The notes under the pieces: generated by a model
Told to the model about the DNA's origin: nothing
Database searches by the model: none
What the model saw: the letters and a program-made list of their open reading frames with translations, nothing else
DNA from: an uncultured Spirochaetaceae bacterium
Lineage (GTDB): Bacteria > Spirochaetota > Spirochaetia > Sphaerochaetales > Sphaerochaetaceae
Assembly: GCA_944389025.1 (NCBI GenBank)
Contig: CALXKU010000009.1
Span: 1-64,000 of the forward strand
DNA length: 64,000 bases
Direction: 5' to 3'
Shown: positions 1-64,000 of the stretch, one piece after another
How the letters are laid out: every line of letters starts with the position of its first letter
Position numbering within the stretch: the first letter of the stretch is position 1
Made by a program: the position numbers and the translations under genes

Positions 1-209
1 AGGGCCTTGTAGTAGGCAAGGGGAGGAAGAAGCTTCATCTGGATATGTTCTCTTATGGCTTCATTACCTTTATAGTCGGATTCAGCTTCAAGCTTTGAGA
101 ATATATCATCTGCTACCTGATAGACCTTCCTGCCATCCTCTTCTCCAAATTCCCTGAAGCAGTCATCCAGAAGAAAAGCAAAAGTGGTCTCACTTATCCT
201 CATTCTCAT
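1..209 (-). CDS. Partial hypothetical protein, possibly ATC-hydrolase-like
   Basis: The frame is open from an ATG at 209 to the left edge, giving the first 69 residues (MRMRISETTFAFLLDD...). It overlaps the end of the upstream AbrB-type gene by 20 bases, so the two are almost surely co-transcribed and translationally coupled. The last visible residues, LLPPLAYYKAL, resemble the conserved segment of the L-2-amino-thiazoline-4-carboxylic acid hydrolase family (typically LPxxALYxxL), which is the only clue to identity. No membrane segment or signal peptide is seen. The family guess is weak because most of the protein lies outside the window. Confidence 0.45.
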   Translation of the reverse strand, partial: MRMRISETTFAFLLDDCFREFGEEDGRKVYQVADDIFSKLEAESDYKGNEAIREHIQMKLLPPLAYYKA

Positions 210-423
210 TGCCCCCAGCGATCTTTGCAAACACATCTGATGCATATTTCTGGAGAACATCTGACTTTGTGACAGCAATTCCCCACTTCTCATCACCAAG
301 GACTATGAGCGTATCTCCGGCCTTGATATCAAATGTTTCCCTTGCCTCTTTCGGGATAATGATCTGCCCACGTTCACCGACCTTAACGGTTCCAAAAACA
401 TAATGTCCCTTTGGTATTTCCAT
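190..423 (-). CDS. AbrB/SpoVT-family DNA-binding regulator
   Basis: This 77-residue protein carries one swapped-hairpin AbrB domain at about residues 10-55, with the typical core GERGQIIIPKEAR followed by AGDTLIVLGDE. Such proteins bind DNA as dimers and act as transition-state regulators or as antitoxins of toxin-antitoxin pairs. The start at 423 is supported by an SD-like TTGGAGG eight bases upstream. It is the first gene of a unit that continues off the left edge. A short inverted repeat lies between its promoter and SD, which would fit autoregulation. The partner gene does not look like a known toxin, so a role as a plain transcription regulator is more likely. Confidence 0.85.
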   Translation of the reverse strand: MEIPKGHYVFGTVKVGERGQIIIPKEARETFDIKAGDTLIVLGDEKWGIAVTKSDVLQKYASDVFAKIAGGNENEDK

Positions 424-436
424 ACAGCCTCCAATT

Positions 437-484
437 CATACAAGTATGTATAAGCATAATAATATGATTTGACTTGAAATTCAA
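437..484 (-). promoter_or_regulatory. Promoter and candidate operator of the AbrB-type gene
   Basis: On the minus strand TTGAAT (484-479), 17 bases, then TATTAT (461-456) form a sigma-70 type promoter. Just downstream at 437-448 the sequence CATAC-N2-GTATG is a perfect inverted repeat lying in the expected start-of-transcription region, right before the SD. That position suits a repressor site, perhaps for the AbrB protein itself. The link to AbrB is inferred. Confidence 0.4.
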
Positions 485-1059
485 TTATCCTATAGGTGTT
501 TGTAATTGCCATTCAGTTTATAAATCGATCAATTTATAAAATGTGCATATGTGGATAAGATTGGAGCTTATATAGTGCTGACCTTGATTTGATCTCAAAA
601 GTTCCTGAATCTCTGAGACTCGTGAGACAAATTAGATATATGTAGGCACTTAAGACTTAATAACGCTGATAGCGTATGAGGCAATGAAATAATTGAGATG
701 GAGAGTATCAGGAATCTGAAACTGATTCTTCTTGATTGCTGGTACACTGCATCCATAATATATTTGAGTCAGGACTGAATTTCTGCTGAGGATTTTCTAT
801 GGTTTGCCAGTTGACTGGATGTTATGTCTTGGAAAGCGTAAATGTTCTTTTTTTGATGATGATATCCATGTTCCCTCGATTGATATCGCTGGTACGTTTT
901 TGGTACGTTTTTAGAAAAAAATAGCTTATTTCTGACATAATATGGAAAATATGTAGAAAATAAATGCTTACAGAATAATAGGATAAAAATGGGCTCAAAA
1001 TGTCTTTTTTTTGTTGCATTCTGTTGCATCTGTGATATGCTGAGGCTAGGAGTGAACGC
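485..1059. other. Intergenic region without a supported gene
   Basis: About 575 bases with no credible gene. ORFs on the minus strand here run into carbamate kinase and lack good starts. Small repeats are visible: GGTACGTTTTT occurs twice in tandem at 891-912, and TGTTGCATCT-like units are repeated near 1013-1032. An SD-like AGGAGTG precedes the arcC start at 1060. No convincing hairpin terminator or RNA gene is seen. Confidence 0.5.
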
Positions 1060-2004
1060 ATGGATAAGAAACTGATTGTTATTGCCATCGGAGGCAATTC
1101 CCTTATTGAGGACAGCAAGCATGTTACCGTAAGCGCCCAGTACAAGGCGGCCAGCAAGACGGCTCACCATATCGCAAGGCTTATAAAGGAAGGTCATCGT
1201 GTTGTAATAGTTCATGGAAACGGTCCGCAGGTAGGCTATATCCTTCTCAGGGCCGAGTATGCGCGCAAGATTCTTCATGCGGTACCTCTTGATAGCTGTG
1301 TGGCAGATACCCAGGGTGCTATCGGATACCAGCTTCAGAAGGCTCTAGGCAATGAGCTCGAACTATTAGGAATTAAGGCTGATGTCGCAACAGTCGTTAC
1401 TCAGGTTCTGGTAAGCGATGATGACCCGTCGTTCTCAAATCCCACAAAGCCCATAGGCTCATTCATGCAGAAGGAGGAGGCTGAGTATCATAGGGATAAC
1501 GATGGCTGGGCGATAGTAGAGGATGCGGGTAGGGGATACCGCCGTGTCGTAGCATCCCCTCGTCCGACCGGTATAATAGAGAGTGGAACGATAAGAAAAC
1601 TCATAGATGCCGGTGTTATTGTGATTGCAGCCGGTGGTGGTGGCATTCCTGTCGTAAGGGAGGCCGACGGTCTTCTTTACGGAAGGGAGGCTGTTGTCGA
1701 TAAGGATCTTGCCGCGGCCCTCCTTGCAAAGGATATCGGGGCGGATTTATTCGTAATATCCACTGCGGTTGAGAAGGTGTGCCTTAATTATAATACTCCG
1801 GAAGAGAAGAAACTTGAGAGGATTACCGTCGCTGAGGCTGAGCAGTACGTGAAAGAAGGGCATTTCGCTCCGGGCTCAATGCTTCCGAAGATAAAGGCAC
1901 TGGAGGATTTCGTCTCAACTACAGGCAATACCGGTCTCATAACGGATCCCTCTCATCTTTATGATGCAATCTATTCGGATGCCGGTACCAAAATTGTTCC
2001 ATAA
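1060..2004 (+). CDS. arcC: Carbamate kinase
   Basis: This 314-residue protein matches the carbamate kinase length and fold: the opening IAIGGNSL nucleotide-binding glycine motif, VHGNGPQVG, the long central region with SIGSFMQKEEA-like residues, and IAAGGGGIPV. The enzyme makes ATP and ammonia plus CO2 from carbamoyl phosphate and ADP, usually as the last step of arginine, agmatine or purine-derived carbamoyl catabolism in the cytoplasm. The start at 1060 follows AGGAGTG. No arginine deiminase or ornithine carbamoyltransferase gene lies nearby, so it is a single-gene unit here, closed by a hairpin terminator at 2032. The source of its carbamoyl phosphate cannot be told from this window. Confidence 0.95.
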   Translation: MDKKLIVIAIGGNSLIEDSKHVTVSAQYKAASKTAHHIARLIKEGHRVVIVHGNGPQVGYILLRAEYARKILHAVPLDSCVADTQGAIGYQLQKALGNELELLGIKADVATVVTQVLVSDDDPSFSNPTKPIGSFMQKEEAEYHRDNDGWAIVEDAGRGYRRVVASPRPTGIIESGTIRKLIDAGVIVIAAGGGGIPVVREADGLLYGREAVVDKDLAAALLAKDIGADLFVISTAVEKVCLNYNTPEEKKLERITVAEAEQYVKEGHFAPGSMLPKIKALEDFVSTTGNTGLITDPSHLYDAIYSDAGTKIVP

Positions 2005-2031
2005 TGGAAATGTTTTAAGAAAACTGATCTC

Positions 2032-2059
2032 GCTACGGACTAAGGTTCGTAGCTTTTTT
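2032..2059 (+). terminator. Rho-independent terminator of arcC
   Basis: GCTACGGAC, a 4-base loop and GTTCGTAGC form a 9-bp stem with one G-T pair, followed by six T. It lies 28 bases after the arcC stop. Confidence 0.85.
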
Positions 2060-2067
2060 ACGTTTGG

Positions 2068-2100
2068 GAAAAAATACAGCACCCCGGATTGAGGTGCTGT
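2068..2100 (-). terminator. Rho-independent terminator of the InlB-repeat lipoprotein gene
   Basis: On the minus strand ACAGCACC (2100-2093) pairs with GGTGCTGT (2083-2076) and is followed by TATTTTTT. It sits 22 bases after the stop of the minus-strand lipoprotein gene and back to back with the arcC terminator. Confidence 0.8.
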
Positions 2101-2121
2101 GAGATTTATGTAGCTGATATT

Positions 2122-3129
2122 TTAGTTGATGTTGATTGCAATGCCCGTATAGGATGCGACTTCGAATGTGACCGTTGTCTCTCCCTCAGGGAACTCTGCT
2201 CCGCTGTTCTCAGCATCAATGGTGTACTCAACAGTCTCATAATCGGTGATGATGTTGATTACCTGATCTGCCTCAGGATAGAGGTCGATAGCGGCCTTGA
2301 GGATGTCCTTGTATCCGATTCCGCCGACTTCTATCTTTCCATCTACGATCTCATATGTCTCTTCAACTGTCACTGGTCCGAGGATGTCGATGCTCCTATC
2401 CAGATCTAAGGAAAGGGTCTGGTTTTCGAATCCGTTTGCGGCGTTAACCTCGCTACGAACAAGAAGGGCGTCAAATCTCTTAGCTTCCGGAGCCTTGTCC
2501 CATGAACCCTCGTAAACCCTGTAATCATCTTCTGAAACCCATCCGAGGAACTCATAGCCCCTTGGAATCTGCCTTTCCTTCGGCTCTCCAGGATATACGA
2601 AGCTGTCGTTGTCAAGCACTGATGCCCAGAGCTCGCCATTTACATAGAACCTTACCGTTCCGGCAAAGACCGCGTCATAGCGGTAAACACCCTCAGCCGG
2701 TGCGCTCCAGTCTGTTACAAGCTCATCATCGGAAGCACCCTCTGCTTTCCAGCCGAGGAATACAGTGTGCTCTACGGAAGGCTTCGGGGCGCCCGGATCC
2801 TTGAACTGCGTCTCAGGCATTGATGCAAACAGCGTATCGCCCGTATAGAAACTGATATATGGGATATCCTTGATGACTGCATCGAATCTTACCTCTCCTT
2901 CCGGCTGGTTGCCCCAGTCTTCGAAGAGAGTGTCAGAGCCTGCGATGCTCCAGCCTTCAAGAACCCTGTCCTGAGGAAGAGATGGGTCTGCAGGGCGTCC
3001 GAAATGTCCTTTCTCCTGTGTCTCGTAATACTGTCCATCCACATAATAGTTGGAGCGGAATGTGGTACAGGAGGTCAGAAGGAGGAAAACGGAAACGATA
3101 ACAGAAAAAATCATGACAGTTTTTTTCAT
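2122..3129 (-). CDS. Lipoprotein with InlB B-type repeats
   Basis: A 335-residue exported protein. Residues 1-20 form a lipoprotein signal with lipobox LLTSC, so Cys21 should be lipidated. Three repeats of about 65 residues follow (roughly 30-95, 96-160 and 161-225), each with the pattern FYxxGxxxA, then P-x-P, then FLGW, then YxFDAxF; this is the Listeria-Bacteroides repeat (InlB B-repeat, PF09479 type). The C-terminal third has no clear family. Such repeats are common on surface proteins of gut and oral bacteria and are thought to act as spacers or in binding. The start follows AAAGGAGAAGCAA. It is a single-gene unit with its own promoter and terminator. Surface exposure is inferred. Confidence 0.8.
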   Translation of the reverse strand: MKKTVMIFSVIVSVFLLLTSCTTFRSNYYVDGQYYETQEKGHFGRPADPSLPQDRVLEGWSIAGSDTLFEDWGNQPEGEVRFDAVIKDIPYISFYTGDTLFASMPETQFKDPGAPKPSVEHTVFLGWKAEGASDDELVTDWSAPAEGVYRYDAVFAGTVRFYVNGELWASVLDNDSFVYPGEPKERQIPRGYEFLGWVSEDDYRVYEGSWDKAPEAKRFDALLVRSEVNAANGFENQTLSLDLDRSIDILGPVTVEETYEIVDGKIEVGGIGYKDILKAAIDLYPEADQVINIITDYETVEYTIDAENSGAEFPEGETTVTFEVASYTGIAININ

Positions 3130-3202
3130 TTGCTTCTCCTTTATTTTAATTCAGGTGGAATGAAGTTTTGCTTTCTTTTCATGCCAGCCCAGAGATATAT
3201 TT

Positions 3203-3232
3203 AGTCTAGCAAAGGTAATGGCGATTTGTAAA
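3203..3232 (-). promoter_or_regulatory. Promoter of the InlB-repeat lipoprotein gene
   Basis: TTTACA (3232-3227), 18 bases, then TAGACT (3208-3203) on the minus strand. The predicted leader is about 65 bases before the SD AAGGAG. Confidence 0.5.
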
Positions 3233-3258
3233 CAACAATGCGGTCAGAGACTTAAATA

Positions 3259-4524
3259 TTATTTTTCATTGAGAAAATGCCGTGAAATGTTGATAAGGTA
3301 TACTGAGCCCATGAGAGTGAGAACAGGAAGGTTCTCCTGTATGAAAATCTCTGGAAATATCGCTTTCATTGAGAATCCGATTGCAAGAATTGTTATAGAA
3401 ACTAGGCTGAAAACATATCTCTTTCCCTCTTTTTTCCCTCTTAAGGCTTCTGCTGCCATTATGATTATCAGAGGGTTCGCATAAAGCAGGTTCGCGTTGA
3501 AATATGTCACGCTGTGATTGGTCGCACTCATCATGAAAAGAAGGACCGCGCTCAGCAGGGCAAGATACAGGTAGAGTATGGCATTCAATATATCTGAGAG
3601 CCGGCAAAGCCATCTTCTCTTTGATGCATAGAGCAGCATTGAGATGAAATAGAAAGCTATGGAGAAAATCAAGGTCCAGGTATTGAGGCTTAAAGAGCGG
3701 TATTCCGTGAGGCTCTTTGATGCTCGTATCGTTTGGCTCTCCACTTCTTCATATTCTTCGATAGCTTTCATCAGCGTCAGTGGCAGGAAGCATTCATCAT
3801 AGAGCGTGGAAGGCCTGTCTATTGAAGGACCTTCAAGATAGTTGAGCGTGAACGAGACTACGGGGTTCTTATCCAGATAGGTATTTGCTGCTCTGCGGAG
3901 TGTGCTTCCTGTCTTTATGTTTTCTGCCCAGGTCTTGAAACTACCTCCTGTAGCCTCATCATATATGTCTCGCACCCTTGTGGCGCAGTTATCGAGATAA
4001 TAATCGTATAGATATGTGTTGTTCTCGCTTCTCGTATTGTATTGAAGATATGAGAAGATCGCGCTGAGTGCCTCCTCTGAAAGATCAATAGGAGTTCTGT
4101 GGACACTTCTGTCCTCAGCCTCGAATCCCCTGAGCCTCATTTCCCCATCCGAAGCATAGACATTGTAAAACAGACGGCCAAAGAGGAAATTTCTGTAAAA
4201 GCCTTCGCTGAAAGAGAAATATCCGTAATCGTAGAATACGGGGCGGTAACCCGGGATGAGCACTTCAAGACTTGTGTGTCCGAAGTACGAATAAATTTCC
4301 TTCCCGGTCTCTGTTGTGATGAGATTCACCTCTATTCCCCTAAAGATGTCACTCTGCCTTTCAAAACCGAACGCCTCCAGATTCTCCCTGGAGGGAAACG
4401 GGTTTTCTATCTCGTTTCCGTTTACCGAGATTGAAAAAAGCGAGAGAGGTAGCAATAGCAGTGCAATCAGTATTGTGGCTTTTCTCATCATTATTACTAT
4501 AATGCTTCGGTTGACATTTTTCAC
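3259..4524 (-). CDS. DUF4105 / Lnb-like membrane protein
   Basis: A 421-residue protein with an N-terminal signal or anchor segment (residues 10-32), a periplasmic DUF4105 domain (Lnb N-terminal domain type, PF13387, about 45-260) and four or five membrane segments at about 285-415. The domain shows YSYFGHTSLEV with the conserved His near residue 83 and LDNCATRVRD with the conserved Cys near 180, the pair expected for a thiol active site. Members of this family include Lnb, an alternative lipoprotein N-acyltransferase, but most are uncharacterised. The start at 4524 follows AAGGGGTG seven bases upstream; a second ATG at 4491 lacks an SD. It is divergent from recO, 5 bases from the alternative recO start. 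Confidence 0.75.
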   Translation of the reverse strand: MKNVNRSIIVIMMRKATILIALLLLPLSLFSISVNGNEIENPFPSRENLEAFGFERQSDIFRGIEVNLITTETGKEIYSYFGHTSLEVLIPGYRPVFYDYGYFSFSEGFYRNFLFGRLFYNVYASDGEMRLRGFEAEDRSVHRTPIDLSEEALSAIFSYLQYNTRSENNTYLYDYYLDNCATRVRDIYDEATGGSFKTWAENIKTGSTLRRAANTYLDKNPVVSFTLNYLEGPSIDRPSTLYDECFLPLTLMKAIEEYEEVESQTIRASKSLTEYRSLSLNTWTLIFSIAFYFISMLLYASKRRWLCRLSDILNAILYLYLALLSAVLLFMMSATNHSVTYFNANLLYANPLIIIMAAEALRGKKEGKRYVFSLVSITILAIGFSMKAIFPEIFIQENLPVLTLMGSVYLINISRHFLNEK

Positions 4525-4540
4525 CCCTTGTGGCTATTTT
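4511..4540 (+). promoter_or_regulatory. Candidate recO promoter
   Basis: TTGACA at 4511-4516, then 17-18 bases, then CTATTT/TATTTT at 4534-4540. Transcription would begin around 4547, practically at the ATG at 4548, so the mRNA may be nearly leaderless. The -10 is imperfect. Confidence 0.35.
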
Positions 4541-4547
4541 TTTCCTT

Positions 4548-5285
4548 ATGGAAAGGGATTTAAAAGGGTTATGCACCGTTCTCTCCTCAGAGCGCAAAGG
4601 GGAGAGGGACAGGGAGCTTACTCTCATCTCTTCAGACAGGGGGGTTATCAGGGCAAGGGTTTATGGTGCTCAGAAAAGTGCAAAGAGCATAAAGGCGCCC
4701 CTTTTCTCCGACGGGGTCTTCTCTCTTTACAGGGCGGGAGAGAACAGGATCTCAGTCAGGGATGTGGACATCATAAGCCTGAGGGATTCGATTCTTGAGG
4801 ATATTGACAGGGCTACCTCTGCGAATCTCTTTGCAGAGCTTGCCATCAAGGCCAGAGTATATGATGAGAATCTCTACATGCTGCTAACAAGATCCCTTGA
4901 TGCTCTTGCTCTGGATCTGGGCTATAAGCGTACCGTGATCGCGTTTGTTGTCAAATTCCTTTCCATGTATGGTACGTTCGGGGATTATGAGCACTGTCCG
5001 GTATGTCAGAGGGTATATTCACCGGATGAGATTCTGGGCTATAATAATCGAATTGGGGCATCATGCTGCCAGGAATGCTCAACAGGGGAGGAAGGTCTGA
5101 TTCTTCCTCCAAAGGCAAGGGTTTTCATAAGGGAATGCATAAGAAGGGACTTTTCAGATATTTTCACCTTCTCAGTCAGCGAGGCACAGGAGGACAGAAT
5201 ATTCCGTTTCCTCTTAAGGCTTCTTCTTTCATCCTTCCCTGCCAGGATAGAGAGCCTCTCATGCGGCATTTGGACGCTTATATAG
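4548..5285 (+). CDS. recO: DNA repair protein RecO
   Basis: A 245-residue protein of the RecO family: an N-terminal OB-fold segment (about 1-80, with TVLSSERKGERDRELTLIS and RGVIRARVYGAQKSAKS) and an alpha-helical C-terminal half. A zinc-ribbon is visible as CPVC at about residues 149-152 and CCQEC at about 172-176. RecO loads RecA onto SSB-coated single strands in the RecFOR gap-repair route. The frame also opens with GTG at 4530, but the ATG at 4548 matches the usual family N-terminus better; neither has a good SD. It is followed 13 bases later by recJ, another enzyme of the same pathway. Confidence 0.85.
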   Translation: MERDLKGLCTVLSSERKGERDRELTLISSDRGVIRARVYGAQKSAKSIKAPLFSDGVFSLYRAGENRISVRDVDIISLRDSILEDIDRATSANLFAELAIKARVYDENLYMLLTRSLDALALDLGYKRTVIAFVVKFLSMYGTFGDYEHCPVCQRVYSPDEILGYNNRIGASCCQECSTGEEGLILPPKARVFIRECIRRDFSDIFTFSVSEAQEDRIFRFLLRLLLSSFPARIESLSCGIWTLI

Positions 5286-5298
5286 AAGGGACAATTTA

Positions 5299-7416
5299 AT
5301 GAAATATGTTATGAACAGGGTGGATGCTTCCAGAGTCAGGAAGATCAGCATGGACTATGGGCTTGACATGCTTTCTGCAACCATACTCAGTCGAAGGGGT
5401 ATGGATGACAAGGAAAGCCTCAAATTCGTTTTTGAGAGCGACCTCGTGTACCAGTATTCCCCGTTCCTGTTCGATGATATGGAGACTGCGGTAGAGCGCA
5501 TAAATGATGCGATAGCAGAAGGGGAGAAGATTTTCATATTCGGAGACAGGGATGTGGATGGCATCACAAGTACCGCGATCATGTATAAAGAGCTTACCCG
5601 TCTCGGAGCGAAGGACATAGTCTGCCGTCTGCCTCTTAACGATGAACCGTACGGTCTTAGTGCGGATATAGTCAGCGAGATAGTGGATTCGGGGGCAACC
5701 CTCCTTATTACTGTAGATAACGGGATAAGTGCCATAGAGGAGGTGAGAACGCTCAGGGATGAGGGCATTGACACTATAATCGTTGACCACCATATCTCGG
5801 GAGAGACTTTCCCCCCATCCCTTGCCCTGATAGACCCCAAGATTCCAGGCTCCGGCTATCCGTTCGACGGGCTTGCCGGTTGCATGGTCGCGTTCAAGCT
5901 CTGTTATGCCCTTCGCTTTGCAAAAACACCTCTTTATCAGAGTGAATGCATATTCTTCCATGCCCGCCCCGGTAAGGATACGGTGAGGATGAGCGCTGTG
6001 AAGATGGTTAATTTCATAGTGGAGGATGAGTGCTCAGAGGAGCTCAGCATAGGCATGGTGCCAAGTTCGGAAAGCAGGATGATCCGCTTCCTCGACCAGA
6101 ATCTGCCCATAATCGTGATGGACAGGGAGCAGGAGAGCCTCCTTATTTCAAAGGCATTCTCAGACAGCCCTGAGGTAATGCTTAACGATGTGAGACGGGA
6201 GATAGAGGCGGTTATTTCCTCTGTCAGGGGTAAGAGCCTATTCACCCTCTCCCAGATTTCAAGGGCAATAAGATATACCGATATGGAGGATGAGGAGCTT
6301 GCAACACTTATTTCCCTTTTCCGCTCTGCGATGCTCTATAAGAACAGAAGTCTTAATGAGGGCCTTGATGAGATTATAGCCCTTGCCGCCATCGGCACTG
6401 TTGCCGATCTGATGCCAATGAGAAGTGAGAACAGGCTCTTTGTACGGCGTGGCCTGAAAATCCTTGAAAAGAACGCACCGGACTATCTTAAACTAATCCT
6501 CTCCCATTTCGATCTCATAGGAAAGAGCCTCACGAGCCGTGACATCTCGTTTTATATAGCTCCTCTCATAAACTCCTCAGGCCGTCTTGGACGCCCCGAT
6601 ATCGCACTCTCTCTTCTCTTTGCTAAAGAAAGATGTGAGATAGAGAGTCTTACGGATAAGCTTATAAGCATGAACAAGGAAAGGAAAGCGAATACGGAAA
6701 GCGCACTCTCAAACGTAAGAAGTGAGGCCGAAAGTTCTCTATCTTTCTTCCTTGGACGGTTCGTGCTTGTGGAAAAAGATGTTCCGCGTGGCCTTACAGG
6801 GGCGATTGCAAGCCGTCTTCTCTCTGAGACAGGAAAGCCGACACTCGTGCTCGCTGCTATGGAGGACGGGAGAATCAGCGCCAGCATGAGGACTCGTAAA
6901 AATTTCAATGCAAGGGCCTTCCTCGATAATTTCTCATCCCTTTTCCAGGATTTCGGAGGGCACAGCTGTGCTGCGGGTTTTTCCATGGCAAAGGAGAACC
7001 TTGAAAGATTCAAAGCCGCACTCACGGATGCGGTCTTCTCTCTTTCCGAAGATGAGGAGGAAGAGGAGGAGATCGTGGTGGATGCCGAACTCCCTGAGAG
7101 CTACATGAGCTCTGAGATCTGGAAGACGAAGGATCTCTTCGAACCTTATGGCCAGGAGAACGAAGCCCTCCGCTTCCATATAAGAAGGGCGTTGGTGAGC
7201 GATGTGCTGCCAAACCGTAACGGGGGCACTTTCCTCCGTTTCTCAATCTCTTATAACGGTGAGATATGGCCTGCGGTCTTCTGGGATTACGATGATGAAA
7301 AAGGCGCGGTTCATAAGGGGGATGCAGTGGAACTTGTTTTTTCTCCAGAGGTGAATACCTATCGTGGGATAAGCAGGCTTCAGCTTAATATAAGCGCGCT
7401 GGAGATCATCGGGTGA
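5299..7416 (+). CDS. recJ: Single-stranded-DNA exonuclease RecJ
   Basis: A 705-residue DHH-family nuclease. Motif I is GDRDVDGITS (residues 82-91), TVDNG at 138-142, the DHH motif at 163-165, AAIGTVADLMP near 363-373, and the DHHA1 signature INSSGRLGRPDIA followed by GGHSCAAGFSM near 553. RecJ chews single strands 5' to 3' in recombination and mismatch repair. Two oddities: motif I has R where DYDVDG is usual, and about 150 residues are inserted between the DHH core and the AAIGTVADL motif (about 206-357). It shares an operon with recO, 13 bases apart. Confidence 0.88.
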   Translation: MKYVMNRVDASRVRKISMDYGLDMLSATILSRRGMDDKESLKFVFESDLVYQYSPFLFDDMETAVERINDAIAEGEKIFIFGDRDVDGITSTAIMYKELTRLGAKDIVCRLPLNDEPYGLSADIVSEIVDSGATLLITVDNGISAIEEVRTLRDEGIDTIIVDHHISGETFPPSLALIDPKIPGSGYPFDGLAGCMVAFKLCYALRFAKTPLYQSECIFFHARPGKDTVRMSAVKMVNFIVEDECSEELSIGMVPSSESRMIRFLDQNLPIIVMDREQESLLISKAFSDSPEVMLNDVRREIEAVISSVRGKSLFTLSQISRAIRYTDMEDEELATLISLFRSAMLYKNRSLNEGLDEIIALAAIGTVADLMPMRSENRLFVRRGLKILEKNAPDYLKLILSHFDLIGKSLTSRDISFYIAPLINSSGRLGRPDIALSLLFAKERCEIESLTDKLISMNKERKANTESALSNVRSEAESSLSFFLGRFVLVEKDVPRGLTGAIASRLLSETGKPTLVLAAMEDGRISASMRTRKNFNARAFLDNFSSLFQDFGGHSCAAGFSMAKENLERFKAALTDAVFSLSEDEEEEEEIVVDAELPESYMSSEIWKTKDLFEPYGQENEALRFHIRRALVSDVLPNRNGGTFLRFSISYNGEIWPAVFWDYDDEKGAVHKGDAVELVFSPEVNTYRGISRLQLNISALEIIG

Positions 7417-7435
7417 GAAAATTCCCTTTCTGGTA

Positions 7436-7465
7436 TTTACAAATGGTTAATCTTTTTGCTATATT
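7436..7465 (+). promoter_or_regulatory. Promoter of rpmB
   Basis: TTTACA (7436-7441), 18 bases, TATATT (7460-7465). It gives a leader of about 60 bases before rpmB. Confidence 0.6.
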
Positions 7466-7530
7466 CAGTTTGTTGCCTTCGTGATGTTGGCAGTGAAAAT
7501 GCATTTACTATAGTAAGGTGGAATATAATC

Positions 7531-7761
7531 ATGGCTAGAAGATGTGATATTTGTGGAAAGGGAACGGTTTCTGGATCCATCGTTCCTCGCAAAGGTCAGG
7601 CTAAGAAGAAGGGTGGCGTAGGTCAGCACATCGGTGTTACAAAGAAGCGTGTTTTCAGACCTAACCTCGTTTCCGTTAAGGCTCTTATCGACGGCACACC
7701 CAGAACAATCAAGGTCTGTACTCGCTGTCTGAGAAGCGGAAAAGTTCAGAAAGTTGTATAA
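7531..7761 (+). CDS. rpmB: 50S ribosomal protein L28
   Basis: A 76-residue protein starting MARRCDICGKG and containing the L28 core (TKKRVFRPNLVSVK). It keeps two CxxC pairs, CDIC near residues 5-8 and CTRC near 64-67, so this is the zinc-binding form of L28. The frame extends upstream to 7456, but the ATG at 7531 fits the family and has AAGGTGG ten bases before it. It is transcribed alone from its own promoter and ends at a strong hairpin. Confidence 0.96.
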   Translation: MARRCDICGKGTVSGSIVPRKGQAKKKGGVGQHIGVTKKRVFRPNLVSVKALIDGTPRTIKVCTRCLRSGKVQKVV

Positions 7762-7782
7762 GCTTTTGTTTTTAGCTTGGGA

Positions 7783-7816
7783 AGAACAGTGCTGAGAGGC
7801 CCTGTTCTTTTTTTTT
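7783..7816 (+). terminator. Rho-independent terminator of rpmB
   Basis: AGAACAG and CTGTTCT form a 7-bp stem around a 12-base loop, followed by nine T. Confidence 0.85.
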
Positions 7817-7875
7817 CGCTATTGAGCGTTTCATGATAAATAAGCATAATTGACACTAGGCTAGGGAGCTAATTT

Positions 7876-10293
7876 ATGCATAGTGATTATATGGTACACG
7901 CCATTGAGGGTGTGATGGTATCTACCAGAAGCGGTATATTGAAGCTTTTGGAGCTTTATAGGAAGGGCTCTGAAGGACATCAGGTTTTCGTAATTTCCCC
8001 CGTGAAGGATAATGAGCTTAGCCTCACAGCTCTGCTGGAGAGGGCTGAGAAGAAGGATGAGAAGCTCTGGGCCGTGATAGAAAGAAGCAGGAACAGCTGG
8101 CTTGAGCTGAGTGAAAACAGCCTTGAAAGCGACGTGACAAGCTCGGTCACAGAGGCGATAAACGCTTCATTCTCGAAAGTGGAGGATATACTTAAGGCGG
8201 TCTGGCTCCTTGAAAAAAGCAGTGATCAGAGCCGAATATATCTGGAGAGCATGACAAGCTTCTTCATAGCATCCATACTTTCATCCCTTTTCGAATCCAG
8301 CAATCTTGAAGCAAGTCTCTTTGACGCTTACGATGCGGTAAGACGTTCGTCTTTCCCCTCCGGCGCCTCATTCGTATACGGCAGAATGCTGGAGCCCGAG
8401 ACGGGGAGAAGCGATGCCCTTGGAAGGATCCGGCATGAGGGTGAGAGTGAGTACACGGCTTCATTAATAGCATCCAACATAGGCTCTGCGCTCACTTTCT
8501 GGAATCACAGATCCCTTCTTAGGACGGCAAGCATCAAGGATGTGCCAGGGGCGGATGTGATACGCAACTTAAGTTATGCGGAGGCTACCGAGCTCTCGTT
8601 CTTCGGTGCTCCCATCGTGCATCCCCATTCATTCATTCCCGCTCAGGCGAAGGGGCTTGATATCCACCTCAGGTACTGGGGGGACATAGATAGCGAGGGT
8701 ACTCTGGTATCAAAGGATGTGTTCAAGGATAAGGACAAGGCTGTGAAGGCTTTTTCCGTTGTCAGGAACGTATCCCTTATAAACGTGGAGGGAAGCGGCA
8801 TGTCGGGTGTCCCCGGTGTCTCGTCCCGTCTTTTCACCGCACTGAGGAACGAGATGATAAGTGTCATATTCATAAGCCAGGCTTCCAGTGAGTACTCGAT
8901 CTGTTTCGCTGTTCCTAAGTCTGACAGCCTCGGAGCTCTTCGGACCATACGTAAGGAATTCAGCGAAGAGCTTGGCAAGAAGGCCATAAACAGCATAGAG
9001 GTTGAGAACGACTGTGCAATACTGGCCGCCGTGGGAGAGGAGATGCCGGGCGCGATCGGTGTTGCGGGCAAGTTCTTCTCATCCTTGGCAAAGAGTAACG
9101 TGAATGTGCGTGCGATTGCGCAGGGCTCAAGCGAGAGGAACATCTCCGCCGTCATAAAGATGGAGGATTCTGCAAAGGCCCTTAGAAGCCTGCACTCAGG
9201 ATTCTTCATGTCTGCACAGACCCTCTCTGTCGGTCTCTTCGGACCGGGTAACATCGGAGGAACGCTGCTTGACCAGATTGCAAGGGAATCTGAGAGGCTC
9301 AGAAAGCAGTTCGATCTTGATATCAGGATTCGTGGGATTGCCACGAGCAGCAAGATGCTCCTCTCCGATGAGGGGGTGAATCTCAGCTCCTGGAGAGAGC
9401 AGTTTGAGAAATACGCGGTAGTCTACAACGAGAAGATATTCATGGAACATATAGCGGCCTCATACTATCCGCACAAGGTGATCATTGATTGCACCTCGAG
9501 CCAGGAGAGGGCGCTCACATATAAGAGCCTGCTGGATGCCGGTTTCCATATCATAACGCCTAACAAGAAGGCGAACAGCTCATCTTACGACTACTACAGC
9601 AGTTTGATCGAGACTTCACGTAAGACGGGAAGCAAGTACTATTACGAGACGACGGTAGGAGCCGGGCTTCCGATAATAACGACGCTAAAGGATTTGAGGG
9701 AGACGGGGGATAGCATACTCAAGGTCGAAGGCATGGTATCCGGAACTCTCGCATGGCTTTTCAGCAGTTATGATGGCACTCTCCCTTTCAGCTCGCTTGT
9801 CCTCAAGGCGAAGGAGATGGGGTATACGGAGCCGGACCCGAGGGATGACCTATCAGGAATGGATGTCGCGAGAAAGACCGTCATTCTTGCCCGTGAAATG
9901 GGCTACAGGACCGAGGTCGAGGATATCAGGATCGAGTCCCTTGTCCCCGAGGATCTCAGGACCGCAAGCAAGGATGAGTTCTTGAGCCGTCTCAGCGCGA
10001 TGGATGATAAGATGAGGGATCTTTTCGTCTCAGCCAGGGCCGAAGGGAAGAACATAAGGTATGTCGGAAAGGTTGATGAGGATGGAAAATGCTCGGTTGG
10101 CCTTGAGCTCTATCCAGATGACCATCCATTCAGCCAAGCTCATGGGACTGATAATGTCATAGCATTCACTACAGAGAGATATTTCAATCAGCCGCTTGTC
10201 ATAAAAGGACCCGGTGCCGGACCGGAAGTCACGGCAGCCGGAGTGTTCGCAGACATGCTCCGCCTCGGGGCATATCTTGGCAGCAGGATATAA
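7876..10293 (+). CDS. thrA: ThrA-like fusion: degenerate aspartokinase, ACT domains, homoserine dehydrogenase
   Basis: An 805-residue protein with the same layout as E. coli ThrA: kinase region (about 1-285), two ACT domains (about 290-445) and homoserine dehydrogenase (about 450-805). The dehydrogenase half is intact: GLFGPGNIGG for NAD(P), NKKAN, VGAGLPIITTL, GYTEPDPRDDLSGMD with its catalytic Asp, and GAGPEVTAAGVFADM. The ACT part keeps SSEYSI and AQGSSERNIS. The kinase half is recognisable by position (LSYAEATELSFFGAPIVHP) but lacks the family signatures: AIEGVMVST replaces KFGGTSV, EGESEYTA replaces GGSDYTA, and the DVDGV loop is gone. It probably makes homoserine only; a separate aspartokinase would be needed. 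The start follows AGGGAG. It lies 10 bases before thrC. Confidence 0.88.
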   Translation: MHSDYMVHAIEGVMVSTRSGILKLLELYRKGSEGHQVFVISPVKDNELSLTALLERAEKKDEKLWAVIERSRNSWLELSENSLESDVTSSVTEAINASFSKVEDILKAVWLLEKSSDQSRIYLESMTSFFIASILSSLFESSNLEASLFDAYDAVRRSSFPSGASFVYGRMLEPETGRSDALGRIRHEGESEYTASLIASNIGSALTFWNHRSLLRTASIKDVPGADVIRNLSYAEATELSFFGAPIVHPHSFIPAQAKGLDIHLRYWGDIDSEGTLVSKDVFKDKDKAVKAFSVVRNVSLINVEGSGMSGVPGVSSRLFTALRNEMISVIFISQASSEYSICFAVPKSDSLGALRTIRKEFSEELGKKAINSIEVENDCAILAAVGEEMPGAIGVAGKFFSSLAKSNVNVRAIAQGSSERNISAVIKMEDSAKALRSLHSGFFMSAQTLSVGLFGPGNIGGTLLDQIARESERLRKQFDLDIRIRGIATSSKMLLSDEGVNLSSWREQFEKYAVVYNEKIFMEHIAASYYPHKVIIDCTSSQERALTYKSLLDAGFHIITPNKKANSSSYDYYSSLIETSRKTGSKYYYETTVGAGLPIITTLKDLRETGDSILKVEGMVSGTLAWLFSSYDGTLPFSSLVLKAKEMGYTEPDPRDDLSGMDVARKTVILAREMGYRTEVEDIRIESLVPEDLRTASKDEFLSRLSAMDDKMRDLFVSARAEGKNIRYVGKVDEDGKCSVGLELYPDDHPFSQAHGTDNVIAFTTERYFNQPLVIKGPGAGPEVTAAGVFADMLRLGAYLGSRI

Positions 10294-10303
10294 GGGAGGA
10301 TAT

Positions 10304-11557
10304 ATGTATTTCGTATCTACACGTGATGAGAGTGGAAGTAAATTCACAGCATCTGAGGCGATAATGAAAGGCCTTGCACCGGATGGGGGGCTCTTCGTTC
10401 CTGAGAGGATACCGGACCTCGGCCCGGATTTCACGATGGAGAAGGGCTACGCATATGCGGCATATGAGGTAATAAAACCATATTTCGAAGGAGATGAAGC
10501 CCTTGATGATCTCTATGACATATGCCAGAAAGCGTTCAATTTCCCCGTAAGTTTTCACACGAGGGAAGGCAAGGATACTCTTGAGCTATACTGGGGACCT
10601 ACATCAGCCTTCAAGGATTTCGGTGCAAGATTTCTTGCGTTTTTCATGGAATCACGTCTTAAAAAGAGCGGAGAGGACCTTACGGTGCTTGTTGCGACAA
10701 GCGGGGATACGGGTGGGGCTGTTGCCTCCGCATTCCATGAGAGGGAGCACCTTCGGGTGAAGGTTCTCTTCCCTAAAGGCGGGGTATCGGAGAGGCAGAT
10801 GAGGCAGCTGACATGCTTTGATGGCAACGTCGAGGCTTTCGAGGTCAATGGAACATTCGATGACTGTCAGAAGATGGTCAAGGATGCCTTCATGGATCCC
10901 TCTCTTCATGGTCTGACGAGTGCGAACAGTATAAATCTTGGGCGCCTTCTTCCCCAGGTCGTGTATTACGTATGGGCATCTTTCATCTATAAGGCACGCT
11001 ATGGCAGGGAGGCTGTTTTCATCGTTCCAAGCGGTAATGTCGGAAATTCCACCGGTGCCTTCTGGGCTAAGGCGATGGGAGCTCCGATAAGGCATATCGA
11101 GCTTGCGGTGAACGCCAATCGCACAATACCCGATTATCTTGAAAGCGGTGAGTACAGACCGAGAAAGAGCTGTCACACACTTGCGAACGCGATGGATGTC
11201 GGGGCTCCGAGCAATATGGAGAGGCTCTTTAATCTGTTTAAAAGCTATGACGAGTTCAAGGCGAATGTCACAAGCCACAGCGTCGATGACTACAAGATAA
11301 GGACTACGATAAGGGAGGTCTTTGAAGAGGAGGGCTATCTCATCTGTCCTCATACCGCATGTGCCGAGTATGTAAGGCGTAAATATTACGACGGAAAGCC
11401 CACTGTTGTCGTCTCAACCGCGCATCCTGCGAAATTTGAGAGCATAGTAGAGCCGATCATCGGGAAGACGGTAGCTATCCCGGAGACCCTTTATGACATG
11501 CTTACCCGTGATTGCAGCTACACGGAGATAGGAACGGATTACAGGGATCTGTTCTGA
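10304..11557 (+). CDS. thrC: Threonine synthase
   Basis: A 417-residue PLP enzyme that converts O-phosphohomoserine to threonine. The PLP lysine lies in SAFKDFGARF (Lys104), with ATSGDTGGAVA and VPSGNVGNSTGAF forming the phosphate-binding loops. It matches the longer bacterial ThrC type that opens with STRD and A-P-D-GGLFVP. The start at 10304 follows GGGAGG; a longer frame from 10214 overlaps thrA and is not needed. It is cotranscribed with the upstream thrA-like gene. Homoserine kinase (thrB) is not in the window. Confidence 0.95.
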   Translation: MYFVSTRDESGSKFTASEAIMKGLAPDGGLFVPERIPDLGPDFTMEKGYAYAAYEVIKPYFEGDEALDDLYDICQKAFNFPVSFHTREGKDTLELYWGPTSAFKDFGARFLAFFMESRLKKSGEDLTVLVATSGDTGGAVASAFHEREHLRVKVLFPKGGVSERQMRQLTCFDGNVEAFEVNGTFDDCQKMVKDAFMDPSLHGLTSANSINLGRLLPQVVYYVWASFIYKARYGREAVFIVPSGNVGNSTGAFWAKAMGAPIRHIELAVNANRTIPDYLESGEYRPRKSCHTLANAMDVGAPSNMERLFNLFKSYDEFKANVTSHSVDDYKIRTTIREVFEEEGYLICPHTACAEYVRRKYYDGKPTVVVSTAHPAKFESIVEPIIGKTVAIPETLYDMLTRDCSYTEIGTDYRDLF

Positions 11558-11565
11558 AAATGTTT

Positions 11566-11600
11566 GCTGGAGTTCATTTTGGCCTCCAGCTTATTTTTTC
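11566..11600 (+). terminator. Terminator of the thrA-thrC unit
   Basis: GCTGGAG and CTCCAGC (11566-11572 and 11584-11590) form a stem followed by TTATTTTTTCTTTTTT. The T tract doubles as the 3' end of the convergent MATE gene, and the stem can also act on the minus strand. Confidence 0.75.
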
Positions 11601-12943
11601 TTTTTTGGGAGCACATCACCGAAGAAATAATAGATTATGATTGCTCCCGATGTGATCACCCAAGATAACGGGTAGCAGAAGAAGACGTTGAAAAGGGTGG
11701 GATTGCGCCCCGGTACGATTGCAAGCCATAGTGCACGGAGCACGCAGATTCCGACGATTGTTATTATTGTCGGGATCAGTGTCTTTCCGCATCCTCTCAT
11801 CACTCCTGATAGGATTTCTATAGGCATGTACGTGATCCATGTCGGGACGAGTATGAGCAGGATTTCCACTCCGATTGCGAGCACTTCTTCATCACTTGTG
11901 AAGAGCATCAGTCCTTTTTCCTCAAGAATGAGGAACGCGAAGGATATAAGAAGGGTGAGTATGGCACCCATTAAAAGGCTGATCCTGACACCTTTCCTGA
12001 CACGGTCGTAGAGCTTTGCTCCGTAGTTCTGTCCGACGAATGTCGTCGCTGCTATTCCGAAAGCGTTTATGGCCATCCAGAACACGGCATCGAGTTTACC
12101 GTACGCCGCCCACGCCGCAGCGGTCGCAGTTCCGAATGCATTCACGTTCGCCTGTATTATTAGATTGGAGATCGTATAGAGTATGGACTGGATGCCGGTG
12201 GGAAGACCTATTCTGAGCGTTCCTCTCACTATTACCGGGTCAGGGCGCATATGGCGCAGACTCAGCCTGATATCCTCATCGAGCTTCCTTAAATAGATTA
12301 TGACAAGCACCGCCGATACCGCTTGGCTGATTATAGTAGCCCATGCAGCACCTGCAACCCCGAGGGGAGTGAATCCTACGAGTACTATGTCGAGCACTAT
12401 GTTGACAAGACAGCCGACGATAAGGAAGTAAAGCGGTTTTTTCGAGTCTCCCAGAGCTCTGAATATGCCGGCGCCCATGTTGTATACTGTATTGAACACG
12501 CTTCCGACGAAATATATCCTCATGTAGATTTCCGCGAGTCCGATAACATCCTCAGGGGTTCCGATGAGCTCAAGGATTGGGCGGGTAAAGAGTATGCCGA
12601 TCAGCATGATCGCGATGCCGCCGATGAGAGCGATCAGAATAGCGGTATGTATAGCCTTATTGGTGTCCTCATAGTCCTTCGCACCGTAATACTGGCTTAT
12701 AATTACGGTGGCTCCGCTACTGAGTCCGGTGAAGAATCCGATCAGCAGATTGATTGCAGTTCCGGTTCCGCCTCCCACTGCTGCGAGAGCTGCCGTGCCA
12801 AGGTACTGTCCTACTATGATCGCATCAACAGTGTTATAAAGCTGCTGGAAGAATGTTCCGAAAAGGATAGGGAAGAAGAATAGCAGAAGCTGGCTTGATA
12901 TCCTTCCCTCCGTGATGCCGTTTACTCTGGTCTCTGTTCTCAT
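11591..12943 (-). CDS. MATE-family efflux transporter (DtxR-linked)
   Basis: A 450-residue membrane protein with about 12 hydrophobic segments in two MATE halves, including the conserved opening FFPILFGTFFQQLYNTVDAI and G-N-x-A-x-A-like glycine-rich turns. MATE proteins export drugs or metabolites against sodium or proton gradients. It starts 15 bases after the end of a DtxR-family metalloregulator gene on the same strand, so the two form an operon. That pairing hints at export of a metal-linked compound or of a toxic metal complex, but the substrate cannot be read from the sequence. Confidence 0.9.
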   Translation of the reverse strand: MRTETRVNGITEGRISSQLLLFFFPILFGTFFQQLYNTVDAIIVGQYLGTAALAAVGGGTGTAINLLIGFFTGLSSGATVIISQYYGAKDYEDTNKAIHTAILIALIGGIAIMLIGILFTRPILELIGTPEDVIGLAEIYMRIYFVGSVFNTVYNMGAGIFRALGDSKKPLYFLIVGCLVNIVLDIVLVGFTPLGVAGAAWATIISQAVSAVLVIIYLRKLDEDIRLSLRHMRPDPVIVRGTLRIGLPTGIQSILYTISNLIIQANVNAFGTATAAAWAAYGKLDAVFWMAINAFGIAATTFVGQNYGAKLYDRVRKGVRISLLMGAILTLLISFAFLILEEKGLMLFTSDEEVLAIGVEILLILVPTWITYMPIEILSGVMRGCGKTLIPTIITIVGICVLRALWLAIVPGRNPTLFNVFFCYPLSWVITSGAIIIYYFFGDVLPKKKK

Positions 12944-12958
12944 CCTAAGAGGGGATTA

Positions 12959-13348
12959 TCATTGTTTTTCCATTTTAGTCAACATGTTTTTAGCATGATT
13001 GCTTATGGCGTTGAACGTTTCCTCGCTTATTACATGCTCTATGCGGCAAGCATCTTTCTCCGCGGTCTTCCTGTCAACTCCAAGACTGGTCAAAACCTTT
13101 GTTATTCCCAAGTGTCTCTCGTATGTTCTCTCCGCGATTTTACGCCCCTCTGCTGTAAGGGTTATGTAGTTGTCCCCGTCAATCTCTATAAGATGTTTTT
13201 CCTTGAGTTTTCTCAGTGCTATGCTCACACTCGGTTTTGAGAACTCGAGGTGTTTTGCAATGTCTATGTTCCTTACGACCTTCTTATCATCTGATAATAT
13301 AAGTATGGCTTCCAGATAGTCTTCCGATGATTCCTTTGCGTCCATCAT
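12959..13348 (-). CDS. DtxR/MntR-family metal-dependent repressor
   Basis: A 129-residue protein with a winged helix at about 8-65 (SEDYLEAILIL, then HLEFSKPSVSIALRKLKEKHLI) and the DtxR dimerisation region with metal-ligand positions: E-R-H-L near 78, C in the KDACRIEH segment, and EH-VISEE near 104-110. This family represses iron or manganese uptake genes when the metal is bound. It lacks the C-terminal SH3-like domain, as MntR does. The start at 13348 follows GAGAGG. It faces the feo operon across a 160-base region with candidate operator repeats and leads an operon with the MATE gene, so it most likely controls both. Confidence 0.9.
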   Translation of the reverse strand: MMDAKESSEDYLEAILILSDDKKVVRNIDIAKHLEFSKPSVSIALRKLKEKHLIEIDGDNYITLTAEGRKIAERTYERHLGITKVLTSLGVDRKTAEKDACRIEHVISEETFNAISNHAKNMLTKMEKQ

Positions 13349-13380
13349 ATCCTCTCTCTGAACATTCTAACACATATGAA

Positions 13381-13467
13381 ATGTTAACATGTGATGAAAG
13401 ATGAGATTTTTCAAGAATTTTTGCAAGCTGAGTTATTGACTACTAATTTTAGTTAGAGTAAGCTAAC
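13381..13467 (+). promoter_or_regulatory. feo promoter with candidate DtxR-type operators
   Basis: On the plus strand TTGACT (13436-13441), 17 bases, TAAGCT (13459-13464). The inverted repeat GTTAG-N6-CTAAC (13452-13467) overlaps the -10 and resembles the TTAGGTTAG half-sites of DtxR operators. A second perfect palindrome, ATGTTAACAT (13381-13390), lies nearer the regulator gene and could control the divergent unit. Further GGTT/AACC and CTAAC pieces lie at 13470-13495. The assignment to this regulator is inferred. Confidence 0.45.
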
Positions 13468-13514
13468 CATGGTTGGAAAATTAACCTATTCTAACTTTTT
13501 TAGGAGGCTTGATG

Positions 13515-13724
13515 ATGCCACTTACCATGATAGGTCCCGGAATGAGGGCGAAAGTCAGAAGGGTGGGAGGAGGAGAGGATGTCAGAAGATACCTTGGCAA
13601 TCTGGGATTCGTCTCCGGCTCAGAGATAGAGATGATAAGCATGCTTGGGAAATCTGTGATTGTTAAAATCAAGGATTCCCGCGTTGCCCTGAATGCTGAT
13701 ATGGCAAGACATATCATGATCTGA
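13515..13724 (+). CDS. feoA: FeoA-like ferrous iron transport protein (first copy)
   Basis: A 69-residue SH3-like FeoA domain: MRAKVRRVGGGEDVRRYLGNLGFVSGSEIEM... ending with ALNADMARHIMI. FeoA assists the FeoB iron transporter, probably by binding its cytoplasmic G domain. The SD AGGAGG (13502-13507) precedes two tandem ATG codons at 13512 and 13515; the second has the better spacing. It is the first gene of the feo operon. Confidence 0.9.
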   Translation: MPLTMIGPGMRAKVRRVGGGEDVRRYLGNLGFVSGSEIEMISMLGKSVIVKIKDSRVALNADMARHIMI

Positions 13725-13749
13725 TTCTGCACATTTATAGGAGTTTTAT

Positions 13750-13968
13750 ATGACACTTGGAGAGGCGAAAGTCGGCTCAACGGTACGCGTTGAGAAGATT
13801 GAAGGAGATGGTGCATACAAAAGACGCATCATGGACATGGGGATTACGAAAGGTACGGAGCTTTACATCAGGAAGGTCGCACCGCTTGGAGATCCTGTTG
13901 AGATCACGGTCAGGGGCTATGAGCTTTCAGTGAGAAAGAACGATGCCCAGTGTGTAATCGTGAGATGA
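13750..13968 (+). CDS. feoA: FeoA-like ferrous iron transport protein (second copy)
   Basis: A 72-residue FeoA domain with the typical GDGAYKRRIMDMGITKGTEL and PLGDPVEITVRGYELSVRK. It is clearly diverged from the first copy 26 bases upstream, so the duplication is old. Two FeoA genes before one FeoB are common in anaerobes. The SD AGGAG lies about ten bases before the ATG. It is 26 bases upstream of feoB. Confidence 0.93.
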   Translation: MTLGEAKVGSTVRVEKIEGDGAYKRRIMDMGITKGTELYIRKVAPLGDPVEITVRGYELSVRKNDAQCVIVR

Positions 13969-13994
13969 CCGAAATCGGATAGGAGTTTGAGAAG

Positions 13995-16178
13995 ATGAAT
14001 ATAAAGATAGCTCTTGCAGGTAATCCAAACTGCGGAAAGACGACCATGTTCAATGCTCTTACGGGAGCGAACCAGTACGTCGGTAACTGGCCTGGTGTAA
14101 CGGTTGAGAAGAAAGAGGGAAAACTCAGGGATAAATCGCGTGCGGATGAGATAACGCTGACCGATCTTCCGGGAATCTATTCCCTCAGTCCATATACTCT
14201 TGAGGAGGTTGTCAGCCGTGACTACCTTCTCAAGGAAGAGCCGGATGTTATAATCGATCTGGTTGATGCAACGAACATCGAGAGGAACCTTTATCTGACT
14301 ACACAGTTGATAGAAACTGGAATTCCGGTCGTTATAGCACTCAACATGGCCGATCTCATAGAGAAGAAAGGACTGAAAATCGACAAGAAGAGGCTTGAGA
14401 TGGTTCTCGGATGTCCTGTCGTCGAGACTTCCGCGCTAAAAAAGACAGGTCTTGATGCGTTGATTGAAGAAGCTGTCAAGGTTGCCAAGAAGAAGGAGCA
14501 TGAGCTTCCCCAGCAGATTTTCTCTGAGAAAATGGAGGCTTTAATCTCCTCCGTAAAGGATTCCCTTTCCTCCATTGTCTCCCCCGAGGTGGCAAGATGG
14601 TACGCGATAAAGGCCATAGAGAACGATGAGAAGGCGATGAGCTCTATATCTCTTCCATCCTCAGTAAAATCAAAGGCTGCTGAGGCCAGGGCGATTGCAG
14701 AGAAGGATAGGGATGATGATATTGAATCTATCATAACGGATGAGAGGTACAGGTACATCCAGAAGCTGGTTCAGACAACGGTCAAGAAAGGGAAGGAGGA
14801 GCTTTCCGTCTCTGACAAGATTGACAGGATTGTTACGAACAGGATACTCGGCATACCTATCTTCATCCTTGTGATGTGGTTTGTATACTATGTCAGTGTG
14901 ACTACAATCGGTACGTGGGTGACCGACTGGACGAATGACACGTTTGTCGGAGCTGTGCAAGGCTGGGTCGGCTCAGGGCTTGAGGCGATCGGGGCAGGCT
15001 CTCTCGTAACAGGTCTGGTCGTTGACGGTATCATAGGGGGAGTCGGGGCTGTTCTTGGCTTTGTTCCGCAGATGGCCATTCTGTTCCTCTTCCTATCCAT
15101 CCTGGAAGACTGCGGTTACATGGTCCGTATCGCATTCGTTATGGACAGGGTCTTCAGGCATTTCGGACTATCTGGTAAGAGCTTCATTCCTCTTCTGATT
15201 TCATCCGGTTGCGGAATTCCGGGCATCATGGCCAGCAGGACTATAGAACAGGAGAATGACAGGAAGCTTACAATCATGACAGCCACTTTCATCCCATGCG
15301 GTGCAAAGCTGCCTGTAATCGCCCTTATGGGAGGTGTCATGGCTTCCTATATGACAGGTTCTTATGAGGCGGGAGGATTCATCGCCCCGCTGATGTACTT
15401 CATCGGAATCGTAGCGGTTCTTGTTTCAGCGATAATGCTCAAGAAGACGAAGCCTTTCTCTGGCAAGCCCGCACCTTTCGTAATGGAGCTTCCTGCATAC
15501 CATATTCCGAGTGCGAGAACCGTTCTTCTGCATGTTTGGGAGCGTCTCAAGGGCTTTATCATCAAGGCTGGAACGATACTTTTCCTTGCCTGCGTCGTCA
15601 TGTGGTTCCTTTCCGCGTTCGGATTCGGAGAAGGCGGTTTCGGTATGGTCGAGGACAGTTCTGAGAGCCTTCTGGCCGTGCTCGGAGGTGTGATCGCTCC
15701 TCTGTTCGCCCCGCTTGGATTCGGTTCCTGGCAGGCGGTTGCAGCATCAATCTCAGGATTCACAGCAAAGGAGGCGATAGTCTCCACTATGGGAGTACTT
15801 GCCAATGTAGCAGGAGATGTGGAAGATGCCGTAACGGTTGCAGAAGGGGTTGCCGCATGGTTCCCAAGCGCAATTGCCGCATTCTCTTTCCTGCTTTTCA
15901 ACCTTCTGGACTCCCCGTGTCTTGCAGCAATTGCCACAATGGCGCAGCAGATGCAGAGCAGGAAATGGTTCTGGTTCGCAATACTCTTCCAGAATCTGTT
16001 CGCGTATGCGGTCTGTCTTTGCGTTTACCAGATCGGCTTTCTTCTCATGGGAGGATCGTTCGGACTATGGAGCGTGGTTGCAATCGCAGTGCTTGCTTTG
16101 CTTCTATTCTTACTGTTCCGTCCGGATCCGTATAAGAATCAGAAGGTCTACTCCAGACGTTCCGTGGAAGCGGCATGA
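13995..16178 (+). CDS. feoB: Ferrous iron transporter FeoB
   Basis: A 727-residue FeoB. The N-terminal G domain has GNPNCGKTT (residues 9-17), DLPGIYSLSP, and NMADLIEKKG; the membrane part (about 280-720) has the two Gate domains, including SSGCGIPGIMASRT and CGAKLPVIALM with conserved Cys residues. FeoB brings Fe(II) across the inner membrane. It sits downstream of two feoA genes and overlaps the next small gene by four bases (ATGA). Regulation by the divergent DtxR-type repressor is likely. Confidence 0.97.
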   Translation: MNIKIALAGNPNCGKTTMFNALTGANQYVGNWPGVTVEKKEGKLRDKSRADEITLTDLPGIYSLSPYTLEEVVSRDYLLKEEPDVIIDLVDATNIERNLYLTTQLIETGIPVVIALNMADLIEKKGLKIDKKRLEMVLGCPVVETSALKKTGLDALIEEAVKVAKKKEHELPQQIFSEKMEALISSVKDSLSSIVSPEVARWYAIKAIENDEKAMSSISLPSSVKSKAAEARAIAEKDRDDDIESIITDERYRYIQKLVQTTVKKGKEELSVSDKIDRIVTNRILGIPIFILVMWFVYYVSVTTIGTWVTDWTNDTFVGAVQGWVGSGLEAIGAGSLVTGLVVDGIIGGVGAVLGFVPQMAILFLFLSILEDCGYMVRIAFVMDRVFRHFGLSGKSFIPLLISSGCGIPGIMASRTIEQENDRKLTIMTATFIPCGAKLPVIALMGGVMASYMTGSYEAGGFIAPLMYFIGIVAVLVSAIMLKKTKPFSGKPAPFVMELPAYHIPSARTVLLHVWERLKGFIIKAGTILFLACVVMWFLSAFGFGEGGFGMVEDSSESLLAVLGGVIAPLFAPLGFGSWQAVAASISGFTAKEAIVSTMGVLANVAGDVEDAVTVAEGVAAWFPSAIAAFSFLLFNLLDSPCLAAIATMAQQMQSRKWFWFAILFQNLFAYAVCLCVYQIGFLLMGGSFGLWSVVAIAVLALLLFLLFRPDPYKNQKVYSRRSVEAA

Positions 16179-16372
16179 GGTCACTTATGCTTGTTGATGT
16201 TCTTATCCTTTCTCTGGTCGTATTCTATTGCTTATTTGCGATCAGGAAACTCATTCGCGATAAAAAGAAGGGTGTGTGCACCGGTTGCAGCGCAAAAAGC
16301 TGCGCCGGTTGCCACGGTTGCGATCAGAGCTACATAGATGATCTTCTGAGAAAAGCTGAGAGGAAAGCCTGA
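16175..16372 (+). CDS. FeoB-associated Cys-rich membrane protein
   Basis: A 65-residue peptide with one membrane segment (about 5-24), a basic stretch RKLIRDKKK and a cysteine cluster CTGCSAKSCAGCHGC. This is the pattern of the FeoB-associated Cys-rich membrane family (PF12669), small proteins found next to feoB whose role is unknown but may be handing iron over or sensing it. The ATG at 16175 overlaps the feoB stop; ATG 16187 is an alternative. The next small gene begins two bases after its stop. Confidence 0.8.
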   Translation: MRSLMLVDVLILSLVVFYCLFAIRKLIRDKKKGVCTGCSAKSCAGCHGCDQSYIDDLLRKAERKA

Positions 16373-16373
16373 T

Positions 16374-16511
16374 ATGGGAGACTCTACTTCCAGCATGTTC
16401 TATGCTTTCGCTGCATTCATAGTGATCTACCTCGTCGGAGCTGGAATCTATACCGTAGTTCAGGCTGTGAGGAAGTTACTTGAAAGGAAAAAGAATGGAG
16501 GAGATAGGTGA
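16374..16511 (+). CDS. 45-residue single-pass membrane peptide in the feo operon
   Basis: MGDSTSSMFYAFAAFIVIYL begins a 45-residue protein with one hydrophobic segment (about 8-30) and a basic tail RKLLERKKNGGDR. It starts two bases after the stop of the Cys-rich peptide and its stop overlaps the start of the HMA gene (TGATG), so translation of the three small genes is coupled. AGGAAAG lies nine bases before the ATG. I recognise no family. Its place between two metal-binding membrane proteins suggests an accessory subunit of the iron transporter, which is inferred. Confidence 0.65.
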   Translation: MGDSTSSMFYAFAAFIVIYLVGAGIYTVVQAVRKLLERKKNGGDR

Positions 16512-16861
16512 TGGTTGATGCTTTTATACTCTTAGCTGTGATTGTTCTGATGATTTTTGCCGTAAAGGGATCGATAAAACACTTCAAGGGCGAGAGTCCC
16601 TGCTGTCAGAGAGGAGAGCCCGAACAGAGTGCGAAGAAGCTTGACGGGGTCATAATCAAAGAGAAGGATTTCAAGATTGCCGGGATGCGTTGTGCTAACT
16701 GCGCATACAGGGTTGAGAAGGCTATCAACAGGATAGACGGTGTGTCATCCCGTGTTGATTTTCCAAGCGGTACGGCGCATGTAAGCTATTCCTCCCTTGT
16801 AGATGATGATTCTATAATCGAGGCTGTCCGAAGCTCGGGATACGATGTAAAAAAAGCGTAA
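16511..16861 (+). CDS. Membrane-anchored heavy-metal-associated (HMA) domain protein
   Basis: A 116-residue protein with an N-terminal membrane segment (about 4-20), a short linker holding a CC pair (PCCQRG), and a C-terminal HMA domain (about 50-116) with the metal site GMRCANC and the typical ending SSGYDVKKA. HMA domains carry Cu(I) or Zn(II) in chaperones and P-type ATPases. Here it is the last gene of the feo operon, which is unusual, and suggests a metal chaperone at the membrane. GGAGGAGATAGGTG precedes the ATG. A hairpin terminator follows directly. Confidence 0.85.
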   Translation: MVDAFILLAVIVLMIFAVKGSIKHFKGESPCCQRGEPEQSAKKLDGVIIKEKDFKIAGMRCANCAYRVEKAINRIDGVSSRVDFPSGTAHVSYSSLVDDDSIIEAVRSSGYDVKKA

Positions 16862-16870
16862 AGTATTCAT

Positions 16871-16899
16871 GAGGCCCGCTCTGCCGGGTCTCTGATTTT
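16871..16899 (+). terminator. Terminator of the feo operon
   Basis: GAGGCCCG and CGGGTCTC form an 8-bp stem with one G-T pair, followed by TGATTTTTT. Confidence 0.85.
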
Positions 16900-16967
16900 T
16901 TCTTGCCTCCACATCGATATCGTGTAAAACTATTGTCATCTGATATCCTTCAGCTTCAGGGGGGCTT

Positions 16968-17612
16968 ATGAGCTGGCAGAGAAAGACATTCCTGTTCCTT
17001 CTTCTTTTTTTCTTTGTCGTGATACTCGTCTGCTGCGCAGGCTTCTTCTCTGTGATGATGAGATCGGATTCTGAGGCTTTCGGCCCGATGTTCTCTTTCG
17101 TCATGACGCTGGCATTTCTTTCATATGCGGATATCGAACTCATACTGCTGCTCTATGGGGGAAGAAGAAGTCGGGCCTCAGGCATTCCAGCTCTTTTCTT
17201 TCTTGTTGTGCTTTTCTTGATCCTCTTTGTGATGATTCTGTTCTACGGATTATCGATTCAGGAGTATGAGAGCCGACAGTACTCGATTTCATGCGAGGAA
17301 CATGAAGTATCCTCAGCTTTTGAGACAAATAGTTCCAGTGTCACGTTCTACGAGAAAAAGCCTGTTGAGAGTAAAGAAAATATTGAATTCAAGAGCCGTG
17401 AGGTTCCAGTTTCTCAGCTTTCTGAGAATGATGAGGGGGATTATCAGGAATTGCCGGCTATTTTTGCTTATGATGGTCATGAGGAGATTACGGAAGAGTC
17501 AACAGTTCCATCTGCTGCGAATCTCCTGGTAAAAGATGTCTCTCTTTTGAATCGGATTCCGTCAAAACCCCTCATACTCTACACCTTTCCATCCCTTGAA
17601 AAATTCATTTAG
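16968..17612 (+). CDS. Hypothetical protein with three membrane segments
   Basis: A 214-residue protein that I do not recognise. Three hydrophobic segments at about 7-28, 40-62 and 74-95 are followed by a polar, acidic tail of about 115 residues rich in S and E, probably disordered. The ATG follows AGGGGGGC. It stands alone between the feo terminator and the rpsU promoter. The codon use looks like its neighbours. Function unknown. Confidence 0.7.
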   Translation: MSWQRKTFLFLLLFFFVVILVCCAGFFSVMMRSDSEAFGPMFSFVMTLAFLSYADIELILLLYGGRRSRASGIPALFFLVVLFLILFVMILFYGLSIQEYESRQYSISCEEHEVSSAFETNSSSVTFYEKKPVESKENIEFKSREVPVSQLSENDEGDYQELPAIFAYDGHEEITEESTVPSAANLLVKDVSLLNRIPSKPLILYTFPSLEKFI

Positions 17613-17635
17613 TCAATTCCTTTTGGAAGAAGCAG

Positions 17636-17665
17636 TTGACAAGATGTTGTTGAATTCTGCATAAT
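17636..17665 (+). promoter_or_regulatory. Promoter of rpsU
   Basis: TTGACA (17636-17641), 18 bases, CATAAT (17660-17665) preceded by TG, a strong sigma-70 pattern. Confidence 0.8.
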
Positions 17666-17710
17666 CTAAGGGCTAATCCATACCTTGGATGCAGGGAGGT
17701 GAGAGTAGAA

Positions 17711-17920
17711 ATGGCATACGTAAAAGTTGATGATAACGAACCACTAGAGAAGTCAATCAAGCGCTTCAAGAGAATGGTTGAGAAAGAAGGTATCATCCGC
17801 GAATGGAAGAAGAGAGAGTACTACGAGAAACCTTCCACAATCAAGAACAGAAAGAACAAGGCTCTTGCACGCAAGCAGATGAAGAAAGTCAGAAAGATGC
17901 ACCAGAACAAGGGCTATTGA
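17711..17920 (+). CDS. rpsU: 30S ribosomal protein S21
   Basis: A 69-residue basic protein with the S21 pattern: [25 protein letters not shown] near the N-terminus, then [22 protein letters not shown]21 helps the small subunit start translation. The frame opens at a GTG at 17699, but the ATG at 17711 has GGAGGTG at the right distance and gives the usual start MAYV. It has its own promoter and terminator. Confidence 0.96.
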
Positions 17921-17926
17921 TTTCAG

Positions 17927-17950
17927 GCACCTCAGCTGAGGTGCTTTTTC
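17927..17950 (+). terminator. Terminator of rpsU
   Basis: GCACCTCAGCTGAGGTGC is a perfect 9-bp-arm palindrome followed by five T. Confidence 0.85.
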
Positions 17951-18014
17951 TTTGCCGATTTTATTACTTTTTCCAATTAAAATTTCATTTTTAATAAGTT
18001 TTATTCCTTTAAAT

Positions 18015-18043
18015 TTGACTTATGCGAAATCACATGAGATAAT
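18015..18043 (+). promoter_or_regulatory. Promoter of the serA-serC unit
   Basis: TTGACT (18015-18020), 17 bases, GATAAT (18038-18043). Transcription would begin near 18050, a few bases before the SD AGGAG. Confidence 0.7.
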
Positions 18044-18065
18044 CTACTCAGATAGGAGATAAGAT

Positions 18066-18950
18066 ATGCTCATTCTAATTTCAGACGCATTTGATAAGAG
18101 CCTGCCAGAAAAGCTCAAGGTGTTCGGTGAGGTTACGGAGGATGCATCGCGTCTCAGTGAGGCCGATGTGGTCCTGGTCAGAAGTAAGACAAAGTGTACG
18201 AAGGAGTATATTGATGAGGCGAAAAACCTGAAGCTCATTATCCGTGGTGGTGTTGGCATGGACAACATCGACAAGGCGTACTGTGAGGAGAAGGGGATCA
18301 TCGCGGTTAATACTCCAAAGAGCAGCTCGATTGCGGTTGCGGAGCTTGCATTCGCCCTTATGATCAGTGTTCCGAACAGAATCGTCTACTATGATACGAC
18401 GATGAAGAAGGGGGAATGGAATAAGAAGACGAAGAGAAGCGAGCTTTACGGTAAGACGCTTGCCCTTCTTGGTATGGGTAACATCGCACGTAAGGTTGCT
18501 GAGAGGGCACGAGCATTCGGAATGAACGTCGTCTCCTATGATAAGTATGTAGATCGTTCGGATCTGGCAAGGATGGTAGACTCTGCTGAGGAAGCTGTCA
18601 GGGATGCCGACTACATAAGCATGCATCTGCCTCTGACTGCTGAGACAGAGGGGATTATGAACGCCTCTCTCATTTCAGTCATGACAAAGTCCCCTGTGAT
18701 AATAAACACAGGAAGGGGCAAGTGCGTGAATGAACGCGATATGGCCGATGCCCTCAAGAGCGGAAAGGTTTCCCATTTCTGCACCGATGTCTATTCTGTT
18801 GAGCCCATGCAGGGGGATAGTCCCCTTCTTGAATGTGACAACATAACGCTTACACCGCATGTGGGAGCGAACAGTGTTGAGAATCTCCTGAGAATCGGAG
18901 ACGAGGTTATTGAGACTATTGAAAAGCTTAAGAAGGAGGGAAAAATCTGA
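18066..18950 (+). CDS. serA: D-3-phosphoglycerate dehydrogenase, short form
   Basis: A 294-residue D-2-hydroxyacid dehydrogenase. The NAD site is LGMGNIARKVAERARAFGM (about 137-155), the catalytic Arg lies in NTGRGKCVNE and the His in TPHVGANS. It lacks the C-terminal ACT regulatory domain of long SerA. The direct overlap with serC (ATGA) makes 3-phosphoglycerate the likely substrate, the first step of serine synthesis. An lrp-type gene follows serC. The start follows AGGAG by six bases. Confidence 0.88.
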   Translation: MLILISDAFDKSLPEKLKVFGEVTEDASRLSEADVVLVRSKTKCTKEYIDEAKNLKLIIRGGVGMDNIDKAYCEEKGIIAVNTPKSSSIAVAELAFALMISVPNRIVYYDTTMKKGEWNKKTKRSELYGKTLALLGMGNIARKVAERARAFGMNVVSYDKYVDRSDLARMVDSAEEAVRDADYISMHLPLTAETEGIMNASLISVMTKSPVIINTGRGKCVNERDMADALKSGKVSHFCTDVYSVEPMQGDSPLLECDNITLTPHVGANSVENLLRIGDEVIETIEKLKKEGKI

Positions 18951-20029
18951 TGAGAAAGAAGAATTTCTTCGCAGGTCCATCCGTGCTTCCTGTAGAGGTG
19001 CTGGAAGAGATCAGGGACCAGATAGTCGATTATGAAGGACAGGGGCTTTCGATGATCGAGGCCAGCCATCGTGGCGGAATGTTCGAGGACATGTATGATG
19101 AGTGCCTGTTGAAATTCAGAAAACTCCTGGGTGTGCCGGATGACTACGATGTCTATTTCCTCGGAGGAGGAGCCACTCTGCAGTTCACGATGATTCCGAT
19201 GAACTTCCTTCTCCCTGGTACTGTCGCGGATTATGCTAAGACCGGATCATGGTCGAACAAAGCGGCAAGCGATGCATCAAAAATTGGAAAGGTCAACGCG
19301 TTCTTCGATGACAAGGAGGGGGGCTATACGACTCTTCCTGATCCGAAGAGTATCAAGCCAAGTGAGAATTCAAGCTACCTCTATCTCTGCTCCAATGAGA
19401 CGATAGGGGGAATCGAGTGGCAGGAATTCCCCGACACGGGCTCTGTCCCTCTGATCGCCGATATGTCATCCGATATCCTCTCCCGCCCTGTGGATGTCGC
19501 AAAGTTCGCAATGATTTATGGTGGCGTGCAGAAGAACCTCGGACCAGCGGGTGCCACATTCATAATAATGAGGCATGACATGCTGGAAAGAAGGAATGAG
19601 AACCTGACGGCTTACATGGATTACGCACTTCATGCGAAGAACAAGGGGCTGTACAACACACCTCCAGTATTCTCAATCTGGGGTGTCAAGCTCGTTCTTG
19701 ACTGGGTGGAGAAGAACGGAGGAGCTGAGGGGATGCTCAAGAGGGCTGAAGAAAAGAGCGCTCTGATTTACAGCGTAATTGATTCCTCCTCATTCTTCCG
19801 CTCTCCGGTTGATAAGAGATACAGGAGCCGCATGAACATAGTCTTCCGCCTCCCGACAGAGGAGCTGGAGAAGAAGTTCGTTGCCGAGAGCACAGCCCTT
19901 GGCATGCTTGGCCTCAAGGGGCATAGGAGCGTAGGAGGACTGAGAGCAAGCCTCTATAACGCCCTGCCTTATGAGGACGTTGTTGCACTGAGAGATTTCA
20001 TGGTCGAGTTCGAAAGGAAGAACGGCTGA
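18950..20029 (+). CDS. serC: Phosphoserine aminotransferase
   Basis: A 359-residue PLP aminotransferase that turns 3-phosphohydroxypyruvate and glutamate into phosphoserine. It shows the SerC opening NFFAGPSVLPVEVLEE, the SHRGGMFEDM motif, the PLP lysine in YGGVQKNLGPAG (about residue 195) and the GHRSVGGLRASLYNA ending. Its ATG overlaps the serA stop. A hairpin terminator follows 22 bases after its stop. A serB phosphatase is not in the window. Confidence 0.96.
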   Translation: MRKKNFFAGPSVLPVEVLEEIRDQIVDYEGQGLSMIEASHRGGMFEDMYDECLLKFRKLLGVPDDYDVYFLGGGATLQFTMIPMNFLLPGTVADYAKTGSWSNKAASDASKIGKVNAFFDDKEGGYTTLPDPKSIKPSENSSYLYLCSNETIGGIEWQEFPDTGSVPLIADMSSDILSRPVDVAKFAMIYGGVQKNLGPAGATFIIMRHDMLERRNENLTAYMDYALHAKNKGLYNTPPVFSIWGVKLVLDWVEKNGGAEGMLKRAEEKSALIYSVIDSSSFFRSPVDKRYRSRMNIVFRLPTEELEKKFVAESTALGMLGLKGHRSVGGLRASLYNALPYEDVVALRDFMVEFERKNG

Positions 20030-20050
20030 TCCACTTTCTTTTGGAGGATA

Positions 20051-20077
20051 TGGCAAGCTTCGGCTTGCCAGATTTTT
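20051..20077 (+). terminator. Hairpin between serC and the lrp gene
   Basis: TGGCAAGC-TTCG-GCTTGCCA is a perfect 8-bp stem with a stable TTCG tetraloop, followed by GATTTTT. It has the form of a terminator for serA-serC, but the ATG of the next gene is only three bases after the T run and the only SD (GGAGG, 20043-20047) lies before the hairpin. Confidence 0.75.
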
Positions 20078-20080
20078 AAT

Positions 20081-20533
20081 ATGAAGAAGATTGATGAAAC
20101 TAACAGGCAGATAATCAAACAGCTGGTGGAGGGAAGAAAACCTTTCTCCGCGATTGCTGATGAGCTCAAGATCACTGAGAACACTGTCCGCAGCAGGGTC
20201 AACAAGATGATTGATGACGGGCTGTTGCGGATAACCGGGCTTGTCGATCCAGAGTATCTTCCGGGGCTTCAGGTCATAATAATGGGAGTGAAACTCAAAA
20301 CGCTCGATCTTCAGAGGAAGGCAAGGGAGTTCACAATGCTGCGTGGGGTTATGAGTGCTGCCGTGGTTACGGGAAGATATGACCTGATTGTGCAGATAGA
20401 GATCTGCGAGGATGCGAACCTTTCGCTGCTTGATTTCTTCAAGTATGAACTGGTGAAAATAGAGGGGATACAGGAGGTTGAGACATTTGTCGTCTACAGT
20501 TCTCAGAAACTTCTGATCCCGTATCTTCTCTGA
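20081..20533 (+). CDS. Lrp/AsnC-family transcription regulator
   Basis: A 150-residue protein with an N-terminal winged helix (about 4-55; DETNRQIIKQLVEGRKPFSAIADELKI with the recognition helix TENTVRSRVNKMIDDG) and a C-terminal RAM/ACT-like domain (about 65-145) that binds amino acids. Its place right after serA-serC suggests feedback by serine or a related amino acid, which is inferred. The SD lies before a hairpin (20051-20070), so translation may depend on folding. A long inverted repeat follows the gene and reaches the next promoter. Confidence 0.9.
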   Translation: MKKIDETNRQIIKQLVEGRKPFSAIADELKITENTVRSRVNKMIDDGLLRITGLVDPEYLPGLQVIIMGVKLKTLDLQRKAREFTMLRGVMSAAVVTGRYDLIVQIEICEDANLSLLDFFKYELVKIEGIQEVETFVVYSSQKLLIPYLL

Positions 20534-20562
20534 ATTTTCCAATTTTTTCGCCTTATGTTCAG

Positions 20563-20621
20563 ATGAGGATGGGAAGAAAAGAGTTTTTCATCTAAAAATT
20601 TCTTCCCCCTCATGGTATAAT
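20563..20621 (+). promoter_or_regulatory. Inverted repeat and extended -10 promoter before the DHODH-like gene
   Basis: Arms 20563-20579 (ATGAGGATGGGAAGAAA) and 20599-20613 (TTTCTTCCCCCTCAT) pair over about 15 bases with a small bulge around a 19-base loop. The right arm runs into an extended -10, TGGTATAAT (20613-20621). The repeat may end the lrp transcript or serve as an operator for the Lrp-type protein; there is no clear T run. The -35 is weak, as is usual with an extended -10. Confidence 0.5.
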
Positions 20622-20642
20622 TGCCTAAATAAGGAGATATAT

Positions 20643-21632
20643 ATGCCTGATATCAGTACGGAATATATGGGCTTGAAGCTTAAAAGTCCTGTGATTATGG
20701 CCTCCGGCCCTCTCACAAGCAGCCTTGACTCGCTTAAGAAGGGGGAAGATGCCGGAGCTGGGGCCGTAGTATTGAAATCGATATTTGAGGAACAGATAGA
20801 AAAGGATGCGGGAAGGGATACCCAGAGTAGCGGAGATTACCTCCAGTCATCTGATCATATGGAATATTTCGAGGCAATGGCGAAGGATTACTATGTGGAC
20901 AGATACATGAGTCTTCTTGAGAAGGCGAAAGAGAGCCTCGATATCCCGGTAATCGCTTCGATAAACTGCAAAAGCATAAGTACATGGCTCGATTATGCCG
21001 ATCGTTTCAGATCCTGCAAGGCCGATGCCATAGAGCTGAATTACTTTCCGATTGCCAGCAATGCGGAAATAAGCGGAGACAAAGTGGATAAGGCCCTTTT
21101 CGATTTCGTTAAGAGCGCACGTAGCAGGATTGGAGGAAGGCTCTCAATCAAGATCGGTTCATTCTACTCATCGCTATCAAACGTGATAAGAAGAATTGAT
21201 GAGGCCGGGCTTGAGGGAATAGTCCTCTTTAACAGGCCGTTCAGACCAGATATCGATCTGGAGAGGCTGGAGATAAAGAGCTCAAGTCCTCTTAGCAGCC
21301 CCAATGAATATGGCATGAGCCTGAGATGGACAGCCCTGATGAGCGGCGAGATAAAAGCTGATATCGCAGCTAATACCGGCATTCATGATAAAAATGCCCT
21401 GATAAAGATGCTTCTTGCGGGTGCCAAGGCGGTAGAGATCTGCTCTGCAATCATGGAAAAAGGCTATGGCGTTATCACGGAAATGAACAGCGGTCTCTCC
21501 TCGTTCATGGAAGAGAAGGGGTATGGCAGACTGAAGGATTTCATTGGTCTCCTTGCTGAGGAGAACTATGAGAGGGGGGATGCATGGGAGCGCGTGCAGT
21601 TCCTCAGAACAATAGGGCCGGTAACTGAATGA
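20643..21632 (+). CDS. Dihydroorotate dehydrogenase-like flavoprotein
   Basis: A 329-residue TIM-barrel protein of the dihydroorotate dehydrogenase-like group: LKLKSPVIMASGPLTSS at the N-terminus, IPVIASINC, ELNYFP, LSIKIGSFYSS with the FMN-contacting Lys, and AANTGIHDKNALIKMLLAGAKAVEICSAI at the phosphate site. The usual active-site N-x-S/C-C-P segment is altered (ELNYFPIAS), so oxidation of dihydroorotate is doubtful and the substrate is unknown. The start follows AAGGAG. It overlaps the acyltransferase gene by four bases. Confidence 0.8.
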   Translation: MPDISTEYMGLKLKSPVIMASGPLTSSLDSLKKGEDAGAGAVVLKSIFEEQIEKDAGRDTQSSGDYLQSSDHMEYFEAMAKDYYVDRYMSLLEKAKESLDIPVIASINCKSISTWLDYADRFRSCKADAIELNYFPIASNAEISGDKVDKALFDFVKSARSRIGGRLSIKIGSFYSSLSNVIRRIDEAGLEGIVLFNRPFRPDIDLERLEIKSSSPLSSPNEYGMSLRWTALMSGEIKADIAANTGIHDKNALIKMLLAGAKAVEICSAIMEKGYGVITEMNSGLSSFMEEKGYGRLKDFIGLLAEENYERGDAWERVQFLRTIGPVTE

Positions 21633-22759
21633 AAGACAGAAAGGAAAAATACGGAGATATAACACCTTTCTTCGGAAAGGATTTTGATGACGCGTTTGCC
21701 CGCTTTCTCTCTCAGACGGACAAGATCTCTTCTTTTGCCAACTCGTTCGTACCTGAGGGGGAGGATGGCAAGAGGGTTCTTCTCAATTACATTGCAAGTG
21801 TAAAGGATAATATTCACAGCTATTCGGATTTCATAAAGCTTCTCACCATGGGCATATTCGTTCCCGCCGTTTTAAAGAGTACCTCGGATGGTTATTCTGA
21901 AAGTGGTGCGGAAAAGCTCGAGCAGGACAAGGCCTATCTTTTCATCTCCAATCATCGCGATATCGTGCTTGACTGCACCATGATCGACTATGGCCTTTTC
22001 AGAAATGGTAAGCAGGTGTGCCAGATGGCGTTTGGTGACAACCTTATAGCTAATCCTTTCATTGGGGATCTTCTGAGGCTCAATGGTGGCATAATCGTCA
22101 AGAGGAACCTCCCTATGAGGGAGAAATACCTTGAGACTATCAGGCTCAGCGAGTATTTCGTCGATACGATCAAGGAAGACAATTGCTCGATCTGGGTTGC
22201 CCAGAAGAGCGGACGAAGCAAGGATGGCATAGATGAGACCCATCCTGCGATTATAAAGATGCTGTATCTTTCGAAGAAGCATTCGGGAATAAGTTTCTGC
22301 GACCTGATAAACGATTTGAGAATCGTTCCTGTGAGCGTATCTTACCAGTACAACCCGAATGATATCAACATGGGGCGTGAGGAGGTCATAACGCTCAGAG
22401 ACGGAAATTACAGTAAGAAAAAGTATGAGGATACGATTTCCATGATGAAGGGTATCAGGGGCTATAAGGGAAAGATCCACGTAGCTTTCGGAACCCCTCT
22501 TGAGGGGGTCTTCGAGCGTCCTGAGGACGTTGCCCGTGAGATTGACAGGCAGATACACCTTAGCTATATGCTATGGGATACCAACTACTATGCCTACGAT
22601 CTGATGGAAGGAGGATCGCGTTTCAAAGATAAATACTCGTCTTTCGATACCGCAAGCTTTGATTCCCGTTTAGCCCACCTAAGTGACGATGTGCGATCCT
22701 TTGTCCTTAACAGCTATGCCAATCCCGTACGCGAGGCTCTTAAAGAAAAAGAGCTATGA
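21629..22759 (+). CDS. PlsC-type glycerophospholipid acyltransferase
   Basis: A 376-residue protein with the acyltransferase block I NHRDIVLD (H-x4-D, about residues 109-116), a glycerol-phosphate binding block GGIIVKRN, and IVPVSVSYQY, with about 100 extra N-terminal residues compared with short PlsC. The length and GGIIVKRN motif are closer to the PlsB/1-acyltransferase-like group. It probably adds an acyl chain to a glycerophosphate lipid at the inner membrane. Its start overlaps the DHODH-like stop and its stop overlaps the lipoprotein start, so the three form one operon. Confidence 0.8.
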   Translation: MKDRKEKYGDITPFFGKDFDDAFARFLSQTDKISSFANSFVPEGEDGKRVLLNYIASVKDNIHSYSDFIKLLTMGIFVPAVLKSTSDGYSESGAEKLEQDKAYLFISNHRDIVLDCTMIDYGLFRNGKQVCQMAFGDNLIANPFIGDLLRLNGGIIVKRNLPMREKYLETIRLSEYFVDTIKEDNCSIWVAQKSGRSKDGIDETHPAIIKMLYLSKKHSGISFCDLINDLRIVPVSVSYQYNPNDINMGREEVITLRDGNYSKKKYEDTISMMKGIRGYKGKIHVAFGTPLEGVFERPEDVAREIDRQIHLSYMLWDTNYYAYDLMEGGSRFKDKYSSFDTASFDSRLAHLSDDVRSFVLNSYANPVREALKEKEL

Positions 22760-23259
22760 GAAAGCTTCTAATAATCGCACTTTCGATCCTGCTCTTTTCC
22801 TGTGAGAAGAGCGGGTTTGATTTCTCTTCTCCAGCTCTCTTCCTGGAGCAGAGGAACAGTGTGGAACGCCTCAGCTTCCGTGTTAGCCTTGATGATGAGC
22901 AAAGTTCCTATTTTGCTACAATCGCATCTCCTGACGGTCTTCTAAGATGGCAGGGAAACCTTGAAAAGGGGGATGATGATGCATACTCACTCACCCTTGA
23001 AATAACCCCTGAGGCCTCTTTCATCCCCGGTGAGTACACATTCGAAATCTACAGCTCTGGCGGGGTGGAAAAGAGTGGGAGCGTGAGCTTTCTGAGGGAG
23101 AAATTCTCCGTATCCCTTGAAAATGGCACTCTTGGCGGCTCTATGGAAGGCTCGGGAGTGATAGGGGAGCGGAGCGTTGTGATAGGCTCTGTGGCAAGCG
23201 AGGGGGAAATTCTTCACTATACAGATCAGTATTTCAATGAATACGAGGTCGTTCTCTAG
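22756..23259 (+). CDS. Hypothetical lipoprotein
   Basis: A 167-residue protein. Its signal MRKLLIIALSILLFSC ends in a lipobox with Cys16. The mature part is mostly predicted beta-strand (LSFRVSLDDEQSSYFATI, GEYTFEIYSSGG) and looks like a small beta-sandwich. No family recognised. It overlaps the acyltransferase stop by four bases and converges with mutL, two bases apart. Confidence 0.7.
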   Translation: MRKLLIIALSILLFSCEKSGFDFSSPALFLEQRNSVERLSFRVSLDDEQSSYFATIASPDGLLRWQGNLEKGDDDAYSLTLEITPEASFIPGEYTFEIYSSGGVEKSGSVSFLREKFSVSLENGTLGGSMEGSGVIGERSVVIGSVASEGEILHYTDQYFNEYEVVL

Positions 23260-23261
23260 TT

Positions 23262-25064
23262 CTACTTTGTCCGCCCGACCATCTCCCTGAGTTCTTTTTC
23301 CTTAAGTCTTATCAGGAATGTTCTTCCATGTGGGCATGCCGGCTCTTCCATCATGAATACCTTTTCGAGGATCGCCTCCGCACTGTAGCGGTCTAGCCTG
23401 TCACCGGCCTTGACGGCAGCCTTGCACGCTATGATTGCGAAAACATTGCTCTCAAGCTCTTTCTCGTCCCCTGTGTTGAGGGCGATGAAAGACGAGACCT
23501 CTCTTTCAATATCCCTGGCTACGGAAGGAAGAGCGGTTATGAACCATTTGTCACCTTTTTTCTCAAGCATTATTCCAAGACGGCCGTAGATGGATGAGTT
23601 TTTGTCGAGGAAGCGGACGACATCATCCTCCGCATCAATCTCGATCGGTATGAGCAGTGGTTGCACAGTCTTTTTGCTTATAAGCTCATCATATATGATC
23701 CTCTCATGTGCGGCATGCTGGTCTACAAAATAAAGCTCACCTTCCTTCTCTGCTATCAGAAAGAGGTTGAAGGCCTGTCCGACATATCTGAACTTTGGTC
23801 CGCTCTCCTCATTCTCGAACTCTTTGTTCTTCTCATTCTCCTCAGCCAGCCGTCTCCTCTCTTCCCTTTCCCTTCTTATCTCTTTTGCTTTTTCAATCCA
23901 TGCCCTGTCCTGAGGACGCTCAACGGCATCATAACCCCTCTTTGCTTCCCCCGTTCTGTCTGAATGGAGACTGTAGTGCCCTTGGCTCTGGAAAAAGGGT
24001 TTTCTCATCTCTTCAACCTTTTCATCGCCATTGAAAAGGGAAGGCGTCTCCTCCGCTTTTATTTCCGGAATCTTTCTTTCTATCCCGTTCTTCAAAAGGA
24101 GTACGATCGCATGATGGATATCCTTCAGGTTTCTGAGTTTGACTTCCCTCTTCGCTGGGTGGATATTGAAATCGACGAGTTCAGGATTATCGTTTATAAA
24201 TACGGCAGCATAGGGGAATGAACCTCCGGGAAGAAGTTCACCATAGCCGTAAGTAACGGCTTGAGTGAGGCTGAATTCCTCCACTGGACGGCCGTTCACA
24301 TAGATTCTTATCTCTTTCCTGTCGCTTCTGAAACGCGCACTGGTGGTTGCGATTATATCGAGAGAGAACTCATCATCATGCCCTTTAAGGTGCATTACAT
24401 CGGCATCTGCGATTCCCATCGGACGATAGAACATCATCACCCTTTCTTTAAGGCTTTCAGCTTTATCGAAGTTTAGTTTCAGAGCTCCGTCGGAGTAGAA
24501 TTTGAAAGATACAGCCGGATTTGAAAGGGACCTTGAGAGTACGAGGTTCCTACAGCTCTGAGCCTCGCTCTGAGGGCGTTTAAGGAAGTTTCTGCGTGCA
24601 GGGATGTCCATGAAAAGGTTCTCTGCCTCTATTATCGTACCACGGCTTATTGCGGCCTTCTCTATTATCCCGCGCTCCCCGTTGTCTATCACGATCCTGT
24701 TTCCAGAGCCCTCATCCCTGTCGAAAGATGTTATGCTGAGCCTTGTAACCGATGCTATGGAGTAGAGGGCCTCACCGCGGAAACCGAGTGTCTTTATGTT
24801 ATAAAGATCATCCTCCTTTTCAATCTTGCTTGTGGCATGCCTGGTTGCAATTACGGCGAGATCATCCCTTGTAATGCCTTTACCGTTATCACTTACCTTG
24901 ACACGGTCTATTCCACCATTTTCAATCTCGATGACGATTTCATCCGCACCCGCATCAAGTGCGTTATCAAGAAGTTCGCGCAGAATGCTTTCCGGCCTCT
25001 CTATGACCTCTCCCGCCGCTATACGTGCGGCAACTCGTGATGACAGCTGGTTTATGTTTCTCAT
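23262..25064 (-). CDS. mutL: DNA mismatch repair protein MutL
   Basis: A 600-residue MutL. The GHKL ATPase has ELLDNALDAGAD, DNGKGI, RHATSKI and GFRGEALYSI; the C-terminal dimer domain has the endonuclease-like metal site DQHAAHERIIYDEL (with D in place of the last E), ACKAAVKAGD and CPHGR. It therefore probably nicks DNA itself, as in organisms without MutH. A charged linker rich in R, E and K lies at about 365-415. Its ATG overlaps the stop of the envelope protein gene upstream (TGATG), so the two are cotranscribed. Confidence 0.95.
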   Translation of the reverse strand: MRNINQLSSRVAARIAAGEVIERPESILRELLDNALDAGADEIVIEIENGGIDRVKVSDNGKGITRDDLAVIATRHATSKIEKEDDLYNIKTLGFRGEALYSIASVTRLSITSFDRDEGSGNRIVIDNGERGIIEKAAISRGTIIEAENLFMDIPARRNFLKRPQSEAQSCRNLVLSRSLSNPAVSFKFYSDGALKLNFDKAESLKERVMMFYRPMGIADADVMHLKGHDDEFSLDIIATTSARFRSDRKEIRIYVNGRPVEEFSLTQAVTYGYGELLPGGSFPYAAVFINDNPELVDFNIHPAKREVKLRNLKDIHHAIVLLLKNGIERKIPEIKAEETPSLFNGDEKVEEMRKPFFQSQGHYSLHSDRTGEAKRGYDAVERPQDRAWIEKAKEIRREREERRRLAEENEKNKEFENEESGPKFRYVGQAFNLFLIAEKEGELYFVDQHAAHERIIYDELISKKTVQPLLIPIEIDAEDDVVRFLDKNSSIYGRLGIMLEKKGDKWFITALPSVARDIEREVSSFIALNTGDEKELESNVFAIIACKAAVKAGDRLDRYSAEAILEKVFMMEEPACPHGRTFLIRLKEKELREMVGRTK

Positions 25065-27475
25065 CAGAATCCAATCCTCGCATTTATCCTGAGCCGTGGT
25101 GAGACATCCCTGAGATGGTATGAGTTCATGTACTGGCTCTCCTCATAGATTGCCACAGTGCTTAGTTCCACTTCAAGACTCATATCATTGAAATCCTTTG
25201 TCAGGGAAGCTGAATATATCGTATTGCTGTTGTCAAAATAGGTTGCCGGATCCCTTAGTCCTTCCACGCTTGAGAGGAAATCCAGCTTTGAGAGCCTGAC
25301 ATGCATTCCCACCCCGTTTGAAAGGGTGAATTTCAGATCGAGCGTCAGCATGTCACCCTTGTAACTCATCCTGTCCTCAGCAAGAGCTACTATGTTTGGC
25401 ATGCTGTACTTGAAAAGGAAGTTTATGTTCTCGAAGAATACGGAGCTCTCGAGAATCGCATAATAGCTTAAGCCGTCAATCGCATATATGCTCCTGTCCA
25501 TGTCTGGATTGAGAGATGAGAAGGCGTTGAAGTAGTTCGGATAGAGTCTGCCTGAGTGTATTCCCCCCGATAGGGATATCGAATAGTTCTGCTCCATCCA
25601 TTCAAATTCCCCTCCGAGAAGGTATCCATAGAGCTCCATGTTGGCAAAATCGTATACGACCGCGGTTTCAACGGGGACGCCTTCCTCATATCTTGCGAAT
25701 GATTCCCCGTAGAGGAAGAAACTGAATCTGAGCCTTTCGTCCAGGAATGGCTGAGTGTATGTGAAGCCAGGAAAGGACCGAAGAATGAAATTCCTCGAGT
25801 CTATCATCTTAAGCTCGGTAGGGGCGCTTACGCTCAGTGCGAAGCCCTGGCTGTCGACAGGGTAGAAAGAAATGTACGGGTCGATTATCTGAGGTGCCTC
25901 GAGATCATCGATGTATAATCCGAAGTCGAGATTGCGGAAATTGAATCCCATATCGAGGCTCAATGCATCGAATGAGCGGTAGTTCTCAAAGAAAATATCA
26001 TTTCTGGTCTCGTTGCGTTCCGCTCTCATGAAGAATATCGAGTCGTCCCCGCTTCCAAATGAGACGCGTTCGATGAGAGCGAACATGTCTGTCAGTGAGT
26101 CATACACAGCTCTTATTGTAGAATTGTCCTGCCACATGTCAAACCATGGGTCGGCCTTGAGTGACACGAGTTCAACATTCCCTTCTGCCAGCTTGAGATA
26201 AAGCGGAATTCTGAACGAGAGTTCGAACTCTTCAGGCCTTATCCTTATTATAGGGGATATCTTGAAGAACAGCCCTTCGTTATAGTAGTTCTCGAATCCA
26301 AGATCGAAAAGCAGTTTTATAGGAATCTCACCATCTCTTTCTTTCTCGTAAACGTTGTTGTCGATATCTATGAATGCAAGGGAAGAGGAAAAACCTATTT
26401 CCGGGTGTCCGTTCCGGTATCTGAGCTGGAGTTCCGTCTCTATGCTTCCCGTCTTCGCTCCAAGACCGAAATAGAAATCGGATGTTGCGAGGAAATCATC
26501 GAATTCGAAGAGATTCTGCTTCCTGACTCCCATGAGAAAGTCCATGTTGCCAATCATGAATGAGACTGCGACATCGAGATACGAATTCTCGTTTATGAGG
26601 CTGAGAGCAGGGCTGGAGAGGTTTAGAAACGTGTTAATGCTCAGATCAAAGCGGTCGAAATTGAGATCCGCATCAAAAAAAACCGCGATGCTGTCCTCAT
26701 TCGTTACCATCGGCTTGTAGTTCTCATTGTAGAGATTGTAATATACTCCTTCTTTCTGTACATAAAATCCAATACTCATCTCATCATCATCGATTGAGAA
26801 CGGAATGGAGAAGAAGAATGAGCTTTCACCTTTGAACAGTTCTGAAAGGGAAAATTTCTCCATCCTTGTGAGAGTGCCGAATCTGAGGGCGAATGCAAGG
26901 GTGTCAGTATTCACTATCGGAGCATCTATAAACAGCGTAGGGTAGAAAACGGATGATCCGATATCGTTATAAGAGAGTGCGGAAAAGAGTTCGAAGGCAA
27001 TCTCCACCGGCCATGTCCTTGAAAGTGTGAATGAAAGAACATTGCCGCTGAAGAGTACGGCATCTTCAGAATCGTCGGAGAAAGAGAGGTCATCCGCGTA
27101 AAGACGGAAGTCGAAATGATCGGTATTCAGCTGGAAATTGAGACTCAGACGCTCATGCAGTCCATCCCACTGATGGACAACTCCCGGGAAAAGGCCTGCA
27201 CGGTCCCCCATGAGAGGTGTCGTCCTGTCAATGTCCAGTGATAGAAAGCTGTTATTATAATTGAGCGCTTCAATGAAAGATGTGATGAAATATGGGAGGT
27301 TGTCCTCAGCTGCATTGAATGCTGAGATGCGGGCCGCATCGATGTTAAGCGAGAGATGAAAGTTCCCGACAGTGAATGTCGGGACTATTGAGGTTATAAG
27401 ACTGCTATCCTCGCTGATGCTGTCAGAATACGTTCTGAACTTGAGCAGGAGGTCTATTCTGTTAACGTTTTTTTT
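25064..27475 (-). CDS. Large barrel-like envelope protein, lacking its own start and signal
   Basis: The first ATG is at 27211 (715 residues), but it has no SD and no signal peptide, and the frame is open 88 codons further upstream to an A9 tract at 27468-27476. The 803-codon frame is rich in alternating hydrophobic/aromatic strands (for example LRFSFFLYGESFARY, SLDMGFNFRNLDFGLYI) and ends in ARIGF with terminal Phe, like an outer-membrane barrel or a long beta-solenoid. No family recognised. A -1 shift in the A9 tract would join it to the exported FecR-like protein upstream, giving one protein of about 1083 residues with a signal peptide. Alternatives are a sequencing error or a phase-variable switch. 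Cotranscribed with mutL. Confidence 0.65.
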   Translation of the reverse strand, partial: KKNVNRIDLLLKFRTYSDSISEDSSLITSIVPTFTVGNFHLSLNIDAARISAFNAAEDNLPYFITSFIEALNYNNSFLSLDIDRTTPLMGDRAGLFPGVVHQWDGLHERLSLNFQLNTDHFDFRLYADDLSFSDDSEDAVLFSGNVLSFTLSRTWPVEIAFELFSALSYNDIGSSVFYPTLFIDAPIVNTDTLAFALRFGTLTRMEKFSLSELFKGESSFFFSIPFSIDDDEMSIGFYVQKEGVYYNLYNENYKPMVTNEDSIAVFFDADLNFDRFDLSINTFLNLSSPALSLINENSYLDVAVSFMIGNMDFLMGVRKQNLFEFDDFLATSDFYFGLGAKTGSIETELQLRYRNGHPEIGFSSSLAFIDIDNNVYEKERDGEIPIKLLFDLGFENYYNEGLFFKISPIIRIRPEEFELSFRIPLYLKLAEGNVELVSLKADPWFDMWQDNSTIRAVYDSLTDMFALIERVSFGSGDDSIFFMRAERNETRNDIFFENYRSFDALSLDMGFNFRNLDFGLYIDDLEAPQIIDPYISFYPVDSQGFALSVSAPTELKMIDSRNFILRSFPGFTYTQPFLDERLRFSFFLYGESFARYEEGVPVETAVVYDFANMELYGYLLGGEFEWMEQNYSISLSGGIHSGRLYPNYFNAFSSLNPDMDRSIYAIDGLSYYAILESSVFFENINFLFKYSMPNIVALAEDRMSYKGDMLTLDLKFTLSNGVGMHVRLSKLDFLSSVEGLRDPATYFDNSNTIYSASLTKDFNDMSLEVELSTVAIYEESQYMNSYHLRDVSPRLRINARIGF

Positions 27476-28314
27476 TCAGCCTCGAATACCGTTACAGTAG
27501 GAGGAATGAGACCTTTCATATACTGCACGTTTATTATTTCAGGTTTTGTTGGCGCCGATGTCCTCACATCTACTACCCTTATGGAAGGTGATGATGGTGG
27601 AACATCTGTTTTCTGCTCAACTACTGTCACATCGGCCATTTCAGGTATGTTATAGCTCACGCTGAGAGTCGGCATTGAAGGAACCGGTGGAAGGGTGGAG
27701 TTCTTCACGTAAAGCACAGGCTTTTTCGGACTGTTACCATCCCTAAAACCCTTTGTGGTCAAAGGACGGAGGATATCTCTCTCTGTTGAGAGTGAGAGAG
27801 GCGTATTGAGCATTTTCTTTGTCAGGCTCGAATATGTCTTACCCTTGATTTCATAAGTTCTGCCATCAAGTGCGTTCAGAGCCAGTGCCGTAGTGCCGGA
27901 CGAAAGGCTGAATATCGCCTCGTCACTATCGCTTGAGACAATCTGGTATGAGCCTTTATCATCAATCCTTGTAAGGGTAACCGGGGTGTAGATGTCAATA
28001 TCGATCTCGCTTTTAAGATCGAAACGGGCTTTTCCATCTATAAGGTAGAAAGTCGGATTGCCTTCGCTTAAAGAGAGGATTGAGAATATCGAATCACCTG
28101 CTAGCGTGATATCCCCGTATGCGGTGGAGAAAGTCACGTTCTTATCCGTGATAACGATAAGCCCTTCAAGATCCGAGAGTGCATCAGCTTCGACTCTTCG
28201 ACCATAGGCATCATAAAGATTAAAATCGCCACTTGTTGCCATCACATCCAGGTTCACCGCGAAAATGCTGGACAGGCAAAGCAATAAGATTAAGGCCGTC
28301 AATATCCTCTTCAT
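27454..28314 (-). CDS. Exported FecR-like domain protein (likely N-terminal part of a larger protein)
   Basis: A 286-residue protein with a Sec signal (residues 1-19, ending SIFA) and a FecR-like beta-helix region (about 22-160; GDFNLYDAYGRRV, AYGDITLAGDSIFSI, FYLIDGKARFDL, DIYTPVTLTRI). The last third is proline-rich (residues 205-260, many P-P-S and P-x-P), as in a linker. It stops 15 bases after an A9 tract; a -1 shift there leads into the barrel-like frame. FecR domains in spirochaetes are often found on envelope proteins. The ATG follows AAGAGG. Confidence 0.75.
   Translation of the reverse strand: MKRILTALILLLCLSSIFAVNLDVMATSGDFNLYDAYGRRVEADALSDLEGLIVITDKNVTFSTAYGDITLAGDSIFSILSLSEGNPTFYLIDGKARFDLKSEIDIDIYTPVTLTRIDDKGSYQIVSSDSDEAIFSLSSGTTALALNALDGRTYEIKGKTYSSLTKKMLNTPLSLSTERDILRPLTTKGFRDGNSPKKPVLYVKNSTLPPVPSMPTLSVSYNIPEMADVTVVEQKTDVPPSSPSIRVVDVRTSAPTKPEIINVQYMKGLIPPTVTVFEAEKKTLTE
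27468..27476 (-). other. A9 slippery tract joining two reading frames
   Basis: On the minus strand the FecR-like gene reads GCT GAA AAA AAA ACG TTA ACA GAA TAG. A shift of -1 on A-AAA-AAA, or one extra A, turns this into AAA AAA AAC GTT AAC AGA and continues for 801 codons with no stop. A tract of this kind also supports slippage by RNA polymerase. Confidence 0.6.
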
Positions 28315-28408
28315 ACAAACCTCTTGAATTAGTTTATCATATATTTAGAACACTATGCCATAAGAATAATTACAAAATTAACTCAAATTAAGCGGGATGA
28401 ATTTCCTG

Positions 28409-29206
28409 TCAAGTCAATTTGTTCTCGTTTCTGGAGATATCGCAAGCTGTTAGAGGAGATGGAAATTCGTATGAGGCGTATATGTGCTCCCTTGTAAGCT
28501 TATCTATGTGACAGAGCTCTCTCACGATAGGCTTCAGCCTGGCTCTCACGTTCGTCTGGTCGTATGGACACACGGGTTTTATCGCAGGGATGTCATACAT
28601 CTCCTCAAGTCTCCTTGTGACATTCTCATGTACAAGTATCATAGGTCTGATCACATAGAGTTTCCCGCTAAAGAATTCCTGTACGGGCTTCATTGTATCC
28701 TGACGGGCTCTGAAGCACATGTTCATAAGACTCGTCTCAACAAGGTCATCAAGATGATGGCCCATGGCGATTAGGCGGATATTGTTTTTTGCAGCGTAAT
28801 CGAAGAGTATCCTTCTTCTGTTGCGCGAGCAGAGATAGCAGTTGAATTCCCTTTTGAAAGAGGATGGGAACTGATGCTCATCGACTATGCTGAAGTCTAT
28901 ACCAAGTGCTTCATAATATTCTTTGAGCTTGTCCTTATGCTCCTCGTCGATGGGATGCTCTATCCAGTTTATCATCAGGGCTTTGAGACTGTAGTTGATA
29001 GGAAGCCATTTTCGTCTTATGGAGAGGGCGAGAGAGAGGGCGAGACTGTCCTTTCCTCCGCTTGCCGATATCAGCACGGTATCTCCGTCCTTGATCATGG
29101 AGAATGCGTTGATCCCCCTTCCCGTATCTTTTATGAATCTCATTACCCATGGTGGTATTTCCCCACCTATGAGATTCTTATAGCTGAGCTTGTTTTCATT
29201 CATCAA
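28409..29206 (-). CDS. TtcA-like tRNA thiolation protein
   Basis: A 265-residue PP-loop ATPase. The ATP site is SGGKDS (49-54); CYLC (Cys122, Cys125) and Cys212 in KPVCPYDQ give the three cysteines that hold an Fe-S cluster in the TtcA group, with GHHLDDLVET between. TtcA adds sulfur to C32 of tRNA. Other members of the group act on different tRNA positions, so the exact base is not certain. Its start overlaps the end of the HD gene by 11 bases. Confidence 0.85.
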   Translation of the reverse strand: MMNENKLSYKNLIGGEIPPWVMRFIKDTGRGINAFSMIKDGDTVLISASGGKDSLALSLALSIRRKWLPINYSLKALMINWIEHPIDEEHKDKLKEYYEALGIDFSIVDEHQFPSSFKREFNCYLCSRNRRRILFDYAAKNNIRLIAMGHHLDDLVETSLMNMCFRARQDTMKPVQEFFSGKLYVIRPMILVHENVTRRLEEMYDIPAIKPVCPYDQTNVRARLKPIVRELCHIDKLTREHIYASYEFPSPLTACDISRNENKLT

Positions 29207-30467
29207 AAGATTCCCTTACCGCAGAAAGCGCATCAGAAAAACTAACATATTGAGGAAGAAATATCGAGAGCTTCCTTAGACGGGAGGAAAAAAGGGAGCC
29301 AACCTCCATGGAAAGTGCGCATTCATCCTCCCTTATCCTGTCGATCTTCCCATTCTTTCGCAGTATCATCATGTCGCTTTCAAAGCTTATCGGTTCCGGA
29401 ATGTCGATGATCGTCTCATACTCCCTAAGTGTTGGATATTTTCCCCTAAGCCTCTCATAAAGGATTCTTTCCGCATCCTCTCTCGTCTCAAGGCTGAGGG
29501 CCATCTCCGTGAGGGTTGGAATTGCGGAAAGGGGGAGCTCAACTTTTTTCTCAAGTAGTCTGTTATGTTCGACCCTGCTTATGAGGCAGAAAGGCTCATA
29601 GTCGGAGTATTTCTCTCTCATCAGTGCGAATTCCGAATCATCCTTGTAATAAAGATCCTCGTATGATATGACCTTGTCTCGCAATGCCGAGAGAATGGCT
29701 TTCTTTATCATGGATGTGGCACTGCGGACCCCCTTATGCCAGTATATCGTCTTATACATCAGGTATTTTGAGAAAAGTACATGCTCTATCGAGACGATCG
29801 CATCCTCCTCAAGAACAAGATGATGCTTCCTGTAATCGAGGCTTTTTATTATGTAATCGGTGTTTTGCGTGCCGTAAGGGACTCCTGAAAAATAGGCATC
29901 GCGCGAGAGATAATCGAGCTTATCCGGGTCGAGCGGACCGGAGAGTATCGTGCGGTATAGCTTTACTTCCTCATCATCGCACTCAAGGCCCTTGTCTATG
30001 ATTGCCGCACTCATCTCGGCACTGGCCCCGATCTCCTCTATGGCATTTTTCAGAGCAGGCTCATGCATGATGAGATCCCCCGCTATCTCTTCGTGCTCCC
30101 TCATCGCAAGCTCCTTAAGGGAGTGCGCATATGGGAAATGCCCGATATCATGCAGAAGACTGGCACACAGGAAACTCAGTATACCCACCTTAGAAAGTGG
30201 CAGGGCTTCATTCTTCGATGCTATCGATATCATAATCTCTCGTGATAGATGGTATACTCCGATCGAGTGGTCAAGGCGTGTGTGCACGCTTCCCGGGTAT
30301 ATGTGGTATGTCGGTCCGTTCTGTTTTATTCGTGCGAGTTTCTGCACCTCTTCGACCTCAAGCATTCTCTTGAAGCCCTCATTCATCGCCACATTCCCCC
30401 ATAGGGGATCCTTTACGGAGTGGGAGAACCCATCATAAAGCAGGCAAAGTATTTCTTCTCTTCTCAT
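29196..30467 (-). CDS. HD-domain phosphohydrolase
   Basis: A 423-residue HD protein: His67 in RLDHSIGVYHL, the HD pair at 106-107 in LLHDIGHFPYAHSLK, and a later Asp in GPLDPDKLDYLSRDA. This is the SAMHD1/YwfO-like group, which includes dNTP triphosphohydrolases, with a long C-terminal region (about 270-423) that may hold regulatory sites. The dNTPase role is inferred from family. It heads a two-gene unit with the TtcA-like gene and is divergent from the small exported protein at 30594. Confidence 0.85.
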   Translation of the reverse strand: MRREEILCLLYDGFSHSVKDPLWGNVAMNEGFKRMLEVEEVQKLARIKQNGPTYHIYPGSVHTRLDHSIGVYHLSREIMISIASKNEALPLSKVGILSFLCASLLHDIGHFPYAHSLKELAMREHEEIAGDLIMHEPALKNAIEEIGASAEMSAAIIDKGLECDDEEVKLYRTILSGPLDPDKLDYLSRDAYFSGVPYGTQNTDYIIKSLDYRKHHLVLEEDAIVSIEHVLFSKYLMYKTIYWHKGVRSATSMIKKAILSALRDKVISYEDLYYKDDSEFALMREKYSDYEPFCLISRVEHNRLLEKKVELPLSAIPTLTEMALSLETREDAERILYERLRGKYPTLREYETIIDIPEPISFESDMMILRKNGKIDRIREDECALSMEVGSLFSSRLRKLSIFLPQYVSFSDALSAVRESFDE

Positions 30468-30515
30468 GAGATTCAGAATAGCATAATTTTTTGTTTTTTT
30501 GAGTGAAATATCGTA

Positions 30516-30524
30516 TGATATAAT
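30516..30524 (+). promoter_or_regulatory. Extended -10 promoter for the small exported protein
   Basis: TGATATAAT is a perfect extended -10 with a T-rich -35 region. A leader of about 60 bases follows, with two copies of the unit TGGAGAGAA. Confidence 0.5.
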
Positions 30525-30593
30525 GCATTAAGCAACTGGAGAGAAACCGGAAGCCATTGCTCAAGTGGAGAGAAGGTTCACACTATTCTCATT

Positions 30594-30953
30594 ATGATGA
30601 AGAAGATATTTGCAATCATGCTCATGTTACTGCTACTGACGCCTCTCTTCTCCGTTGCCCCTCTGACAGATAGGGGAGGCGTTGTCATCTCATATGACGA
30701 TGATAGCCGTTATTCTGTTCTCTCAAGAGCTCTTTCTGAGAGCGTGAGCCTCGAGTGGTATGAGAGATATACGACAAATGATGCCGTTCTGGTAGAATCA
30801 TCTTTTAAGAGGCTGTCATCATATCTCCCGCTAGATAACTATGTTTTTCTGGAGGAGAAAGATGATGCCATCGGCGTTCTCTCCCTTACCGATGGCACAT
30901 TTCTTTCTTTTACATTCAAGGATGACGTGATTCACGCCATCAGTTTCACATGA
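30594..30953 (+). CDS. Small exported protein, unknown function
   Basis: A 119-residue protein with an N-terminal signal (residues 1-21, ending PLFSV). The mature part of about 98 residues has no cysteine and no family I recognise. Two tandem ATG codons at 30594 and 30597 could start it; GAGAAGG lies further upstream than ideal. It overlaps the 3' end of pepF by eight bases on the opposite strand. Confidence 0.6.
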   Translation: MMKKIFAIMLMLLLLTPLFSVAPLTDRGGVVISYDDDSRYSVLSRALSESVSLEWYERYTTNDAVLVESSFKRLSSYLPLDNYVFLEEKDDAIGVLSLTDGTFLSFTFKDDVIHAISFT

Positions 30954-32712
30954 GGCTTTCAAAGAGGTCGAGCATCTTTTCAAAATGCCTTGTCGCACTC
31001 TTTACCGGAGCATCACTCGACATGTCAACTCCAGCCCTCTTAAGTGATATGATAGGATAGGTTGACCCCCCTGACTTCAGGAAAGAGAGGTAATCATCCC
31101 TTTCCTTATCCCCACCGCTGAGCACACGTTCTGAAAGGGCAAGGGATGCGCTCATTCCAGTTGCATATTTATAGGTGTAGAAAGCCCTGTAGAAGTGCGG
31201 AATTCTCAGCCCTTCAAGGTCACTTACATCAAGCATCTCAACTGCAGAGCCGAAATACTCTTCAAGAAGCTTCCTGTATTCTGAGCGGAAGAAATCTATC
31301 GTAAGCGGTGTTCCTTTTTCCGCTTCCTCATGGACTATGAGCTCGAACTCTGCGAACATCGTCTGCCTGAACAGTGTCGCGACGATATCATCAAGGTGCT
31401 TTGAGATGACATACTTTTTCATCTTCCCCTCACTGCTGTCTATCAGGTATCTGGTGAGAAGTGCCTCATTGAATGTCGATGCGACTTCGGCTTCGAAAAT
31501 CGTATAGTCGTAACTCATGAAAGGGTTGTTCCTTACAGAGTAGTACGAGTGCATGCTGTGCCCACCCTCGTGTATCAGGGTATATACGCTGTCAAGCACC
31601 TCGCTCTCATAATTCGTCATTATGTATGGCTTACCGGTATAGGCTCCTGCGCTGAAGGCTCCGCTTCTCTTTCCACGGTTAGGGTACCTGTCCACCCAGC
31701 GCTCGCTTGTGAGCCCTTTTATAAGGGTGTCCCTGTACTCATCTCCGAGTACGCTTACTGCTGATGCTATCATGGAAATGGCATCGTCATAGCTGTAATT
31801 CACCTTCACGTCATCAACGAGCGAGAGGTATACGTCGTAGTGGTGGATTCTCTCCTTACCCTGCATTCTTGCTTTCAGCTCGTAGTACCTGTGAAGGGCA
31901 GGGAAGGCCTCATGTATCGCTTTTATCAGGTTCCTGTAAACGCTCTGTGGTACCTTATCAGGGAAGAGTGCCTTATCCAGTGAGCTCTTGTACCCTCTGG
32001 CCCTGGCATAGAAGATATCATTCTTCACCGATCCGGAATAGATCCTGGCAATCGTATGCTGATTCCTCTCATATGCCGCATAAAGCTTCGTGTATGCCTC
32101 TTTTCTGATCTCCTCATCCTTGCTGCGGATGAATTTCGTGTAATTCGAGTGTGTGAGCTTCTCATCAGCGACATATCCGAAATCGAGGTCGATGTTATCA
32201 AGATCCTGGAAGGCATCCTGAAAGGCCCCTCCGACAGGGGAGTAAAGGCTTAAGAGTTTTTCTTCCTTCTCACTGAGTACATGCTCCTTGAATCTCCTGC
32301 TTTTTTTAACATATGTCCTGAACTCCGCATTCCTTTTCTCTTTTAAGAACGTCTCGATTTTCTCATCATCAATTGCCATGAGTTCAGGATCGAAGAAGGA
32401 GAACGCCTCATTCATCCTGTTCTCAACATCCTCATAGAGCCCTGCATTACGCATTACGGTGGCATTGGTACTGTCTACACTGTATGAGAGGAAGGCGTAA
32501 CTTCCAAGCCTCTCAAGTTCTTTCATTATATCCCTGAGAAGGGTCAGGGCATGATGGAAACTGTCCGAATCCCTGCCAAGCGTTCCCTTGATAGCTCTTA
32601 CTTCCTTTATTCTTTTCTCAACTTTCTTAAGGTCTCTGATGAAACTCTCATCATCTTTTACCAGGGAGCTCAGATCCCATGTGTCGTTCAATTTCTGTTC
32701 ATTTCTTTCCAT
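30946..32712 (-). CDS. pepF: Oligoendopeptidase F
   Basis: A 588-residue M3-family zinc metallopeptidase. The catalytic site HEGGHSMHSYY lies near residues 381-391, and the N-terminal half (VKDDESFIRDLKKVEKRI) has the usual helical PepF arrangement. It cuts short peptides in the cytoplasm. Its start overlaps the end of rdgB by 25 bases, and it is the last gene of the long tig-clp unit. Confidence 0.93.
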   Translation of the reverse strand: MERNEQKLNDTWDLSSLVKDDESFIRDLKKVEKRIKEVRAIKGTLGRDSDSFHHALTLLRDIMKELERLGSYAFLSYSVDSTNATVMRNAGLYEDVENRMNEAFSFFDPELMAIDDEKIETFLKEKRNAEFRTYVKKSRRFKEHVLSEKEEKLLSLYSPVGGAFQDAFQDLDNIDLDFGYVADEKLTHSNYTKFIRSKDEEIRKEAYTKLYAAYERNQHTIARIYSGSVKNDIFYARARGYKSSLDKALFPDKVPQSVYRNLIKAIHEAFPALHRYYELKARMQGKERIHHYDVYLSLVDDVKVNYSYDDAISMIASAVSVLGDEYRDTLIKGLTSERWVDRYPNRGKRSGAFSAGAYTGKPYIMTNYESEVLDSVYTLIHEGGHSMHSYYSVRNNPFMSYDYTIFEAEVASTFNEALLTRYLIDSSEGKMKKYVISKHLDDIVATLFRQTMFAEFELIVHEEAEKGTPLTIDFFRSEYRKLLEEYFGSAVEMLDVSDLEGLRIPHFYRAFYTYKYATGMSASLALSERVLSGGDKERDDYLSFLKSGGSTYPIISLKRAGVDMSSDAPVKSATRHFEKMLDLFESLM

Positions 32713-33305
32713 ATCGCATCATGTTCCTTATCCAGAATTTCTTTTATTACGCATGCAGCTTTCGCCCTGTGGGAGAATGTGTTCTTTTCCCTGCGGCTTA
32801 AGAGTGCCGATACTTCTTGAGCCTCATCGTTGTAGAATACGGGATCGTAGCCGAAGCCGTTCTCTCCTTCTGCCTTTTTCGTAATGTGACCTTTCACCGA
32901 TTTCTCAACCACGTATTTCGTATGCTCGTCGATTATGAGTGCCATCGTGCATACGAAGGAGGCCCTGCGGTCACTTATGCCTTCCATGTTCTTGAGAAGC
33001 AGCATGTATTTCTCCCTGTCGGAGAGTTTTTTCCCTCCCTCCTCACCATAGCGGGCGGTATGGATGCCGGGCTTTCCTCCGAATGCGTTCACGCACAGTC
33101 CCGAATCGTCAGCTATGCAGGGCTTATTTATGAGTGCATAAAGCGATTCTGCTTTTATAAGGGCGTTCTCGATGAATGAGGCGCCGTTCTCATCTGGATC
33201 GAAATCCAGCCCCTCATCCTTTGGAAGGATTATCTCGTAGCCGGGAAGGAGTTCCTCGAACTCGGCTCTCTTATGCTCATTGTTACTTGCTAGGTAGAGT
33301 TTCAT
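32688..33305 (-). CDS. rdgB: RdgB/HAM1 non-canonical purine NTP pyrophosphatase
   Basis: A 205-residue protein with the HAM1 opening LYLASNNEHKRAEFEELL, ADDSGLCVNAFGGKPGIHTARYG and the ending SHRAKA. It hydrolyses ITP, dITP and XTP to monophosphates so that they do not enter DNA or RNA. It lies between a small lipoprotein gene (19 bases upstream) and pepF, which it overlaps. The start has no strong SD. Confidence 0.93.
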   Translation of the reverse strand: MKLYLASNNEHKRAEFEELLPGYEIILPKDEGLDFDPDENGASFIENALIKAESLYALINKPCIADDSGLCVNAFGGKPGIHTARYGEEGGKKLSDREKYMLLLKNMEGISDRRASFVCTMALIIDEHTKYVVEKSVKGHITKKAEGENGFGYDPVFYNDEAQEVSALLSRREKNTFSHRAKAACVIKEILDKEHDAIWKEMNRN

Positions 33306-33324
33306 AAAGCAATATTAGCACGAA

Positions 33325-33693
33325 CTACCCTGAAGGGTAATAGTCCCCTCCCGTTTTGGGTAGAAGCGAGTAGGGGATGTACTCGAAAAATCCATCATGA
33401 AAGAAATAAAGCATATCGTCAGAGATTCTGATATTAATGTGCTTCTCAGTGCTGGATAAGAGTAGCGATCCATCTTCCCCCTCATAGTCTTTAAGCTTCA
33501 GTTTCCTGATATAGAGTTCCGGAATGAAGAGGATATATGAATCATCTTCCCTCTCAATTTCCGCATAGTACTTTTCCGAAATGATGAAACTTATGAGGAG
33601 AGGACCATCTTCCATTTTCAAAGGAATCATCACGCCTGTGCTTGCGCATGATGAGAGAAGTAGGATGATGGCTAAGCTCATGAAGATTCTCAT
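33325..33693 (-). CDS. Small hypothetical lipoprotein
   Basis: A 122-residue protein with signal MRIFMSLAIILLLSSC; Cys16 would be lipidated. The mature part has several short predicted strands (YAEIEREDDSYILFIPELYI) and ends GGDYYPSG. I recognise no family. It starts 12 bases after the sigma-like gene and ends 19 bases before rdgB, inside the tig-clp operon. Confidence 0.65.
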   Translation of the reverse strand: MRIFMSLAIILLLSSCASTGVMIPLKMEDGPLLISFIISEKYYAEIEREDDSYILFIPELYIRKLKLKDYEGEDGSLLLSSTEKHINIRISDDMLYFFHDGFFEYIPYSLLPKTGGDYYPSG

Positions 33694-33705
33694 GATGTCA
33701 TTATC

Positions 33706-34722
33706 CTACTCATCGCTCAGGCTTTCAATCATCATCAGTGCCTCTCGCGTATGTTTCACACCTTGTGATACGCGAGACCTCGTGTAATTAAGAAGTTTTG
33801 ATATCTCACTCTGGTTAAGGCCCCTGTTCAGGTTTCTCAGCTGCCGGATCTTTTTCTTGTAATTCCTCAGAATTTCCGCCTCCTCTCCAAGTATCTCTTT
33901 TCTCTCTTCTTCCAAATGGGTGGCGTATCTGAGATCCATGTCTTTTTTTAGAATTCTGATAAAGTGTTTGCAAGCTACGATTCTGATTTTCTCCCTCTTA
34001 TCCCCATTGCGTACGGCCTTGTACTCATCTTTGAGTTCAAAAAATCTTATTATGATCTCCTCCTTTAGTGATAGGACTTTTGAGATGTCAAGGCTCCTGT
34101 GCCTGAGCCCATCACTTGGTGAGTTTAGGAGGAAAAAGATGAAATCCTTCCTTTCCCGGGGCCGCTCAAGGAAACATCTGAGCGCCTCCTCCCTCCTCTT
34201 AGGCAATGGAGATGGCATAGCTTCATCGCTCTCCATCATCAGCAAAGAAATCTCTTTCAGATCCAGATTGTCGTACAGTCCTGAGAAGATGAAACCGCTT
34301 TCCCTCTCATCTGCTTCATATCTTTCCAGAGCGTCGCAGAAAGAAAAGCCATCATAAACGGTACTGTCATATTCTACGCTTTCAAGCAGGATCTCATTAC
34401 GCTTCTCCTTGTATTTCTGAAGAATGAATATGCGCGCCCTTTTTCTTAAAACCTGTGTCAGATAGTGCATGAAGCTCACTTTCGATATCACATAGCATCT
34501 GATTATCTCCCGTGCTTTCACTCTCTGCTGGAGATAGAACTCCGTGATATCCTCCCTTGAGAGGTATCCGTTTCTCAGCGGGATGAGGAATATCAGCATT
34601 TCCATTTTAGAAATGAGCTTTCTTTCAATCTCATCCTTCTTATCTCCATCTCTCATACCGTTATAGATTATCACATCACGGGTAAGAGTCTCGTTTGCCT
34701 CTGGCGAGAAATAATCTTCCAT
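33706..34722 (-). CDS. Helical protein with C-terminal HTH, sigma-like arrangement
   Basis: A 338-residue protein. The start at 34722 follows a strong AGGAGGG; a longer frame from 34782 lacks one. About 35-95 is a charged helical stretch (MEMLIFLIPLRNGYLSREDI, FMHYLTQVLRKRARIF) that recalls sigma region 2, and the C-terminus (about 275-338) holds a helix-turn-helix, GLNQSEISKLLNYTRSRVSQ, of the type used in sigma region 4. The middle is not alike to known sigma domains. It may be a divergent sigma factor or a DNA-binding regulator. The neighbours are nrnA upstream and a lipoprotein downstream. Confidence 0.55.
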   Translation of the reverse strand: MEDYFSPEANETLTRDVIIYNGMRDGDKKDEIERKLISKMEMLIFLIPLRNGYLSREDITEFYLQQRVKAREIIRCYVISKVSFMHYLTQVLRKRARIFILQKYKEKRNEILLESVEYDSTVYDGFSFCDALERYEADERESGFIFSGLYDNLDLKEISLLMMESDEAMPSPLPKRREEALRCFLERPRERKDFIFFLLNSPSDGLRHRSLDISKVLSLKEEIIIRFFELKDEYKAVRNGDKREKIRIVACKHFIRILKKDMDLRYATHLEEERKEILGEEAEILRNYKKKIRQLRNLNRGLNQSEISKLLNYTRSRVSQGVKHTREALMMIESLSDE

Positions 34723-34814
34723 TTTTCCCTCCTGAAGAATATCTGCAAGAAAGGGGAAAGGAAAATGGAAGATTTGATACATAAAAAAATAATTCTATAT
34801 AATATATGAAATAA

Positions 34815-35804
34815 TCAGATAAGTAGTGCAATCTTCTCAAGGATGAATGCTTTAGCCTCTCCAAGCTTTAGTCCTTTTACCGTTGCCCCGGCTGCCAGGG
34901 CATGCCCCCCTCCTGAGAGGGATGAGGCGAGAGATCCTACATCGAGTCCGCTTCCTCTCTTTGCTCTGAAACCGAACTCTATTGCATCCTCTTTTTCTTT
35001 TATGAGAATGACAGCCTTGACTCCCTCGCACTCCAAAAGGCTGGGGTATACCGAATCCCCTAGACGCTCAGTACCCTGGTAGTCCTTCCTCTCATATGCG
35101 ATAATCACCTTACCGTCGAGGCATGACTCGCTATTTTCTATTATGCTTGCTACGTTTTTCACATCCTCAAGCTTTCTGCCATCATGCATCCTGTCATAAA
35201 GTTCATATGGATTGAGACCCTCCTTTATGAAAGAGGTGACCTTCTCAAAGCTTGACGGTGCCTGGACGTCGGATATGAAATGGAAGAATCCGGTGTCCGT
35301 AAGAAAACCAGAGAGAAGGTATTCTGCAAGGGTTTTATCTAAGGGAATGCCAAGAGCCTTCCTTATCTCATCGACAAGAAGGGTGGTGGAAGGGGAGAGG
35401 GGGAGTATGTATGAAAGCTCTTCTTTATAAAAAGGGGTACCCGAGGCATGGTGGTCGATTACGATCACCATGTTACCACGAAGTACCTGATAGACATTTC
35501 CCGGCCTGTCCTCCGTGGAGCAGTCAAGGACTATGACAAGGGGCTCAAGAGCGAGGAAAGCATCATCAACCGAGGTTGAAAAAAGGCTCTCATACTCCAT
35601 TATCTCCTTACGCTTGAATGGCCCATCATTGAAAAGACGTACATTCTTACCAAGTGCTGAGAGAATCCTAGCCATGGCAAGGGATGAGAAAACCGCATCC
35701 CCGTCAGGATTCACATGAGATGTTATGGCGACAGCATCGCTTTCCCTTATCGCTTTGATGATATCATCAGAGACCGGAGGGAATAAGTCTTTCTTCTTTT
35801 CCAT
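34815..35804 (-). CDS. nrnA: Oligoribonuclease / pAp phosphatase NrnA
   Basis: A 329-residue DHH-DHHA1 phosphoesterase: SHVNPDGDA near 30-38, VLDCS, IDHHASG, the Asp in LTDTGFF, and [10 protein letters not shown] at the C-terminus. NrnA degrades nanoRNAs and removes the 3' phosphate of pAp. It overlaps the 3' end of clpX by 38 bases in another frame, so its translation is probably coupled to clpX. Confidence 0.9.
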
Positions 35805-37023
35805 TTATTAAAACCGTAGGTCTGGTATTTTTCTCGACATTCTCCCTTGTGACGATGACCTTTGTGACATCGGCAATTGAAGGAAGATCGTATGAGATAT
35901 CCAGCATGATGTTCTCTACTATGCTTCTGAGCCCTCTTGCTCCCGTCTTCTGGCTGATTGCCTTCTCCGCGATTGCACTGATTGCGTCATCGGTGAACTC
36001 AAGATCGATTCCATCAAGCTTGAATGATGCCTGGTACTGCTTGATAATCGAGTTCTTTGGTTCGACGATGATTCTCTTGAGGTCCTCAACCTTGAGATCA
36101 TCAAGTGTTACGTGTATTGGAAGCCTTCCTATGAACTCAGGAATGAGACCGAACTTGATAAGGTCGTCCGGAAGCAGCTCCGCATAAATCTCCTTGAGTT
36201 CTTCGTTGCTCTTTTTGCTGACAGTGGTGCCGAAGCCGAACGTGGATGTCGCGGTCCTTCTCTCTATGACCTTGTCCAGGCCTACGAAAGCTCCTCCACA
36301 GATGAAGAGTATGTCCCTGGTGTTGATCTTGATCATCTCTTGGTTCGGATGCTTTCTTCCTCCCTGTGGCGGGACGGAGGCCATCGTGCCCTCGATGATC
36401 TTAAGCAGAGCCTGCTGAACTCCCTCTCCCGAGACGTCACGGGTTATTGAGACATTCTCTCCCTTCTTTGCAATCTTATCGATCTCATCTATGAAGATTA
36501 TGCCTTTCTGGGCCTTCTCTATGTTGTAATCTGCCGCATCTATGAGCTTTAAAAGGATGTTCTCCACATCCTCTCCGACATAGCCTGCCTCAGTTAGGGT
36601 GGTAGCATCCGCAATTGCGAAAGGAACGCTGAGTTTCTTTGCTAGCGTTCTTGCAAGCAGTGTCTTTCCGGTTCCTGTAGGACCGATTAAAAGGATGTTG
36701 GATTTTTCAAGCTCAACACCTTCGCTTTCTATCCTGTCCTTGTTGAGAACCCTTTTATAGTGGTTGTAAACAGCGACAGAAAGGACTCTTTTAGCCTGAT
36801 CCTGTCCAATTACATACTCATCAAGGTATTCCTTGATTTCTTTCGGTGTGGGGACCTCGCTCAGCTCAGTAGAGAGCTCATCGCTTCTTGTCTGCTGATT
36901 CTTGAACATCTCCATGCATGTCGCGGCACAGTCATGACAGATTGCAACCCCGCTGGCTGTAATAAGCTGCCCAGCCTCTTCAGCACTCCTTCCGCAGAAG
37001 GAGCAGTATCTAACTCTTGCCAT
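35767..37023 (-). CDS. clpX: ClpX ATPase subunit of the Clp protease
   Basis: A 418-residue AAA+ unfoldase. The zinc domain has Cys7, Cys10, Cys29 and Cys32; Walker A is GPTGTGKT (114-121), Walker [14 protein letters not shown], and the pore and RKH loops and the IGF-type ClpP docking region are in place. It feeds unfolded proteins into ClpP. Its ATG overlaps the clpP stop (TGATG). Confidence 0.97.
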
Positions 37024-37622
37024 CAGTTTCTCTCTTCTACAACAAAATCTACGATACCGTACCTCATGGCCTCTTCTGCGTCCATGTAGTAGTCTCTCTC
37101 GATATCACGGAGAATCTCATCCTTATCCTTTCCGGTGTGTTTGGAAAGAATCTTAGTAGTCACTTCCTTGATTCTCTGGAGCTCCCTGTTCGCGACTATG
37201 ATATCCGTCGCCTGACCTTCTGCTCCTCCGTACGGCTGGTGAATCATGACACGGGCATTCGGGAGTATGCTCCTCTTACCCTTGCTTCCTGCTGCGAGAA
37301 TCAGGCTTGCCATGGAGCATGCCTGGCCCATGCAAAGTGTTCTGATGGGGCAGGATACATACTGCATTGTGTCATATATCGCAAGACCCGCGGTAACGCT
37401 TCCCCCCGGGCTGTTGATATACATGCTGATCTCTTTTTCTGGATTCTCTCCCTCGAGAAAAAGAAGCTGTGCTACCACCAGGTCCGCATTCGCATCCGTT
37501 ATCTCCCCGTCAAGGAAAATGATGCGATCTTTCAGAAGGCGTGAGAATATGTCATATTGTCTTTCTCCTGCTCCCGACTGTTCAACGACGTAGGGGACAA
37601 GATTGTGCATTCTTTCTTTCAT
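37023..37622 (-). CDS. clpP: ATP-dependent Clp protease proteolytic subunit
   Basis: A 199-residue serine protease with the triad Ser103 (MGQACSMAS), His128 (MIHQPYGG) and Asp177 (ERDYYM). It is the classic single ClpP between tig and clpX. A hairpin lies between tig and this gene and may tune the ratio of the two products. Confidence 0.97.
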
Positions 37623-37652
37623 CAGAACTCCTAAAAAAGGTTAAAGATTACA

Positions 37653-37676
37653 AATCGGAGGAAAACTCCTCCGATT
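37653..37676 (-). terminator. Intra-operon hairpin between tig and clpP
   Basis: AATCGGAGG and CCTCCGATT form a perfect 9-bp stem with a 6-base loop. On the minus strand it is followed by only TTTGTAATC, so it is a weak terminator or an mRNA stability hairpin rather than a full stop. Confidence 0.55.
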
Positions 37677-37701
37677 GTACACATTTATTAGGGAAAAGAT
37701 C

Positions 37702-39036
37702 TTATTTGTTGAAGAATTCCTTGTAACTCTTCTTCTCTTTCCCGTCTTTGAACTTGTTGTTCTCAAGGAGGAACGGAACGACTTTTGCGAACTGCATGTC
37801 ATCCTTGATCATGTCCTTATAGAACTCCTTGTTCTCCTCGCTGACGTTCTTAAGCTGCTCATCGCAAGCCTTCTTGAACTCCTCCTCATCAAGGGCGAAG
37901 TTCTCCTTGTTCTTAATCGCATCGAGAATCAGCTGCTCACGCAGTTCCTTTACTGCGCTTGGCTTCCATTCCTCAAGGATGGCATCCTTGCTCTGGCTCT
38001 GCATTTCCATGAACTTGTTGAACGTCTTCTCATCAAGTCCGGACTGCTGGATGAAGTTCCTCCATGCCTGCTCAAGCTGTGTCTTGATCATGGACTCTGG
38101 AACATCGAACTTCGTCTCCTCGACAAGCTTGTCCATGAGGCTGTTGATCTTGATGTTCTTAAGAGCGTCATCAACTTCCTTCTCAAGCTTATCTCTTGTA
38201 GCCTTTCTAAGGTCGGCAACAGTCTTGTATTCTTCCTTCACATCCTGAGCGAAATCGTCATCGACCTCTGGAAGCTCTCTGAGCTTGACCTCGTTGATTT
38301 TGACCTTCAGCTTAACGCTCTTTCCTGCGAGTGGGCTTGAGATGTCATCCTTGTATGTCTTCTCGATGACTTTCTCATCTCCCTTCTTCATGCCGATGAT
38401 ATCCTCATCGATCATGTAGTAGTTGTAGCCGCTGCCGAGAGTGAATGTGAAGCCCTTTCTTTCGGTATCCTTCTTCTCTTCTCCGTTCTCATCAAGCTCT
38501 GTGTAGTCTATTGTTGCGATATCACCATTCTCAAGAGCACCATCCTTCGTTTTGACAATCGCATTCTGCTCTCTGAGCTTCTGAATCTCTGCATCCACAT
38601 CCTCTTCGGAAACCTCTACGGCATCAACCTCGATCTCCCTGCCCTTATAGTTCTCAACCTCTACGACAGGTCTTACATCATAGTGAACTGTGAATGTGAC
38701 GTCCTCTCCTTTCTTGAAAGGAATGAGAGCCTCCTCATCCTGCAGTACAGGTGTTGAGTATGGAAGCGGCTTATCCTTGTCATCCATTGTCTTATAAGCC
38801 TCTTCAAGGGCATTCTCGAGACTCTGGAAGGTGCTCTCTTCCCTGATTGAGTCGCCGTACTTCTTCTCAAGCACGCTAAGAGGAGCCTTTCCCTTTCTGA
38901 ATCCTGGCAGCTGGAGTTCCGCCTGGTATTTCTTCAGCCTGTTCTGATATGCCTCTTCAATGCTTGCGCTGTCAACTGTGATCGTAAGCGCCAGCTGTGA
39001 GTTCTCTAATGCCTTCGTACTCTGTTTGACAATCAT
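37702..39036 (-). CDS. tig: Trigger factor
   Basis: A 444-residue ribosome-bound chaperone. The ribosome-binding signature LPGFRKGKAPLSVLEKKYG is at about 43-61, followed by the PPIase domain (about 150-240) and the helical C-terminal arms. It meets nascent chains at the tunnel exit. It heads the tig-clpP-clpX unit and follows AAGGAAGGAC. Confidence 0.96.
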   Translation of the reverse strand: MIVKQSTKALENSQLALTITVDSASIEEAYQNRLKKYQAELQLPGFRKGKAPLSVLEKKYGDSIREESTFQSLENALEEAYKTMDDKDKPLPYSTPVLQDEEALIPFKKGEDVTFTVHYDVRPVVEVENYKGREIEVDAVEVSEEDVDAEIQKLREQNAIVKTKDGALENGDIATIDYTELDENGEEKKDTERKGFTFTLGSGYNYYMIDEDIIGMKKGDEKVIEKTYKDDISSPLAGKSVKLKVKINEVKLRELPEVDDDFAQDVKEEYKTVADLRKATRDKLEKEVDDALKNIKINSLMDKLVEETKFDVPESMIKTQLEQAWRNFIQQSGLDEKTFNKFMEMQSQSKDAILEEWKPSAVKELREQLILDAIKNKENFALDEEEFKKACDEQLKNVSEENKEFYKDMIKDDMQFAKVVPFLLENNKFKDGKEKKSYKEFFNK

Positions 39037-39087
39037 TTCTGTCCTTCCTTTATACTTCGTTATCTTTATATTACTTTAAACCACCAT

Positions 39088-39116
39088 AATATAATAATTT
39101 TAACGCACTTTGTCAC
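39088..39116 (-). promoter_or_regulatory. Promoter of the tig-clpP-clpX operon
   Basis: GTGACA (39116-39111), 17 bases, TATATT (39093-39088) on the minus strand, about 45 bases before the SD of tig. No heat-shock CIRCE repeat is seen. Confidence 0.6.
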
Positions 39117-39129
39117 CCTCTAGTTTTTC

Positions 39130-39510
39130 CTATCGGGTCAACTCGTCCAGTTTTTCTTCCGCATAGGCGAGCTTAAGTAGTGCATCCTCCCTCATTTTCC
39201 CTTTTAAAGAGGAGGAGAGGGCATCGAGCATCAGTCCTTTCGCCATTACGATTTCCTCCACGCTTTCTGCGACAGGGAGAAGGGCGGAGGAGTACCAGTA
39301 TGATACCTCCGGAGTAGAACCATACTTCTCATGAAGTGGCTTAAGAAGCGTTATGGCCTCTTTTTCCCTTCCGTCGTTCATGTAACTGAGTGAAAGAAGA
39401 ACACAGAGCGCATCTTCCTTTTCTAGCGGGGTGGATGAGGTGATGCGCTCAAGAAGAGCCCTGTACTCATCATCCTCAAGCAGTTTCTCAATCAAATCGT
39501 TCATATCCAT
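39130..39510 (-). CDS. Small TPR-like protein
   Basis: A 126-residue all-helical protein with three TPR-like helix pairs (DALCVLLSLSYMNDGREKEA, PEVSYWYSSALLPVAE, DALLKLAYAEEKLDEL). It has no signal and is probably a cytoplasmic scaffold. It lies downstream of the LysR gene and upstream of the tig promoter. No specific family recognised. Confidence 0.65.
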   Translation of the reverse strand: MDMNDLIEKLLEDDEYRALLERITSSTPLEKEDALCVLLSLSYMNDGREKEAITLLKPLHEKYGSTPEVSYWYSSALLPVAESVEEIVMAKGLMLDALSSSLKGKMREDALLKLAYAEEKLDELTR

Positions 39511-39580
39511 GAGAACAGATGATACAACGAAATGGGGATAAAATCCATCTCCACCTCAAATTGTAAGCGAAAGATGAGCC

Positions 39581-40474
39581 TTACATTTTTCCAGACTCTT
39601 TCAGTACGGAGATAAAGGAGGCCACCTTGCTCTTCGGTTCCTTTTTATAAAGAATGCCGAATGATGAGCTGTAATTCCATAGCACGGGTTTCAGTGTAAG
39701 GTGTGCCAGATTCTCTTCCAGAGACTGGAATGATAAGAGAAGGGCATCCTCCCCCTCAACCTTCTGCTCAAGAGCTTCGGAGTAGGAATCGAATGTGATA
39801 ACATCGATCTCTCTATGGTATTCCGCGATATCTGATCTAAGCTGGTCGAACGATCTGAGATAACCTTTCTTCTGAATGTATAGCCGCTTACCATAGAGAT
39901 CTTCCATATCGAGGAGGGGGATTTCAGCAAGCTGGCAATCCTTCCTCATGGCTACCATCAGCTTTTCCTTTCTCATTTCAATCGCAGAGAGCGAGTATTT
40001 CTTAAGTAGCCTATCATCATAGAAGCTCGTAAGCACATCTACGTGGCTTTCCAGGTTCCTGAGAGTCTCTTCCATCGAGTAGAAGTGAACAGTCTGGCAG
40101 GATAGGGGGGACAGACGGTCTTTCAAAGTCTCGAGAGCAGATTCGAACTCCTTCCTTGGGGAGAACGTTGACATGCCTATGCGTATCCTGCTCTCATCCT
40201 CGGCTTCAATCATCCTGGCTTTCTCCATTGCACTGATGATATAGCGGATGACGAAAGCAAAATCCTCTGCCAGGCTTTTTCCAGCATTGGTGAATATGGC
40301 CCCTTCCTCTTTTGCTGAGGTGACGATGCTTATCCCAGCCCTCTCCTCAATGGATGAGATCCTCGTCTTGAGCGCGCTCTCACTGACTCTCAGACGTTTT
40401 GCGGCTCTTTTGAAATCCTTCTCCTCATAAAGGGCTGCCAAGGCCTCCATGTCACTTTCACTGATAAGACTCAT
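39581..40474 (-). CDS. LysR-family transcription regulator
   Basis: A 297-residue protein with an N-terminal LysR winged helix (about 5-62; LAALYEEKDFKRAAKRLRVS and ESALKTRISSIEERAG) and a periplasmic-binding-like effector domain (about 90-290). The effector is unknown. It lies 57 bases downstream of a MATE gene on the same strand, which is likely to be its target or partner. Confidence 0.85.
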   Translation of the reverse strand: MSLISESDMEALAALYEEKDFKRAAKRLRVSESALKTRISSIEERAGISIVTSAKEEGAIFTNAGKSLAEDFAFVIRYIISAMEKARMIEAEDESRIRIGMSTFSPRKEFESALETLKDRLSPLSCQTVHFYSMEETLRNLESHVDVLTSFYDDRLLKKYSLSAIEMRKEKLMVAMRKDCQLAEIPLLDMEDLYGKRLYIQKKGYLRSFDQLRSDIAEYHREIDVITFDSYSEALEQKVEGEDALLLSFQSLEENLAHLTLKPVLWNYSSSFGILYKKEPKSKVASFISVLKESGKM

Positions 40475-40531
40475 TCTTTTCTCTCTTTATATTAAGAGTC
40501 CCATCTGTGAGAAAAAAAGGCAAGAGAGTAA

Positions 40532-41875
40532 TCATCTTTTTTCAAGTCCATGAAGCCAATCCGCTTTTTTCATGTATATGATGAAAAGAATGGAAGATAT
40601 CGTCCATGTGACGGGGTAAGCAGAGTAAATCAGTTCTATGTTGTGACTTATAGAGAGTGCGATTGTGATATAAGCAACGCGAAGGAAGCACCAGACGGAG
40701 AACATTATTATCATCGGAATGGCAGCCTTACCGCTTCCTCTGAGCACACCGCTTATAGCATGGCTTAGGGCGAGAAAAAGATAGAAAAGGCTCTCAATTC
40801 TCGCCTGTCTCGTCCCGTATGCCACAACTTCGGCTCTGCCGTTGAAGAGGGCTATCAGGTGTGGCGCAAAAATGAAGAACAGCAGTCCGATCACTTCGGC
40901 CATCACTATTGAACATAGTATGCCGAAAAGAGCTCCTCTCTTTGCTCTCTCGTATTCCCTTGCTCCGAGATTCTGCCCTGTGAATGTTGTCAGTGCAAGG
41001 GAGAATGAGGTGATGGGTAGGAACGCGAAACCTTCAATCCTCGAATATGCTCCGCTTCCTGCGACCGCGAAAGAAGAGAACGTGTTTATGTTCGTCTGCA
41101 CGATTGTGTTTGCAAATCCGATTACTGAGTTCTGTATGCCCGATGGAAGTCCGAAACGTATGATACGTCTAAGCGTCGGGCCGTCAATCCTTATGCTTCT
41201 TATGCGGATCCTATAGTTCTCTCTTATCCTCATGAGGCGTATGAAGCAGAGCAGGGAGCTGATAGCCTGGCTTATTATGGTAGCAAACGCTGCAGATCCC
41301 ACTCCCAGTCCAAGAACACCGACAAACAGCAAATCGAGCACAACGTTCGTAATTGACGAGATTATGAGATAATATAGCGGATGCTTGCTGTCACCGACCG
41401 CGTTCATTATCCCCATGAGGAAGTTGTACATCAGGGAAAAGAGGATACCAAGGCTGTAGACACGGAAATATGCTATGCTGTTCGGCATTATGTCTTCTGG
41501 TGTTTTCATCAGAGCAAGGATCGAGGGTGTGAACAGGGACGCGAAGACGGTTAGAACGAGTCCGGAAATGAGTCCGAATGCGATATCAGTATGTACCGCT
41601 TTCTCAAGGTCGCCATCATCCCCGGCCCCATAGGCGCGGGAGATCACGACACCGGCCCCGATCGCAAGTCCGTTGAAAAAACCTATCATCATGAAAATGA
41701 GCGGGCTGGAGGAGGAGACTGCCGCCAGGGCCTCTGAGCCAAGGAAATTGCCTACGATCAGGCTGTCTGCGGCATTGTAAAGCTGCTGGAAGAGGTTGCC
41801 GAGAAAGAGCGGCATCGCGAACTTAACAAGATTGATTCTGATGCTTCCCCTCGTCAGGCTGATAGTCCTTTCCAT
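40532..41875 (-). CDS. MATE-family efflux transporter (LysR-linked)
   Basis: A 447-residue protein with about 12 membrane segments and the MATE opening FAMPLFLGNLFQQLYNAADSLIVG. It is a paralogue of the MATE at 11591-12943. It is followed by a LysR gene, and an inverted repeat of LysR-box type (TGGACA-N5-TGTCCA, 41931-41947) lies 56 bases upstream. Substrate unknown. Confidence 0.9.
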   Translation of the reverse strand: MERTISLTRGSIRINLVKFAMPLFLGNLFQQLYNAADSLIVGNFLGSEALAAVSSSSPLIFMMIGFFNGLAIGAGVVISRAYGAGDDGDLEKAVHTDIAFGLISGLVLTVFASLFTPSILALMKTPEDIMPNSIAYFRVYSLGILFSLMYNFLMGIMNAVGDSKHPLYYLIISSITNVVLDLLFVGVLGLGVGSAAFATIISQAISSLLCFIRLMRIRENYRIRIRSIRIDGPTLRRIIRFGLPSGIQNSVIGFANTIVQTNINTFSSFAVAGSGAYSRIEGFAFLPITSFSLALTTFTGQNLGAREYERAKRGALFGILCSIVMAEVIGLLFFIFAPHLIALFNGRAEVVAYGTRQARIESLFYLFLALSHAISGVLRGSGKAAIPMIIMFSVWCFLRVAYITIALSISHNIELIYSAYPVTWTISSILFIIYMKKADWLHGLEKR

Positions 41876-41930
41876 GTTTTTTTTATAGCACTGGGGAAAA
41901 AAGCTTTCAAGGCGAAAAAATATACATTGT

Positions 41931-41947
41931 TGGACAACATATGTCCA
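41931..41947. promoter_or_regulatory. Candidate LysR-type operator between MATE and sigma genes
   Basis: TGGACA-N5-TGTCCA is a perfect 6-bp inverted repeat in the divergent region between the MATE gene and the sigma-like gene at 41985. The LysR protein encoded nearby is the best candidate ligand; this is inferred. Confidence 0.35.
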
Positions 41948-41984
41948 GCTATATGCCTCATAGTATTCTCAGAGCGAGGAAAAA

Positions 41985-42674
41985 ATGGATTGCACGAAAA
42001 AGGAAACAGAGGAATTCTTGAAAGCATATGAGCCGCTTATAACGAAACTTTCATATCTCTATTACGGGACATCGGAATCGGATTCACTTGAACTGGAAGA
42101 CTTCAAGCAGGAGGCCAGGATCGGCATGATAAATGCCATCGCCTCCTTTGATGAGAGTAAGGGGACAGCATTCTCCTCTTATATCGAGAACGGTATGAGA
42201 ATCGCTCTCAGGAAGCTTTTAAGCGAGAGCTCAAGGCTCATAAGGTTTCCAAAGCACAGGATAGAGCAGCTGAAAGTGCTTGAGAAGGCGGAGGAGAAGG
42301 TTGACTCGGATGATTATGAGAGCCTGGCTGAGGTCTCTGGCCTCAGTCAGAAGAAGATAAGGTTTCTCAGAAGTCTGAGAAGCATGTCGCATTCCCTCTC
42401 CCTGGATGAGGAGACTGATGAGACAAGCTATCTGGATTTTATCGGCTCTGAGGATTTCTCTCCGAAGGTGCTTGATGACATCATGCTGGAAAAGATTCAG
42501 AAGGGCATGGACAGCCTTCCAAGAAATGAGCGTTACATACTCAACAGCTTTTTCGGCTCATTCGGAGAGAAAAGGAAATCGCGCTCTGCCCTCTCTGAGG
42601 AACTCAATATGAGCTATGCATCCATAAGACGCTCCTATGAAAGAGCAATCACCACGCTAAGAAAAGCCCTTTAG
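41985..42674 (+). CDS. Sigma-70 family RNA polymerase sigma factor
   Basis: A 229-residue sigma factor with region 2 at about 10-80 (EPLITKLSYLYYG, DFKQEARIGMINAIASFDESKGTAFSSYI) and region 4 at about 165-229 (LPRNERYILNSFFGSFGEK, SALSEELNMSYASIRRSYERAI). Region 3 is reduced. It belongs near the small alternative sigma factors, but I cannot assign FliA, SigB or ECF type with confidence. The ATG follows GAGGA. It is a single-gene unit with its own terminator. Confidence 0.8.
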   Translation: MDCTKKETEEFLKAYEPLITKLSYLYYGTSESDSLELEDFKQEARIGMINAIASFDESKGTAFSSYIENGMRIALRKLLSESSRLIRFPKHRIEQLKVLEKAEEKVDSDDYESLAEVSGLSQKKIRFLRSLRSMSHSLSLDEETDETSYLDFIGSEDFSPKVLDDIMLEKIQKGMDSLPRNERYILNSFFGSFGEKRKSRSALSEELNMSYASIRRSYERAITTLRKAL

Positions 42675-42680
42675 GCTTTG

Positions 42681-42724
42681 CCGTCCTGTCTGAACTTCTC
42701 CTTTCAGGACGGATTTCTTTTTTT
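42681..42724 (+). terminator. Terminator of the sigma factor gene
   Basis: CCGTCCTG and CAGGACGG form an 8-bp stem with a 16-base loop, followed by ATTTCTTTTTTT. The T run overlaps the 3' end of galK on the other strand. Confidence 0.75.
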
Positions 42725-43973
42725 AGAAAATGCGGGAAACAGGTTTCTTCCTGATCTCGATGCGGGTAGAGCAGCCCTTGCCGAAAATGCTTTCCATCCT
42801 CTCTACGTACTTATCCACGAGATAGAGTGGAACATAGGCCTGGATCGTACCTGCGAATCCGCCCCCGTGCACACGGCTCGCACCGTCCCCGTCAAGTACG
42901 TCCTCGCTCATTGCAAGTGCGATTGATAGCCCCTGGTCCTCCGGTGCACTGGATGGGTATACGTTCTGCAGATACTTGTAGGACGAGTTGCCGGACTCCT
43001 CAACAAGCATGAGGAAAGTGTCGATCGCTTCCTCTTTCAGCTCTTTGAGCATCATTGAAACCCTCTCATTCTCCTTGAAGAAATGATAGGCTCTCAGAAT
43101 CGCCCTGTCGTTGCCAACCTTCTTCCTTATATCTGCGATATTGCTGATGAAGTCGGAGTAGGAGACCTCCCTGAGATTGTTCTTGCCGAAATATGCGGCA
43201 ACCATCCTCATCTCTGGAGGGACGGCAGCATACTCATGCGTGAGATCCGCATGGTTGCCTTTCGTATCCGTGATGATCATCGCATAGCCATGCTCTTCGA
43301 AATCTATTTCGAGTGGTGTGACGACAGGATTCTTCGGATCCTTGAAGTCAATACCGACGATTCCGCCATGTGCGCAGCTCATCTGATCCAGAAGTCCGCT
43401 CGGTTTTCCGAAGTACACGTTCTCCGCATACTGTCCGATCTTTGCGATCTCCACCGGACTGAGACTGTCTGAAGCGTAGAGGTTGTTAAAGATTTCTGCT
43501 GCAAGAACCTCGATTGCTGCGGAGCTTGAAAGGCCGGAACCTTTAAGTACCCTTGTTGTTGTGTTCGCCTGATAGCCGCTAACTTTGTATCCCCTGTCCT
43601 TGAATGCCCTTGCGATTCCCCTTATAAGGGCATGAGTCGTGTTCTTCTCTTCCTCTTTGACCTCAAGGTCTGAGATATCGACATCGACGACCGGGAAGCC
43701 TTCACTGGCTATTATTACCCTCTCATCATCTCTCTTGGAGACACAGGCGATCGTATCGAGATTGATCGTGGCTCCGATTACGAGTCCAAGGTTGTGGTCC
43801 GTATGGTTTCCTGCTATCTCACTCCTGCCTGCGGCGGAGAAAATCATGATGTCAGTCCTATTGAAAAGCTCCTCGTGTTTCTTCACAAGTGATGAGAAAC
43901 GCTCATCCATATCCTTCTCATCGTAGTTTCTTCCATAGAGCAGCGGGTACTCTGCATGCAGTTTATCAAACAT
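42723..43973 (-). CDS. galK: Galactokinase
   Basis: A 416-residue GHMP kinase. The galactokinase signature is GRSEIAGNHTDH (49-60, usual form GRxNLIGEHTDY), the phosphate loop is LKGSGLSSSAA, and a GGGFAG motif closes the C-terminal site. It phosphorylates galactose at C1. The start at 43973 follows AAGGAGGAG; a longer frame from 44027 lacks an SD. It starts 51 bases after the recQ stop, on the same strand. The other Leloir genes are not in this window. Confidence 0.92.
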   Translation of the reverse strand: MFDKLHAEYPLLYGRNYDEKDMDERFSSLVKKHEELFNRTDIMIFSAAGRSEIAGNHTDHNLGLVIGATINLDTIACVSKRDDERVIIASEGFPVVDVDISDLEVKEEEKNTTHALIRGIARAFKDRGYKVSGYQANTTTRVLKGSGLSSSAAIEVLAAEIFNNLYASDSLSPVEIAKIGQYAENVYFGKPSGLLDQMSCAHGGIVGIDFKDPKNPVVTPLEIDFEEHGYAMIITDTKGNHADLTHEYAAVPPEMRMVAAYFGKNNLREVSYSDFISNIADIRKKVGNDRAILRAYHFFKENERVSMMLKELKEEAIDTFLMLVEESGNSSYKYLQNVYPSSAPEDQGLSIALAMSEDVLDGDGASRVHGGGFAGTIQAYVPLYLVDKYVERMESIFGKGCSTRIEIRKKPVSRIF

Positions 43974-44023
43974 TTGCTCCTCCTTTTCCTCAATGATAGC
44001 AAGAAGGCGGTGAAAATGAAAGT

Positions 44024-45382
44024 TCATTTTGCCTTCCTTCCCCTTATAAGGTGCCCCAATACCACGATTATCTTTCTCTCCTTGATTAGTGTCCTGATTG
44101 CCTCTCTTATTTCTCTTTCATCCCATGTCCTGAGCTTTCTGAGCGATAGCAACGTGAAAAGGGAGTTTTTGGTAAGAATGAGGGGAAGGCGACTTACCAG
44201 GGAAAGTATTTCCTTCTCCCCCTCTGCCGTCTCATCCTCGCCAAGGCATTTCGAGCAGAATGCGCAGTCCTCTTTATCTTTCTCTCCCATGAGACGCAGA
44301 AGTTCTGCTCTTATGCACTTTTTCCCGGAAAAAACCCTTTTGAGCTTTCCCTTATCACTTTCACTGTAGAGGACTATGCTCCTTGTAAAGCCGTTATCCC
44401 TTCCACCGCGTCCTGCCTCCTGCAAGAAGGCTGCAGCATCATCCGGAGCGTGAATGTGTATGACCGTTCTTATGTCCTTCTTGTCTACCCCGAGGCCGTA
44501 TGCGTTTGTGGCGAACATTACAGCCTCCCGGCTTTTCCTGAACTCTTTTTCAAGGCGGATCTTCTCCTCCTTTTCAAGTCCCGCATGGTAGAAAAAGGAA
44601 TCATATGTCCCTCTTATCTTATCGTAATACTCTTCGCACTCCTTTCTGTAGTTGCAGAATACGAGGGCTGGTCGGCTTTCGTTTTTTCTAAGAAGGGCTA
44701 TGATATCAGCTCTTTTTGATAGGCTTCGTCTTGATGAGTAGAAAATGTTCGCCCTGTCCGCAGAAAGCCTTAGCAGTGATGCCTTCGGATTTGATAGCAC
44801 GTCGTGTTTCAATGCCTCAAGTATGCTCTCATCGGCTGTTGCCGTGAAGAGAAGTCTCTGATGAGCTCCTATCTCTCTGCTTATCCTCCCGATTTCTCTC
44901 ATCGCTGGACGGAAGGAGGCCCATGAGATGGCCGTGTGCGCCTCATCAATTACGAAGAGCTCCGTTCTTCCTCTTAAAAAGGAGAGTGAATCTTTCTTTC
45001 CAAGGATTATCAGGCTCTCTATGTTCGTGATGAGTATGCTCGCCTCCATTTTTCTAAGCCTATCAAGCTCCCTCATCTTCTCATCCCTCCCCATCCCGCC
45101 TTTTATCATGGAATATGGTATCTTAGCCTCTTCAAGCCTTCTCGCCTGATCATTCATAAGGGAAAGAAGGGGATAGAGCAGTATGGTGTAGCTCTCTTTG
45201 AAGAGGAGGGCTGGAATCATGAAGCATAGGCTCTTTCCGCTTCCTGTTGGAAGAACCGTTATGCTGTCCGTCCTTTCATCTTTTCCGCTGTTCTCAATTA
45301 TGTTTCCTATGACTGCTATCTGATTCGGCATCAGGTAGCGTATGCCGAACCTCTCCAGCATGCTCTTTTCAATTTCCATCAT
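44024..45382 (-). CDS. recQ: RecQ-family ATP-dependent DNA helicase
   Basis: A 452-residue superfamily 2 helicase: Q-motif region near the N-terminus (YLMPNQ), Walker A PTGSGKS (45-51), DEAH (146-149), TATAD, and the C-terminal motif VI QEAGRGGRDN, then a cysteine cluster (CIRAELLRL, CAFCSKC) that holds zinc in RecQ. It lacks the HRDC domain. It is shorter than E. coli RecQ (about 600). Divergent from guaD. Confidence 0.85.
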   Translation of the reverse strand: MMEIEKSMLERFGIRYLMPNQIAVIGNIIENSGKDERTDSITVLPTGSGKSLCFMIPALLFKESYTILLYPLLSLMNDQARRLEEAKIPYSMIKGGMGRDEKMRELDRLRKMEASILITNIESLIILGKKDSLSFLRGRTELFVIDEAHTAISWASFRPAMREIGRISREIGAHQRLLFTATADESILEALKHDVLSNPKASLLRLSADRANIFYSSRRSLSKRADIIALLRKNESRPALVFCNYRKECEEYYDKIRGTYDSFFYHAGLEKEEKIRLEKEFRKSREAVMFATNAYGLGVDKKDIRTVIHIHAPDDAAAFLQEAGRGGRDNGFTRSIVLYSESDKGKLKRVFSGKKCIRAELLRLMGEKDKEDCAFCSKCLGEDETAEGEKEILSLVSRLPLILTKNSLFTLLSLRKLRTWDEREIREAIRTLIKERKIIVVLGHLIRGRKAK

Positions 45383-45474
45383 ACATATGAAAGGGTGAAA
45401 AACAGCATATTGTTCATTTTTGTCATTTGTATGGTAGTATATTATTGGGTCATGGCACTGGAAAGGAGGAGAGT

Positions 45475-46737
45475 ATGAAGGACTTTTATGTTTTGCATGG
45501 TGACATCCTCTATGCGGATGAGGAGAGGAGAATCAGGGAAGAAAGGGATTCTTATCTTGTCGTAAGAGACGGAAAGGTGGAGGAGATCACCTCCCGCATT
45601 CCAGCATCCACAGCTGTGCTTGATTATGATGGCTGCCTTATAATTCCCGGTCTCATAGATCTGCATCTTCATGCTCCGCAGTACCAGTTTGCAGGCCTCT
45701 TTATGGATAAGGAGCTGCTTGAGTGGCTTAACAGCCATACATTCCCAGAGGAGGGGAAATACGCGGATCTGTCCTATGCGAGAAAGGCTTACTCCATATT
45801 CGTATCAGATCTGGTTCAAAGCGAGACTACACGTTTCTCTGCCTTTGCGACAATCCATGAGGATGCCTCTCTGCTTCTTTCTTCCATGCTTGAGGAGAGC
45901 GGGCTTTCAGGGTATGTGGGAAAGGTGAACATGGATTCAAACTCTCCAGATTACCTTACTGAGGATACCGAGGAGTCGATCTCATCAACCATTTCATTCA
46001 TTGAGAGGATGAAGGATTTTAAGAATGTCCGTCCTATAATCACCCCCCGCTTCATCCCATCATGCTCAAAGAGGCTTTTAATTGAGCTTGGAAAGATATC
46101 GGAGAGTCGTCACCTCCCAGTACAGTCCCATCTCGATGAGAACATAAGCGAGATAGAGTGGGTGAGAGAGCTTGTTCCTGAGAGCAGGAACTATGCGGAC
46201 GCATATAGGGCGCATGGGCTCTGGGGCAGGGAGAAAACAATCATGGCGCATGTCGTATGGCCATCCGATGAGGAGTATGAACTGCTAAAGAACTCTAATA
46301 TATATGTTGCTCACAGCCCGTCGAGCAACAGCAATCTCTCAAGCGGGATCGCACCTGTGAGGAAGATGCTTGACAGTGGCATAAAGATAGCTCTCGCAAC
46401 GGATGTCGCAGGCGGCTCGAGCCTCTCAATCATGAGGATGATGACCCATGCCGTAGAGGTCAGCAAGCTCTACTACCGCTATGTGGATAGTACAATGAGG
46501 CCTCTTACATTTTCTGAGGTGTTTTACATCGCAACCCGTATGGCCGGCTCGTTCTTCGGCTCTGTAGGCTCATTCGATGAGGGCATGGATGCCGATATCC
46601 TTGTTCTAGACACCTCTGGCATCCACACCTCCATATATGAAGAGCTCTCCCTTTCAGAACGTCTTGAGCTCTATGCCTACCGCAGGGCGGGCAGTCCTCT
46701 CAAAGCCAAATTCGTAAAGGGTAGGAAAATATTATAG
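45475..46737 (+). CDS. guaD: Guanine deaminase
   Basis: A 420-residue amidohydrolase. Metal ligands are visible in PGLIDLHLHAPQY, SHLDEN and HSPSSNSNL, with the Asp in ATDVAGGS. This is the guanine deaminase pattern, turning guanine to xanthine and ammonia in purine salvage or catabolism. The start at 45475 follows AAAGGAGGAG; an earlier frame start at 45427 is not needed. It converges with nrdB, overlapping by six bases. Confidence 0.9.
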   Translation: MKDFYVLHGDILYADEERRIREERDSYLVVRDGKVEEITSRIPASTAVLDYDGCLIIPGLIDLHLHAPQYQFAGLFMDKELLEWLNSHTFPEEGKYADLSYARKAYSIFVSDLVQSETTRFSAFATIHEDASLLLSSMLEESGLSGYVGKVNMDSNSPDYLTEDTEESISSTISFIERMKDFKNVRPIITPRFIPSCSKRLLIELGKISESRHLPVQSHLDENISEIEWVRELVPESRNYADAYRAHGLWGREKTIMAHVVWPSDEEYELLKNSNIYVAHSPSSNSNLSSGIAPVRKMLDSGIKIALATDVAGGSSLSIMRMMTHAVEVSKLYYRYVDSTMRPLTFSEVFYIATRMAGSFFGSVGSFDEGMDADILVLDTSGIHTSIYEELSLSERLELYAYRRAGSPLKAKFVKGRKIL

Positions 46738-47775
46738 GTCGTCAACGAGCGCGGTCGCTTTCGCATATGCGGTGCTTCGCGCTTCGAAGAAGTCGGTTTT
46801 AACCATGTTCGCATTCGAATACTGGCCGACCCATGCCATGTCCTCTGGCTCACTCTCGTATCCGGGGTAGAGGGTATCGAATCCAAGACTCGTCCACCTC
46901 AGGTTCCCAAGGTATGTGATATAATCTGTGAGCATCTTCTTATTGAGCCCCGGGATCTCGTCTCCTATGACGTAGTGCCCCCATTCGATCTCCTGTCGCA
47001 CTCCCTCTTCAAGCATCGCCTTGTATACTTCTATCTTATCTGGAGTGAACATCTCGCTCTCTTCCTTCTTAAGCTCAAGTATTATGTTCCTGAACAGCCA
47101 GAGATGGGTGTTCTCATCACGGTTTATGTACCTTATCTCCTGTGCCGAGCCTGGCATCTTCCCGTTTCTTGAGAGATTGTAGAAGAACATGAAACCGGAG
47201 TAGAAATATATGCCCTCGAGAATGTAGTTCGCGAACATCACCTTTATAAGATGGAAAAGGTCCCTGTGTTCCAGGAAATCGTTGTAACAGGCCCCGATGA
47301 ACGTGTTCCTCCTTAAAAGGTGCTCATCATCCTTCCACTGGAAGAGTATGCTGTCCCTCTCGTTCGGAGAGCAGATGGTATCGAGCATGTACGAGTAGCT
47401 CTGCGAGTGTATGCACTCCTGGAATGTCTGGATGTGCAGGCAGAGGTTGACCTCGTTTGCCGTGATGTACTCTCCTACGTTAGGCAGGTTCGCAGTCTGG
47501 AGCGAGTCGAGGAAGACAAGGAATGAGAGGATCTTGTCATAAGCCTTCCTCTCTGCGGGAAGGAGCTTATGGTAATCCTTGAGGTCCTGATTGAGATTGA
47601 TCTCCTCCGGAATCCAGAAGTTGTTCATGGCCTGTCGGTACCAGTCGCTGGTCCATGTGTATTTGAGATTGTTGAAATCGTTGAGATTCGTGGTGTTACC
47701 ACCGATCATGCGCCTTTTTAGCACATCCGTATCCCCCTCAGGATTGAAGAGGGGCTTATGTTTCAGTTCTTCCAT
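46732..47775 (-). CDS. nrdB: Ribonucleotide reductase, class I small subunit
   Basis: A 347-residue R2 protein. The iron ligands are in VFLDSLQ, ECIHSQSY and NYILEG and RDENTHLW; the radical Tyr is the Y of ECIHSQSY, at the position of Tyr122 in E. coli. So this is a tyrosyl-radical R2. It supplies the radical to NrdA and needs oxygen to form it. It follows nrdA by nine bases. Confidence 0.95.
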   Translation of the reverse strand: MEELKHKPLFNPEGDTDVLKRRMIGGNTTNLNDFNNLKYTWTSDWYRQAMNNFWIPEEINLNQDLKDYHKLLPAERKAYDKILSFLVFLDSLQTANLPNVGEYITANEVNLCLHIQTFQECIHSQSYSYMLDTICSPNERDSILFQWKDDEHLLRRNTFIGACYNDFLEHRDLFHLIKVMFANYILEGIYFYSGFMFFYNLSRNGKMPGSAQEIRYINRDENTHLWLFRNIILELKKEESEMFTPDKIEVYKAMLEEGVRQEIEWGHYVIGDEIPGLNKKMLTDYITYLGNLRWTSLGFDTLYPGYESEPEDMAWVGQYSNANMVKTDFFEARSTAYAKATALVDDL

Positions 47776-47784
47776 AGTATCTCC

Positions 47785-50301
47785 TCAGGATGAGCAGGAC
47801 TCGCACTCTTCAACTTCAAGCGACTTGCTCCTGATGTAGTAAATCGTCTTGACGCCTTTCTCCCATGCGAGCAGGTAAAGAGAGAGTACCTGTTTCATCG
47901 TGTAATCGTTCGTTATGTATAGGTTCATCGACTGAGCCTGGTCTATGTGACGTTGTCTTATGGCAGAGGCAAGGACGGACCAGCTCTGGTCGATCTCATG
48001 TGCGTTCTTGTAATACCACCAAGTCTGAGGACTAAGTTCGGGTGCAAGTCGTGCAAGCATCTCTCCCTTCTTCTCCTCATAGAAGAATCTCTTCATGACA
48101 GGGTCGACTCCTGCGCTTGTTCCCGCGATGATGCTAGTACTGCTTGTCGGTGCGATGGCGAGAAGGTATGCGTTTCTCATGCCGTACTCTTTAACCTTCT
48201 TTTCAACCGCCTTCCACTCCGGACTCTCGTAACCCCTTCTTCTGAAGAAAAGGCCGCTTTCCCATTCGGAGCCCAGGAAGAACTCGTATGAGCCTTTCTC
48301 GCTTGCAATCTCGCTAGACTCGTCTATGGCGGCAAAGCTTATACGCTCGAACACCTTATCGACGAAATCAAGGTGCTCCTGGCTTTCCCATCTGATTCCG
48401 TTCTTTGCGAGCATATGGTGGTATCCCGATACCCCGAGACCGATTGCGCGGTATCGCCTGTTCGTGTATTTGGCGTATTCAAGAGGGTAGAAGTTGAGAT
48501 CTATGACGTTATCAAGCGCCCTTACGGCGGTCCTTACGATGCCCTCCAGCTCCCCCTCTTTTCTCACATCTATGTTTCCAAGGGAAAGGGAGGCGAGATT
48601 GCAGACGACGAAATCTCCAGGCCTTGTCTTCGTCACGATCACAGGATCCCCGTCCTCGCTCTCCATCTTTATGGATATTTCCTCTATTGCGGACATGTTC
48701 TGTGCAATCTCGGTGCAGAGGTTTGACGAATAGATCATTCCGACATGCTTATTCGGATTGGCCCTGTTTACAGCATCCCTGTTGAAGGCGAACGGGGTAC
48801 CGGTTTCAACCGCACTCTTAAGTATGAGGCGTACAATCTCCTTTACGCTCATGACCCTCTTTCTGATTCTCGAGTCTTTAACGCAGTCAAGGTATCTCTT
48901 CTCCCATTCCTCTCCCCAGTAGTCCTCAAGAGCATACCCTTTTATCGTCAGAATCTCATGAGGACACATCATGTACCAGGGCGCGTCCAGATTCTCCTTT
49001 GCAAGACGCCAGAAATAGTCGGGGTAACAGACTGCTGGAAATACGTCGTGGGCTTTCATCCTGTCGTCCCCGTTATTGGTCCTGAGATTCAGGAATTCGG
49101 GAAGGTCACGATGCCAGACATCCAGATATACCGCGACAGCCCCGCTTCTCACTCCGAGCTGATCCACGGCTACGGCGGTGTCGTTTACAAGTCTGATCCA
49201 GCGTATTATGCCGCCAGCGGCACCTTCAAAGCCCCTTATGGCAGAGCCGTTCGCCCTTACTTTTCCAAAATAGAGTCCCATCCCCCCGCCATATTTAGAT
49301 ACCTTGGCGAAATTATCGAGACTTCTGTATATCCCGTTGAGACTGTCTGGTACGACATCTATGAAGCAGGATGAGAGCTGATGGAAAGGCTTTCTCGCAT
49401 TAGATAGCGTTGGGGTCGCCATTGTGACCTGAAGCCGGGATAGCATGTCATAAAATTTTTTCACATAGCCCATCCTGTCCTTCGTCTCATTTATAGCGAG
49501 GTGAAGTGCTATTGAGAGGAACATCTCCTCCGGGGTCTCAAGAAGTTCTCCCTGATGGCTTTTTATGACATAGCGCTTTAAAAGGAGCTCAAGGCCAGCA
49601 TATGTGAAAAGGTTCTCCCTCTCCTCGTCTATGAAAGTCACGGCCATCTCTATCTCATCTTTTGAATAGCCTTTTAAGATGTATGTTCCGTAGAGACCCT
49701 CAGATGCAAGGTACGAGATCTTATCATAGAAGGATGAAATGTGCCTCTTTTCCATCGAAGATCTGAGATCTTTCTTGAAAGAGTAGTTCAGAAAGCGTGC
49801 TGCGATTATCTCCCACTTCGGGAACTCAGGCTTCGTGAGCTCTACAGCTGCCTTGATAAGAGCATCCCTCTTTTCCTTATCACTCATTCCGCCCTTATAG
49901 AAAGAGAGGAACTTGTTCTCAAGTATCCTCAGCGAGTACTCCTGCTGCGGAAACTCCTTCTGTATGCGGATGAGAGAGCTCTCTATGTCCTCTTCCTTGA
50001 AAGCGGCTATGAGATTCGCTCTCTCCTCCCTGAGTCTCGTTCTCTCCTCTCTGAAGAGTATGTAGCCCCTTGCGGTTTTGAAGAACCCCTTTTCCATGAG
50101 GGCTTCTTCCACCTTGTCCTGTATTGTCTCGACCTCAGAACCTTCCTTCTTGCCGAGCTTCTCCTCGACAGTATCAAGAAGGAGGGAAAGGGTTTTCTCA
50201 TCACACTTCTCCCCGGAGGCTGAGAATGCCTTTCTCATGGCATTCACGATCTTCTGGGAATCATAATTCTCTTTCTTTCCGTCTCTTTTGATTATTGTCA
50301 T
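47785..50301 (-). CDS. nrdA: Ribonucleotide reductase, class I large subunit
   Basis: An 838-residue R1 protein with an N-terminal ATP-cone (about 1-90), so it has dATP activity control. The catalytic cysteines are Cys311 (SSCFID), Cys529 (SNLCTEI) and Cys567 (VVCNLAS), and the C-terminal thiol pair is Cys833/Cys836 in ECESCSS. It reduces ribonucleoside diphosphates to deoxy forms. It is cotranscribed with nrdB. Confidence 0.96.
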   Translation of the reverse strand: MTIIKRDGKKENYDSQKIVNAMRKAFSASGEKCDEKTLSLLLDTVEEKLGKKEGSEVETIQDKVEEALMEKGFFKTARGYILFREERTRLREERANLIAAFKEEDIESSLIRIQKEFPQQEYSLRILENKFLSFYKGGMSDKEKRDALIKAAVELTKPEFPKWEIIAARFLNYSFKKDLRSSMEKRHISSFYDKISYLASEGLYGTYILKGYSKDEIEMAVTFIDEERENLFTYAGLELLLKRYVIKSHQGELLETPEEMFLSIALHLAINETKDRMGYVKKFYDMLSRLQVTMATPTLSNARKPFHQLSSCFIDVVPDSLNGIYRSLDNFAKVSKYGGGMGLYFGKVRANGSAIRGFEGAAGGIIRWIRLVNDTAVAVDQLGVRSGAVAVYLDVWHRDLPEFLNLRTNNGDDRMKAHDVFPAVCYPDYFWRLAKENLDAPWYMMCPHEILTIKGYALEDYWGEEWEKRYLDCVKDSRIRKRVMSVKEIVRLILKSAVETGTPFAFNRDAVNRANPNKHVGMIYSSNLCTEIAQNMSAIEEISIKMESEDGDPVIVTKTRPGDFVVCNLASLSLGNIDVRKEGELEGIVRTAVRALDNVIDLNFYPLEYAKYTNRRYRAIGLGVSGYHHMLAKNGIRWESQEHLDFVDKVFERISFAAIDESSEIASEKGSYEFFLGSEWESGLFFRRRGYESPEWKAVEKKVKEYGMRNAYLLAIAPTSSTSIIAGTSAGVDPVMKRFFYEEKKGEMLARLAPELSPQTWWYYKNAHEIDQSWSVLASAIRQRHIDQAQSMNLYITNDYTMKQVLSLYLLAWEKGVKTIYYIRSKSLEVEECESCSS

Positions 50302-50428
50302 TAGCTTTCCTAAATAGAAATGATTATCAAAAAGATGATATAGGAAAGGGGTGAAATGAGAAAGAGGTTTTTAAAAAATATTGTTTCTTCCTTCCCGTTT
50401 TGGATTATCATGGAAGGGGGAGAGTATT

Positions 50429-51217
50429 ATGATAAGAAAGGCCTCGTATAAAGGTTCGTGGTATCCGGAAGATGTCAGTGATCTGGATAGGCTTTGCAAA
50501 ACCGATGGCAGCGGGGAGATTAGGGCGGCAATCCTTCCTCATGCAGGGCTCATTTACAGCGCTCCGCTTATAAGCGCCTTCTTTCAGAATCTGAGGGAAG
50601 AGATACAGCGTGTGATAATCATAAGCCCGTCACATTACTATCCTCTTATGGATGGCATTTTTTATAGCTCATCGTTTTCTCGCTCCGAGACTCCATACGG
50701 CCTAATTACCAATTTCCCGTTTCCTCTTTCATCCGTTCCTTTCGATGATGCCGTTTCCCGTGAGCACGGGATAGAGATGTTTCTTCCATTTGTTGCAAAA
50801 AAGAAGCTCTCCGTCTCCTATGCGCTGCTATCCAGGGTTAAAAGCCATGATGATGTTGTGAAAAGGGGAGAGGCCATTGCCGCTTTGATGGATGAGAAGA
50901 CCGCATTTATCGCAAGTAGTGATTTTACCCATTACGGCAGGCGTTTCGGCTATACCCCATATGGCAATTATGCACTAGAGAGAGTGAAGGATAGCGACTA
51001 TAAAATCGCTTCCTCTCTTGCTGCCGGAGATACGGAGGGTGTTTTCTCCATTCATGAGAATACCACAATATGCGGCATAGCCGGTGCGATGATACTTTCT
51101 TATGCGGCTAAATTGAAAGGTCTGAAAGGAGAGGTGGGAGACCACTATACCTCGTATGATGTATACCCGGATTGTGCTGATGATTTCGTTTCCTATTTCG
51201 ATGTGTTCTGGAAGTAA
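50429..51217 (+). CDS. amrB: AmmeMemoRadiSam system protein B (Memo-like)
   Basis: A 262-residue Memo-fold protein: RKASYKGSWYP, ILPHAGLIYSAP, SPSHYYP, SSDFTHYG and GDHYTSYDVYP. The His and Asp residues of these motifs are the metal/ligand site shared with extradiol dioxygenases. The start at 50429 follows AAGGGGGAG. It is the first of a three-gene set with an AMMECR1 protein and a radical SAM protein; the set is widely conserved but its chemistry is not established. Confidence 0.9.
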   Translation: MIRKASYKGSWYPEDVSDLDRLCKTDGSGEIRAAILPHAGLIYSAPLISAFFQNLREEIQRVIIISPSHYYPLMDGIFYSSSFSRSETPYGLITNFPFPLSSVPFDDAVSREHGIEMFLPFVAKKKLSVSYALLSRVKSHDDVVKRGEAIAALMDEKTAFIASSDFTHYGRRFGYTPYGNYALERVKDSDYKIASSLAAGDTEGVFSIHENTTICGIAGAMILSYAAKLKGLKGEVGDHYTSYDVYPDCADDFVSYFDVFWK

Positions 51218-51263
51218 TGCACCATAAGCCGCAATATAAAAGATAGCAGGAGGCAGAAAAGAG

Positions 51264-51803
51264 ATGGAAACAGTAAAAAGCAAAGAGGAGAAGAGAAGGC
51301 TTCTTGATTTCGCGTATCGTGCCCTTTCATCGCTCTTTGATTCCGGCGCTCTTGAGATTCCGGAAAGTGATACTGAGTGCGGAGCATTCGTGACACTTAG
51401 AAAGAAAGGTGCACTAAGGGGATGCATAGGCTACATGGTCGCGATTGCACCGCTATATAAGATGATAGCCTCCCTTGTCCGCGATGCCGCATTCAATGAT
51501 TACAGATTCCCACCGCTGAGAAAAGAGGAAGTCAAGGATATTAGCATTGAGATATCACTTTTAAGCCCGATGAGAAGGATTGAAAGCCTTGATGAGTTCA
51601 CCCTCGGCAGGGACGGCCTTCTTATGAGCCTAAATGGGAGAAGGGCGGTTTTCCTTCCATCCGTTGCCACCGAGACAGGCTGGGATGAGAGGACTTTTCT
51701 TGAGGAGCTTTCAATGAAAGCGGGACTTGAAAGGAACGCCTATAAGAATCCAGGGGCAGCTTTTGATATTTTCCAGGCTGAGGTGATTAGCGATGAGATG
51801 TGA
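51264..51803 (+). CDS. amrA: AmmeMemoRadiSam system protein A (AMMECR1-like)
   Basis: A 179-residue AMMECR1-domain protein: GAFVTLRKKGALRGCIGYM, the surface loop DYRFPPLRKEE and ISLLSPM. Its role is unknown. It lies 46 bases after the Memo-like gene and its end overlaps the start of the radical SAM gene by 11 bases. Confidence 0.9.
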   Translation: METVKSKEEKRRLLDFAYRALSSLFDSGALEIPESDTECGAFVTLRKKGALRGCIGYMVAIAPLYKMIASLVRDAAFNDYRFPPLRKEEVKDISIEISLLSPMRRIESLDEFTLGRDGLLMSLNGRRAVFLPSVATETGWDERTFLEELSMKAGLERNAYKNPGAAFDIFQAEVISDEM

Positions 51804-52719
51804 TTTCTGCTACCGGCACTGCAGCATCAGCGATGGAAAGTATGGGCTTTGCGGCTCAAGAAAAGGGGAGGGGGGACGTATAATCAGCCCCTTTTACGGC
51901 ATGCTTGCAGCATTTGCAATTGATCCTGTTGAGAAGAAGCCTCTTTATCATTTTCACCCGGGGACAAAAACGCTCTCGATAGCAGAGGAGGGGTGCAACT
52001 TCTTCTGCTCGTTCTGCCAGAACAGCGAGATTTCTCAAAATCATAGGGAACATGTTGTGATAGATGAGGAGACTGTAGTGGCAATTGCGGCAAGCGAAGG
52101 TACTCCTTCTATAAGCTACACGTATTCAGAGCCCCTTGTATGGCAGGATTACATGCTGCGTACTGCGAATCTTGCAAGAAAGAAGGGACTGGAAAACATA
52201 ATGGTCTCCAACGGAAGCTTCTCTGACGAGGCCCTCTCAAGAATCCTGCCAGTAATTGATGCTTATAATATCGATCTGAAAGGGGATGAGGAGTTCTATC
52301 AGAAGATAGTCAAAGGAAGTTCGATTCCTGTAAGAAAAGCGATAGAAAAGATTGTTAAGTACGGCTCCCATATTGAAGTCACAACACTTGTGATCGAGGG
52401 GATACACACACCAAGCATGATAAGAGAACTTGGAGCTTTTCTCAACGATGCCGGTGTCTCTGTCTGGCATCTTACAAGATTCTTTCCCGCATATATGATG
52501 GATGACAGGAGAGCGACAAGTGAGGAATTTCTTGACCTTATTTACAATGAAGCTCTAAAGAGTGGCATCCCTTTCATCTATAAAGGCAACACAGGCCATG
52601 AAAGCCCCACAAAGTGCCCCCTCTGTAAAGCAGTCATAGACAGGCTCTCAACAAATGGGCTCTGCCATAGCTGTGGCTATAAGCTCTACGGAAAATTCTC
52701 CCAAATTTCAATACTATGA
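51793..52719 (+). CDS. amrS: AmmeMemoRadiSam system radical SAM protein
   Basis: A 308-residue radical SAM enzyme with the cluster motif C-x3-C-x2-C at Cys68, Cys72 and Cys75 (GCNFFCSFCQNS). The N-terminal zinc-like cysteines (CDFCYRHC, C20) and a C-terminal ribbon (CPLC, CHSC) flank the barrel. It resembles pyruvate-formate-lyase activating enzymes. The substrate is not known. Its start overlaps the AMMECR1 gene. It ends the triad; a new, A+T-richer region follows. Confidence 0.9.
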   Translation: MRCDFCYRHCSISDGKYGLCGSRKGEGGRIISPFYGMLAAFAIDPVEKKPLYHFHPGTKTLSIAEEGCNFFCSFCQNSEISQNHREHVVIDEETVVAIAASEGTPSISYTYSEPLVWQDYMLRTANLARKKGLENIMVSNGSFSDEALSRILPVIDAYNIDLKGDEEFYQKIVKGSSIPVRKAIEKIVKYGSHIEVTTLVIEGIHTPSMIRELGAFLNDAGVSVWHLTRFFPAYMMDDRRATSEEFLDLIYNEALKSGIPFIYKGNTGHESPTKCPLCKAVIDRLSTNGLCHSCGYKLYGKFSQISIL

Positions 52720-52813
52720 GTTATAATTTTTGCTAATATGTATGACTTTGAAGAGTTTTAAAGTTCATCTGGAAAGATTCTTGCGTCTTAAAATATCAGG
52801 AGCATGAAAGTCT

Positions 52814-53929
52814 ATGACAAAGGAGCAGGAGAAAATATTAGTTGATTATCAGGAACAGTGGATACATCAGTTGCCGAAATTGAGAAATATCGCTAATGAA
52901 TTTGATATATTTCCTCAAATTGTCAGATGCTCCGAGATAAAAGGCAGTCAGGTCCTCTCTAGAATGGTGGTACAGCCTAAATGTGTGGCTATACTCATTT
53001 TTATGGATTATCCTTTCTTTCCAGTCCTTCTTGGTGGAGGGGCATTGTATATACTCATAAACGGTAAAGTTGAGTTTTCGTTGGATTCATGGGTCTCGTT
53101 TACAGAACCGGTGCTTTTGAAGCTTGAGACTGGAGACCTAATTGAAATCTGTTATGAAAATACAACCTAAGACAGTTTGCTTATCAATGATATTGCAATT
53201 GGCTTGTGCTATGAGAGGATGGAGAGTGGAAGAAGAAACGGCATAGAGCTTTTCAACATTATGGACTTTGGTACATATGGAAAGTTTGCTGACGTTTTAA
53301 AATGTATGAAAGTGAATGGTAAGGTTGCTTTGTTGCCATTTGAGTATATTCAAAATGGTATAACTATGTTTGGAGGCCATGGCGGCTGGGAAGTTGTTCT
53401 TTACAGATTTACGGTTCCTGACGGCTATCAGTATATTTTACCTTTTGAGTTTTCTTCATCGGTCAATTTCAATACTGAAACAATAAACTTTTTAGTCAAG
53501 ATAAATGGGAGAGTGATGGATATGCTTCCAACTCCACGCCTGCTCAACTCAAAGAGAATTTATCCCGTTCAGTCTGGAGATAAGATTGAGATTACTGCAA
53601 TGCTTTTTGAAGGAGCTGCTATAGAATTTGAGAAAAATCCAAAGCTTTATTTGATGACTGAATGTACAGAATCTGAATTCGAAGCATATAAGAATTTCAT
53701 GGATGACTATGACTTCTATTGTTCCGCTGATGATCTTATTTCTGGTTATGCTAAAGAGCTGGAAAATATTAAAAACTTATCTGAAAACGAACGCGATGAT
53801 TTATTCAATAAGATATATTATTTGCGAGAGCTGAAGAAAAATCCTCCAGATATTTCAGCCGCACGGAAGAATCGTGATTCAACGGAAATTATAAACGAAA
53901 CAAAAGGTATGGAAATGCATAGAATATAG
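52814..53929 (+). pseudogene. Two-domain unknown protein interrupted by an in-frame TAA
   Basis: The frame from the ATG at 52814 stops at TAA (53168-53170) after 118 codons. The same frame then runs from 53171 to 53929 without a stop, and its only early start is a TTG at 53177 with no SD. The two halves read as one protein of 371 codons. They carry a related unit: INGKVEFSLDS, then LETGDLIEICYE in the first half; KINGRVMDM, then VQSGDKIEITAM in the second. The fold is probably beta-rich, with an acidic helical tail. No family recognised. A+T content is higher than upstream. It could be a pseudogene, or the TAA could be read through. Confidence 0.55.
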
Positions 53930-53967
53930 TTAATAGTATATGAATTCTTCAAGGTTTTCTCGATTGG

Positions 53968-54629
53968 TTGTTGAATCAGGCTCGATACTGGGCAATGTCA
54001 AATCTCGTGGATTGGACCGGAATGAATAATTCGATAGATGACAGGTCATCAGCAAATGTATGCTGTCATAACTGTGGCGATAAGGTTTTTCCAATGAGGA
54101 AATTCGATCAGCTGATATCTACACTTTCCCCATGTCGCTTAGCGAGATAGAAAAGCATGACATTGAGACTTTCGCCTCATCCTTTGCCTCTATCATCTCA
54201 GACAAAAGAAGATTCATTATCATTGCGAGAATCAGGGATACGGATCCTAAGTCAAAAGAAATGGATCAGGAAAGGTTATCTAAGATCAATGATATGCTTA
54301 AGGAGACCGGGTACATGAGTAAGGAAATAGAGATGGATCCTCTCAGCAAGGATGAAAGGGGACTCGTTCGCGTGGTATCAAAAGGAAATCATCTCTATAA
54401 TCTTGTAGAAGCTGAACAGCTTCTTGATAATCTCTGCGCTGCCTGCAAAGCTGATTGTGACAGGAAGGGGGAGGCGGGTGGAGATGATTGCAAGAGAATC
54501 GATTGTCCTGGATGGGATGTGGATCGTTGCATTCTCGAACCCAAAGTGAAGAAATACACATCAGATGATGCCTGTATAATGTATTTCTACCGTAAGAAAG
54601 AAAAAGAGAAAGAGGAGATACCTTTCTGA
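53968..54629 (+). pseudogene. Unknown Cys-rich protein, apparently frame-shifted in its N-terminal part
   Basis: The frame from 54132 to 54629 (165 codons) has no SD and opens mid-sequence: in the same frame 16 codons before it read GFSNEEIRSADIYTFP. A second frame from 53968 encodes VDWTGMNNSIDDR and CCHNCGDKVFP up to 54090. Adding one T to the T5 run at 54086-54090 joins them as CGDKVFSNEEIRS. The C-terminal part has a cysteine cluster (CAACKADC, DCKRIDCPGWDVDRC) that may bind metal. It overlaps the DUF1848 gene by three bases. Function unknown. Confidence 0.5.
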
Positions 54630-55562
54630 TGATTATAAGTGCAAGCAGAAGGACGGATATCCCGTCATATTATTCCAAATGGTTTTTCAGAAGGCTGAGC
54701 GAGGGTTTTGTCCTTGTCCGGAATCCTATGAACATACACCAGGTAAGCAGGGTTTCCCTTTCTCCTAGCGTTGTGGACGGCATCGTATTCTGGACGAAGA
54801 ATCCCTCTCCGATGATGAGCAGGCTCGACCTCTTAAAAGATTACGCATATTATTTCCAGTTCACACTCAACCCGTATGGAAGAAACATAGAGCAGAATCT
54901 TCCCGAGAAGAAAGAGATTATGGGAACATTCAAAACCCTCTCAGAGCAGATTGGAAAAGAATAAGGTGATATGGCGCTACGACCCGATACTACTAAATGA
55001 TGAGTGGACGATAAGCCATCATATCTCAGCATTTGAGTATATGGCCAAGGAACTTTCCCCTTATACTGAGAAAGTCGTGATAAGCTTCCTCGATTTCTAT
55101 CAGAGGACTGAGCGCAATACCGTCTCCCTCTGCTTGAGGAAATTCAGTGCGGATGACATGGACATCCTCGCAAGGGAACTCTCTGCAATCGCTTACGCAT
55201 ACGGTCTTGAGATGGAGACTTGCGCAGAGGCAATCGATCTTGAAAAATACGGCATAAAACATTCAAGATGCGTTGATGAGCGCCTTCTTTCGAGGATATC
55301 TGGGTACGCATTAAACGTTGGAAAGGATAAGAATCAGCGCCTTGAATGTGGCTGTGTATCAAGCATCGATATCGGGGAGTACAACACCTGTAAGAACGGC
55401 TGTCTGTACTGCTATGCCAACTACAATCCGACCAATGTGATTAGCAATAGAAAAATGCATGACTGGGAATCACCGCTACTGACAGGAACAATCTGCAGCG
55501 ATGATAAGATTACTGAGCGCAAGATGAAAACATTGAAAGATGGCCAGCTCTCTCTATTCTGA
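54629..55562 (+). pseudogene. DUF1848-family protein split by a one-base shift
   Basis: Residues 1-111 (from 54629, start MIISASRRTDIPSYYSKWFF) and the frame 54951-55562 (KNKVIWRYDPILL onward, 203 codons) are the N- and C-terminal parts of one DUF1848 protein. The frames change at GGAAAAGAATAAGG near 54950: removing one A gives IGKNKVIWRYDP, the usual family sequence. The C-terminal part has C-x3-C-x2-C in TCKNGCLYCYANY, a radical-SAM-like cluster motif that typifies DUF1848. It is either a recent pseudogene or an error in the A4 run. Confidence 0.75.
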
Positions 55563-55643
55563 ATATTTGTACAAAATTAAGTAACCTGTATGGCAGATAT
55601 CTGTTAGAATGATAAAAACTAAAAACAAATGGGAGTAGTGAAA

Positions 55644-56243
55644 ATGAAGAAAACATTATTGGTTATCTTGTTAATCGCTTCCGTAATAACAGGCGCATTC
55701 GCAGCCGATACGGAAATCATGCTTGGTCTTCAGAGCGGATTCAACGAGCAGGTCATATTCCCTAAGACTGACTATGGTTCAGTTGAGACATATGATTATG
55801 TTCCTATCAAAGCAGATGCTATGTTCTACTTCGGAGACAGTTTTGCACTTAATGCCGCATTAGGCATGGACATCTTAATTCCAGAGTATGGTGATGCTAC
55901 AGTAGGAATGGGTGCAGATGTTCTTGCTTATTATAAGTGCGAGCTTTCAGATATGATCGACATTCTTGCCGGTGGTGGATTGTCCTATAAGTTCTTTACG
56001 GAATCTGGCAGTGTAGCTGGTTTTACATCGAGCCTGAGTACGCATCAGTTAGCTCTTCTAGGTTCGGTAAGATTCCAGTTTGATGTTATCGATCATCTTA
56101 CGGTCTTCGCAGGTGCGGATATCGGATACAATGTGCTGAATCAGAGCGTTACATCTTCTGGCGGACATTCTTCAGACCCTGTAGACATGGAATAGTCTAT
56201 CATGCCATGGGCAATCAAGGCCGGAGTCAGCTACAAGTTCTGA
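55644..56243 (+). pseudogene. Outer-membrane beta-barrel protein with amber stop before the last strand
   Basis: From the ATG at 55644 (after GGGAG) a 183-residue protein with Sec signal (cleaved after GAFA) and alternating barrel strands (ALNAALGMDILI, ATVGMGADVLAYYKCEL, HLTVFAGADIGYNVLNQ) runs to TAG at 56193-56195. The same frame continues SIMPWAIKAGVSYKF and ends in TGA at 56241-56243. This tail is a typical last barrel strand with terminal Phe, which BAM recognises, and the terminator is placed just after it. So the TAG probably truncates an OmpA-like or porin-like small barrel. An ATG at 55629 has no SD and would spoil the signal. Confidence 0.7.
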
Positions 56244-56264
56244 TTTCCTTTCTTTCTAATTATC

Positions 56265-56295
56265 GCTCCCGTCTTTTTCGGGAGCTTTCTTTTTG
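56265..56295 (+). terminator. Terminator of the barrel protein gene
   Basis: GCTCCCG and CGGGAGC form a 7-bp stem around TCTTTTT, followed by TTTCTTTTT. It lies 22 bases after the second stop (56243), supporting a gene that once ended there. Confidence 0.8.
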
Positions 56296-56333
56296 CCTGA
56301 ATTCGTGTATTATTTAGCCTTGGAGGAAAGAGA

Positions 56334-57245
56334 ATGCTGGAAGTGATACTCAGAGCGTCCTATTTTTTCGGAATGATCGCTCTTGGCTACGGTCTTAAGA
56401 AGCTTAAGGTTTTAAGAAAGGAGGACGCGGAGGTTCTTGGACGTGTCATCATGAACATAACACTTCCTGCGGCTATTTTATCATCTTTCAGAACATATGT
56501 CTTTGATCCCTCGATGATGCTTTTGACTGCAGCCGGATTCCTTTCGACTGTGTTCATGAGTGCTTTAGGGTATTTTATGACAATGAGAAAGAGCAGGGAG
56601 GAGAGGATTTTCTACATGCTCAACCTTCCAGCTTACAATATCGGGAATTTCACTCTTCCTTTCGTCTCGGGCTTTTTAGGTGCTGTAGGAACGGTTGCAA
56701 CCTGTCTTTTCGATATGGGAAATGCTCTCATGTGTGTTGGTGGAAACCTGGTTTTCACAGAGATGGCAACGGGGGGAAGGAAGAAAGGAAGGAGCATTCC
56801 TCTATCAATACTGAGTGTTTTTACAAAACCGTCGGTTGCCGTTTATACGATCATGACCATACTCGCGGTTCTGGGACTGCGCCTTCCATCCGTCGTGTTC
56901 GATTTTGCAGGTGCCATAAGTCCTGCGAATGGCATAATCGCGATGTTCATGATAGGAATCATGTTTGAGTTCACATTCAGCAGGGAAAACCTAAAAGAGG
57001 TTGTAATAGTCTCCCTGATCCGTCTGGCTCTTGCCTCTCTCATCGCTTATTTCTTCTATGCTATGACCGATTTTCCTTATGAGGTCAGGAAAGCGGTTGC
57101 CATAACGGCATTTGCACCGATTAGCAGTGCGGCTGCCGCATTCTGTCAGGAATTAAAGGGAAACGAGGCTCTTGAGGGCTTTGCAAGCACTGTATCGATT
57201 ATCATTTCCCTGATAGTGATTCCCATACTTCTGATGGTGCTTTGA
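56334..57245 (+). CDS. AEC-family auxin-efflux-type transporter
   Basis: A 303-residue membrane protein with about ten hydrophobic segments in the PIN/AEC arrangement (PF03547): an N-terminal half starting MLEVILRASYFFGMIALGYG and a C-terminal half with AITAFAPISSAAAAFCQELKG. Family members export small organic acids such as malate or auxin-like compounds; the substrate here is unknown. The ATG follows GGAGGAAAG. It converges with a methyltransferase gene with a 44-base overlap. Confidence 0.85.
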   Translation: MLEVILRASYFFGMIALGYGLKKLKVLRKEDAEVLGRVIMNITLPAAILSSFRTYVFDPSMMLLTAAGFLSTVFMSALGYFMTMRKSREERIFYMLNLPAYNIGNFTLPFVSGFLGAVGTVATCLFDMGNALMCVGGNLVFTEMATGGRKKGRSIPLSILSVFTKPSVAVYTIMTILAVLGLRLPSVVFDFAGAISPANGIIAMFMIGIMFEFTFSRENLKEVVIVSLIRLALASLIAYFFYAMTDFPYEVRKAVAITAFAPISSAAAAFCQELKGNEALEGFASTVSIIISLIVIPILLMVL

Positions 57246-57975
57246 TAGCGTTTATCGCTATGAATGATGTGATGTTCAGCTCATCAAAAAGGCCATAGCC
57301 ATTGGTGTCCTCGTACATGTCGCGGATTATGAAGCCTGCTTTGATAAGACCTCCTATCTGCTCTGTGAGACTATGAGAGAACTGATATCTGTCTTCTTCC
57401 CTGAAAAGGGTGGGATCTTTTATCGGGTTGAACGGGAGGGACTGCGATATTTTCGACTCATCGTTCTCGTCCGTGATGTAGTTTATCCCGTTCTCGAATG
57501 TGATTAAGAGTGTTCCTCTTTCCTTTAAAACCCTTGCACACTCAAAAAGAAGTGGCTCGACTTTCTCTATGTAGCATAGCGAAGGCGGGTTGAATATGAT
57601 ATCGAAGTTCTTGCTTTCAAAAGGAAGTGGCTTTGACATGTCGGCCTTTACGATCTCAACGCTGTAACCCTCACGCTCTGAAACGATGCGCTCCGCTTCA
57701 AGCTGCTTATCATTGTAATCGAGGACCGTGCAGTGTGCGCCAATTGCGGAGAAGATCGGAATCTGCTGCGCACCGCCCGATGCGAGGCCTAAAATCCTCT
57801 TTCCTCTGATATCACCAAACCAGCTGTGAGGAACGCTCTTTTTCGGGGTAAGGAGCACATCCCACTCTCCATTTTTCGCCTTCTCATATGTCTCTCTATC
57901 TATTGGGATCCCCCATTTCCAGCCGTCGGCAATCCATCTTGTTATCGTTTCTGCGTTGATATCCTGATAGTTCAT
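57202..57975 (-). CDS. Class I SAM-dependent methyltransferase
   Basis: A 257-residue methyltransferase from the ATG at 57975. Motif I is GLASGGAQQIPIFSAIGA, the acidic residue follows in TVLDYNDKQL, and FDIIFNPPSLCYIEKVEPLL is motif IV. A longer frame from 58032 is open but its start lies inside the 82-bp repeat. The SD is weak. Its upstream region and start codon lie in the repeat, so a second copy of its 5' end is present at 58248-58329. Substrate unknown. Confidence 0.8.
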   Translation of the reverse strand: MNYQDINAETITRWIADGWKWGIPIDRETYEKAKNGEWDVLLTPKKSVPHSWFGDIRGKRILGLASGGAQQIPIFSAIGAHCTVLDYNDKQLEAERIVSEREGYSVEIVKADMSKPLPFESKNFDIIFNPPSLCYIEKVEPLLFECARVLKERGTLLITFENGINYITDENDESKISQSLPFNPIKDPTLFREEDRYQFSHSLTEQIGGLIKAGFIIRDMYEDTNGYGLFDELNITSFIAINAIKAPSEVWESLSGK

Positions 57976-58051
57976 ATCACTGATGATAGCAGTATTGCAT
58001 GATGATGAGTATTGTTTTTCTCTTAGAGGCAAGGAAAATGCAGGAAGTAAC
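57970..58051. repeat. 82-bp direct repeat, copy 1
   Basis: Identical to 58248-58329 except for one base (A at 58031, G in copy 2). It covers the methyltransferase start codon and upstream region. Confidence 0.95.
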
Positions 58052-58247
58052 CTAAATTCTATTTTATCAACTAGCCATACCGTGTCTAATTTATTTTAGT
58101 GTATCAAGTTGATAAATTCAGCAACTAGTTTTCCATGGCTATTATTATCATTATATATTCCTAAGAGTACTAAGAATTGATTTCTTTCATACAAAAGAAC
58201 TTATACACTTATTTTGCAATCTACATAGTTAACATAATAGAGTACAG
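58052..58247. other. A+T-rich spacer between the two repeat copies
   Basis: About 196 bases with no gene. It holds a perfect odd-centred palindrome TATCAA-G-TTGATA near 58107, and copies of CAACTAG. It may be what remains of a small inserted element, as the flanking direct repeats suggest. Confidence 0.45.
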
Positions 58248-58329
58248 GTTCATATCACTGATGATAGCAGTATTGCATGATGATGAGTATTGTTTTTCTC
58301 TTAGAGGCGAGGAAAATGCAGGAAGTAAC
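58248..58329. repeat. 82-bp direct repeat, copy 2
   Basis: 81 of 82 bases match copy 1. It contains a truncated copy of the 5' end of the methyltransferase gene that leads nowhere. It lies about 170 bases from the tRNA terminator. Confidence 0.95.
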
Positions 58330-58495
58330 GGGCCGTGAGCTTGCAAGCATACGGGTTTTACACAACTGGTTTATAACAATTTTCATCAAAGAAAGTAGCT
58401 CCATTGGATTGCACACTCAATTTAAAAAACATCCCTGAAAATCTTGATTTTGCAATTTTTTTGCAATTTTTTTGACTTTTTTAGGAGTGACTAAA

Positions 58496-58523
58496 ATAAA
58501 AAAGTCCTTACAGTGTAAGGACT
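58496..58523 (-). terminator. Terminator of the tRNA cluster
   Basis: On the minus strand AGTCCTTAC and GTAAGGACT form a perfect 9-bp stem with a 3-base loop, followed by TTTTTTATTTT. It lies ten bases past tRNA-Gly. Confidence 0.85.
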
Positions 58524-58532
58524 AACAAGAAG

Positions 58533-58604
58533 AGCGAAAGACGGGACTTGAACCCGCGACATCCACCTTGGCAAGGTGGAGCTCTACCACTGAGCTACTT
58601 TCGC
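58533..58604 (-). tRNA. tRNA-Gly (GCC)
   Basis: Acceptor GCGAAAG/CTTTCGC, anticodon loop TTGCCAA with anticodon GCC, T-loop GGGTTCAAGTCCC. CCA is not encoded. It is the last gene of the tRNA cluster. Confidence 0.95.
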
Positions 58605-58619
58605 ATGTTTTTTTGGTCT

Positions 58620-58699
58620 TGCGAGAGGCGGGACTCGAACCCGCAAGCCGAAGCACTAGTTCCTAAGACTAGCGTGTATACCAATTCCACCACTCTCGC
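58620..58699 (-). tRNA. tRNA-Leu (TAG)
   Basis: Acceptor GCGAGAG/CTCTCGC, anticodon loop CTTAGGA with anticodon TAG (reads CUA), a class II tRNA with a short variable arm TGCTTCGGCTT. T-loop GGGTTCGAGTCCC. Confidence 0.9.
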
Positions 58700-58735
58700 A
58701 GTTAATCACCACTTTCGCAGTGCTTGGTATATTTA

Positions 58736-58808
58736 TGAGCCGCAAAGGGATCGAACCTTTGACCCGCAGATTAAGAGTCTGCTGCTCTACCAGCTGAGCT
58801 AGCGGCCC
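58736..58808 (-). tRNA. tRNA-Lys (CTT)
   Basis: Acceptor GGGCCGC/GCGGCTC with one G-T pair, anticodon loop CTCTTAA with anticodon CTT (reads AAG), T-loop AGGTTCGATCCCT. Confidence 0.92.
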
Positions 58809-58817
58809 AAATTTTAC

Positions 58818-58890
58818 TGCGCCCGGCAGGACTCGAACCTGTAACCTGCGGATTCGAAGTCCGACGCTCTATCCGTTGAGCTACGAGCGC
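58818..58890 (-). tRNA. tRNA-Arg (TCG)
   Basis: Acceptor GCGCTCG/CGGGCGC, anticodon loop CTTCGAA with anticodon TCG (reads CGA), T-loop AGGTTCGAGTCCT. Confidence 0.92.
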
Positions 58891-58899
58891 TTGGTTTTG

Positions 58900-58972
58900 G
58901 GTGGAAGAAGGGGTTCGAACCCTCGACAACCAGATCCACAATCTGGCGCTCTACCACTGAACTACTTCCACC
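58900..58972 (-). tRNA. tRNA-His (GTG)
   Basis: Acceptor GTGGAAG/CTTCCAC with an extra encoded G at -1 opposite C73, the identity mark of tRNA-His; anticodon loop TTGTGGA with anticodon GTG. It is the first gene of the cluster. Confidence 0.95.
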
Positions 58973-59018
58973 ATAATGGAAATTCCATGGCTTTGCCAGT
59001 GCAATTTCAACGTGTGAT

Positions 59019-59048
59019 ACTATGCCAAAAAAGTAGGGAGCTTGTCAA
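59019..59048 (-). promoter_or_regulatory. Promoter of the tRNA cluster
   Basis: TTGACA (59048-59043), 18 bases, CATAGT (59024-59019) on the minus strand, about 45 bases upstream of tRNA-His. Confidence 0.7.
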
Positions 59049-59145
59049 CATGTTTTGAAATATTTTTTTGCGTTTTTCATTTTGATTGTTTTTCCTCTTA
59101 TCTTTTTTCTTGAAAAATGGAGTGGGGGCTGTAAAATCAATAGGC

Positions 59146-60087
59146 ATGAAAGGTGTTATTCTTGACGGCTATGCCCTCAATCCGGGCGATTTATCATATG
59201 ATTGCTTCTCTTCCATCATACCATTCGATATCTATGACTCGACAGATCCGGCTGATGTCCTTACCCGTTGCAAGGATGCCGATGTCGTTATAACCAACAA
59301 GGTCCCCTTCGATAAGGCGACCATGGAGGCTCTTCCTAATCTGAAATATATCGGTGTTACCGCAACAGGGTATAATATCATAGATATAGAGGCGGCACGG
59401 GAGAGGGGAATTGCCGTTACAAACATTCCCGCATATAGTACTGACGCTGTTGCCCAGCATGTCTTTGCACTCCTTCTAGCCGTTTCAAATGCGGTTGAAA
59501 AACATAATGAGAGTGTGAAAAGGGGCGAGTGGGAGCGCTCTTCCTCTTTCTGCTACTGGCTGACCCCTCTTTTCGAGCTTAATGGAAAGACGCTTGGAAT
59601 AATAGGGCTTGGGAATATCGGGAAGAAGGTTGCCTCCATTGCCAATGCATTCGGTATGCGTGTCATCGCCTATTCCCCGCATTCACGAATGGATGGAGTT
59701 GAAGCGGTAACGCTTGATGAGCTTCTGCTCTCAAGTGATGTTTTAAGCCTCAACTGTCCTCTCAATGAGAAGACAGAGAAGATCATCAATGAAGAGAGTC
59801 TTGGAAAGATGAAGATGGGCTCCATCCTTATAAACGCATCACGTGGTGCTCTAGTTGATGAGGATGCGGTTATAAGAGCATTGGATAGTGGAAGGCTTTC
59901 CTGGTATTGCGCCGATGTGCTCTCTCTGGAACCCCCGCGAAAAAACAGGCTTTCCATGCATGAGAAGAGCGTAATAACACCACATATAGCCTGGGCTCCA
60001 ATTGAAACCAGGCAAAGGCTTTTGTCAATTGCTATAAGCAACCTTGAGAGCTTCCTTTCCGGCAAAAAAGAGAACAGGGTGGTCTGA
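59146..60087 (+). CDS. D-2-hydroxyacid dehydrogenase (glycerate dehydrogenase-like)
   Basis: A 313-residue NAD-dependent dehydrogenase: NAD site IGLGNIGKKVASIANAFGM, the catalytic Arg in NASRGALVDE and His in TPHIAWAP. It is a different branch from the serA gene at 18066; the opening MKGVILDGYALNPGDLSYD matches hydroxypyruvate/glycerate dehydrogenases. The ATG at 59146 fits the family; a frame from 59086 adds a hydrophobic leader that is unlikely. It is followed with no gap by a methyltransferase gene. Confidence 0.85.
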   Translation: MKGVILDGYALNPGDLSYDCFSSIIPFDIYDSTDPADVLTRCKDADVVITNKVPFDKATMEALPNLKYIGVTATGYNIIDIEAARERGIAVTNIPAYSTDAVAQHVFALLLAVSNAVEKHNESVKRGEWERSSSFCYWLTPLFELNGKTLGIIGLGNIGKKVASIANAFGMRVIAYSPHSRMDGVEAVTLDELLLSSDVLSLNCPLNEKTEKIINEESLGKMKMGSILINASRGALVDEDAVIRALDSGRLSWYCADVLSLEPPRKNRLSMHEKSVITPHIAWAPIETRQRLLSIAISNLESFLSGKKENRVV

Positions 60088-60813
60088 ATGGGTAACGTAT
60101 TCGATAACCCCTCATTCTTCTCAAAATACATGGAGCTCAGATCTGACTATAACTATAATGATTATCTTGAGCATCCTGCGATGGAGAGCCTTCTTCCACC
60201 GTTAAAAGGAAGGAGCGTACTCGATCTTGGTTGCGGCTATGGTGCTTATGCAATGTCTTTCATGAGAAAAGGGTCCTCATCATATCTTGGCATCGACTCA
60301 TCATCCCATATGATTGAGAAGGCCAGGACGGAGAATGCCGGAGCTGGGATTAGCTATCGCGTTCTTGATTTGAAGAGCCTCGATACTCTCAGTACTGTAT
60401 TCGATGTAGCATACTCATCCCTTGTCTTTCATTACATAGAGGATTTCGATGCCCTTTTAAGGAACATATACGCCATTTTGTCAGATGATGGCGTGCTCCT
60501 CTTTTCGCAGATGCATCCACTTCTAACCGCCAGTTACGGTTATAGCGGCTATTTCGAGGGGGACTATTTCGCATTCTCTTCCTACCAGGAGGAGGGCAGG
60601 CGGGAAGGGCGGTGGTTCAAGGAGAAGGTCGTAAGCTACCATAGGAGGCTTTCAAGCATAATGAACAGCCTCTCAGACTCCGGATTTATTGTGGACAGGG
60701 TGCTTGAACCAATTCCGAGAGAAGAGGATATCAGGGAGTTTTCCCAGCTTGAGAGGGATCTTGTCCGCCCGACGTTCCTCTGCATCCGTGCAATTAAGAA
60801 GAAAAGCAAATAA
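60088..60813 (+). CDS. SAM-dependent methyltransferase
   Basis: A 241-residue class I methyltransferase with motif I VLDLGCGYGAYAM, the acidic post-I residue GIDSS, and motif IV FDVAYSSLVFHYI. It begins directly after the stop of the dehydrogenase gene, so the two are cotranscribed; AGGGTGG in the end of the upstream gene acts as SD. Substrate unknown. Confidence 0.85.
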   Translation: MGNVFDNPSFFSKYMELRSDYNYNDYLEHPAMESLLPPLKGRSVLDLGCGYGAYAMSFMRKGSSSYLGIDSSSHMIEKARTENAGAGISYRVLDLKSLDTLSTVFDVAYSSLVFHYIEDFDALLRNIYAILSDDGVLLFSQMHPLLTASYGYSGYFEGDYFAFSSYQEEGRREGRWFKEKVVSYHRRLSSIMNSLSDSGFIVDRVLEPIPREEDIREFSQLERDLVRPTFLCIRAIKKKSK

Positions 60814-60902
60814 TTGTTCTTCCTATTTTCTTCTATTATTTAATTTTATAAATATTGTGTGAAATTTTTTTCAAAACTTTCTCTTATCTTGAAGAATATC
60901 CG

Positions 60903-60932
60903 TTGCATATTTATGCACGTTTTGTATATTAT
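60903..60932 (+). promoter_or_regulatory. Promoter and palindrome before livK
   Basis: TTGCAT (60903-60908), 16 bases, TATATT (60925-60930), with TATTAT in the same place as an alternative. TGCATA-N2-TATGCA (60904-60917) is an inverted repeat that overlaps the -35 and could bind a regulator of the transporter. Confidence 0.45.
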
Positions 60933-60979
60933 AGGCATAAATCGAAATATTCATATATTTTTTGAGGAGGGTGAATATT

Positions 60980-62170
60980 ATGAGAAAAGTATTGGCTATC
61001 GCCTTGGTTGCTCTTCTTGCGGTCTTCTCCGTAAGTGCTGGCGGCTCCAGCGAGAGTGGAGCGAATACTCTTAAAATCGGATTTATCGGACCTCTTACCG
61101 GGGATAACGCTAACTATGGTATCAGGTGTTCAAATGCCGCACGTCTTGCCATTGGCGAGATCAATGAAGCTGGCGGTGTGAACGGAATGCAGCTCGAGCT
61201 CATTGCAGAGGACAGCCAGGGTGCTGTTGACAGGGCAATCTCAAGCTACGAGAAGCTCGCTTATACGGATAACGTTGTCGCTATCATCGGACCGGTCTTC
61301 ACATCTCCTGCTCTCGCGGTTGCACAGCGCTGTTTTGAGGACGGTGTCGTAATGATCAGCCCCAGCGCAACACATAAGGATGTGACTGCACTCGGTGATT
61401 GGGTATATAGGACAGTTCCTTCAGACTCCCTCCAGTCAGAGGTCGCGGCTCACTATTTCTATGAGGTTCTCGGCTATAGGAACATCGCATGTCTTTATGC
61501 CATGAACGATTACAGCCAGGGACTGGCTGAGGGTGTTGAGGAGACTTTCACAGCCCTCGGTGGAAACATCACAAGCATGCAGACCTGCATGGTAGGCGAT
61601 AGGGACTTCAGGACACAGCTTGGTGAGATCAGAGCTACAAATCCTGAGGCTATCTACATTCCTAATTACACGGTAGAGGATGCTCAGATCCTTGAGCAGG
61701 CATCTCAGCTCGGAATGAACATTCCATTCCTCTCCTCCGATGGTTTCTCAGATCCTGAGATCTATAACCTCGCTGGCGATTTCACAGATGGTGTAATCTA
61801 TGTCGGTCCTGCACAGGCTGAGGCTTCAACAATCCTTGCAGACTTCCAGGCAGCATACTCTGCAGCATATAACGGTGATGCTCCGGACAGTTTCGCAACG
61901 AACTCCTATGATGCCACATACATCCTCCGCGATGCTCTTACAAGGGTATTCGAGAATGGTGGCGACCTCTCCGATATCGATGCTTTCAGAGCAATGGTTA
62001 ACGAGCAGGTTAAGGATACGGACGACTTCGAGGGAGCAAACGGTACAATCAACTTCGCTCCTAACGGGGATATGGTAGCAAGCCAGGGCGTATATGATGT
62101 CGAGGGAACGACTCCTGTATACGTAGGCTCTTTCCAGGTTGTTGACAATCACATCGTTCAGGTAGACTAA
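60980..62170 (+). CDS. livK: Branched-chain amino-acid ABC transporter, periplasmic binding protein
   Basis: A 396-residue LivJ/LivK-like protein. A Sec signal (about 1-20, ending SVSA) leads to GGSSES and the domain (about 30-390) with LKIGFIGPLTGDNANYG, GVNGMQLELIAEDSQG and IIGPVFTSPA. No lipobox Cys is present, so it is a soluble periplasmic protein or carries an unusual anchor. GAGGAGGGTG precedes the ATG. It starts a livK-livH-livM operon. The ligand may be a branched-chain or other amino acid. Confidence 0.9.
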   Translation: MRKVLAIALVALLAVFSVSAGGSSESGANTLKIGFIGPLTGDNANYGIRCSNAARLAIGEINEAGGVNGMQLELIAEDSQGAVDRAISSYEKLAYTDNVVAIIGPVFTSPALAVAQRCFEDGVVMISPSATHKDVTALGDWVYRTVPSDSLQSEVAAHYFYEVLGYRNIACLYAMNDYSQGLAEGVEETFTALGGNITSMQTCMVGDRDFRTQLGEIRATNPEAIYIPNYTVEDAQILEQASQLGMNIPFLSSDGFSDPEIYNLAGDFTDGVIYVGPAQAEASTILADFQAAYSAAYNGDAPDSFATNSYDATYILRDALTRVFENGGDLSDIDAFRAMVNEQVKDTDDFEGANGTINFAPNGDMVASQGVYDVEGTTPVYVGSFQVVDNHIVQVD

Positions 62171-62191
62171 TATATATCAGGCTTGACAATG

Positions 62192-62214
62192 GCTGTCCGG
62201 CTTTCCCGGGCAGC
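62192..62214 (+). other. Stem-loop between livK and livH
   Basis: GCTGTCCGG and CCGGGCAGC form a 9-bp stem with one G-T pair and a 5-base loop, followed by TTAGTCATTT. With no real T tract it is more likely to stabilise the livK message, giving more binding protein than permease, than to stop transcription fully. Confidence 0.6.
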
Positions 62215-62255
62215 TTAGTCATTTAATAGAACTTGCATTTTCGGAGGATAGTATC

Positions 62256-63176
62256 TTGAATACTCTTATCCAGTACCTTCAGTATTTCCTTAATGGAGTA
62301 ACCCTTGGCGCTATTTATGCTCTTATCGCACTGGGTTACACGATGGTTTACGGAATACTGAAATTCATCAATTTCGCTCATGGTGATATCCTTATGATCG
62401 GTGCCTATACCGGGCTTTTCACATATACGGCTCTGCTCGGTGAGAGCACAAACGCGGCATGGATGCTGACCTCTTTCTTCATTGCGATGCTAGTCAGCAT
62501 GGCTTTCTGTGCCATCCTTGGCATGTTCATCGAGAAGATCGCATATAAGCCGCTAAGAAATGCGAACCGTCTTGCTCCGCTTCTCTCTGCGATCGGAGTC
62601 TCCTTCATCCTCAGCAACGGGGCAGCCTGGATGTTCGGAACACAGTCAAGACGTTTCCCATATCCTTTTGATGACACCCCGATTGTCATCGCCGGGCTAT
62701 CGATCACGCCCCACCAGATTCTCACGATAGTGGTATCCATCATAATGATGATCGTACTCACATCCTTCGTTAACAGAACGAGGATGGGGAAGGCGATGAG
62801 AGCTACAAGCCTTGACCAGCCAACTAGCGAACTCATGGGAATTGATGTTAACAAGGTCATCTCCATGACATTCGCAATCGGCTCGGCACTGGCTGCTGTC
62901 GGAGGAATACTCGCATCCTTCGATTTCAGGGTATATGCGAGCATGGGTACGATGACAGGGCTTAAGGCGTTCGTTGCAGCCGTCATCGGAGGAATCGGAA
63001 ACATACAGGGAGCGATGCTTGGAGGAATAATCCTTGGAATACTTGAATCCGTTGGAGCACCTCTTCTTGGCATCCCGAGCGCGCTTCGCGACACTATCGC
63101 GTTCGCAACCCTTATCATAATACTGCTTGTGAAACCGGATGGAATTCTGGGCAAGAATGAGAGGGAGAAGGTATAA
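62256..63176 (+). CDS. livH: Branched-chain amino-acid ABC transporter permease LivH
   Basis: A 306-residue permease with about eight membrane segments and the LivH signature LNGVTLGAIYALIALGYTMVYGILKFINFAHGD at the N-terminus and ALRDTIAF at the C-terminus. It starts with TTG at 62256, set by the SD CGGAGGA eight bases upstream. Its stop overlaps the livM ATG (TAATG). Confidence 0.95.
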   Translation: MNTLIQYLQYFLNGVTLGAIYALIALGYTMVYGILKFINFAHGDILMIGAYTGLFTYTALLGESTNAAWMLTSFFIAMLVSMAFCAILGMFIEKIAYKPLRNANRLAPLLSAIGVSFILSNGAAWMFGTQSRRFPYPFDDTPIVIAGLSITPHQILTIVVSIIMMIVLTSFVNRTRMGKAMRATSLDQPTSELMGIDVNKVISMTFAIGSALAAVGGILASFDFRVYASMGTMTGLKAFVAAVIGGIGNIQGAMLGGIILGILESVGAPLLGIPSALRDTIAFATLIIILLVKPDGILGKNEREKV

Positions 63177-64000
63177 TGTTAAATTTCTTTCAGTTAATCA
63201 TAATCTATGCTGGAATCTACGCCCTTATGGCGATAGGCCAGAACTGCATAACCGGTAACACGGGAATGCTTTCTCTCTGCCATGCGGGTTTCTTCTGCAT
63301 CGGAAGCTATGCTACCGGCATCATCTGTAAGACGCTCGGCCTCTCATTCTGGCTTTCGCTCCCGGTTGCGGCAATCTGCTCCGCAGTTGTCGGCTTCCTT
63401 ATCGGAGTGCCGACTCTCAGGCTCAAGGGTGACTACCTTTGTATCGCAACTTTAGGGCTAGGGGAGATCATAAGAAACATTGCAACGAACATGAACCCTG
63501 TAGGTCTCATGTCAATTCCAAGAGCTGAGCTCTTTGGCTATCAGTTCTCATCACGCAACAAGGTCACTTTCATACTTCTCGTGTGGTTCTTCGTCCTTGT
63601 CGCATACATTCTTTTCAGGCAGCTCTCACATTCCAGAATCGGACGTGCGATGACAGCCGTAAGAGAGGATGAGGTCGCGGCTCAGTCTAATGGAATCAAC
63701 GTGGCAAAGTATAAGATAGGCGCCTTCACCCTCGGTGCGGCAATCGGTGGAACCGCTGGATGCTTCGCAACAGCTTATACCCTTACCGTTCAGCCGAGCT
63801 CATATACGTTCATGGTATCGGTAATGGTGCTCTGCATGGTCGTTCTTGGTGGAATGGGCAACCTTCTTGGTGTTATAGTCGGTGCGTTCATAATCGAGTT
63901 CATCCAGTATTTCCCCCAGCTTGTGGGACTATCAAGTGTCATTCCCGCACAGGCGACTCAGATAATCTACGGCCTCTGTCTCGTAGTACTCATGATCTGG
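63176..64000 (+). CDS. livM: Branched-chain amino-acid ABC transporter permease LivM (partial)
   Basis: The frame is open from the ATG at 63176 to the right edge, 275 codons: MLNFFQLIIIYAGIYALMAIGQN and then GMLSLCHAGFFCIGSYA, the LivM signature, and KGDYLCIATLGLGEI. The rest of the gene and the ATP-binding genes livG and livF should follow beyond the window. Confidence 0.93.
   Translation, partial: MLNFFQLIIIYAGIYALMAIGQNCITGNTGMLSLCHAGFFCIGSYATGIICKTLGLSFWLSLPVAAICSAVVGFLIGVPTLRLKGDYLCIATLGLGEIIRNIATNMNPVGLMSIPRAELFGYQFSSRNKVTFILLVWFFVLVAYILFRQLSHSRIGRAMTAVREDEVAAQSNGINVAKYKIGAFTLGAAIGGTAGCFATAYTLTVQPSSYTFMVSVMVLCMVVLGGMGNLLGVIVGAFIIEFIQYFPQLVGLSSVIPAQATQIIYGLCLVVLMIW

Follow-up and report, generated by a model that had tools for sequence, protein, structure and literature searches.

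A ThrA-type fusion of Sphaerochaetaceae as a probable threonine-regulated homoserine dehydrogenase with a degenerate aspartokinase half

The fusion gene and its surroundings

The DNA analyzed here, referred to as the window, is a 64,000-nucleotide stretch of contig CALXKU010000009.1 from an uncultured Spirochaetaceae bacterium, whose genome of 2.31 Mb in 39 contigs is about 98% complete. The window carries an open reading frame of 805 codons that starts with ATG, is preceded by a plausible ribosome-binding site (aGGGAGctaattt-ATG), and is followed by thrC, a gene order that is preserved in the family loci we examined (Table 1). Named relatives of the encoded fusion protein are found in Candidatus Ornithospirochaeta stercorigallinarum (87%), Bullifex porci (59%), and a Sphaerochaeta sp. 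(56%), which makes Sphaerochaetaceae the most likely family of the organism.

Above the Pfam cut-offs, the protein matches ACT_9 twice, ACT_7, NAD_binding_3, and Homoserine_dh. A search of the same reading frame with AA_kinase (PF00696) returned no match even at an E value of 10, and the fusion is not among the five places in the genome where PF00696 is recognized. The NCBIfam ThrA model NF006959 scores the protein at 804 bits, above its cut-off of 726, with the best stretch covering residues 174-800. The Pfam layout together with the predicted fold gives the domain order kinase-ACT-homoserine dehydrogenase; the ORF, Pfam, and NF006959 thus confirm the complete 805-residue layout that an earlier, sequence-only reading of this DNA had proposed. 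A carbamate-kinase-like ORF lying near the fusion on the same contig is an unrelated PF00696 member.

Table 1. Features of the fusion gene and neighboring genes (positions are those of the window)
Feature	Residues	Positions	Strand
Carbamate-kinase-like ORF		1060..2004	
ThrA-type fusion: putatively dead aspartokinase half, two ACT domains, homoserine dehydrogenase	805 aa	7876..10293	+
Predicted pseudokinase N-lobe, without KFGGTSV and the RGE glutamate	1-185	7876..8430	+
Place of KFGGTSV, now A-I-E-G-V-M-V	9-15	7900..7920	+
Predicted pseudokinase C-lobe, LSYAEATELSFFGAPIVHP retained	186-290	8431..8745	+
Place of R-G-G-S-D, now E-G-E-S-E	188-192	8437..8451	+
Place of W-T-D-V, now W-N-H-R	209-212	8500..8511	+
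Tandem ACT regulatory domain	291-445	8746..9210	+
Threonine-site motif 1, ISQASSEYSI	333-342	8872..8901	+
Threonine-site motif 2, IAQGSSERNI	414-423	9115..9144	+
Homoserine dehydrogenase	446-805	9211..10290	+
thrC, threonine synthase, 10 bases downstream of the fusion		10304..11557	+

The former aspartokinase active site

The kinase half was aligned with Escherichia coli LysC, ThrA, and MetL, with intact spirochaete fusions, and with the genome's own LysC, and was scored at 21 positions that we take, from aspartokinase structures, to make up the active site. The fusion protein has the intact consensus residue at 4 of these 21 positions, compared with 13-21 in intact fusions, 20 in E. coli LysC, 18 in the genome's LysC, and 15 in E. 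coli MetL. The KFGGTSV, RGE, GGSD, and TDVDG elements of an aspartokinase active site are not intact. Given as LysC/ThrA residue and its counterpart here, the substitutions are K8/K5 to A9 and G10/G7 to E11 in the KFGGTSV region; T45/T44 to E47 and E119/E127 to S128; R198/R204 to E188, G200/G206 to E190, and D202/D208 to E192; and T221/T227 to N210, D222/D228 to H211, and K257/K263 to P246. Catalytic Lys and Asp residues were also sought at shifted positions in the alignment, and none were visible. In AKIII, Arg198 and Ser201 bind aspartate, while Thr221 and Arg232 bind ATP (PMC3195717). Of these four, the fusion protein retains Ser201, has a lysine in place of Arg232, and has other residues for Arg198 and Thr221.

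Relatives share these changes. In a set of 77 non-eroded degenerate sequences (66 from the family, including the fusion protein, and 11 from other families), every member has a Glu (E192) in place of the catalytic Asp (D202); within the family, W209 is present in 66/66 and N210 in 65/66 sequences. Sequencing or assembly error was considered as the cause of the motif loss and rejected, because the same kind of replacement recurs in the 66 distinct family sequences and the 11 others. The sequence-only reading had stated that the KFGGTSV, GGSD, and DVDGV signatures are replaced and that the N-terminal half is catalytically dead. Comparison with E. coli LysC and ThrA bears out the first statement and agrees with the second, in that substitutions have removed the catalytic Lys and Asp, the Arg and Glu that bind aspartate, and the residues of the ATP loop, also across relatives. 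We infer from these alignments that the aspartokinase half has lost its phosphotransfer chemistry. Continued aspartokinase activity through non-canonical residues could draw on the retained S41, S191, and W209, but we find it scarcely credible given the loss of the Lys, Arg, Glu, and Asp and of most of the ATP loop, and the presence of a LysC with canonical residues.

The former active site has not simply drifted. Mean conservation at its 21 positions is 0.71 versus 0.54 in the rest of the kinase half, a level reached by 20 of 10,000 random position sets (0.2%). Because these positions are more conserved than the remaining kinase half, we read them as a new consensus, which includes A9, E11, E192, N210, and P246, and not as random decay. 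Five further residues, W65, E103, W110, P224, and T238, are conserved in the degenerate group and not in intact kinases. An invariant E192 with W209, N210, and H8, plus the clade-specific W65, E103, and W110, might form a new conserved site for a new effector or partner, which would make the kinase half a newly evolved sensor domain of the homoserine dehydrogenase; we consider this proposal rather unlikely.

Distribution, origin, and separate pathway enzymes

Counting matches above 280 bits, the fusion is present in 110 of 139 Sphaerochaetaceae genomes; elsewhere in the family, it has been replaced or lost in some members. Two full-length degenerate copies share one genome in G053 (L015 and L091) and also in G006 (L070). 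A search for degenerate fusions within Spirochaetia found the full-length degenerate state in five further families (f2, f3, f15, f19, and f22; family codes are anonymous labels), although in f19 the Lys of position 8 and some loop parts are still present. Intact kinases are found in the fusions of f21, f38, f41, and f4 and in two full-length Bacteroidota matches.

Only alignment columns of the ACT domains and the dehydrogenase went into a tree, and the very long branches of MetL, L052, and L087-L089, which made a first version unreliable, were left out. In this tree, every degenerate sequence falls on one side of one branch (bootstrap 98, SH-aLRT 96), corresponding to one change, and a single origin of the degenerate kinase half therefore suffices. 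In three genera (L084-L089), much of the N-lobe subsequently disappeared. The fusions of L084-L089 and L050 are approximately 650-750 aa long, with much of the N-lobe gone and the dehydrogenase catalytic residues retained, and represent later stages of erosion.

The genome's LysC, with the 18 active-site residues counted above, lies on another contig than the fusion, and a clear LysC relative is found in 105 of the 110 Sphaerochaetaceae genomes with a fusion, the five without being G009, G033, G057, G062, and G104. G033 (L056) and G062 (L031), at 94-95% estimated completeness, carry the putatively dead-kinase fusion, and an aspartokinase profile search of these two genomes returned no full-length match besides the fusion, indicating either an assembly gap or a loss of the pathway's first step. 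The sequence-only reading had held that an aspartokinase must be encoded elsewhere and had suggested looking for a lysC: the gene was found, and the claim holds for this genome and for the great majority of its relatives, while its "must" has apparent exceptions in these two genomes. Since LysC also occurs in many genomes with intact fusions, redundancy was probably the starting point for losing the fused kinase.

No homoserine kinase, for the step between homoserine and phosphohomoserine, was recognized in this genome, so that its threonine route is traced only in part: searches with TIGR00191, TIGR02535, and TIGR00938 gave no match above cut-off, and a weak GHMP match is IspE. Among 296 Spirochaetia genomes, only 11 have a classical ThrB above the cut-off, and Spirochaetia may contain an unrecognized homoserine kinase. 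We considered whether the dead half could itself be that enzyme and dropped the idea, as ThrB is scarce whatever the state of the fusion and its absence does not track degeneration. The broader possibility that the former active site was remade for another ligand, as a new sensor or as a new enzyme such as a homoserine kinase, gains something from the new consensus and from the lack of a known homoserine kinase type in the genome. We nevertheless judge it improbable, since phosphotransfer would be expected to need two lysines and an Asp that the half no longer has, and ThrB is missing alongside intact fusions too.

Fold, threonine motifs, and comparison with known systems

An AlphaFold model of the fusion protein (pLDDT 88.2) aligns with the threonine-sensitive aspartokinase of Methanocaldococcus jannaschii (3c1n) at Z 36.1 and 2.2 Å over 421 residues and with yeast homoserine dehydrogenase (1ebf) at Z 43.3 over 350 residues; its ACT regulatory domain shares 40% identity with the ThrA regulatory domain 6mx1 in the structure alignment. 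As modeled, the full aspartokinase and ACT fold is preserved despite the lack of a PF00696 match. The model fits threonine-bound 3c1n (2.2 Å) better than active 2hmf (3.2 Å), and an inhibited state was considered on this ground. The idea was dropped: intact Rhodohalobacter ThrA, modeled much alike, prefers the threonine-bound form too (2.1 versus 2.9 Å), so the preference is uninformative.

Eight close pairs (dS 0.33-0.52) gave dN/dS values of 0.04-0.09 for the N-lobe, mostly 0.01-0.06 for the C-lobe, 0.01-0.04 for the ACT domains, and 0.01-0.08 for the dehydrogenase; one C-lobe value of 0.31 stems from a pair whose C-lobes show hardly any synonymous change. The degenerate kinase half is thus under strong purifying selection. 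Lineages that have shed much of the N-lobe, and others that have replaced or lost the fusion, would fit a functionless relic heading for loss. Within the family, however, the half keeps its full length and dN/dS stays well under 1, and the same full-length state recurs in the five other families, which renders a relic very improbable.

Both ACT domains carry a threonine-site motif, and the two agree with their counterparts in the threonine-sensitive M. jannaschii enzyme and in 6mx1. None of the 66 family and 11 other degenerate sequences deviates at Q335, E339, Q416, or E420; the paired glutamines, Q335 and Q416, are presumably equivalent to the glutamines that bind threonine in the Arabidopsis enzyme. 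In E. coli MetL, both motifs are largely lost; one study lists no inhibitor for MetL, whereas E. coli ThrA dropped to 14% activity in the presence of threonine (PMC12925634). The dehydrogenase, the only one for homoserine in the genome, has K564, E652, D654, D658, D663, and K667, which are invariant in the non-eroded degenerate set. In an archaeal homoserine dehydrogenase, homoserine is bound by two Lys and an Asp (PMC5893615). The view of the sequence-only reading that the ACT and dehydrogenase parts are well kept is therefore upheld. Its suggestion of a regulatory role for the dead half gains support from the fold preserved in the model, from purifying selection, and from the essentially invariant threonine motifs.

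A conserved motif is no guarantee of inhibition, however: Vibrio natriegens ThrA, which has ACT domains, retained 80% of its activity in the presence of threonine (PMC12925634). The pseudokinase half might serve the dehydrogenase solely in folding or in assembling the oligomer, with ligand sensing lost or secondary. The weak response of the V. natriegens enzyme is in line with this, as are the many substitutions tolerated in the N-lobe and its dN/dS values, mostly above those of the ACT domains and the dehydrogenase. Pure assembly does not require the near invariance of both threonine motifs in the 77 sequences, and it sits poorly with their decay in two of the three N-lobe-deleted lineages (L050/L084/L085 and L088/L089). 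The third, L087, keeps most of both motifs, and N-lobe and sensing are therefore not strictly tied. On balance, we regard an assembly-only role as unlikely.

We favor, with reasonable confidence, the reading that the fusion has homoserine dehydrogenase as its sole activity, is regulated by threonine, and retains the dead kinase half as an allosteric scaffold. That half probably persists as a handle through which the working dehydrogenase half is controlled, a separate gene supplying the lost activity. LysC would make the first pathway step, and the folded pseudokinase half would serve as scaffold for the ACT domains. Threonine could bind the two ACT sites and shift the ACT domains and the pseudokinase, which contribute to oligomer formation in related enzymes, so that the dehydrogenase is inhibited and the flow of aspartate semialdehyde into homoserine and threonine comes under feedback control.

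Relative to the sequence-only reading, the present analysis adds the breadth of the degenerate state, the finding that one origin suffices for it, the constraint on it, and the partner LysC; a search of the available literature for a Sphaerochaeta homoserine dehydrogenase or a dead-kinase fusion found no paper. The family offers a natural experiment on the classic bifunctional ThrA, in which one activity appears to have been removed and the fold and threonine sensor retained, and the parts that carry the threonine signal to the dehydrogenase thereby become testable. Annotation by the curated model yields a bifunctional aspartokinase although the kinase is probably dead, an assignment that would misdirect metabolic models of these spirochaetes. 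Because this ThrA homologue lacks an intact aspartokinase active site, it should be named a homoserine dehydrogenase with an aspartokinase-like regulatory domain and not a bifunctional enzyme.

The fusion protein shares domain order, length, ACT threonine motifs, and dehydrogenase catalytic residues with E. coli ThrA, which unlike it has a working kinase with a full active site. E. coli MetL has the same fusion layout and the reverse pattern, in that most kinase positions are kept and the two threonine motifs are largely gone. The M. jannaschii threonine-sensitive aspartokinase (2hmf, 3c1m, and 3c1n) resembles residues 5-446 in fold (Z 35-36) and has both threonine motifs, but is an active monofunctional kinase without a dehydrogenase. 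In N-acetylglutamate synthase, the amino-acid-kinase domain holds an allosteric arginine site (PMC5146650). By analogy, the shared principle would be an amino-acid-kinase-fold domain that regulates a fused second enzyme; there, that enzyme is an acetyltransferase and the arginine site lies within the kinase domain, whereas the fusion protein has no acetyltransferase domain, its fused enzyme is homoserine dehydrogenase, and its putative threonine sites lie in the ACT domains.
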